From Candidatus Zixiibacteriota bacterium (lineage in GTDB: Bacteria; Zixibacteria; MSB-5A5; UM-FILTER-46-8): DNA of 33,130 nucleotides. The stretch covers positions 1 through 33,130 of the forward strand of contig WJIR01000105.1 of NCBI GenBank assembly GCA_014730175.1, written 5' to 3'. The translations under genes were made by a program, and so were the position numbers. Shown here in pieces: positions 1 to 33,130 of this stretch. Numbering within the stretch: position 1 is the first letter of the stretch; the number at the start of each line of letters is the position of its first letter. The notes below the pieces were generated by a model, which saw only the letters and a list, made by a program, of their open reading frames with translations, had not been told where the DNA came from and ran no database searches.

Positions 1-1
1 C

Positions 2-184
2 AACGTGACTCTGGAGATATTCAACCTTCAGGGACAGAAGATGGGGACACTTGTCAACAGCCTGAGGCCTGCAGGAGAACATCGGGTTCACTGGGATGCT
101 TCATCATATTCCAGCGGAATCTATTTCTACAGGCTTATCGCAGATGGGAAATCATTTACGAAGCGAATGACCTTATTGAAATAA
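2..184 (+). CDS. C-terminal fragment of a protein with a type IX (Por) sorting tail
   Basis: This is the last 60 codons of a gene that begins outside the window. The visible peptide reads NVTLEIFNLQGQKMGTLVNS and later has WDASSYSSGIYFYRL and a KRMTLLK end. That is the usual FlgD-Ig-like / T9SS type A sorting tail of FCB secreted proteins. The same tail ends the proteins at 7836-8564, 14921-17113 and 17211-19517. In characterised T9SS bacteria the tail directs passage through the outer membrane and is removed. The passenger domain is not visible, so its function cannot be given. A strong terminator follows directly. Confidence 0.85.
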   Translation, partial: NVTLEIFNLQGQKMGTLVNSLRPAGEHRVHWDASSYSSGIYFYRLIADGKSFTKRMTLLK

Positions 185-209
185 GCTCAAGCAATCGCCT
201 AAAACTCAA

Positions 210-235
210 AAGGTCGGGAATCACCTCCCGACCTT
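210..235 (+). terminator. Rho-independent terminator
   Basis: AGGTCGGGA (211-219) pairs with TCCCGACCT (226-234) around a 6-nt loop, extended by an A/T pair on each side and followed by a short T-rich stretch. It lies 26 bases after the stop codon at 184. A near-identical hairpin follows the gene ending at 8564. Confidence 0.85.
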
Positions 236-783
236 TATTATTTAATCTAAAGCCATCATTAGCTACAAAGCAGTAAATAAAATATTCCCCGTATTGGGGC
301 TATTTTATGACTGTGCCATGGGAACGAGTTTGCGAAGCTGGATCATTTAACTTTCAGAGTATCCTTTGCATTCAAATAATTATGGCATCGAAATTGTCTT
401 TAGTCCAAATCCTTCCTTATAATTAAATTCCAGGATCGGTAATAGAACTTAATAATGCAATTCACAACCCATATTAAAAAGAGCTTGCATATTATAATAA
501 ATTGAAATATATTTAGAGTGGAAATCGATTTAGACATTAAGCCGTAGAAATTTACTTCGTTGGGCTGGAATCACAAGCTTGGGACAGGGATTAGTTCACC
601 GGTCTATATAGTAGTTATATTTGGGATCTAATTTAGTGTTGACAGAAAAGCAAAATTCCTCGCTCCGCTTACTACAGCAATTTTATCAGGAATTGCAATA
701 TTTTCGATTCGAATCAGCTATTCCGAATACAAGGCAATGTGTGGTACAGATACTCGAGTTAGTTTGTTTGGATGGAGGGCTGT
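236..783. other. AT-rich intergenic region with no recognised gene
   Basis: About 550 bases between the terminator and the LuxR-type regulator. No convincing coding region, RNA gene or repeat was seen. A TTGACA hexamer lies at 639-644, but no good -10 box follows at normal spacing, so no promoter is called. The regulator's promoter is presumably here. Confidence 0.5.
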
Positions 784-2181
784 GTGTCTAACAGGAAATC
801 CCCGGATGAGCTCAAAAATCAAGCCCGTCAAAAAAGCAACAATCCGGTCAATGGGGATGTTAACTATCGCCTTATTATCGAGAACCTCAACGAGGGGATA
901 TGGATTATCGACGCTGATGGATATACTTCCTTCGCCAGCCAAAAAATGGCGGACATACTCGGATATACGGTAGAGGAAATGATAGGTAAACACTTATTCG
1001 AATTTATGGAAGCGGAGGAAGTTGAACAGGCTAAGAGAAAAATTAAACGGCGTAAGCAGGGTATTCGAGAGCAGCATAGCTTTAAATTTAAGCGCAAAAA
1101 TGGATCGGAAATTCACACGACACTAATAACCTCCCCCCTGTTTGATGATGAGGGCAATTATGCCGGAGCTCTCGCCGGCGTATTCGATACAACAGAAAAG
1201 AGACGGACTGATGTTTACAAAAAAGCAAGGCTTAATCTTCTCGATAAACTCAGAACCGCAAGAAATATCGATGATTGTCTTGAATCGGGTTGCAGGGCGA
1301 TTTTTGAAGCTGAATTGTTCCGTCGTTCGATTTTAACTTTGCATAATAACGACCGTGATATAACTCATCTGGGGTATTTTGGACTCAATGAAGAAGTTGT
1401 TGAGTACGCAAGAACCGGCAAGGCGCCCGGTGAAAAAATGACTAAGCAGTTAACCGATGAGAGATTTCGCATCTGCCATTCTTATTTCATCCCTACGGAA
1501 GCTAATATCGATTACTCTCAATCAGAAAGGTATGTCCCGCAGGAAGAAGCTTATGGGGATAGTAATGATGCCTGGAAGCAGAATGATGAACTTTTCGTTC
1601 CTTTGAGAAATAATGACAATAGTATCGAGGGATGGCTTTCGGTGGATACGCCGTTTAATGGCAAACGCCCCACCCGGGAGACCATACAGATACTTGAAGA
1701 AATACTGGATTTGGTCGCAAGTAAAGTCAGGGAAATTCGTCAACAGACCATATTAAAGAGAGAACGCAGTGAACTGCGAGATAAGAACATAACCTTAAAG
1801 CAGGTTCTGGAACATCTTGAGGATCAGAAAAATGCGAAGAGAGATCAAATAGTTGGAGTCGTTGAACAAGTAATAATACCTGCATTCACCAAACTATTAA
1901 AGAATGATAATACCGTGAACGAAGCCTACTATAATCTGATAATGCAGGAACTTAAACGGATAACCGCGGGTGCTTCTTCGATAGACCAACTAAGGACAAG
2001 ATTATCTCCCCGTGAAATAGAGATTTGCGATCTAATCAAAAATGGCTTTACTTCAAAGGAGATAGCGGAGACTTTAAATATATCTTTTACAACAGTTAAT
2101 AAGCATAGAAATGCCATACGAAAGAAACTGGGTTTATCTCGAAAGAAAGTGAATCTGGCTACTTTTCTAAAAAGGCTATAA
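784..2181 (+). CDS. PAS-GAF-LuxR orphan transcriptional regulator
   Basis: Probable one-component sensor/regulator of about 465 residues. A PAS domain covers roughly residues 25-130 (includes NEGIWIIDADGYTSFASQKM). A GAF-like region follows at about 150-325, then a predicted coiled coil around 330-355. A LuxR-type helix-turn-helix closes the protein (LSPREIEICDLIKNGFTSKE, then IAETLNISFTTVNKHRNAIR). There is no receiver or kinase domain, so it likely binds DNA in response to a small ligand sensed by PAS or GAF. An ATG at 772 is in frame, but it lies within the sequence ATGGAGGG, whose GGAGG (774-778) is a good ribosome site for GTG 784. I therefore prefer 784. It stands 700 bases upstream of the secretin gene run in the same direction and may control it; that link is inference. 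Confidence 0.85.
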   Translation: MSNRKSPDELKNQARQKSNNPVNGDVNYRLIIENLNEGIWIIDADGYTSFASQKMADILGYTVEEMIGKHLFEFMEAEEVEQAKRKIKRRKQGIREQHSFKFKRKNGSEIHTTLITSPLFDDEGNYAGALAGVFDTTEKRRTDVYKKARLNLLDKLRTARNIDDCLESGCRAIFEAELFRRSILTLHNNDRDITHLGYFGLNEEVVEYARTGKAPGEKMTKQLTDERFRICHSYFIPTEANIDYSQSERYVPQEEAYGDSNDAWKQNDELFVPLRNNDNSIEGWLSVDTPFNGKRPTRETIQILEEILDLVASKVREIRQQTILKRERSELRDKNITLKQVLEHLEDQKNAKRDQIVGVVEQVIIPAFTKLLKNDNTVNEAYYNLIMQELKRITAGASSIDQLRTRLSPREIEICDLIKNGFTSKEIAETLNISFTTVNKHRNAIRKKLGLSRKKVNLATFLKRL

Positions 2182-2182
2182 T

Positions 2183-2200
2183 GAGTATATCTGTATACTC
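2183..2200 (+). other. Inverted repeat just after the regulator gene
   Basis: GAGTATA (2183-2189) and TATACTC (2194-2200) form a 7-bp stem with a 4-nt loop, starting 2 bases after the stop codon. An AT-rich stretch follows, but there is no clean T-run. It could be a weak terminator or an operator; neither is certain. Confidence 0.35.
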
Positions 2201-2763
2201 AAAATATATTATATTTCTTCATATTGACTTAAGTGGCCGGGTTAATTATGTTATGTTTACCCTTGGACGGTTTTAAAAAGGAAGCCGTGATAAGGATGTT
2301 CTTTGAAAAGATTTCGAGGTACTAATTTAAAACCGAAGTGAGGAAGGAGTCTTAGTTCTGCTGGTTCACCTGGAGGTACTGCGAATCATCTCAAATAATT
2401 ATTCCAGAGTGGTGGAGAGTGGGTAATATTGAGGTTGGTTTGATGTCACTTGGTTCGAGGGTGAGGGGGAAGCCATGGGCTAATGTCGTCCCCGTTAAGG
2501 GTAGAGGGGGCGGAATTTAAAATGAAGGGCTGGATGATTTGGAAGTAGCTGAATACGTATATTATCATACGACTTTAGTTAGATTGATACAAAGGGGCTA
2601 GCTTTGATATTAGACTATACAACAGTATCAGGTTGGGGGCAAGGAAGCCGTACAATATTTCTTTAATTGGTCAGTGATTACGGCATTATGATTATTTCAT
2701 GCTGGATGTTCTTCGCAGTAACTGGCGAAGACCGGGTACATTTGGCGTTTTGAAATAAAAAAA
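2201..2763. other. Intergenic region upstream of the secretin gene run
   Basis: About 560 bases without a plausible gene in any frame. A 6-bp hairpin lies at 2711-2730 (CTTCGC / GCGAAG). A TACATTTG at 2737-2744 fits the TAnnTTTG -7 box known from Bacteroidetes promoters. No matching -33 box was found, so this is only a hint that transcription of the following leader begins near 2750. Nothing else was recognised. Confidence 0.4.
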
Positions 2764-2848
2764 CCGCCCTCGGAGAAAAACGTGAAGGTTAGATCCGAGG
2801 GACGGCTGGGAGAGACGAGTCTCCCGATTATAATATCGGGAACTCTCT
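2764..2848 (+). promoter_or_regulatory. Structured 5' leader with competing hairpins
   Basis: Three stems lie end to end ahead of the gene at 2884. The first pairs 2764-2774 with 2794-2805 (CCCTCGGA with TCCGAGGG, plus CCG/CGG across a bulged A). The second is GGGAGA (2808-2813) with TCTCCC (2819-2824). The third is CCCGAT (2823-2828) with ATCGGG (2835-2840). The second and third share bases at 2823-2824. GGGAGAG at 2808-2814 can also pair with CTCTC near 2843-2848, so alternative folds exist. No T-run follows, so it is not a simple terminator. It may be an RNA regulator or an mRNA-stabilising leader; no known riboswitch was recognised. Confidence 0.5.
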
Positions 2849-2883
2849 CATAATTTTCAACAACTTTTTAAAGGAGAAGTTCC

Positions 2884-3594
2884 ATGAACAAGATCCTGAT
2901 TTTATTGATTGGAATATTCCTGATCATTCCGATGACTGCGAATGCCACTCCGCCACCTGCTCACGGCGCCTATCAGGGCGGGTGGGGAATGAATCCTAAT
3001 AATTGGCAAACGACCACCGGATCCTTCAGCGCCTGGGGATTATATGATCCTGACGGAGGAGGCGGAGGAGCGGGTTGGATCGTTGATTGGTCTGATCCCA
3101 ACAATCCTGGTTATATAGATTATGAAGAGATCACATTAGAACTTTGGATAGAAATGTACTCACTGCAGACATACCATTACACTTCTTATCAATGGCATAG
3201 GCTCGGTGATGAAGAAGAGGAAATTTGCTTCATTATTGAAGGACTGATTCAGAGCAACAATGGTCAATATATTCAGCTAATGAAAGGTGATGATCCTTTA
3301 GATTATCTCTATTTCAGAGAGAATGTATTAGGCGGAAGTAGTTCAGACGCCAGAGATATACCGATTAGCTGGTCCGGAAGATGGGGTACAGGTACAGAAT
3401 ATGAGCAAAACTTCTATTGGCCCGATGACCAGGGCAATTGGGCTCCTTTAACTCCGGATCCAGACCTAACCTTAGAGCCGGTGCCAGCATGCGACCATTG
3501 GTTCCAGTTCCAGGGTTGCTTTACGCTCTTGTATCACGAAGCGGACGGGTATTATTCCCTGACAATGTCAGGTTGCCCGGCTCCAGTAATGTAG
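2884..3594 (+). CDS. Secreted beta-rich protein, possible pilin-like subunit
   Basis: 236 residues. Residues 1-21 are a signal peptide (MNKILILLIGIFLIIPMTANA). The mature part is rich in aromatic and glycine residues, with a GGGGGAG stretch. Four cysteines lie in the C-terminal two thirds. It shares a pattern with the protein at 5384-6013: D..LYF.EN(V/I)(L/F)G, then DIP(I/L)SW, then ADGYY.L near the C-terminus. I infer that the two are distant paralogues, perhaps substrates or subunits of the secretin encoded downstream. AAAGGAGAAG (2869-2878) is a good ribosome site. I recognise no named family. The C-terminal ADGYY.L strand only loosely recalls the last strand of small fimbrial subunits. 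Confidence 0.8.
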   Translation: MNKILILLIGIFLIIPMTANATPPPAHGAYQGGWGMNPNNWQTTTGSFSAWGLYDPDGGGGGAGWIVDWSDPNNPGYIDYEEITLELWIEMYSLQTYHYTSYQWHRLGDEEEEICFIIEGLIQSNNGQYIQLMKGDDPLDYLYFRENVLGGSSSDARDIPISWSGRWGTGTEYEQNFYWPDDQGNWAPLTPDPDLTLEPVPACDHWFQFQGCFTLLYHEADGYYSLTMSGCPAPVM

Positions 3595-3672
3595 ATCGCA
3601 GGTCAGCTGGAACCCGGCCAGCTGAGCTATTAATTATAACGAAATATCAGAGATACTAAGTCACAAATAAAT

Positions 3673-5343
3673 ATGCCAAATCGTCTTCAAGAAACCATAC
3701 ACCTAAGTTTTAAAATCGCTCTGTTCTTTTGTGTATTAATTCCCATTACCAGAGCCAATATACAAATAATCCCCCCAATCCAGGAGTTAGAGGTTACGCG
3801 GGGAGGCAGGGAGACTTTCATAATCACAATCATGAACAACAGCGATGAAGAAAGCCCTGGTAGATATAGCATACACGATCTGGACATAACCGAAGAAGGT
3901 AAACCGTTCATTGCTGATAGTTGCCTGCTCAGGGGATGCAGTAATTGGATAGAACTCAGCCCTCAGGAGTACTCCCTTTCACCACATGAATCGCTGCAGC
4001 TAAAGGGTAGCGTAACCGTACCTCGTGACGCGGAAGGCGGATATTACGGCTTAATCAAGGGTGAGTTCATCGATGTATCATTTCCTCTATCCGGTGAAAG
4101 AGCAAATATGAAGGAATCACAGATTGGGCTGAAAAGCCAGGCGGTGGTTGCGGTATTAATCACAGTTCCTTCCAGTAGGAATAAAGCGATTATTGTTCCC
4201 GACACGCTTCTTGTTTATCCACATGGTTCTCGAGGAAAATCACCGGTGATAACCGATTTCGGAACTCAGAAGGGGTGGGAGGTGATGATGCCGGTACGTA
4301 ATGATGGGAATATTCACACACGTGTTTCGGGTTTAGTGAGTATATACAGCGAAGCGGGAGCCCGAATCGGGTCGGCGCCTTTCAGAGCGGGTAAAGGATA
4401 TGTTCTGCCCGGGAAAACACGAAACCTGAACGCAACTGGCGATGGAATCCTCAATGATGGGTATTACATGTTACGTATTGCTTTGCAGACATCGGAAAAT
4501 CGATCTATGACAAACTCCTTCGCATTTGCTGTTTACGAAGGGGAAGTATATCCGGGCGCGATTAACGATGAAATAGCGAAATTAATACGCGCTTCTTCAC
4601 CGGGATTTGCACTCAGGGAGCCGTTTAAAGAAAAGAAGGTTACTCCCGGGGGAACTACTTACTTGCCAATAATGCTCATGAACACAATTGATGATACCAT
4701 CACCCTTGTACCTCGAAAACTGGAATGGAACTTAAATCAGGTGGGACAGCCCAAACTGGGAGTTGATGAAAGTCTGCAAACGCGTTCATGCACTCCATGG
4801 TTGGAGTTTATGAATGAGGAAATCGTCATACCGCCAGGACGCCGGCAATCCTTCAAGTTAAAAGTGAGTACTCCACCCGATATAGCCGGCGAGTACTATT
4901 CGGCTATTTCCTTTTTGGATTCAGATTTGAAAGAGGATTTGCCGGATGAATTCATGGCGGCGCGTACTCAGCTGATCGCTATTTCCAGCCCCAAGGATCT
5001 TGAGTATAAAGTGGAAGCAGACAGTATCCGGGTGAAACGCGAGGTCGCGCCGGAGTTAACGCTACACAGGTTCAGATTTAAGGTTCGCAATGAAGGTAAT
5101 GTTCACTGCTTTGTTTCCGGAGGGATGAGTTTTGAAAAAGAAGTTGCGGTAGGGGTATATAAACCATACGGAACCGCTAAAGACTTTGGTAGCAGGCAAA
5201 CATATATCCTTCCGGGTAACGAATTACCATTCGAGATTGATATGCCGAATATGGATTCCGGAACGTATAGAATAATACTGGCGGTAAATTATGCACAAGA
5301 TACGCAGCCAATAGTCAAGTATCAAAAGGTGGAGATTAATTAA
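3673..5343 (+). CDS. Secreted tandem Ig-like / periplasmic chaperone-like protein
   Basis: 556 residues with an N-terminal signal peptide (about 1-28, hydrophobic IALFFCVLIPI). The protein is an internal duplication. Each half begins with an Ig-like domain (about 30-130 and 305-415) containing a Cys-x-x-W(I/L)E or Cys-x-x-x-x-W pattern. A chaperone-like run follows in each (SPQEYSLSPHESLQLKGSVT; IPPGRRQSFKLKVSTPPDIA), ending in a GxYY motif. A second beta domain follows in each half, with (V/F)RN(D/E)GN(I/V)H and a YVLPG / YILPG motif. The 'proline-rich strand, N, LxPG' pattern resembles PapD-like pilus chaperones and DUF916-type Ig domains, but I cannot assign a family. No clear ribosome site precedes ATG 3673. 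It lies between two related secreted proteins and upstream of the secretin, which suggests a handling or stabilising role; that is inference. Confidence 0.75.
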   Translation: MPNRLQETIHLSFKIALFFCVLIPITRANIQIIPPIQELEVTRGGRETFIITIMNNSDEESPGRYSIHDLDITEEGKPFIADSCLLRGCSNWIELSPQEYSLSPHESLQLKGSVTVPRDAEGGYYGLIKGEFIDVSFPLSGERANMKESQIGLKSQAVVAVLITVPSSRNKAIIVPDTLLVYPHGSRGKSPVITDFGTQKGWEVMMPVRNDGNIHTRVSGLVSIYSEAGARIGSAPFRAGKGYVLPGKTRNLNATGDGILNDGYYMLRIALQTSENRSMTNSFAFAVYEGEVYPGAINDEIAKLIRASSPGFALREPFKEKKVTPGGTTYLPIMLMNTIDDTITLVPRKLEWNLNQVGQPKLGVDESLQTRSCTPWLEFMNEEIVIPPGRRQSFKLKVSTPPDIAGEYYSAISFLDSDLKEDLPDEFMAARTQLIAISSPKDLEYKVEADSIRVKREVAPELTLHRFRFKVRNEGNVHCFVSGGMSFEKEVAVGVYKPYGTAKDFGSRQTYILPGNELPFEIDMPNMDSGTYRIILAVNYAQDTQPIVKYQKVEIN

Positions 5344-5383
5344 CTATTGAACGGCACTCTATGAGGAGCAGATTGAACAAAAA

Positions 5384-6013
5384 ATGAACGCGAGAATCAT
5401 CGAAACAAGAATTTCCATTATTATAATTATCATACTCCTGAATATTCCGACCGTTTGGGCAGTCGCACCCAAAAAGGCTGAAATAAATGTGCCTTACCCA
5501 AATCATATAGATAAACGAGATTTCGCTAAAAAGAACATAATAAATCTGCCTGATTCAAAGGTTACCACTAAAAATGGACTTCCATTTGCGCAGCCGGATT
5601 ATCCCACGATTGACTTCCATCTCGATTGGACTACCTGTCAGATGCACAGAGTGGCATCCGATTCGACGGTTGAAATCCTGTTGGATGGCACTGTTTCAAT
5701 CGCCTTGAATTCGATCTGGACTCTCATTCCCGACAATCCAATCCCGCAGGCGGATCCTTCTCTGTACTTCGTAGAAAATATTTTCGGAGAGATCAATAAT
5801 CCCGACAATAGCGACATACCGTTATCATGGGAAATATCCATAAACGGTGGCGATTTCAAGTCAATTGAGAGACAATCGGATGGTTCCCTGAAAGTGCGTT
5901 TTCCGGCCGGGGATCACGCCTTTCAAGTGCGGATCAGCGGATATATACCAATTACGCAAGCCGATGGTTACTATAGACTACAACTTATCCAGAATATAAT
6001 TCCGGAACTATGA
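5384..6013 (+). CDS. Secreted protein related to the 2884-3594 product
   Basis: 209 residues with an N-terminal signal segment (hydrophobic ISIIIIIILLNIPTVWA). The C-terminal half contains DPSLYFVENIFGE, DIPLSWEISING and a final GYIPITQADGYYRLQLIQ. These match in order DPLDYLYFRENVLGG, DIPISW and EADGYYSL in the protein at 2884-3594. The IP..Q.ADGYY ending recalls the last beta strand of spore-coat-U or archaic chaperone-usher fimbrial subunits, an analogy only. GAGGAG at 5363-5368 is 15 bases from ATG 5384, rather far. It sits 40 bases after the chaperone-like gene and 98 bases before the secretin, probably in one transcript. Confidence 0.75.
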   Translation: MNARIIETRISIIIIIILLNIPTVWAVAPKKAEINVPYPNHIDKRDFAKKNIINLPDSKVTTKNGLPFAQPDYPTIDFHLDWTTCQMHRVASDSTVEILLDGTVSIALNSIWTLIPDNPIPQADPSLYFVENIFGEINNPDNSDIPLSWEISINGGDFKSIERQSDGSLKVRFPAGDHAFQVRISGYIPITQADGYYRLQLIQNIIPEL

Positions 6014-6111
6014 TGACTTTCAGTAACACGATATTAAATCGTACGATTTGGCTATCCATTATTAAGACACATTTTTCATCCGGTCTCAGGCGGGAGGGGG
6101 TGTAGAGTTCG

Positions 6112-7725
6112 ATGCGTTATTCACGGTACTATTTTAAAATTAGGCATATGATACTGATTATCACCTTCCTGTCAGCCTTTCTTGTGATTCCGAATGCCAA
6201 TGCAATAAAGAACAACAATCAAGTTAAGACAAATGATCAAATAGAATTGGAGAAACTCGTAAATCGATTAATTGCTGATCACTACTATAATGAGGCGGTC
6301 AGTCTGATGGAAAACAGGCTGCAAACGCAGGTTAACAGGCCTTTCAGGTTCTATCTTTTAACAAACTTGACGGAAGTTCATAACAAAACGGGCAACTATG
6401 CATTGGCGGCAGAGTATTTGTCGCAAGCGGAGTCAATCGCTTTAGCACCACAAGAACAACAGGTCATTATTAAGCTGAAGAGAAGTTTGCCGAGTAATTC
6501 GGCTGAAGAAAAATCAGATGTAGATCCCACGGTCTACGAGGATACTCTTTTAGAGACACAAAATAGCTCGATGTCAGATATTAATGAGGAATCGTTTCTA
6601 ATTTCTAATTCATTTTTCGAGATCGATCTCAGGCAGGTACTCACCGATCTTTCCATGGAATCAGGCATTCCGATAATCTGGGATAAAACCGTGCAGGGAT
6701 TGGTAACATACGAAGCTATCGACCAGGAACTGGAGGATGTCCTTAATGCGATTTTGACCCCGGCGGGATATGCGTACAAATATGACGGCAATATATATAT
6801 CGTGGGATCATCCAATCCGTCGGATCCCGCATTTGAACTGCTATCAGAAACCAAGTTAATATATCTGGCGAATATTGAGTCATCCGAAGCGATTGGGCTG
6901 CTCTCCGATTTTTTTAAGCCGTATGTTAAATCTTCGAAAAGCACGAACGCTGTTTGCATAACCGCCCCTGCATCGATTATCAGCAGAATAGAGGCAGACC
7001 TTGCTCAGATAGATGAGCCGGTGCAGCAGATACTGATCGATGTGGTAGTAACCGAGATCACCACAAGTGCGTTGCGACAGATGGGACTCGACTGGTCACT
7101 CACCAGGTCGTCAGGCAATCCATCCTGGAATGTACAAACAGATCATACAGACCTTGGCACCAAGGCGATTTCAGCAAGCTATGCTGATATGGCATTCGAT
7201 CTGGGAGATTACACCGGTGAGCTTTTGGGATCACTGGAAGCGCTGGTTCAATCAGGCGAAGCGAAAATCCGCGCTAATCCGCGTATTACTACGGTTAACG
7301 GCAACAAAGCTGAGATAGGAATAACCAAGGATCAGTACTTCATCATTCAAACCAGCACATCTCAAACTTATCAATATAATACACTGCAATCTATAAGCTC
7401 GGGGATAAAACTGGAGATAACCCCCTATATTTCGGGAGATAACAGTATAACGATACGGGTTAAACCTGAGGTTGGCGATGTAATAGGTTCTGGGAAAGAT
7501 GGCCTTCCTGAAATAAGCAGCAGGACTGCAAACACTGTTGTGCGGGTAAAAGATGGTGAAACATCGACCATAGGGGGATTGAATATTCAAACGGAGAAGG
7601 TGAGTCAGAATAAGATACCATTACTTGGGAGTATACCGATTCTGGGATATCTATTCAGGTATGACGAACGTGAGGTTCGGGATACCCAGATTATAATTTT
7701 TATCACGCCCCATTTGGTGAATTAG
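6112..7725 (+). CDS. Orphan secretin (outer-membrane channel) with helical-repeat N-terminus
   Basis: 537 residues; likely forms a ring-shaped outer-membrane pore. It has a signal peptide at about 1-31. A TPR-like helical stretch follows at about 42-126, then a short linker. An STN/N0 domain lies at about 167-232 (FFEIDLRQVLTDLSMESGIP), an N1-type domain at about 247-302 and the secretin core at 306-537. The hallmark KIPLLGSIPILGYLFR lies at 501-516, and the protein ends IIIFITPHLVN. This matches the GspD/PilQ superfamily. The AMIN domains, pilotin, PilMNOP, ATPases and prepilin genes that go with type II or type IV systems are absent nearby. GGGAGG at 6092-6097 is 14 bases from the ATG. Neighbours suggest it exports or anchors the small secreted proteins encoded beside it. 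Confidence 0.9.
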   Translation: MRYSRYYFKIRHMILIITFLSAFLVIPNANAIKNNNQVKTNDQIELEKLVNRLIADHYYNEAVSLMENRLQTQVNRPFRFYLLTNLTEVHNKTGNYALAAEYLSQAESIALAPQEQQVIIKLKRSLPSNSAEEKSDVDPTVYEDTLLETQNSSMSDINEESFLISNSFFEIDLRQVLTDLSMESGIPIIWDKTVQGLVTYEAIDQELEDVLNAILTPAGYAYKYDGNIYIVGSSNPSDPAFELLSETKLIYLANIESSEAIGLLSDFFKPYVKSSKSTNAVCITAPASIISRIEADLAQIDEPVQQILIDVVVTEITTSALRQMGLDWSLTRSSGNPSWNVQTDHTDLGTKAISASYADMAFDLGDYTGELLGSLEALVQSGEAKIRANPRITTVNGNKAEIGITKDQYFIIQTSTSQTYQYNTLQSISSGIKLEITPYISGDNSITIRVKPEVGDVIGSGKDGLPEISSRTANTVVRVKDGETSTIGGLNIQTEKVSQNKIPLLGSIPILGYLFRYDEREVRDTQIIIFITPHLVN

Positions 7726-7835
7726 AGGATAGATGGACGTACGAATAACAGGAATAGGGGTCGGATTCAGAGAAAACCGCCGCTTTTATATAGAAAGGTC
7801 ATTATTCGAAACAACTTTATCAAAAGGAGTAAGTT

Positions 7836-8564
7836 ATGAATAAACCAAGATTGATTTCAATAACCTTACTGGCGTTATTGATGTGCGGCGCGTATGCATA
7901 CGCCCAAGAACAGGAAGTGGTAATTTCTCCGATCGATCCACCAATCAATGTGCCCTGCGGAGGCGACTTTCTTTATGATCTCACCGTTATTAATCACGCA
8001 GATTCCACCGTAAGAATTGATGGCTGGACCGGTTTGACGTTACCCAACGGGAATTCATACGGACCTTTGTGCGTGAGACACCGCTGGCCCTTTCTAAGCG
8101 ACAGCACAGTGACATTCCATAATATTCCACGGCACGTTCCGAGTTACGCCCCACTCGGGGAATACTACTTCATATTCTACATCGGAGATTATCCAATTAT
8201 AACCGATTCTCATTACTTCGAGTTCACAGTAATTGAAGGAGATTTTACCGATAATCAAAGATGGGATCTATTCAGATATGAAGAGGAGTATAATACGCGT
8301 GATCTTACTGATGTGATATCGAATTATCCTAATCCATTCAACGCTACTACCACAATTTCATTTGAATTGTCCCAAGCGGGTAATGTAAATCTTGACATTT
8401 ACAACCTGGCGGGACAGAAAGTGGAATCCTTAGTAAAGGGGTATAAGGGTGCCGGAGTATATACTGCGAATTGGGATGCATCAAACAACTCAAGTGGCAT
8501 TTACCTCTATAGATTAAAGATTGGTGAGAATTCGATTACAAAGAGAATGACATTACTGAAGTAG
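7836..8564 (+). CDS. Small Ig-like secreted protein with type IX (Por) sorting tail
   Basis: 242 residues. Signal peptide at 1-23 (ends AYAYAQ). A single Ig-like beta domain spans about 30-130 (GGDFLYDLTVINHADSTVRI to HYFEFTVIEGD). An acidic linker follows, and then a sorting tail beginning SNYPNPFNATTTISF and ending KRMTLLK. Such tails direct proteins through the T9SS in Bacteroidetes. A strong ribosome site (AAAGGAG) precedes ATG 7836. It is the last gene of the secretin run, 110 bases after the secretin, and a terminator follows. It could be a surface partner of the fibre or secreted product; no specific function is recognised. Confidence 0.85.
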   Translation: MNKPRLISITLLALLMCGAYAYAQEQEVVISPIDPPINVPCGGDFLYDLTVINHADSTVRIDGWTGLTLPNGNSYGPLCVRHRWPFLSDSTVTFHNIPRHVPSYAPLGEYYFIFYIGDYPIITDSHYFEFTVIEGDFTDNQRWDLFRYEEEYNTRDLTDVISNYPNPFNATTTISFELSQAGNVNLDIYNLAGQKVESLVKGYKGAGVYTANWDASNNSSGIYLYRLKIGENSITKRMTLLK

Positions 8565-8591
8565 GCTATCACATACTCAATCGCAAACAAG

Positions 8592-8617
8592 AAGGTCGGG
8601 AATCATTTCCCGACCTT
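8592..8617 (+). terminator. Rho-independent terminator ending the secretin gene run
   Basis: AAGGTCGGGAA (8592-8602) pairs with TTCCCGACCTT (8607-8617) around TCAT, followed by TTC. The stem is nearly the same as the terminator at 210-235, which also follows a sorting-tail gene. Confidence 0.9.
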
Positions 8618-8670
8618 TTCATTATCCGCCAATCCCCATAAGTTACCGCACTGCATTTGCTTGCGCACCA

Positions 8671-8710
8671 TACTCCCCGAGCAGGACTCGAACCTGCGAC
8701 AAGGTGGTTA
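8671..8710. repeat. 40-bp direct repeat, left copy (tRNA-Asn 3' half)
   Basis: Identical, base for base, to 9007-9046. It covers the 3' half of tRNA-Asn: acceptor 3' strand, T arm, variable loop and the anticodon up to TTA. The copies lie 336 bases apart and bracket the GIY-YIG gene, as an attachment-type duplication would. Confidence 0.9.
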
Positions 8711-8743
8711 ATCCCGCCCCGGCGGGACTCTACCAGCTGAGCT
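8673..8743 (-). pseudogene. Broken tRNA-Asn copy with palindrome insertion
   Basis: The 3' half (8673-8710) is identical to the intact tRNA-Asn, and 16 bases of the D-arm side (8728-8743) also match. The anticodon 5' side is replaced by the palindrome TCCCGCC-CC-GGCGGGA (8712-8727). The 5' acceptor strand that should close the stem is missing. It cannot fold as a working tRNA. Confidence 0.8.
8704..8735. repeat. 32-bp repeat with GC-rich palindrome, copy 1
   Basis: Identical to 9112-9143. Its centre is the palindrome TCCCGCC-CC-GGCGGGA, flanked by GTGGTTAA on one side and CTCTACCA on the other. Both flanks are tRNA sequence (anticodon 3' side and D arm), so the palindrome sits inside tRNA remnants. 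It resembles a REP-type element. Confidence 0.85.
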
Positions 8744-8986
8744 CTCAGTTATGAAGCGTTTTATGCCTCGCTTTTTAATTTTCTTTTCGAGCCGCATGGC
8801 GTCCGAACGCGAGGGAAGTTGGTCTTTCCATATCAATTCCCAAGGCCCCTTAAAACGCTTGGTAGTAAGTGTACCGGTATATTCAGGGTGATTATGCTGT
8901 TTTATACGGAGTTGCAAATTACGAGTTGAGCCGCAATAAAAGCGATTGCTGGTACGGCTGAAAAGAACGTAAACGTAAAATGCCAT
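8708..8986 (-). CDS. GIY-YIG nuclease family protein
   Basis: 92 residues, a single GIY-YIG (URI/UvrC-type) endonuclease domain. The GIY-YIG pair appears as FYVYVLFS (3-10) and FYCGST (16-21). An arginine follows at about 22-27, and E67 in AMRLEKKIKKR fits the catalytic glutamate. Small stand-alone proteins of this type (about 80-95 residues) are common in FCB genomes and their role is mostly unknown. The gene starts 22 bases downstream of tRNA-Asn on the same strand. Its last dozen or so codons (SSAGRVPPGRD) are read through a broken tRNA copy, so the original C-terminus may have been replaced. It may be a homing-type or mobile-module nuclease; that is inference. Confidence 0.8.
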   Translation of the reverse strand: MAFYVYVLFSRTSNRFYCGSTRNLQLRIKQHNHPEYTGTLTTKRFKGPWELIWKDQLPSRSDAMRLEKKIKKRGIKRFITESSAGRVPPGRD

Positions 8987-9006
8987 AATCCATTAATGAC
9001 AAGAAA

Positions 9007-9046
9007 TACTCCCCGAGCAGGACTCGAACCTGCGACAAGGTGGTTA
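9007..9046. repeat. 40-bp direct repeat, right copy (inside intact tRNA-Asn)
   Basis: Identical to 8671-8710. This copy forms the 3' half of the intact tRNA gene plus two bases beyond its discriminator. Confidence 0.9.
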
Positions 9047-9081
9047 ACAGCCACCCGCTCTACCAGCTGAGCTATCGGGGA
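9009..9081 (-). tRNA. tRNA-Asn (anticodon GTT)
   Basis: 73 bases on the minus strand. The acceptor stem pairs TCCCCGA with TCGGGGA and the discriminator is G. The D arm contains AGCTCAGCTGGTAGAG, the anticodon arm is GGGTGGCTGTTAACCACCT and the T arm contains AGGTTCGAGTCCT. The anticodon loop reads CTGTTAA, giving GTT for asparagine. The 3' CCA is not encoded (AGT follows the discriminator), so it must be added after transcription. Confidence 0.97.
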
Positions 9082-9095
9082 ATGTTCAAGTTCGT

Positions 9096-9158
9096 CTCCC
9101 GATTCGCCTTTGTGGTTAATCCCGCCCCGGCGGGACTCTACCAACTGAGTTATCGGGA
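9096..9158 (-). pseudogene. Second degenerate tRNA-like copy with the same palindrome
   Basis: Read on the minus strand it starts TCCCGATAACTCAGTTGGTA, a good tRNA 5' half. ATCGGGA near the 3' end can close a 7-bp acceptor stem (9152-9158 with 9097-9103). Between them the palindrome repeat replaces the anticodon arm and the T arm is reduced to a remnant (GGCGAATC). It is too short, and lacks the arms, for a functional tRNA. Confidence 0.65.
9112..9143. repeat. 32-bp repeat with GC-rich palindrome, copy 2
   Basis: Identical to 8704-8735. After it the two copies diverge (ACTGAGTT here, GCTGAGCT in copy 1), both still resembling a tRNA D arm. Confidence 0.85.
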
Positions 9159-9420
9159 ATTCTTTGATCTCGTTAAGATACTTCCGCAGCGCTTAATCAC
9201 GCTTCCAACGTAATTCCGCATACTGAATTATCGAAATATCAAAATTAAACTCTAAATTTTGTATCGCCAAATATAGATATAAACTGAGGGTTGTCAAGTA
9301 AAATTATCTTATATGTCATTCAATTCCGACCGTTCCCGTAAATTGTTGATTTCATGCTTGATTTATTCACTCGCATGCATTTATTATCTATCCTTAAAAT
9401 TAATCCAACTGGAGATAATA

Positions 9421-11136
9421 ATGAAAATCGGAAACTATACATGCGGTGATCTGGAATTGTTTTTCGGCCAGTATCACGAGGACTTCTTATCAATACTGGA
9501 TTATTTCGATTCCCACAATATCGTGAGACGAATATGGGATAAAGAGCCTACCGTTTGGAAAAACGACGAGGATTCTCGGAGAAATATCCTAAACAGTCTC
9601 GGCTGGCTTAATGTCGTGGAGGAAATGAAGGATCGCGCCGATGATTTGAAGGCGTTTGCCAAGGAGATTAAGTCCCGGGGATTTACGAAAATCCTTCATA
9701 TGGGTATGGGCGGCAGTAGTTTAGCGCCGGAGGTTATCGCAAAGAGATTCGCTCCCGTTCTGAATGATTCGGGATATCCTGAATTGATGATCCTGGATTC
9801 AACCAACCCTGAAGCGATAAAGAATATTGAGGATAGTGTCGATCTCAGAAAGACGATATTTATCGTTGCCAGCAAATCCGGTAGCACCACCGAAACCGAT
9901 TGCTTTTATAGTTACTTCTTCAGCAAACTGGAAAATGAGGTTGGAGGGGAAGCGGGGAGCCAATTTATTGCTATAACCGATCCGGATTCAAAATTGGAGG
10001 AGATCGCCCGCGAGAGGAGATTCCGTCGATGTTTTCTCAATTTCAGGGATATCGGCGGACGTTATTCTGCGCTGTCATATTTCGGCATGGTGCCGGCGGC
10101 TCTTGCCGGAATCAATGTTAAGACTTTTTTGGAAAACGCTAAGGAGACAGCGGACAGGAACAAACCGGAAGTGTCAACAAATCAGAATCCCGGCGCCATA
10201 TTGGGGCTTTTTATGGGGATTTTAGCTACAAGAGGTAGGGATAAAGTTACTTTCATATCCCCACCGGAGATGGAGCCGCTGGGTGACTGGTTGGAGCAAC
10301 TTATTGCGGAAAGTATCGGTAAAGAAGGTAAGTCGATAGTCCCGATTGCAAATGAGAAGTCAGGTTCTCCCGAGGTTTATGGAACTGACAGGCAGTTCGT
10401 ATGGTTTTCCAACGATGGTGACAAAGACGCCGAAACATTGGTTGAGAAGCTAATCGATAATGGTCACCCGGTAGTAAAGATTCATGTTGGGGATGCATAT
10501 TCGTTAGCATCGGAGTTTTATCGATGGGAAATGGCAACCGCTGTTGCAGGAGCTGTTATGGGGATCAATCCCTTCGATCAGCCCAATGTTCAGGAGAGCA
10601 AGGATATAACCAAGGAGGTTTTGGAGGATTACAGTACATCCGGTTCATTAAGTAGGGAACCGGTTAGTTTTGAGGCGAACGGGATCGAGGTGATTGCGCA
10701 AACTAATGCGATGGAGCTTACAACCGCTTTAAGGGAGTTTTTATTCTCGCGAAGAGAGGGGGATTATCTGGCGTTGATGGCGTTTATTAATCCATCCGCT
10801 GAAAATACCGGACTGCTTCAGGAGGTTCGGCATCATATCCGGGATGAGTACAGGATAGCGACTACCTTAGGTTTCGGCCCTCGATTTTTGCACTCAACCG
10901 GACAAATGCACAAGGGAGGGGCGGACAACGGATTATTTATACAGATAACAGGAGATGAACCGGTCGATCTCGAGATCCCGGGGAAAGGCTTCGGATTCAA
11001 GACTTTAATCAATGCGCAGGCAGCCGGAGATTACCGGGCATTGGTCAGGCACAACCGAAGAATCCTGAAGTTTCATCTTAAAGGAGATGTTTCCGCTAAA
11101 ATCAAGGAACTTTTGGATGTGGTAAAGGGCTTATAA
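9421..11136 (+). CDS. pgi: Glucose-6-phosphate isomerase (TalPgi-type)
   Basis: 571 residues; interconverts glucose-6-phosphate and fructose-6-phosphate in the cytoplasm. It has two SIS sugar-phosphate domains. The phosphate-binding KSGSTTET lies at about 152-159. INPFDQPNVQESK (about 382-394) fits the second PGI signature, with NVQ where GVE is usual. The long C-terminal part (LREFLFSRREGDYLALMAFI, HSTGQMHKGGADNGLF) is typical of the isomerase half of fused transaldolase-PGI enzymes; here it stands alone without transaldolase. An in-frame ATG at 9313 would add 36 hydrophobic residues unlike any PGI. ATG 9421 has CTGGAG at 9409-9414 and starts the conserved region, so I chose it. The gene appears monocistronic. 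Confidence 0.92.
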   Translation: MKIGNYTCGDLELFFGQYHEDFLSILDYFDSHNIVRRIWDKEPTVWKNDEDSRRNILNSLGWLNVVEEMKDRADDLKAFAKEIKSRGFTKILHMGMGGSSLAPEVIAKRFAPVLNDSGYPELMILDSTNPEAIKNIEDSVDLRKTIFIVASKSGSTTETDCFYSYFFSKLENEVGGEAGSQFIAITDPDSKLEEIARERRFRRCFLNFRDIGGRYSALSYFGMVPAALAGINVKTFLENAKETADRNKPEVSTNQNPGAILGLFMGILATRGRDKVTFISPPEMEPLGDWLEQLIAESIGKEGKSIVPIANEKSGSPEVYGTDRQFVWFSNDGDKDAETLVEKLIDNGHPVVKIHVGDAYSLASEFYRWEMATAVAGAVMGINPFDQPNVQESKDITKEVLEDYSTSGSLSREPVSFEANGIEVIAQTNAMELTTALREFLFSRREGDYLALMAFINPSAENTGLLQEVRHHIRDEYRIATTLGFGPRFLHSTGQMHKGGADNGLFIQITGDEPVDLEIPGKGFGFKTLINAQAAGDYRALVRHNRRILKFHLKGDVSAKIKELLDVVKGL

Positions 11137-11241
11137 AAATTAATTAAACAGTTTGAAATTATCTTCGATAAGATACTTATAAATTATATTAGAAATTGTT
11201 GATTTTTTTCACCTAAAATAGACGAGAGGAATAAAAAGCGT

Positions 11242-11463
11242 ATGGGAACCACTATTGGTGAAATACAGAAAAACGCAACCGAAAAGATACTGGTAACCGA
11301 GAGCGAGTTTAAAGGCAGAAGGTTTATAGACGTCAGGGTGTATTTCGAGGGTGATGACGGTGAGTATAAACCTACCAAGAAGGGAATCGCATTAAGCGGC
11401 GAAGTTATAGACGATGTAATTGAATTCCTGAAGGAGGGCTCTAAGAAATTAAAGGGTGAATAG
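11242..11463 (+). CDS. PC4/YdbC-like ssDNA-binding protein
   Basis: 73 residues. EKILVTESEFKGRRFIDVRV followed by YFEGDDGEYKPTKKGIALSG matches the transcriptional coactivator p15/PC4 fold. That fold is a small beta sheet plus a C-terminal helix (EVIDDVIEFLKEG) that dimerises and binds single-stranded DNA or RNA. The family is widespread in bacteria, often as a stand-alone protein of this length, with unclear roles in transcription or repair. A purine-rich AGAGGA lies at 11224-11229. It begins a likely operon: the C45 hydrolase starts 29 bases after its stop. Confidence 0.85.
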   Translation: MGTTIGEIQKNATEKILVTESEFKGRRFIDVRVYFEGDDGEYKPTKKGIALSGEVIDDVIEFLKEGSKKLKGE

Positions 11464-11492
11464 CGGTATAATTTGTCAGGCAGTCCGGAGTA

Positions 11493-12704
11493 GTGAGTTT
11501 GTCGTTTCATTTTGAGGAAAATCATGTAGCCGGTAGCCCTCGGGACTTTATGGAGGTGAGTCACCTTAAGCTACGCGGCTCAAATTACGAAATAGGTAGG
11601 AAATTAGCGGATATCGCTCGGGAAAGACACGACGTTCGAAAAGTACCTCATACAGATCCGCTGAGAACCAGAGCTCAGCTTAAATGGCTGGAAGTAAACT
11701 ACCCCATTCATCTAAAACGTATGCGCGGGGTGGCAGACTCTTACGGCATGGAGCCGGATAACTATGAGGTCGATTTCGCTCATCTCAATTACTTAATGGG
11801 ACTCCCCGGCTGTTCGGCTATCTACTATCCTCCCGATACCACCGAGAGTGAACATGGTATATTAAGCCGCACCTTTGATTTCCCGGTCGGCACCTTTAAG
11901 GGAGCATTGGGCGTGGTACCGGAACACAGCGAACAGCCCAGTACCAGTCGTCCGTATATAATGGAGGTTTACCCCGATAAGGGATATCCCGCTCTGTTTC
12001 TTTCGATTTTCGATCTACTCGGCTCCTGCATGGATGGCATTAATTCCGAAGGATTAACGGTTGCGCTGGTGGCAGACCATGAATCTATAATGAAAAGGAG
12101 AATAGAGCCATCCGAGCTTAACGCGGTAGGTTTAGCGGAGATACAGATAACCCGCATGATTATGGATACCTGCGCCAATGTTGAGGAGGCTAAGATGGCT
12201 TTACTTACGACCAAGCAGTATTATCGATTCATTCCGCTCCATTTTCTGATTGCGGATAGATTCGGTAAGTCATTCCTTTGGGAATACTCATTTTTCCACA
12301 ATCGCGAATATATCCTCGATGGGGAACCGGGTAAACCTCAGGTAAAAACCAACCATCCTCTCCACAAATACAGAACATTGGATAAACTACCCAAGCATAG
12401 CGCGCCTGACCATACCTACAATAGATTTCGTATACTCGATAGCCTGATCGGTGGGCATACCGGGAGGTTTACAGAAGATGAGATTTGGGATATTACGCGG
12501 TGTAATCAAATGACAGCAGACGATCCGGACTCTCCCAACAACAAGTTGGAATATCCATGGCGAACCATGTGGCACAATGTTTACGACATCGACCGGCGGA
12601 GTATGAAGGTCGATTTTTTCATGGGAGATAAGCCGGATGCGGAGAATTCTAATAAAATAAAATCGATACGTTCTGATCGGAGCGAGTTTCAACTGGAGGT
12701 TTGA
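11493..12704 (+). CDS. C45-family autoproteolytic Ntn-hydrolase (acyltransferase/amidase-like)
   Basis: 403 residues, matching the C45 / penicillin acyltransferase-like (isopenicillin N acyltransferase) family of the Ntn-hydrolase fold. The expected nucleophile is C107 in LMGLPGCSAIYY, where cleavage before the Cys would free the active N-terminus. Further family signs are LSRTFDFPVG (NxD/RxxDF-type strand), DLLGSCMDGINSEGLTVAL and VKTNHPLHKY. Substrates of bacterial members are usually amides or acyl-peptides and cannot be predicted here. No signal peptide is evident. The GTG at 11493 is very close to GGAG (11487-11490). TTG 11499, two codons on, has better spacing and may be the true start. 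The DUF169 gene follows after 7 bases, so the two are co-translated. Confidence 0.82.
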   Translation: MSLSFHFEENHVAGSPRDFMEVSHLKLRGSNYEIGRKLADIARERHDVRKVPHTDPLRTRAQLKWLEVNYPIHLKRMRGVADSYGMEPDNYEVDFAHLNYLMGLPGCSAIYYPPDTTESEHGILSRTFDFPVGTFKGALGVVPEHSEQPSTSRPYIMEVYPDKGYPALFLSIFDLLGSCMDGINSEGLTVALVADHESIMKRRIEPSELNAVGLAEIQITRMIMDTCANVEEAKMALLTTKQYYRFIPLHFLIADRFGKSFLWEYSFFHNREYILDGEPGKPQVKTNHPLHKYRTLDKLPKHSAPDHTYNRFRILDSLIGGHTGRFTEDEIWDITRCNQMTADDPDSPNNKLEYPWRTMWHNVYDIDRRSMKVDFFMGDKPDAENSNKIKSIRSDRSEFQLEV

Positions 12705-12711
12705 GTATCGT

Positions 12712-13530
12712 ATGAAGTCTAAAGTTGCGGAATCATTGGAATTGAAATATCATCCGGTAGCGCTAATATGGACGGACGATGTGCCGGAGGATGTACTCAG
12801 TTTCAGAGAAGACAATTGGGGTTGCGTGATGTCGATGTTCGCCCTGGCAGCTAAGGGCAAGACAGTAGCATTCGACAGAAAAACATTCGGTTGTATTGGC
12901 GGTGGGGTCGGTTTGGGATTCGGTAATCAGTATGAAAACTGGCAAGGGGGGATTGAGTGTTTTTACCACTTTTTGTCCACTGGTAACGAGCAATGGGAAC
13001 GCGGAAGGGAAACTGCGGAGAAAGTAAAGCCGTATATGAGAAAGGAATCGTATGAGAATTTCTTGCATGGTGAACGGTATCTCAAATCACCGGAACTGGT
13101 TAAAAAATTCGTCGATTCGCTACCGATTATCGATATCCCCACCAAATTCGTAATGCTTCGTCCCCTTGAAGATGTAGATGCGAGCGATAAACAACCGGAA
13201 ATAGTGATATTCCCGGTTAATCCGCACCAATTATCGGCATTGATAGTTCTATCGAGTTATGCCCGCGAGACCGCCGATAATGTTATCGCTCCATTCAGCG
13301 CCGGATGTCAGACTATCGGTATATGGGCATACAAAGAGGCGAAGCGCGATAAACCGCGGGGCGTTATCGGACTGACCGATTTGTCGGCGAGAGTATATAC
13401 ATCCCGAACGCTCGATCCGAACATTCTCACATACGCAGCGCCATTTAAGTTGTTCGGTGAACTCGAAGAGAATGTGGAGGGAAGCTTCCTGGAACGTCAC
13501 ACCTGGCTGAAACTCAAAGATATGCAGTGA
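12712..13530 (+). CDS. DUF169 (COG2043) family protein
   Basis: 272 residues. The sequence shows the DUF169 pattern: an early HPVAL segment, conserved WGCVMSMF, FGCIGGGVGLGF and a late APFSAGCQTIG. The three Gly-Cys sites are the obvious candidates for cofactor or metal binding. The family is common in anaerobes and archaea, and no reaction is established. It has no signal peptide and is probably cytoplasmic. It starts 7 bases after the C45 hydrolase stop, with GGAGG at 12694-12698, so it shares that transcript. Confidence 0.82.
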   Translation: MKSKVAESLELKYHPVALIWTDDVPEDVLSFREDNWGCVMSMFALAAKGKTVAFDRKTFGCIGGGVGLGFGNQYENWQGGIECFYHFLSTGNEQWERGRETAEKVKPYMRKESYENFLHGERYLKSPELVKKFVDSLPIIDIPTKFVMLRPLEDVDASDKQPEIVIFPVNPHQLSALIVLSSYARETADNVIAPFSAGCQTIGIWAYKEAKRDKPRGVIGLTDLSARVYTSRTLDPNILTYAAPFKLFGELEENVEGSFLERHTWLKLKDMQ

Positions 13531-13566
13531 ATGCCGCAATCCCCTGGATTCGCTCTCCAATTTCTC

Positions 13567-13600
13567 TTGACATTATCGTTACTTGAAATTAATGTAACAT
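13567..13600 (+). promoter_or_regulatory. Possible promoter giving a leaderless mRNA
   Basis: TTGACA at 13567-13572 is a perfect -35 box. The -10 is uncertain: TAATGT at 17-nt spacing, or TAACAT at 22 nt. ATG lies at 13602 with no ribosome site before it, so the transcript would start almost at the start codon. Confidence 0.35.
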
Positions 13601-13601
13601 T

Positions 13602-14588
13602 ATGAAATTTGAAAAAGGGCTCTTATCACAGCTTTTTATCGCAATTTCCTTGGTTGGATTGGTTGTGTATGGTCTGCTGTCTTGTACGCCGGAACCCGCC
13701 TTGATTCCGGCTGATGATTTCATTGAAGCTGACATCGTTTATTATCGTGATTTGATTGTCTTCGTTGAAGAGGATACTGATCAGAGAGATATACTTGTTT
13801 GTGATCTCGGAAGGGAAAAGAAGCAGGAGGTTTATACCGGAGAATTTTGGGGCTGTTTTTCTCGAGACGGCAGCTGGCACAAATTGCGGAAAACCGGGAA
13901 ATATCGGCTCTTAACCTCCCGGCCCTCTATTCCGGAAGGTCCTCCGGGAGTAGAAGTGTCGATTCGGGGATGTGAGTATATTATCGATTATACCGATTCC
14001 GAGGATAATTTCGTCCTTGAATCCGATTGCATTTCAATCATGTATAAAGAATCAGACACCGAGGATTTGAGGATACAATATGGCTTGGCGGACGCGAAAC
14101 TTAAGATTGGCGACGAGGAAATCGAAGGCAGGATACTGTGTGCTTTTACCAGATGGGTAAATTACGAACCGATCACCGCTGAGTACCGAAACCGATATAA
14201 GGATTTTTTGAGATTCATGCTTTTTAACGATGATGTGTTTGTTCTCGCCAGAGAAAATGGTGCTGATATGATGGAGTTCGCATCGAAAAATGATTTGGAA
14301 GATTCACCGAAAGCTGTCAATGCCTATTTGAGTATAGGGGGATATAGGAAATCCTTCAATACATTTAAGCTTATCACAACCGACAGATCCTACGACCTGG
14401 CGCTGTTTCGCGTGCCCTTCGGATGGGAGATAGAGTTCGATAAAGAAAATTCTCTGATTGTAGCCGGAGAGGATTACTATCTGGATAATAAGATCCTCAC
14501 CGGCCGCGCTTTTATCGAGATTACCGGGGCATTGAATTCCAGGGGAGACGATCACGAGCTTGTAGGTATCTGCGAGTTTATTAAATAA
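13602..14588 (+). CDS. Lipoprotein of unknown function
   Basis: 328 residues. The N-terminus is a lipoprotein signal: basic start, hydrophobic FIAISLVGLVVYG, then lipobox LLSC with C28 as the lipidated residue. The rest is soluble and rich in acidic and aromatic residues, with several cysteines (for example CDLG, FWGCF, IRGCEY, ESDCIS) that could form disulfides outside the cytoplasm. No domain was recognised. It is a single gene, preceded by a TTGACA box and without a ribosome site. Probably anchored to the inner or outer membrane facing the periplasm. Confidence 0.7.
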   Translation: MKFEKGLLSQLFIAISLVGLVVYGLLSCTPEPALIPADDFIEADIVYYRDLIVFVEEDTDQRDILVCDLGREKKQEVYTGEFWGCFSRDGSWHKLRKTGKYRLLTSRPSIPEGPPGVEVSIRGCEYIIDYTDSEDNFVLESDCISIMYKESDTEDLRIQYGLADAKLKIGDEEIEGRILCAFTRWVNYEPITAEYRNRYKDFLRFMLFNDDVFVLARENGADMMEFASKNDLEDSPKAVNAYLSIGGYRKSFNTFKLITTDRSYDLALFRVPFGWEIEFDKENSLIVAGEDYYLDNKILTGRAFIEITGALNSRGDDHELVGICEFIK

Positions 14589-14673
14589 TAACAATTGTCG
14601 GGAGACATTTTAAAGTCGGGGCACAGCGGGGCATTTTACGGATGCTTAACCACCCCGGGCGTGCTGCTTTTCA

Positions 14674-14831
14674 CCCGGATAATTCATGAATTTCTTAATC
14701 GGTAGCGGAAGCCTTGCGCTTCCGGCTCTTTTCCTGACCCCGAATTCCGGACTGTAAATTGCTTATTGTTGTAAAATCCCCGAAGGACTGGCATTCGGTT
14801 ACGGGTTACTGGCTTTTATGAATTATACGGG
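14674..14831. mobile_element. MITE-like repeat, copy A (158 bp)
   Basis: Left end CCCGGATAATTCAT (14674-14687) and right end ATGAATTATACGGG (14818-14831) are inverted repeats matching at 13 of 14 bases. Inside are hairpin 1 (CGGAAGC 14706-14712 with GCTTCCG 14718-14724) and a weaker hairpin 2 (CCGAA 14780-14784 with TTCGG 14794-14798). Copy B (32759-32916) has the same length and spacing, including 23 identical bases across hairpin 1. It encodes no protein. The rest of the 332-base gap between genes (14589-14920) shows nothing else recognised. Confidence 0.7.
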
Positions 14832-14920
14832 TTAAACCTGCGAACTCAGAACCGTATGATTGGAGGATTACGGTCGTTGGAACTGTATTATTTCGTCGCG
14901 TATTTATACAGGCAGCCGAA

Positions 14921-17113
14921 TTACTTCAGCAATAAAATCCGTTTTGATATCGTGAAATTATCGCTATTCAGCAAAACCAGATATATACCCGATGGATATT
15001 GTGAGGCATCCCATCTTATCTGGTGCGAACCTGCAGAAAGAATACCATCTTGAAGGTTTTCAATTCTTTTTCCCTGTATATTGAATATACTTAGGTTGAT
15101 ATAGGATTCTTCGCTCAACACGAATGAAATCGTTGTTGCTGCATTGAAAGGATTAGGATTATTCCGCAACACCGGATATAAATCCTCATCGGAACGTATC
15201 GCTTCAATAATAGTTGTCCCCTTTGATTGTTTGTCCTGGTAAATATCATAGTCGAGCATTGACCAGCTATTTTCTATCACTCTGCTTCGGTTTGCCATTT
15301 GGAACGGCACGTGCGCTTTACCGATAACTCGGAATTGAGCAATATCCGAACCGATCAGTGGATACACCTCGGGATGCGGCGATATCCTTATCAGGTGTTC
15401 ATACATTCCCGGAGGCGCGGTTTGGGGTATGGTATTTCTAAATGTGCCGCTGACTGTGCCATAGGGTAGGATGAAGAACATTTTGGGACTCAATGACGTC
15501 CATTCCATTGTGTCGTCAACGGGGCTGACAACTGCTTCAATCCAAATAGGAATTGACTGGGAAGTGGGATTAGATGCAATAAACTCGGTCACAAGCGTGT
15601 CCCCGTAGAAGAGTTCTTCATCTTCGATTGAAACCGTAACATCCAACTGAGGATATACTATTAGATTCATAGAAATGGAGGTATCCTCCAGTCCCGGTTG
15701 ATTGGAATCGAAATAAATTGAGGTTGAGTAGTTGACTTGGGTAAAACTCTCCGGATTAACTTCCGCTTCAACGGTAACTGTATCCCCGCGGTCAAGATAA
15801 ACCGAATCGGGATAAAACGATACCCAGGACGAGTCACAAATCGGTTTTACATATCCTGAGGAGGCCTGGGAATATATATCGAATGGCAGATGAACAAGAG
15901 AATCCGCATAAATACCTGTATCGAAATCCTCTTCGTTATATTCCAGTTTAAAGTCTATTACCACCTTTAGCAACCAGAAATCATAGCCGCCGTTCCCGAA
16001 TGAGCGGGTGGAACCGGCAACCATGTAGCTACCATCTGGGGCTTGTCTCACGATGACCCGGTTATAGGCAGCTCCTTCATCTTCGTATCCTCCGAAGGTT
16101 TTCGACCACTTCTCCCTTCCGAGCGTATCGGTTTTTATTATATGGAAATCGGAATCACCATTGCCGAACGAAGTGCTTCGACCACTGATTACATAACCCC
16201 CATCGATTGTCTGCTGGGCATAATGAGCTTCATCGTCCGAGGCGCCTCCAAGCAATCTGACCCATTCATCACCCACATACTCATTCACTTTCCCTAATAC
16301 ATAGTTATTCCCATGATTTTGGGTTTCAACATAGCCTGCGATAATATATCCCTCATCGGAGGTTCGTTCCATACTGTATGCATACTCCCGATTATCGGTT
16401 TGTTTTTTGAGGGTGGATAGAGTATCCCCGTTGGAAAACAGTTTTAGAATCCAGATGTTGGTTGCAAGCTGGCCGAACGATGCTGTTGAACCCAGAATTA
16501 TGTATCCGCCGTTATCCACTTGTGTCGCATCCCACCCCTCGTCCCTGGAATATCCTCCGTAGGTTCTACTCCATAGAGTATCGCCATTTTCATCCGTTTT
16601 TATAATGTAGATGTCCCTATCGCCGGCACCGAAGGATTGGGTCCAACCCGAAATTAGATAACCACCATCATTTGTCTCCATGACACTTCGGGCGACATCC
16701 CAGGAGTCACCTCCGATTGACTTATTCCAAACCTCGTTACCGAACTCATCGGTTTTGACGTAATATACGTCGCCGGTGTATTCACCGAATGCTCTGCTGT
16801 ATCCCGCTAACAGGTAACCGCCATCCGAGGTTTGTATAGCTGCATACGCTTCATCGTTTTCAGTACCGCCATACAGGCGAGTCCAGAGCGTATCACCGAG
16901 TGAATCGATCTTAACCAGATAGAAATCCCAATCGCCGGTAAATGAATTGGTTGACCCCGCCAGTATATAACCCCCATCCGATGTTCTCTCCAGAGTTTCC
17001 AGATATTCCTGATATTCTCCCCCGTATGTCTCAGTCCATAATGTATCAAGCGCAATAATTTCCGGTGTAAACAATAGTAGATACAATATTATCAAGCCCG
17101 AAATTCTAATCAT
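14921..17113 (-). CDS. Secreted seven-repeat propeller protein with type IX sorting tail
   Basis: 730 residues. Signal peptide at about 1-21 (ISGLIILYLLLFTPEIIA). Seven repeats of about 52 residues cover roughly 23-395. Each follows (D)TLWxxxYGG..DEA...QTSDGGY(I/L)LAG.....FG.GD.D.Y(I/L)VKTD..G. Seven blades suggest a beta-propeller. Then come an Ig/BACON-like region (about 395-600, with GYVKPICDSSWVSFYPDS) and a sorting tail starting NNPNPFNAATTISF and ending KRILLLK. The protein is likely exported and surface-attached, perhaps binding glycans or proteins; no catalytic motif was seen. GGGAGGAA precedes the ATG. It is a paralogue of the gene at 17211-19517, which lies directly upstream. Confidence 0.88.
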   Translation of the reverse strand: MIRISGLIILYLLLFTPEIIALDTLWTETYGGEYQEYLETLERTSDGGYILAGSTNSFTGDWDFYLVKIDSLGDTLWTRLYGGTENDEAYAAIQTSDGGYLLAGYSRAFGEYTGDVYYVKTDEFGNEVWNKSIGGDSWDVARSVMETNDGGYLISGWTQSFGAGDRDIYIIKTDENGDTLWSRTYGGYSRDEGWDATQVDNGGYIILGSTASFGQLATNIWILKLFSNGDTLSTLKKQTDNREYAYSMERTSDEGYIIAGYVETQNHGNNYVLGKVNEYVGDEWVRLLGGASDDEAHYAQQTIDGGYVISGRSTSFGNGDSDFHIIKTDTLGREKWSKTFGGYEDEGAAYNRVIVRQAPDGSYMVAGSTRSFGNGGYDFWLLKVVIDFKLEYNEEDFDTGIYADSLVHLPFDIYSQASSGYVKPICDSSWVSFYPDSVYLDRGDTVTVEAEVNPESFTQVNYSTSIYFDSNQPGLEDTSISMNLIVYPQLDVTVSIEDEELFYGDTLVTEFIASNPTSQSIPIWIEAVVSPVDDTMEWTSLSPKMFFILPYGTVSGTFRNTIPQTAPPGMYEHLIRISPHPEVYPLIGSDIAQFRVIGKAHVPFQMANRSRVIENSWSMLDYDIYQDKQSKGTTIIEAIRSDEDLYPVLRNNPNPFNAATTISFVLSEESYINLSIFNIQGKRIENLQDGILSAGSHQIRWDASQYPSGIYLVLLNSDNFTISKRILLLK

Positions 17114-17210
17114 AAGTTCCTCCCTAAATCAGATAGTCGTTCCATTAACTAACCTTGTTTCGTTCATTTCGGTTTTTATCATTCTCATACGGATTGTAAA
17201 AGCTCCAGTA

Positions 17211-19517
17211 CTACTTTATTAGCGCCATTCTGTTACGGATAATACGGTTGCCGGCGGTCAGTTGGTAGAAATAGACCCCGGATGCGAAATCCGAAGCGTC
17301 CCAGTTTACACTATATTCCCCCGGTAGATGCCGTTTATTAACGACAGTCTGAATCATTCTTCCGCTAAGATTATATATGTCGATGCGGACCCTTGATTCC
17401 TCGGAGACAAAGTATCTTATCTCTGTAACCGCATTAAATGGATTTGGATAGTTGGGAAACAGAATCAAATCCGATCGATCATCAGACATCGCTGAGAAGT
17501 CGTTCTGTGGAACAAAATCGCCGAAATCAGAATACAGAAGATCCCAGGTCTCTTTGCTCGATTTATCATATCGCAACAGCGGATAAGACTGAGCCGCCAC
17601 CGTCTCAACTATAAAGCTCATACTCTGTTGGGATAAGTGATTTTCGAGCTCGGGAAACGCCAGCAAGTCAACATGATACTGATATTCGCCTTCCGGGATA
17701 TCAGGCGGAGTGTTGTTCTCAATGAGACCGGTGATCTCTCCGTAGGGGAAAAAGACAAGGGTTTTCGGACCATAGAGGTCCCATATCAATGTATCGGGCG
17801 GATACTCCGCATACACCGAGAAAGAACCGCTTACGTATTGAGGCGTTGGATTGGACAGTCTAATAAATGATTTTAAGGTATCTCCCGGATTAATGGGATT
17901 TGTTAATATCTCCATTTCGATAGCGATTGGCGGATTAACTTCGATATCGGCTATTATACTATATCCATCTAATCCCGGAAGGTTGGACACAAAATCTATC
18001 TCACCGGAATAGTCATGAAACGGCATCAAGCCAGGATCGATCGTCACCGCAAAGGTTGAAGTATCGCCCGGCTGTAAGTAAGCGGAATCCGGTTCGAATC
18101 CGATCCAGTTGGAATCGGAATATGGTTTAACATATCCTTGCGATAATTCCGATGATACTCTGAATTCCCGGTGATATAGTGAATCACCGAAAGTTTCGAA
18201 CTCATAGTCCTCCGGATTATATTGAAGGTTGAAATCGACCGCGATGTTGAACATCCGAATATCGTGTCCGCTCGCATCGAGAATACCCGTTGGCCCGATA
18301 ACCATAAATCGATTTATGCCGGTTTCCAGTGCGGTTATTCGATTCCATGGGTAACCCAAACTATTGTTAGCGTCGATAGTTTCCGTCCAGCTTGTATCGC
18401 CATTTGCGAGCGTTTTGACAATATGGATGTCGTTACCGGTTGAGTAGCGATCCGATCTTAATCCTCCCACGATGTAGCCGCCGTCATCAGTTGATTGCAC
18501 AAAATGAGCCTTCTCATCCGCTTGCTTGCCATAAATCCGACTCCAAATAGGAGAACCCGACCGGCTGACCTTGAATAACATAAAATCGGAAGCCCTACTC
18601 GGCATGAACTCGGAGTATCCCGCAATTATATAATCCCCGTTGGCGGTGCTGTCCAAACAGTATGCATAATCATTTGTCTCACCTCCATGTGTATAATCCC
18701 AGATCATCTCTCCGGAACTATCCAGCTCCATGACCCAGGCATCATAGGCGCCCATCCCGTATGACCTGGTCGCCCCCGCAATAACGAAGTTCCCATCCCC
18801 GGTTTCCATAACCGACCACGCCTCATCATGATCATTACCCCCAATACGCTTTGTCCAGAGCGTATCTCCGTAGAAATCCATTTTCATCACCAAGATATCC
18901 CTATCCTCCCCCTGGTCCGAAGCGGTCCATCCGACAGCAATCGAACCAAGGTCAGCGGTCTCACGGATACAGGTGGCTCTATCCTCCCCTTCCCAACCGT
19001 ATGCGAGAAGCGAGATGATAATTCCATCGGCATTAGCCCTTACAAGTATGATATCTCCAAGCTCATCGCCTAATCCGGTGCTGTATCCGGTGAATACATA
19101 TCCTCCGTTATTCGTCTGATCTACCGACTGCAGCTTCTCCACAGATTGACCACCGATAATCTTGGTCCAAAGGGTGTCGCCCAAAGAATCGGTTCTAACG
19201 ATGTAAGCATCCTGATTATCTCTGGCAAAAGTAGAACCGGCGAATATAAAGCCGCCGTCATCGGTGCGCTTTGCCGCTTCGACGAAATCGTGCGCATCGG
19301 ATCCGATTGTTGCTGTCCATAGAGTATCAACTCCGGTTTTGGAACGGTCATTTACCATTTCATCAGTAGATGTCGGCTGATTGGCGTACTCGTGAATATT
19401 TGAAGAGCCGGGATTGTTAAAACCTGCATCTACCGATACCGGATTAACCGCCGCAATAATGTTTCCGCAAATGAAAAAGGTTGATACAACTATTAAAGCA
19501 ATCATTGTTCTGAACAT
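17211..19517 (-). CDS. Secreted seven-repeat propeller protein, paralogue of 14921-17113
   Basis: 768 residues. N-terminal signal (MIALIVVSTFFICGNIIAA) and a short disordered stretch. Seven repeats follow, from DTLWTATIGSDAHDFVEAAK to GINRFMVIGPTGILDASGHD, with the same DGGY / AGxT / D.(Y/I)(I/L)V core as its neighbour. Next comes the same Ig-like region (GYVKPYSDSNWIGFEPDSAY, QPGDTSTF), then FPNYPNPFNAVTEIRYFVS and a sorting tail ending NRMALIK. Blades 3 and 7 are the most degenerate. GGAGGAGG just before the ATG is a strong ribosome site. The gene ends 97 bases before the paralogue starts, so they may share a transcript. They look like a tandem duplication that has diverged widely. Confidence 0.88.
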   Translation of the reverse strand: MFRTMIALIVVSTFFICGNIIAAVNPVSVDAGFNNPGSSNIHEYANQPTSTDEMVNDRSKTGVDTLWTATIGSDAHDFVEAAKRTDDGGFIFAGSTFARDNQDAYIVRTDSLGDTLWTKIIGGQSVEKLQSVDQTNNGGYVFTGYSTGLGDELGDIILVRANADGIIISLLAYGWEGEDRATCIRETADLGSIAVGWTASDQGEDRDILVMKMDFYGDTLWTKRIGGNDHDEAWSVMETGDGNFVIAGATRSYGMGAYDAWVMELDSSGEMIWDYTHGGETNDYAYCLDSTANGDYIIAGYSEFMPSRASDFMLFKVSRSGSPIWSRIYGKQADEKAHFVQSTDDGGYIVGGLRSDRYSTGNDIHIVKTLANGDTSWTETIDANNSLGYPWNRITALETGINRFMVIGPTGILDASGHDIRMFNIAVDFNLQYNPEDYEFETFGDSLYHREFRVSSELSQGYVKPYSDSNWIGFEPDSAYLQPGDTSTFAVTIDPGLMPFHDYSGEIDFVSNLPGLDGYSIIADIEVNPPIAIEMEILTNPINPGDTLKSFIRLSNPTPQYVSGSFSVYAEYPPDTLIWDLYGPKTLVFFPYGEITGLIENNTPPDIPEGEYQYHVDLLAFPELENHLSQQSMSFIVETVAAQSYPLLRYDKSSKETWDLLYSDFGDFVPQNDFSAMSDDRSDLILFPNYPNPFNAVTEIRYFVSEESRVRIDIYNLSGRMIQTVVNKRHLPGEYSVNWDASDFASGVYFYQLTAGNRIIRNRMALIK

Positions 19518-19745
19518 TCCTCCTCCATTAGGATAACTATCAAAGAGGGTTATGACTCAAGGTAAGGAATGTCAATCCTTCTTTGATTATGTGTTGGTAA
19601 CACGAAGATATAGAAGACGATCTACTATATTTAGCGCCGACGATCAAGATGATGACATATCACATCCGGATGCAATATATCCATTTGTGAACCGAAGTCA
19701 AGCAATTCCTGATTCACTCCGCAAATAGGTATCAATCCAATAGAG

Positions 19746-21002
19746 TTATTCGGTAAAACTACGGTTTTCTGATTTGAGGGATTTGGACTGTTCCAAAGGA
19801 CCGAAAACCTCCACCCGAACTTTCTCACCGGCCCTTATATTGGATGTTTGCGGGGGAACGATAATATATCCGTTAGCCATTGAAAGCGTTCTAAGCTCAC
19901 CCAGAGATTTATCCAGAATAGGCGTTACCGCCAGACCGTTGGGTTCGATCCGTACGATAGCCTTGAATATCTGAGTCATAGCTGGATTGGTGCGCAACTC
20001 CCTGGTCAAGCGAGCTATTACCTCCAGTTTACGCCCGTCACTTAATCCTGATTGCACCGCTAACAACGGCTTAACCAGCAGATCCAAAACAACAACCGTA
20101 GCCCAGAGATTACCGGATATTCCAAACACAGGTTTACTGTCCCGGACTCCGAATAATACCGACTTTCCGGGCTTAATCGCCACCCTCCAGAATTTCAGAT
20201 CCATTTTGAGTTCACGAAATGCCGTCTTCAGGAAGTTATAATGGTCGATTGACTGGTTCGCCATGATGATAACATTGTCGCAACCTTCTGTATCCGAGAG
20301 CTTTTCTTCGAGTTGCTCAAGGGAGTTCGTACAGGCGCCTAAATAAACGAACTCTCCCCCTGTCTCGGAGATAATGGAGCCAACGAATTGATTTCTCGAA
20401 ATACTGGGATTTTTCTCTTCCTCGTAATCCGAAAGGAATTCGTCCCCCACGGATATCAATCCGACCCTCGGTTTTTTATAAACCTCAATTTCAGTTGAAC
20501 CTACTTCCAATAACCTGGCTACATCGGCGGCGTTCAATATTCTACCCGCCGGCATAATACTGTCACCGGCAGATATCTCCCGCCCTGCGCGTATTACGTT
20601 CCGCCAGGTTTGAACCTGGGTATATACATTAAGTTTGCTCGATTCAGGTCTGGCTACATCTTCATACTTTACAACCGAATCATACCCCTCGGGCAGACGC
20701 ACGCCGGCGCTGACTTTTATTGCCTCGCCCCTTTTATGGCTCTTTAAAAATGGTTTCCCGGGTTTGGATTCCCCCGCTAATTTGAATACAGATGGTTTAT
20801 TGCGTGCGATCTTTGATGTCTCGCTCGCATTTAGTGCATAACCATCTATCGCCGCCTGGTTGAATTTCGGTATATCCGTATCCGATTTAATAGTCTTACC
20901 AAGAATCCTTCCATGCGCTTGCTCAATTGGGATTGTCTCCAATTCCAGAGGAGCTAAATCACTTAATATAACTTGAACTGCCTTGTCCAGAGAAATCATC
21001 AC
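19746..21002 (-). CDS. moeA: MoeA-like molybdopterin molybdenumtransferase with altered motifs
   Basis: 418 residues, spanning the MoeA N-terminal, linker, MoCF/MogA-like and C-terminal domains. True MoeA inserts molybdate into adenylated molybdopterin. AIDGYAL (51-57) keeps the early Asp, SVGDEF (184-189) is near STGDEL, and FWRVAIKPGK (271-280) is normal. Two hallmark motifs are changed: the usual GGVSxGxxD is MANQSIDHYN (247-256), and the usual GLPGNPVS is GISGNLWA (294-301). RGEDI is AGREI (139-143). The enzyme may therefore be weak, altered or non-catalytic. A promoter lies at 21100-21128. No other molybdenum-cofactor gene is in the window. ATG 21002 follows another ATG-like context (MMI); either Met could start. 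Confidence 0.82.
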   Translation of the reverse strand: MMISLDKAVQVILSDLAPLELETIPIEQAHGRILGKTIKSDTDIPKFNQAAIDGYALNASETSKIARNKPSVFKLAGESKPGKPFLKSHKRGEAIKVSAGVRLPEGYDSVVKYEDVARPESSKLNVYTQVQTWRNVIRAGREISAGDSIMPAGRILNAADVARLLEVGSTEIEVYKKPRVGLISVGDEFLSDYEEEKNPSISRNQFVGSIISETGGEFVYLGACTNSLEQLEEKLSDTEGCDNVIIMANQSIDHYNFLKTAFRELKMDLKFWRVAIKPGKSVLFGVRDSKPVFGISGNLWATVVVLDLLVKPLLAVQSGLSDGRKLEVIARLTRELRTNPAMTQIFKAIVRIEPNGLAVTPILDKSLGELRTLSMANGYIIVPPQTSNIRAGEKVRVEVFGPLEQSKSLKSENRSFTE

Positions 21003-21099
21003 ATCCCCCGCGCGACTCTCGTTAATTGACCACCATCCGTTAGCAAATACGCGCTTTGCGAAACTGCTAAAATGGGCAACTTTGCCTGTTACCCTGTAG

Positions 21100-21128
21100 A
21101 GATTACACTATTTATATCATCCTGTCAA
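21100..21128 (-). promoter_or_regulatory. Sigma70-type promoter for the moeA-like gene
   Basis: Reading the minus strand: TTGACA (21128-21123), exactly 17 bases, then TAATCT (21105-21100). Transcription would start near 21093, about 90 bases ahead of the ATG at 21002. Confidence 0.55.
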
Positions 21129-21187
21129 GTATAATCTGAGTTTCAATTGTTACAGTCAGCCTATTATGCTAATTTCCGTACTAATTT

Positions 21188-22612
21188 TCACTCTTTATTC
21201 ATTACGTATTCATGAATCGCCCGGGCAGCCTTTTTGCCGGCTCCTGCCGCCAGAATCACCGTCGCCCCTCCGGTCACGATATCGCCTCCGGCGAAAACTC
21301 CAGGCCTCGATGATTCCATCGTCTCCTCATTAACAAGTATATTTCCCCACTTATTAGTGTCCATGCCGGGGGTGGTTCTGGGTACAAGCGGATTGGAGCT
21401 GTTTCCGATAGCTACAACCACCGTATCAACTTCGATCTCGAAATTACTCCCCTCAATCGGTACCGGTCGGCATCTACCGGAATCGTCAGGTTCCCCCAAT
21501 TCCATCCGGATGCATTCCATTCTTTCCACGCGACCTTCTCCGTTCCCGATAAATCTAACAGGATTGGTCAGTAACAAGAACTGAATGCCCTCCTCTTCGG
21601 CATGGTGAATTTCCGCCGCTCGCGCCGGCATCTCCACCTGAGACCTTCTGTATATGATATATGCATTTTCCGCACCCAAACGCAAGGCGGTTCTCACTGC
21701 GTCCATCGCCGTATTACCCCCGCCAAGTACCGCTACATTCTTGCCGCGCGCAATCGGCGTGTCGGCATTGGGGAAGTCATAGGCTTTCATAAGATTGGAG
21801 CGAGTCAGGTATTCGTTTGCTGAATATACGCCGTTCAAATTCTCGCCAGGTATACGCATAAAATTGGGCAACCCCGCGCCTGTTCCAATGAAAATGGCGT
21901 CATAATCCTGGTCGAATAACTCGTCAATAGTGTCCAGTTTGCCGACAATATGACTGGTTTTTACCTCAACTCCCATCTGTTTTAGATAATCAACCTCGGC
22001 TTTAACTATCTCTTTTGGCAAACGGAATTCGGGAATACCATAAACCAGAACGCCGCCCGGTTTGTGCAAAGCCTCGAATATGGTAACCTGGTGTCCAAGC
22101 TTGATGAGGTCTCCGGCGACTGTCAATCCGGCAGGTCCCGAGCCTACTATCGCAACTTTCTTTCCGGTTGGCGGCGCAATTTCGGGAAGCTCAGTAAGGT
22201 TATTATCACGCTCATAATCGGCGACAAATCTCTCCAGGTTTCCGATTGCAACCGGTGTAAACTTTTTGGCAAGAGTGCAAACCACTTCGCACTGCTCTTC
22301 TTGCGGGCAAACCCTTCCGCAAATTGCAGGAAGCGAATTGGTTTCTTTTATCTTTCGGGATGCTTCCGCGAATTTACCATCCATTACGAGCCTGATAAAT
22401 CCGGGGATATCAACCTCCACCGGACATCCGGCAATGCACTTCGGTTTCTTACACTCGATGCAACGACTTGCCTCTGCCATCGCTTGTTCGGGTGTATAGC
22501 CATGGGGAACTTCCTTAAAGTTAACTTTTCGAATATCCGGTTTCTGTTCCGGCATCGCCTGCCGGGGTAGTTTCATTCTTTCTGCTTTGGATAATTCACT
22601 CAACGTTATCAA
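21188..22612 (-). CDS. gltA: NADPH-dependent glutamate synthase small-subunit-like / NfnB
   Basis: 474 residues. The N-terminus binds two Fe-S clusters: C51, C54, C59, C63 and C98, C102, C108, C112. Two nucleotide-binding motifs follow, VGSGPAGLTVAGDL for FAD and LGGGNTAMDAVRTALRLG for NAD(P)H. A terminal GGDIVTGGATVILAAGAGKK completes the FAD site. Length and layout fit the homotetrameric GltA-like subunit. Paired with the FAD/NAD protein encoded just upstream (20-base gap), it is more likely NfnB of the electron-bifurcating ferredoxin:NADP oxidoreductase than a glutamate synthase. No large GltB subunit is nearby. Confidence 0.9.
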   Translation of the reverse strand: MITLSELSKAERMKLPRQAMPEQKPDIRKVNFKEVPHGYTPEQAMAEASRCIECKKPKCIAGCPVEVDIPGFIRLVMDGKFAEASRKIKETNSLPAICGRVCPQEEQCEVVCTLAKKFTPVAIGNLERFVADYERDNNLTELPEIAPPTGKKVAIVGSGPAGLTVAGDLIKLGHQVTIFEALHKPGGVLVYGIPEFRLPKEIVKAEVDYLKQMGVEVKTSHIVGKLDTIDELFDQDYDAIFIGTGAGLPNFMRIPGENLNGVYSANEYLTRSNLMKAYDFPNADTPIARGKNVAVLGGGNTAMDAVRTALRLGAENAYIIYRRSQVEMPARAAEIHHAEEEGIQFLLLTNPVRFIGNGEGRVERMECIRMELGEPDDSGRCRPVPIEGSNFEIEVDTVVVAIGNSSNPLVPRTTPGMDTNKWGNILVNEETMESSRPGVFAGGDIVTGGATVILAAGAGKKAARAIHEYVMNKE

Positions 22613-22632
22613 CTCCTAATTGTCTTCAAATA

Positions 22633-23502
22633 CTAAGCGCTTTTTTTTGATGATTCCTTTAATCCGATGTAGCACGGTTGCTTCTTCTCGAATTGCTCCA
22701 TCGATTCCTTTTCCATCTGATGATACATCCTCAAACGGCTGGTTAACTCGTCGAAATCGAGGAGATGTCCATCGAAATCGGGTCCGTCCACGCAGCCGAA
22801 TTTGGTAATACCGCCAACCGAAACTCTGCAAGCTCCGCACATTCCGGTTCCGTCTATCATGATTGGATTGACCGATACCCAGGTTTCTATATCATACGGC
22901 TTGCTTGTGGCGCAAACCGCCTTCATCATCGGCACCGGACCGATCGCCAGGATAAAATCCGGCTTGTTTCCTTCATCGATTAACCTCTTAAGCACATCGG
23001 TAACGAATCCTTTTTCACCGTAGGAACCGTCATCGGTGCAGACATACAGATGATCACATGCTTTGCGCATCTCATCTTCGAAAAACAGCAAATCCTTAGT
23101 CCTGGCTCCGATGATTCCGAACACTTCGTTTCCGTTCTCACGAGCCTTTTTCGCTGCGGGGTGCACCGGAGCTATTCCGATACCGCCCCCGATTACCATA
23201 TATTTGCCCTTCTTATCCACGTGGCTGGGATTTCCCAAAGGTCCGACGCAATCCATAATATGTTCGCCCGGTTTTAGGGTCGCCATCAGGGCGGTAGTTT
23301 TGCCGATCACCTGATAAATTACCGTTAGTGATCCCTTCTCGGGGTCCATATCGCCGATAGACATCGGAATCCGCTCGCCTTCTTCGGATATTCGCAGAAC
23401 AACAAACTGCCCGGGCTGAGCTTTTTTCACCAACTCCGGCACTTCGAATACAATCTTATAGTTGTTTTCTCCGAGATGATAATGTTCCAGAACTTTAACC
23501 AT
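22633..23502 (-). CDS. nfnA: Sulfide/dihydroorotate dehydrogenase-like FAD/NAD-binding protein (NfnA)
   Basis: 289 residues. An FAD-binding beta barrel (GERIPMSIGDMDPEKG) is followed by an NAD(H) domain (GGGIGIAPVHPAAKKARENG). A C-terminal [2Fe-2S] site holds GTGMCGACRVSVGG and KFGCVDGPDFDGH. The family includes PyrK and NfnA. With the NfnB-like gene directly downstream it probably makes NADH-dependent reduced ferredoxin:NADP oxidoreductase, balancing NADH, NADPH and ferredoxin in an anaerobe. An ATG at 23529 is in frame, but ATG 23502 has TTGGAG (about 23515-23510) and starts at the conserved MVKVLEHYHL, so I chose it. Confidence 0.9.
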   Translation of the reverse strand: MVKVLEHYHLGENNYKIVFEVPELVKKAQPGQFVVLRISEEGERIPMSIGDMDPEKGSLTVIYQVIGKTTALMATLKPGEHIMDCVGPLGNPSHVDKKGKYMVIGGGIGIAPVHPAAKKARENGNEVFGIIGARTKDLLFFEDEMRKACDHLYVCTDDGSYGEKGFVTDVLKRLIDEGNKPDFILAIGPVPMMKAVCATSKPYDIETWVSVNPIMIDGTGMCGACRVSVGGITKFGCVDGPDFDGHLLDFDELTSRLRMYHQMEKESMEQFEKKQPCYIGLKESSKKSA

Positions 23503-23658
23503 AAGGTCTCCAACTTCGTTACTCTTCACTTTATCATTAATGTATGAATGATAAACAATTTATGTTATTTTGTTTTTATCGATACCTGTTTAAATAACTG
23601 ATTAATATAATAAAAAATCGCGATTTGGACAGCGCTTTTTTACTGATATTCCCGGCTT

Positions 23659-24876
23659 TTAGTTTTGTTTCTCATTCAGTTCGCTTACAGTCCTGTAAGT
23701 ATCCCTGGCGATCACCAACTCCTCATTAGTAGGCACCACGAAACATTTAATCGGAGAATCATCAGCGGAGATTTCAGCCTCTATCCTGACAACGCTGTTG
23801 TTCTTATCCTCATCGATTTTATACCCCATAAATTCCAGATCTGCCAAAGATTGAGCCCGAATCGACGGTGCGTTTTCGCCGATTCCGCCTGTAAAAACCA
23901 ACGCATCGCATCCTCCCATCACCCCGGTATACGCCGCGATATATTTCATCAGTCTATAGCAGTAAACTTCCACAGCAAGCGCCGCCTTTTTACTGCCCGC
24001 TTCAGCTTCCTCCATGAGGTCTTTCATGTCCGACGATATACCGGAGATTCCCAGTAATCCCGAATGTTTATTTAAGAGCGTATTTGCTTCGTGCAAAGTA
24101 AGTTCTTCGCGCGCCATAACATGCAGTATGATGGCGGGATCGACATCACCGCAACGGGTTCCCATAACCAAACCCTCCAGCGGCGTGAACCCCATCGATG
24201 TATCCACCGATATCCCTTTATCGATTGCGGCAATCGAAGCTCCATTGCCCAGATGCGCCGTTATTATCCTTAATTGTTCGCGAGGCTTTCCCAATATATC
24301 AGCAGCACGGCAGGAAACATAATAATGTGAAGTCCCATGAAATCCATATCTTCGAATAGAATATTTCTTATACAGCTTGTATGGAAGTCCGTACATATAC
24401 GCTTTAGGTGGCATCTTAAGATGCATTGCCGTATCGAATACCGCCGCTTGAGGAATCCCCTCCATAATCTTCGAGCAGGCGTTTATCCCCCGTAGGTTAT
24501 GTGGGTTGTGCAGAGGCGCCAGATCGATACATTTCCTCAGTTGAACCATTACTTCATCGGTGATAAGCACCGAATCTTCGAAATACTCACCGCCATGAAC
24601 GAATCTGTGACCGATAGCGTTAATCTCGGACTTATCCTTGATCACACCGTGATTGGGCGAGAGTAAAATTGATACTACATACTCAATTGCCATTATGTGA
24701 TCGAGTATCTCGCCGGAGATTTTGGTTTCAGGTCGGTCGAACGGTTTATGCGTCAGGACAGCCCCGGACATACCGATACGGGCTACATTGCCTTTTGCAA
24801 GCGCTTTTTCTTCCTCCATATCGAAGAGTTGATACTTTATGGAAGAAGAGCCGGCGTTTATTACTAATATCTTCAT
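23659..24876 (-). CDS. ackA: Acetate kinase
   Basis: 405 residues, the usual length. It transfers phosphate between acetyl-phosphate and ADP, yielding ATP and acetate. Family motifs are present: NAGSSSIKYQLFD at the N-terminus, GHRFVHGGEYF, AVFDTAMHLKMP, RRYGFHGTSHYYVS, HLGNGASIAAIDKG and FTGGIGENAPSIR. Phosphotransacetylase is not in the window. The gene stands alone: 156 bases separate it from the nfnA start, and repeat copy C lies upstream. The ribosome site is weak (GAGAAA). Confidence 0.96.
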   Translation of the reverse strand: MKILVINAGSSSIKYQLFDMEEEKALAKGNVARIGMSGAVLTHKPFDRPETKISGEILDHIMAIEYVVSILLSPNHGVIKDKSEINAIGHRFVHGGEYFEDSVLITDEVMVQLRKCIDLAPLHNPHNLRGINACSKIMEGIPQAAVFDTAMHLKMPPKAYMYGLPYKLYKKYSIRRYGFHGTSHYYVSCRAADILGKPREQLRIITAHLGNGASIAAIDKGISVDTSMGFTPLEGLVMGTRCGDVDPAIILHVMAREELTLHEANTLLNKHSGLLGISGISSDMKDLMEEAEAGSKKAALAVEVYCYRLMKYIAAYTGVMGGCDALVFTGGIGENAPSIRAQSLADLEFMGYKIDEDKNNSVVRIEAEISADDSPIKCFVVPTNEELVIARDTYRTVSELNEKQN

Positions 24877-24912
24877 TTGGTTTTCTCTATGTTTGATTTA
24901 ATTTACTTTCAT

Positions 24913-25073
24913 ACCGGATTTATGACGAAGCAGGTTAAGCCATTTAAGACCCCATCCCGATTTCATCGCCGACGAGCTCCTGTCTGTATGCTTCAGAGAA
25001 TTGATTTTATCAACAGCCTGTCCGAAGGACAAACCTTCATCTACCAATTCGTGGTTTCTATGAATTATCCGGA
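24913..25073. mobile_element. MITE-like repeat, copy C (degenerate, about 161 bp)
   Basis: The right 52 bases (25022-25073) match copy B closely (about 43 of 52), including CCGAAGG, ACAA and TATGAATTATCCGG. The left end ACCGGATTTATGACGAA (24913-24929) is a decayed terminal repeat. Hairpin 1 is lost. GTCTGTAT (24982-24989) is shared with copy B. It lies in the 443-base gap between ackA and the response regulator; apart from the promoter at 25281, nothing else was seen there. Confidence 0.6.
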
Positions 25074-25280
25074 CTATATGCTTCTGGTTTTCATAGCGGG
25101 TAATTAATATTCAGAATACGGTAAACACAAAGAAATTTTATCGATAATGAACCGGTAATTGTATTATAAGCGGTATTAACATAACTCATTCCGAATTTGG
25201 CTACGGTTTTTATAGAAAATCATTGCACAATAGATAAGTACATATTATTCTATAAATGAGAAGAAATACCAATAATCAAC

Positions 25281-25308
25281 CTTGACAAAGGGAGCTTTTT
25301 AAATAATA
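25281..25308 (+). promoter_or_regulatory. Promoter of the response-regulator gene, probably leaderless
   Basis: TTGACA (25281-25286), 16 bases, then TAATAT (25303-25308). The ATG at 25320 is only 11 bases beyond, so transcription would start about 5 bases before it. No ribosome site lies between. Confidence 0.5.
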
Positions 25309-25319
25309 TTAAAATTACA

Positions 25320-26093
25320 ATGAGTGGTTTAGTGGAAATACTGGTAATAAGCGGTGATGTCCAGATTAGAGACCTGTTGAGAGATACGTTGGAATCGATC
25401 GGATACGGCGTTTTGGTTGCAGAGGATCTTTATGTCGCCAATGAGGTTCTGGACAGCAAGCCTGTGGATCTGATATTGTTAGACAACATCATGGTCGACA
25501 GCCCTGAATATCGTTTCATCCGAGCCGTACGGGCTCGCCGGATGCATATTCCTGTTATACTTATCACCGACCCGGTAATTAAGTTCAATATCGATGATGC
25601 TCGCGCCGCAGGAGTTGATGAGTTTTTGCAGAGACCTTTCAGGATTGAGCGGGTGGAAAAAGTTATAGATGAAGTACTTACCCTTTACGATTTTCAGCAG
25701 ATAGGAATACATGCCTTTCTAAATAAGAAGGTTTTGGTTGTTGATGATGACGATAAGCTGCGTTCCATGTTGATGGAGGCTCTCAGGACTTATGGATACA
25801 ACCCCAAAGGAGCAAAGGACGGAAATGAAGCCTTAAATGTTCTCGAATCCGAGGAGTTCGACATGGTGATATCGGATATCAGAATGCCCGAAATGGATGG
25901 GATTACATTGATGCAGGAGATAAAGGAACGCAATCCCAAAACGCCGGTGGTGATAATAACCGGTTATGCGCAGGCATATACCAGGCAAAAGGTATTCGAG
26001 GCGGGGGCGGATGGATTCATTTCCAAACCCTTCCGCTTACGCCAGATGGAGGAGATCCTTCGCAATTTCCTCGGGGGTATCCGCTACGGTTAA
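25320..26093 (+). CDS. Double-receiver response regulator (REC-REC)
   Basis: 257 residues: two receiver domains at about 3-120 and 134-250, with no output domain. The second is canonical: acidic VVDDDD, phospho-acceptor Asp in VISDIRMPEMDG, Thr in VVIITGYAQ and Lys in ISKPF. The first keeps an Asp in LILLDN, but its acidic pocket reads VISGD, losing the usual DD, and its lysine position reads LQRPF. It may therefore be poorly phosphorylated. Such proteins usually act through protein contacts or as phosphate sinks. No histidine kinase is adjacent. The methyltransferase gene starts 45 bases later on the same strand. Confidence 0.9.
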   Translation: MSGLVEILVISGDVQIRDLLRDTLESIGYGVLVAEDLYVANEVLDSKPVDLILLDNIMVDSPEYRFIRAVRARRMHIPVILITDPVIKFNIDDARAAGVDEFLQRPFRIERVEKVIDEVLTLYDFQQIGIHAFLNKKVLVVDDDDKLRSMLMEALRTYGYNPKGAKDGNEALNVLESEEFDMVISDIRMPEMDGITLMQEIKERNPKTPVVIITGYAQAYTRQKVFEAGADGFISKPFRLRQMEEILRNFLGGIRYG

Positions 26094-26138
26094 TTCCCGC
26101 TAATATTCTTCAATAACAAATATAGAGAAAGTAACACG

Positions 26139-26756
26139 TTGTCCGGTAAAGACTCCGATAACCGCCGAAGAAAATTCTTCGATTATCATGCTACTGATTG
26201 GGATAAAAATTATCCACCGGAAGTAATAGAAAAGGCAAAGGATATCTTGTCTGCGCTTCCTATTAACACCGGAGATACTATACTCGATTTGGGCTGCGGT
26301 ACCGGTATACTCTATCCTGTTTTGCAGGACATCAACAAAGGCAGCGGAGTGGTTTATGGTATGGACTTCTCCCGCAAAATGCTATCGGAAGCATCGCTGG
26401 CGTATCCCGCAGGTTCATTAATATGCGCAACCTCTAATCGACTCCCTTTTCGAAATTCATGTTTCGATCGGGTAATAGCCTTTGCCGCATTTCCTCATTT
26501 CTCAGACAAAAGGCAGGTATGCACGGAAGTATACAGGATATTGAAAGCCGCAGGATATTTTTGCGTGGTTCATCTTTTAAGCAGCGAGGAAATAAAAGAT
26601 CATCATTATCATGCCGGTGAGGAGGTCAAAAACGATCTGCTCCCTGCTGAAAGCGAATTTAGAAAAATGTTAACCGAAGCAGGCTTTGAAGATATTTCAA
26701 TTGAAGACAGCGCTGGCAGATATATTCTTATAGCCAGGAAAAATAACAATGGTTAA
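26139..26756 (+). CDS. Class I SAM-dependent methyltransferase
   Basis: 205 residues. Motif I is ILDLGCGTG (48-56), motif II-like MDFSRKML and motif IV-like FDRVIAFAAFPHF, as in the Methyltransf_11/UbiE-like group. The substrate is unknown. The start is TTG at 26139 with a weak GAGAAAG upstream (26124-26130). The gene overlaps the next one by 8 bases, so the two are translationally coupled. That suggests a link with the transporter's substrate, such as a vitamin or cofactor precursor (inference). Confidence 0.88.
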   Translation: MSGKDSDNRRRKFFDYHATDWDKNYPPEVIEKAKDILSALPINTGDTILDLGCGTGILYPVLQDINKGSGVVYGMDFSRKMLSEASLAYPAGSLICATSNRLPFRNSCFDRVIAFAAFPHFSDKRQVCTEVYRILKAAGYFCVVHLLSSEEIKDHHYHAGEEVKNDLLPAESEFRKMLTEAGFEDISIEDSAGRYILIARKNNNG

Positions 26757-27261
26757 CCGCGTTTACATTATTGTATTAAGCGGACTGCTTTTAGCATTAG
26801 CGATAGTACTCCCGATTATATTCCATCAGTTCCAATTGTATGGGAGGATATTTCTTCCGATGCACCTGCCGGTTTTACTTGCCGGCGCGCTGCTCGGACC
26901 GCTCTCCGGTATCATGGTGGGGCTGTTGGCTCCGGGATTGAGTTTCCTTTTAACCGGAATGCCCCCTCCCTATGCGGTCCCCATGATGACTTTGGAACTA
27001 CCGCTCTACGGATCGATAATCGGACTCTGTTATTATAGATTGAAGCTACCGCTTATAGTATCGCTATTGTTAGCGCTGATAGCTGGGCGAATGGCTTTTG
27101 CCTTTGGCTATTTTATCGCCGGATATTTCCTGCAGCTTCCGTATCCTCCGGAAACCTGGCTGTATGCATCGACTATAACAGGTTTGCCCGGGATAGCAAT
27201 TCAGTTGATATTTGTGCCGGTTTTATTTCCGCTGCTGAGCCGATTATCTCATAGATGTTAG
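26749..27261 (+). CDS. ECF transporter S component (substrate-binding membrane protein)
   Basis: 170 residues with about six hydrophobic segments and little else. FLPMHLPVLLAGALLGPLSG followed by IMVGLLAPGLSFLLTGMPPP is the characteristic S-component pattern (compare BioY/ThiT/PanT-type proteins). S components bind a vitamin or metal and work with a shared EcfT-EcfA energy module, which is not in this window. The gene overlaps the methyltransferase by 8 bases. The substrate cannot be told from sequence. The gene converges on DUF502; the 92-base gap holds only a weak GC hairpin (TTCCC/GGGAA near 27330). Confidence 0.85.
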   Translation: MVNRVYIIVLSGLLLALAIVLPIIFHQFQLYGRIFLPMHLPVLLAGALLGPLSGIMVGLLAPGLSFLLTGMPPPYAVPMMTLELPLYGSIIGLCYYRLKLPLIVSLLLALIAGRMAFAFGYFIAGYFLQLPYPPETWLYASTITGLPGIAIQLIFVPVLFPLLSRLSHRC

Positions 27262-27353
27262 TTTGTAAAATTAACGGGTTGTGAGTCAATCACGTAGCCG
27301 ATGGACGAGTAATCAAGAGGCGTGTAAACCTTCCCCGGGCGGGAAAACATTAC

Positions 27354-27953
27354 TCATTTAAGCTTCGGCGGAAGGAGTATCCCGCCGGAAACAATCATTT
27401 TCATACCTTCTTCCACCGTGAGATTCGTCTCCTTGTACTCGCCTTCGTTCAGGATTAACATGAAGCCGCTGGTGGGATTCGGTGAAGTAGGTACGAATAC
27501 ATTTATCTTACCGCCCCCGAGTGATTCCGATTGCTCCCCGGTAAGCTGCGCGGTTACAAATCCTATGGCTGAACTTCCGTGTTTGGGGAAATCCACAATT
27601 ACCACTTTCTGGAATGCGCCCGAGGTTGGCGCCTGCGCCGCCTCGATAAGTTGTTTGGTTCCGAAATAAAAAGATTTGGCTAAAGGTATTTTCGCCAAAA
27701 CCTTCTCCGTAAGGGCTATAAGCTGTTGCGCAAATATAGAGCTTCCTATCAATCCTATAACATATATAAAAAAAACAAGCGCCAATATTCCCAGCCCGGG
27801 AATATGATACCCGATCAACTGGTCAATGTACGGGGAAATTATACCATTGAGGATATTGTAGATGAATTCAAGCGCAACCATGGTAACAAAAATTGGAACC
27901 ACAATCAGCACGCCGGTTAAAAGTCTTTTCCTTATAATCGTTCCTACACTCAT
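27354..27953 (-). CDS. DUF502 membrane protein
   Basis: 199 residues. Two hydrophobic segments lie near the N-terminus (TGVLIVVPIFVTMVALEFIY; GLGILALVFFIYVIGLIGSS). A conserved region follows: PLAKSFYFGTKQLIEA, VVIVDFP and the C-terminal NVFVPTSPNPTSGF and EEGMKMIVSGG. These are hallmarks of the DUF502 family (COG2928), whose function is unknown. It is the last gene of the purB-psd-pssA-purSQ-tatA run, 66 bases after the hypothetical gene. Confidence 0.9.
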   Translation of the reverse strand: MSVGTIIRKRLLTGVLIVVPIFVTMVALEFIYNILNGIISPYIDQLIGYHIPGLGILALVFFIYVIGLIGSSIFAQQLIALTEKVLAKIPLAKSFYFGTKQLIEAAQAPTSGAFQKVVIVDFPKHGSSAIGFVTAQLTGEQSESLGGGKINVFVPTSPNPTSGFMLILNEGEYKETNLTVEEGMKMIVSGGILLPPKLK

Positions 27954-28019
27954 CAGAACATATTGCTTTAAATATTAATTTGAATGGTTAGTATATTGAA
28001 TTGCGAGGTTAAATCAAAG

Positions 28020-28475
28020 CTACTTCCGCTCTTGTTCGTCATCCAGAATAGACTCGGCAAGTGAAAGCGCAACCCCGGATAGCACCACCTCCACTCCTAA
28101 ATTTGAGAAATCGGAGGAGATTAATTGGCGATCGACATTGGCATAAAGAGAACAAGCGGCGCCAACTTCAACCACGATCCCGGAAATCTTATCGCCCGCT
28201 TCGGCAACGAAAGTGACTTCCCCAAGCTCATTGCTGATAACAAATCCGGAGCAATTATGAAGCTGAAGATGGCTCTCCGGCGTATATACCGCCACCATCG
28301 GTCCCTTTATCTTACTGCCTAATTCGGCAACAGGATACAAATCCACACTGATCCTGCGATTCTCAGGCCTGTTTTCGATTATGAGGCGATAATGATCGGT
28401 GAGGTTGTTAACCTCAGCCGCATTAAGGCATTCGGATATCTTTTCTATGTTTTCAGGAGTAAATATCCTCTTCAC
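28020..28475 (-). CDS. Hypothetical protein
   Basis: 151 residues, no signal peptide or membrane segment, and a moderately acidic composition ending DDEQERK. The centre is beta-rich (YRLIIENRPENRRISVDLYP, HLQLHNCSGFVISNELGEVT). I recognise no family. It starts 3 bases after the tatA stop, so it is co-translated with tatA and probably conserved in this operon. A function cannot be given. Confidence 0.6.
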   Translation of the reverse strand: MKRIFTPENIEKISECLNAAEVNNLTDHYRLIIENRPENRRISVDLYPVAELGSKIKGPMVAVYTPESHLQLHNCSGFVISNELGEVTFVAEAGDKISGIVVEVGAACSLYANVDRQLISSDFSNLGVEVVLSGVALSLAESILDDEQERK

Positions 28476-28478
28476 AAC

Positions 28479-28703
28479 TTAACCCTGATTCGGTTCGTCG
28501 GGTTTATCTTTCTTTTCTATTTTGGGTTTCGACGATGGCTCGGGATAATCAACTTCCTCTTTTACATCCCTGACCGCTTTCTTAAATTCCTTCAATCCCT
28601 TACCCATCCCCTGGGCTATCTCCGGAATCCGCTTTGCTCCAAAAAGCAGCAAAACGACCAGCAATACTAAAAGGAGTTCCTGAACTCCAATTCCGCCTAA
28701 CAT
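28479..28703 (-). CDS. tatA: Twin-arginine translocase subunit TatA
   Basis: 74 residues, the usual length. The N-terminal transmembrane helix (IGVQELLLVLLVVLLLFGAK) is followed by FGAKRIPEIAQGMGKGLKEF, the conserved FG hinge and amphipathic helix. A charged tail closes it (PKIEKKDKPDEPNQG). TatA forms the pore of the pathway that moves folded proteins across the inner membrane. TatC is not in the window. GGAGGTG ahead of the ATG is a strong ribosome site. Confidence 0.95.
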   Translation of the reverse strand: MLGGIGVQELLLVLLVVLLLFGAKRIPEIAQGMGKGLKEFKKAVRDVKEEVDYPEPSSKPKIEKKDKPDEPNQG

Positions 28704-28777
28704 GCCAACACCTCCTTCATTTCAGATTTCATACGAGTGTAATATAATTTAGTTTCTCTTTTCATAAAAGGGAAATC

Positions 28778-29044
28778 TTATATATACCACCATTTAAAGT
28801 ATATTAGCACCAAAGCTACACATACAACTGAAACGAAGTTAATTTTAAACATTATACCGAATGTTAAGGAGATCGCATAAAAATTCGCCACAAACGGCTT
28901 AAACCCGATATCGAAACTCTTGGTAAAAAGCGTCTTAACCGCGCCTTCAGGAAGGTATGATCCCACGATCTCGCCTATCAATCCCCCCAATATGGCGCCA
29001 AGAAGCAATGCAATCGTAATAAGTGTTAGTTCCCGCTTTTTCAA
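28778..29044 (-). CDS. DUF4321 small membrane protein
   Basis: 88 residues with two hydrophobic stretches: LITIALLLGAILGGLIGEIV and a C-terminal VSVVCVALVLIYFKWWYI. The pattern GG(L)IGE..GSYLPEGAVK.LF and LTFGIMFKINFVSV fits the DUF4321 family, which has no known role. It starts with TTG at 29044, and its first bases overlap the purQ stop by 4 bases (TTGA), so the two are translationally coupled. Confidence 0.8.
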   Translation of the reverse strand: MKKRELTLITIALLLGAILGGLIGEIVGSYLPEGAVKTLFTKSFDIGFKPFVANFYAISLTFGIMFKINFVSVVCVALVLIYFKWWYI

Positions 29045-29745
29045 TTTAAAACCTTCTCCGCCTGACTTTCAAGAATAGACTCAAATATTTTTCTGCCATC
29101 ATCTCCATGGAGTATGCTTTCCATGTATCTCTCCGGATGCGGCATCATAGCCATTACATTACCCTTTTCATTTATGATACCCGCAATAGAATAGCTGGAG
29201 CCGTTGGGATTATATTTATCATCGACATTACCTTTCTTATCGCAATAACGAAATGTTATCCCCTTATAACTTTTCAGATACTCATAATCTTTTTCGGAAC
29301 AATAATAATTCCCATCATTATGCGCAACCGGCAGCCTGATAACTTCGTTGTGAGAAAGGGATTGCGTAAAAACGGTGTCGCTGTTTTCGGTGAGCAGGTA
29401 AACATCTTTGCAGATAAATCGCAGATTGCGATTTCTCACCAAAGCGCCCGGCAACAATCCGCTCTCACACAAAATCTGGAATCCGTTGCAAATTCCCAAA
29501 ACGATTCCTCCTGATTCCGCAAATTTCATAACCGAACCTATAACCGGTGAAAACCGGGCAATAGCGCCGCCGCGGAGATAATCGCCATAAGAAAATCCTC
29601 CGGGGATAATGATGACATCCGCTCCAGCTAAGTCGGTATCTTTATGCCAGATAAATTTAACTGGCTGGTTCAATACATCTTTGACAGCGCGATATGCATC
29701 ATAATCGCAATTAGAACCCGGGAAGACAATGACTCCGAATGTCAT
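29041..29745 (-). CDS. purQ: Phosphoribosylformylglycinamidine synthase subunit PurQ
   Basis: 234 residues, a class I glutamine amidotransferase that feeds ammonia to PurL in the fourth step of purine synthesis. Active-site residues are visible: C86 in GICNGFQ and the H203/E205 pair in MPHPERY. GGFSYGDYLRGGAIAR is typical of PurQ. It overlaps purS by 4 bases (ATGA). PurL is not in the window. Confidence 0.97.
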   Translation of the reverse strand: MTFGVIVFPGSNCDYDAYRAVKDVLNQPVKFIWHKDTDLAGADVIIIPGGFSYGDYLRGGAIARFSPVIGSVMKFAESGGIVLGICNGFQILCESGLLPGALVRNRNLRFICKDVYLLTENSDTVFTQSLSHNEVIRLPVAHNDGNYYCSEKDYEYLKSYKGITFRYCDKKGNVDDKYNPNGSSYSIAGIINEKGNVMAMMPHPERYMESILHGDDGRKIFESILESQAEKVLN

Positions 29746-29984
29746 GATATCTCCCCGACAGTGAAATTCTCAATTACGGGATTAGCAAGAATCTTCTCGG
29801 ATATCTCACTGAGTATTCTTCTAACTTCATCCTTATCATCAGTTTTAAGGTGAATATCGAAAAACTTGCCGACCCGCACTTCGTCGATATCCTCGTAACC
29901 GATCTCATTGAGCGCCTGCTTAATCGTCTGTCCCTGAGGATCTGCCAGACCGGTCTTCAGGGAAACGTAGACTCTTGCTGTCAT
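29742..29984 (-). CDS. purS: Phosphoribosylformylglycinamidine synthase subunit PurS
   Basis: 80 residues. VYVSLKTGLADPQGQTIKQA is the standard PurS N-terminus and VRVGKFFDIHL the central strand. PurS bridges PurL and PurQ in the three-part FGAM synthase. The gene overlaps the 3' end of pssA by 65 bases in another frame. Its start is well supported by the conserved N-terminus and an AAAAGGAA ribosome site, so the overlap lies in the pssA tail. Confidence 0.95.
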   Translation of the reverse strand: MTARVYVSLKTGLADPQGQTIKQALNEIGYEDIDEVRVGKFFDIHLKTDDKDEVRRILSEISEKILANPVIENFTVGEIS

Positions 29985-30774
29985 AGTCGGATTCCTTTTT
30001 CTCTTTAGATTTCTTGGGTTTTCTCTTTCGCTTGCTTCTGGTCACCCTTGGTAAGTCCTCTTTTGACAGATGCTGGGTTTGCTTTGCCAGAAGCAGTCCC
30101 TCTCGCACCAGTCCGGAAATGATATACACCATTGAGACCGGAAAAAGCGCATACCTGGGCTTGTAGATTATCGCGCCTAACGATACAAGTATCAGGATCA
30201 AACGCAGTATTCCTCCCTTGCTACGGAGCGAAATTCTGGGATTGGATTCATATTCGACATTCGAGACCATTAGCAGCCCAAACCCGATTACCATCGTTAC
30301 CACCAATTTCTCCAGTCGCGCTTCACCCCATACCTGCTCCGAAAAAATTACGTAACTCGCCAGAACCATCGCAGCGGCAGGCACCGGCAGTCCGATAAAA
30401 TTTTTCTTCTTTTCGATACTCGCCTGGAGATTGAACCGAGCTAATCGGAATGCAGCCGCCATTATAAATACAAATGCCAGTATAAACCCCCATCTGCCGA
30501 AAGTTACGAATCTATAAGAATAAAGCATCACCGCCGGCGCTACTGCGAAACTGACCAAATCCGCCAGAGAATCCAGCTCCACGCCGAAATCGGAGGCGCT
30601 CTTGGAAAACCTCGCTACCCTGCCGTCCAGAATATCCAAAAATACCGCCAATAAAATCAGCCAGGCTGATTCAGTCGGATCGGCTCCCCGAATTGCGGAT
30701 ATAATAGCCAAAAATCCGCAAAACATATTCCCCATTGTGAAGACACCGGGAAAGATTCCTTTGAAATCAGCCAT
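29920..30774 (-). CDS. pssA: CDP-diacylglycerol-serine O-phosphatidyltransferase
   Basis: 284 residues; makes phosphatidylserine from CDP-diacylglycerol and serine in the inner membrane. The CDP-alcohol phosphotransferase motif is complete: DGRVAR then GVELDSLAD (residues 50-72, DGxxARx8GxxxDxxxD). Several hydrophobic helices follow (WGFILAFVFIMAAAF, VVTMVIGFGLLMV, LILILVSLGAIIY). A Lys/Arg-rich tail (RSKRKRKPKKSKEKKES) and an acidic end overlap purS by 65 bases. Psd, encoded just upstream, uses the product. The gene overlaps psd by 8 bases. Confidence 0.95.
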   Translation of the reverse strand: MADFKGIFPGVFTMGNMFCGFLAIISAIRGADPTESAWLILLAVFLDILDGRVARFSKSASDFGVELDSLADLVSFAVAPAVMLYSYRFVTFGRWGFILAFVFIMAAAFRLARFNLQASIEKKKNFIGLPVPAAAMVLASYVIFSEQVWGEARLEKLVVTMVIGFGLLMVSNVEYESNPRISLRSKGGILRLILILVSLGAIIYKPRYALFPVSMVYIISGLVREGLLLAKQTQHLSKEDLPRVTRSKRKRKPKKSKEKKESDYDSKSLRFPEDRSGRSSGTDD

Positions 30775-31396
30775 CTACAAACCTTCCGATTACGTCTGAT
30801 CCGGCTCGCACCTTTGCGCTCAAACTCGCCTCCAGTTTAACATTCTCAGGAAGATAGACATCGATTCGGGAACCAAAACGCATCAAACCGATACGCTGCC
30901 CTAATACTACCTCATCTCCGATTTCCAGTCTGTTTACCAGTCTTCTTGCCAAAACTCCCACCACCTGCCTGACGGTAACAATTCCGTAAGGCGTCTCAAT
31001 ATCGGTTTCAATCGCCTTGTTCTTCGACTCCGCTGCAATTTTGTATGCCGGCAAGTACAGACCGTTCTTTTTTCGTATATCGACAACCTTGCCGGAAACC
31101 GGAGTCCGATTGATATGGACATCGAGAGGAGACAGGAATATGGAAACGCTGGAACCAACCGAATCACTCTGCTTCACTTTAACCACTCTCCCATCAGCGG
31201 GAGCGACCACCAGCCTGTCATCCTCCGGCGTTTCGCGGAACGGGTCCCTGAAGAAAAAAAGCATGAATCCGGCGAGAACCAGGAGTAATATCCATAGAAA
31301 TCCAAAAAACAACCAGCCTGTTTCTCTGAAGACAACATAGGAGATTGCCGAGAGTACCACTAATGGGATAAAAAATATTACAACGTCTTTGTCCAT
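30767..31396 (-). CDS. psd: Phosphatidylserine decarboxylase (short, archaetidylserine-type)
   Basis: 209 residues; converts phosphatidylserine to phosphatidylethanolamine. N-terminal hydrophobic helices anchor the protein (GWLFFGFLWILLLVLAGFML). The core has FFRDPFRETP, VAPADGRV, IFLSPLDVHINRTPVSG and the self-cleavage site MRFGSRID, where the serine becomes the pyruvoyl cofactor. This is the short form of about 210 residues common in FCB bacteria. Its ATG touches the purB stop (TAGATG), so translation is coupled. Confidence 0.95.
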   Translation of the reverse strand: MDKDVVIFFIPLVVLSAISYVVFRETGWLFFGFLWILLLVLAGFMLFFFRDPFRETPEDDRLVVAPADGRVVKVKQSDSVGSSVSIFLSPLDVHINRTPVSGKVVDIRKKNGLYLPAYKIAAESKNKAIETDIETPYGIVTVRQVVGVLARRLVNRLEIGDEVVLGQRIGLMRFGSRIDVYLPENVKLEASLSAKVRAGSDVIGRFVDG

Positions 31397-32692
31397 CTAT
31401 TTACCGAAAACGTTTCTGAAAATGTAGTCCACATGCCTGGAATAGAATCCGATGTCGAATACCTTTTCAATTGCTTCCTTACTCAATTGCTCCGAAACTT
31501 CGGGATCCTCCGATACGATATTGTAAAACGGTTTCCTGGTTTTATGTGATAGCATCGCCAACCGCTGTACGATACCGTAAGCTTCCTCGCGGCTGAGTCC
31601 CGCGTTTGTCAGGGATAACAGGAGCCGCTGGCTGGCGATAGTACCGCCGGATTCGAATATATTATCCAGCATTCTATCCGCATCGACACGCAGGCCGGAG
31701 ATTACATCGTTGAATTTCACCAGCATATAATAAAGCAGGGATGTCGACGCCGGGAAAATCACCCGTTCATTAGATGAATGAGAAATATCTCGCTCATCCC
31801 ACAGTGCGACATTTTCCATCGCCGTCAGAGCGTTACCGCGCAGCAAACGAGCCAGTCCGCACATCCTTTCGCAGACAATAGGATTCTTTTTATGGGGCAT
31901 TGCCGAAGAACCCTTCTGTCCCCGCGCAAACGGCTCTTCAAGCTCCCCTATCTCAGTGCGCTGAAGACTGCGGATAACCGTGGCGAATTTCTCAATCGAT
32001 GTGGCGATAATCGCCAGAGTCGAGACATAATGGGCGTGCCGGTCTCGCTGAATAATCTGCGAGGATATTTTGGGCGGTTTAAGACCCAGTTTACGGCAGA
32101 CAATCCTCTCCACTTTGGGGTCTATGTGAGCATAGGTCCCCACAGCGCCCGAGATTTTACCAACCTCAACTTCGGCGGACGCCGCTTTCAGCCGATGCAG
32201 ATTCCTCTCCAGTTCGGCATACCATAGAGCTAATTTTAATCCCATCGTGGTCGGCTCGGCAGCCATGCCGTGAGTGCGGCCCAAAATCGGCACATTCTTT
32301 TGTTTATTAGCTTGCTTTTTTACCGATGTCATCAGTTTCCGAAGGCTTGAAACCAGCAGTTTATTAGTTTCCTTCAACGTATATGCCAGCGATATATCCA
32401 AAATATCCGAAGATGTCATGCCCATGTGTATATACCTGGAATCTTTGCCGACATGATTGCTGACCGATGTTAGAAATGCGATAACATCATGATGCACTTC
32501 GCGCTCGATTTTCTCGATTTCACTAATATCAAACGAAGCTTTCTTTAGAATCACCTCTAATGATTTCTTGGGAATTAAACCCAGCTCAGCCTGAGCTTCA
32601 CAAACGGCCAGTTCCACTTTCAACCAGTTTTCGTACTTATGCTCATCAGACCAGAGCTGTGCCATTTCCGGGTATGTATATCGAGGAATCAT
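31397..32692 (-). CDS. purB: Adenylosuccinate lyase
   Basis: 431 residues, the usual length. It cleaves SAICAR and adenylosuccinate, two steps of purine synthesis. The fumarase/aspartase signature GSSAMPHKKNP is intact, with HMGMTSSDILDISLA and GRTHGMAAEPTTMGLK as further active-site regions. It is the first gene of the operon: purB, psd, pssA, purS, purQ, DUF4321, tatA, hypothetical and probably DUF502. A weak GCAGGA precedes the ATG. Confidence 0.97.
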   Translation of the reverse strand: MIPRYTYPEMAQLWSDEHKYENWLKVELAVCEAQAELGLIPKKSLEVILKKASFDISEIEKIEREVHHDVIAFLTSVSNHVGKDSRYIHMGMTSSDILDISLAYTLKETNKLLVSSLRKLMTSVKKQANKQKNVPILGRTHGMAAEPTTMGLKLALWYAELERNLHRLKAASAEVEVGKISGAVGTYAHIDPKVERIVCRKLGLKPPKISSQIIQRDRHAHYVSTLAIIATSIEKFATVIRSLQRTEIGELEEPFARGQKGSSAMPHKKNPIVCERMCGLARLLRGNALTAMENVALWDERDISHSSNERVIFPASTSLLYYMLVKFNDVISGLRVDADRMLDNIFESGGTIASQRLLLSLTNAGLSREEAYGIVQRLAMLSHKTRKPFYNIVSEDPEVSEQLSKEAIEKVFDIGFYSRHVDYIFRNVFGK

Positions 32693-32758
32693 ATATTAAT
32701 CCTGCTCAAAATTACAAAGCCTTGCTTATAAGGCAGTATATAGTATAATTTTACTAAC

Positions 32759-32916
32759 CTATATTATTCATAAATTTAGTCACCGGCAGCGGAAGCCTTG
32801 CGCTTCCGGCATTTCCTTGGAACCTTCAATTACAGTCTGTATACAATCTGGTTCACTTAAGCTACCGAAGGACAAGCCTTCGGCCACAAATTCATGTTTT
32901 TTATGAATTATCCGGG
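32759..32916. mobile_element. MITE-like repeat, copy B (158 bp)
   Basis: The right end TTTATGAATTATCCGGG (32900-32916) is intact. The left end CCTATATTATTCATAAA (32759-32775) matches its reverse complement at 13 of 17. Hairpin 1 (32789-32810) shares 23 identical bases with copy A. Hairpin 2 is perfect: CCGAAGG (32865-32871) with CCTTCGG (32877-32883). Both hairpins sit at the same offsets as in copy A. The rest of the 32693-33130 gap holds the two inverted repeats listed below and no gene. Confidence 0.7.
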
Positions 32917-32990
32917 CTAAGCGAATAATAATCGCCCCAGCCTCTTATGTCAATCGATTTCAACAGCTTCTTAGATTGAAAGCGTGGTAG

Positions 32991-33034
32991 GTCGGGTTCC
33001 GGTATTCGGCGATAGCCGAATGGAGAAACCCGAC
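32991..33034. repeat. Compound long hairpin
   Basis: Outer stem GTCGGGTT (32991-32998) with AACCCGAC (33027-33034). Inner stem ATTCGGC (33004-33010) with GCCGAAT (33015-33021) and a GATA loop. The two stems stack with a small internal bulge. Followed by ACACGTTTTACT, it could also terminate plus-strand transcription; no plus-strand gene precedes it. It may be a second dispersed hairpin family; only one copy is in the window. Confidence 0.6.
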
Positions 33035-33089
33035 ACGTTTTACTGTGTGGTATTCTCTATTTATAAAATCATTTTTCCTTTACATTTTT

Positions 33090-33114
33090 CCCTCTCCCAT
33101 TCAGTGGGAGAGGG
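33090..33114. repeat. Inverted repeat, 10-bp stem
   Basis: CCCTCTCCCA (33090-33099) and TGGGAGAGGG (33105-33114) flank TTCAG. No T-run follows on either strand. Sequences of this kind occur as dispersed repeats in many bacteria. Confidence 0.6.
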
Positions 33115-33130
33115 TGGATTCATCCCGCGG

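Follow-up and report, generated by a model that had tools for sequence, protein, structure and literature searches.

Known secretins belong to ATPase-driven machines or to filamentous phages. What is the role of a secretin whose gene lies among genes for a chaperone-like protein and pilin-like subunits, in a cluster that encodes no motor? This question is raised by a locus of a Candidatus Zixiibacteriota bacterium, found in a stretch of 33,130 nucleotides that was analysed as a whole and is called the window below. The cluster probably represents an undescribed way of transporting or assembling surface proteins that dispenses with the usual motor. It is taken to be undescribed since the cluster, tested against each known kind of system, did not show the features that define that kind. 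The reading favoured here, with a probability of roughly 0.55, is that pilin-like subunits, guided by a chaperone, are exported or assembled by way of a dedicated secretin that lacks an ATPase of its own.

The cluster consists of five open reading frames on the forward strand (positions 2884-8564), named A to E, which lie exactly where a first-pass annotation of the DNA had placed them. Each product has an evident signal peptide at its N-terminus when the sequence is read, again as had been claimed. Gene A (2884-3594, + strand) encodes a secreted beta-rich subunit of 236 residues that is related to C. Gene B (3673-5343, + strand) encodes a putative periplasmic chaperone-like protein of 556 residues, consisting of two copies of a two-Ig-domain unit with apparent relatives among WxLIP proteins and fimbrial chaperones. 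Gene C (5384-6013, + strand) encodes a secreted, probably pilin-like subunit of 209 residues. Gene D (6112-7725, + strand) encodes an orphan secretin of 537 residues, with a signal peptide, a helical N-terminal region, STN/N0 and N1 domains and the secretin domain. Gene E (7836-8564, + strand) encodes an Ig-like protein of 242 residues that is co-directional with the others and lies outside the conserved system.

The cluster is preceded by a structured leader on the + strand (2764-2884). The region 2740-2885 folds at -49 kcal/mol, compared with a mean of -33 in 200 shuffles (z -4.4), and the structured leader of the annotation is thus borne out. In the fold, two stable hairpins are followed by a third that holds the Shine-Dalgarno sequence of gene A. 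No Rfam family matched the leader. At the other end of the cluster lies a terminator-like element (8592-8619), with an 11-pair palindrome at 8592-8617. It could serve as a terminator. Of the strong terminator described earlier, the palindrome itself is present, but the scanner reported it on the minus strand only.

None of the genes within the five-gene cluster encodes an ATPase, a platform protein or a prepilin, in agreement with the annotation, and none belongs to a type III secretion (T3SS) export apparatus. Across the five genes, Pfam gave no match to CsgG-type or curli-repeat domains. An usher barrel (PF00577 or alpha-type) is absent both from the Pfam matches of the five genes and from the 31 related loci inspected, where a secretin is found instead.

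The last gene of the run falls outside the conserved core. Its product does carry the predicted sorting tail, of the T9SS type (PF18962, E 1.2e-11, and TIGR04183). However, E is missing from most loci that contain B and D. Its proposed role as a tip adhesin, or as a fifth core member, finds no support, given this lack of conservation and the T9SS tail.

The linkage of B and D was traced through 31 loci with B, which come from Zixibacteria, Thermotogota and one further phylum. The two genes touch in 26 of them, either overlapping, mostly by 4 bp, or lying at most 26 bp apart. Three further loci have only the subunit gene C between B and D, and in one locus D lies just upstream of A. The single locus in which the two are on opposite strands, 2.5 kb apart, belongs to genome G409. 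B and D are part of one co-directional cluster in 30/31 loci. Genes for secreted beta-rich subunits normally lie upstream of B. B and D are a linked pair, and subunits, B and D form a conserved gene set. The annotation had expected all five genes to occur together in relatives; this holds for subunits, B and D across three phyla, but not for E.

Within Zixibacteria, a search of 98 relatives found B in 9 genomes, and a contig scan with B matched only one close Zixibacteria contig. Among 133 Zixibacteria genomes searched with a B profile, 12 matched; in 10 of these B is linked to D, and the other two give only weak half-length matches. D is in the same cluster as B in all ten genomes with a D-linked B. 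The gene order varies. In close relatives C separates B from D, genome G005 has the order D-A-B-C, and more distant Zixibacteria have subunits followed by B and D, with the last two overlapping or at most 26 bp apart. The reverse test, a search of the same 133 genomes with a D profile, recovered 12 D-type secretins, 10 of them in B-bearing genomes. The D genes without B occur in G089, whose contig starts 78 bp before D, and in a genome that is 52% complete. Thermotogota show the same pattern of D with B, and B is present in 35/103 genomes of that phylum. Genome G478 has two complete B-D loci.

Protein B is a tandem duplication. Its first and second halves align with each other (hhalign Prob 100, E 9e-39), which upholds the earlier description of a duplicated Ig/chaperone-like protein. 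The halves also form one family with free-standing single units from other genomes (Prob 100, E 1e-38 to 1e-41). The domain WxLIP_PGBD (PF06030) matches 6/7 members of the B family. The match is above the cut-off in the B protein of Thermotoga maritima and not above it in that of the window. No match to DUF3324 was found in B, nor to the Pfam PapD domain in the B protein of the window.

More distant relationships were sought by comparing profiles. A pool of 58 B units matched EcpB/EcpE with Prob 65 and the FimC family with Prob 54. As controls, 60 column shuffles gave at most 1.3 and reversed alignments at most 0.9; FimC and Ecp matched each other in the same comparison with Prob 2.4. Two motifs are common to B units and EcpB, N-x-G-N in domain 2 and a later (L/M)PG. 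The AlphaFold model of B is of low confidence (pLDDT 42), and its top Foldseek match is WxLIP 9i1y (E 6e-5) rather than PapD. This model and that of C were built only from sequences of the window and of its close relative L022. Sequence searches of the PDB with B and with the distant subunits returned no match. The evidence on the PapD-like fold anticipated for B is mixed: the profile scores exceed those of the controls but fall short of the certainty usually asked for, and the low-confidence model fits WxLIP best. B appears to lie near both WxLIP proteins and, weakly, fimbrial chaperones, with a firm place in neither and closer to WxLIP than to PapD. For WxLIP itself, AlphaFold2 predicted that a hairpin strand of DUF916 inserts into the partner next to its N-terminus (PMC10599100).

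The single-unit relatives of B offer a hint about the place of the secretin. In five genomes, a single B unit is preceded by genes for small secreted proteins, one of which scores above the cut-off for DUF4402, and is followed by a gene for an outer-membrane barrel-type protein of 813-1091 residues. These barrels have C-terminal SdrD_B or carboxypeptidase-regulatory-like domains. Their size, their place, a plug-like stretch and the C-terminal Ig-type domains allow them to be read as usher-like. The FimD profile disagrees (Prob <2 for all five), and kinship with FimD by profile was rejected. If the barrels are ushers, the secretin D fills the usher place in B-D loci, as the annotation had guessed. 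The role of usher is a putative one for the secretin, and no secretin is known to act alone in this way.

Among the subunits, A and C are related (phmmer 3e-6; A3 alignment), as had been stated for the two beta-rich secreted proteins. Relatives of A adjoin B in genome G005. C has relatives with 39-40% identity that are neighbours of B and D in G002 and of B in the cluster of G005. Distant loci have other subunits, the A4 family, related to A and C at the profile level (Prob 90.5, E 1.3e-6). The subunits do not match pilins of the FimA type in sequence (hhalign Prob <=1), and neither Pfam nor NCBIfam found a WxL domain in A, C or the Thermotoga subunits. In a Foldseek search with the AlphaFold model of C, which is of low confidence (pLDDT 49), 19 of the top 50 PDB matches were chaperone-usher fimbrial subunits or adhesin domains, none with E <0.001. 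The top matches of this low-confidence model include CfaB, FedF, FimA, FimI, PapE, PapG and CsuE. The predicted fold of C, as far as such a model can tell, resembles that of chaperone-usher pilins. Many A4-type subunits have an alternating strand-like motif right after the signal peptide, for example LEVWKY or VDVYAY. Such a motif would suit a donor strand, without showing one.

An example of the system in a cultured organism is found in Thermotoga maritima, a model hyperthermophile. Genome G477 was recognised as this species by a protein at L126:5875-6150, which matches PDB TM1112 over its full length with no mismatch beyond the start. Directly after TM1112 lie six genes: one for a long subunit, two for A4-type subunits, then B, D and F. 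The product of F has N0/N1-type secretin domains, or a remnant of a secretin domain, followed by a barrel-like end. A similar order, subunits-B-D-F with B adjoining D, occurs in genome G475. By gene order, the T. maritima set should be TM1113-TM1118, and the Thermotoga subunit type would correspond to TM1113-TM1115. A table of competence genes in Thermotoga (PMC5637354) lists TM1117 as pilQ, together with TM0088. By the numbering just given, this "pilQ" is D of the present system. Among the matches listed in the open-access literature for TM1113-TM1118, no other Thermotoga paper appeared. Thermotogae were described as the only diderm clade without any of the protein secretion system types searched for (PMC4793230). 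If the proposed reading is true, a route is present in Thermotogota, where standard protein secretion systems had not been found. The presence of the set in the well-studied T. maritima makes the system testable there.

Is D simply the pore of a known machine? It is a secretin as annotated (PF00263, E 4.9e-42, with Secretin_N and STN). Its scores against the NCBIfam PilQ and GspD models are under their cut-offs, and against TIGR02516 (SctC-type) it reaches 137 bits for a cut-off of 238. A tree was built from 54 sequences, 25 of them D and 29 PilQ, GspD, HofQ and other secretins; it holds no Tad RcpA reference and excludes one very divergent secretin from G436 (branch 4.4), which captured the midpoint root. 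All 25 D proteins lie on one side of a branch with support 95/89, opposite the 29 others, so that D does not group with a normal PilQ or GspD, in keeping with the orphan status first given to it. A canonical type II secretion (T2SS), T3SS or type IV pilus (T4P) locus was rejected on this separate clade and on the absence of the partners. An assembly ATPase, a platform protein and prepilins are lacking in the window as a whole and in the surroundings of the B-D loci that were read.

Besides D, the genome of the window encodes one other secretin, a PilQ whose pilM-N-O-PilQ operon lies on contig L021; PilB, PilT and PilC are encoded on another contig, L083. In G018 and G010, PilQ likewise lies in ordinary pilMNO operons and there is no second assembly ATPase. 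Two secretins go with a single PilB-type ATPase in each of the complete genomes G018, G477 and G479, and three secretins with one in G478. In the genome of the window, a GAF-GspE-like protein of 714 residues (on C157) was considered as a motor for D and set aside; it stands alone, with no secretin or pseudopilin adjoining. T2SSE-family ATPases occur in every B-D genome tested, and the absence of a motor for D is therefore local and by count. A single PilB in genomes with several secretins does not by itself prove that D is independent of the pilus machine.

The favoured reading can be spelled out as a series of steps. Pilin-like subunits (A and C, or the TM1113-TM1115 type) would enter the periplasm by Sec. 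B would bind them and hold them in a competent state, probably by donating a beta strand. The subunits would then leave through D, their dedicated secretin, and be displayed or polymerised on the surface. Since no dedicated ATPase is encoded, the drive would come from folding or polymerisation of the subunits outside, as in chaperone-usher pili or curli. A more specific version is tentative, with slightly less than even odds. It holds that pilin-like subunits pass from a double WxLIP/fimbrial-type chaperone to a secretin of their own, which stands in for the usher, and that this is a new, ATPase-free class of secretion and fibre assembly in Zixibacteria and Thermotogota, including T. maritima.

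Other explanations account for parts of the same evidence. Curli have an ATPase-free, oligomeric outer-membrane channel, CsgG, and an Ig-like periplasmic chaperone, CsgC. By this precedent D would be a diffusion channel, B would only prevent folding, and the fibre would nucleate outside without strand exchange. The lack of a dedicated ATPase in the D cluster suits such a scheme, but the subunits are large and beta-rich with no evident amyloid-type repeats, and the B units are nearer in size and layout to two-domain fimbrial chaperones and WxLIP than to CsgC; we regard it as improbable. A similarly unlikely alternative would make D a second outer-membrane pore of a type IV pilus or type II-like machine, with PilB and PilC driving export and B as an accessory. 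PilQ already occupies the pilMNO-type operons, D forms its own clade and is linked to B rather than to pilus genes, and three secretins share one PilB in G478. Around the B-D loci that were read, there was no sign of a pseudopilin, a platform protein or an alignment protein of the inner membrane. The listing of TM1117 as pilQ among competence genes (PMC5637354) speaks for the pilus pore nonetheless, as do the T2SSE-family ATPases, through which the energy of the T4P machine could be shared.

The remaining alternative starts from B. It could be a scaffold that anchors the subunits to peptidoglycan or to the inner face of the outer membrane, the secretin being a ring in the envelope and not an exporter. 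WxLIP has been proposed to anchor WxL proteins in Firmicutes. The match of B members to PF06030, above the cut-off in T. maritima, and the first rank of WxLIP 9i1y in the fold search agree with this view. It is difficult to see, however, why a dedicated secretin would be strictly linked to B if no substrate passed through it; the subunits yielded no WxL domain, and the single-unit relatives accompany large barrels and DUF4402-type subunits. It is the least likely of the three. Export of the subunits through D, guided by B, is the reading retained. No description of such a system was found in the open-access literature, which does not prove its absence elsewhere, nor any paper joining secretin, chaperone-usher and Zixibacteria, or "orphan secretin" with usher.

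Several known systems resemble the cluster in part. Curli (T8SS) offer only an analogy of working, an ATPase-free channel with a periplasmic Ig-like helper; here the channel is unrelated, no amyloid-repeat subunit is seen, and CsgE and CsgF are lacking. With the secretins PilQ, GspD and HofQ, D shares the architecture of N0, N1 and secretin domains. It differs in its separate clade, in its link to B and in having no motor or prepilins in the cluster.

The clusters of WxLIP (DUF916-DUF3324) and WxL proteins in Firmicutes are similar in that B units match WxLIP_PGBD, above its cut-off in T. maritima, and a WxLIP crystal structure. There, too, small secreted partners accompany a binding protein with two Ig domains (PMC10599100). 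Here, in contrast, the hosts are diderm, B is duplicated with no C-terminal membrane helix seen, no WxL domain was found, and a secretin is present. If the proposed reading is true, it links the WxLIP proteins of Firmicutes with chaperones of diderms.

Chaperone-usher systems, such as the alpha/ECP type (EcpB/EcpE with the usher EcpC) or FimC/FimD, combine, as the cluster appears to do, secreted beta-rich subunits, a two-Ig chaperone and an outer-membrane pore without an ATPase, and B units match EcpB/EcpE and FimC distantly by profile. In the cluster, however, the putative chaperone is a tandem duplicate, the subunits have no sequence match to known pilins, and a secretin is found as the pore instead of an usher barrel. 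By analogy, the system may work like a chaperone-usher pathway. A secretin that gene order ties to a chaperone and to pilin-like subunits would be a new use of this pore.

In the Thermotogota and in genome G177, the secretin D is followed by F, a second, degenerate secretin-like protein with a barrel-like C-terminus (L126:11468-12577, in Thermotoga maritima; L069:3685-5484; L136:11225-12625; L170:8137-9441). F is absent from the window. The neighbour of the T. maritima locus is a BTAD-domain regulator (L126:12687-13748), and several other Thermotogota loci have ORFs resembling it alongside. In genome G018, D itself (L019:6472-8781) carries a fused OMPP1/FadL-like barrel at its N-terminus (PF03349, 2e-5).

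Two large tandem proteins with T9SS sorting tails are encoded in the window at 14921-19517. They contain many "DTLW...GG" repeats and are probably propeller-like surface proteins. The region 8679-9160 resembles a tRNA site into which a small element, mobile or of REP type, has inserted. Here, a GIY-YIG-like ORF (8708-8986, minus strand) is set between an intact tRNA (9009-9081, minus strand) and tRNA-like fragments, which are found on both sides; the palindrome AATCCCGCCCCGGCGGGACT is present in two of the fragments.

In two related genomes, a GspE-like ATPase of 714 residues with a GAF-like N-terminal part (L082:9896-12040 and L087:7497-9641) stands alone, without secretin or pseudopilin genes.

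Relatives of the chaperone-like protein B that consist of a single two-Ig unit occur at loci L072, L074, L076, L078, and L079, flanked on one side by small secreted proteins (DUF4402-like or other) and on the other by unannotated outer-membrane proteins of usher size. These loci likely represent a divergent chaperone-usher family.
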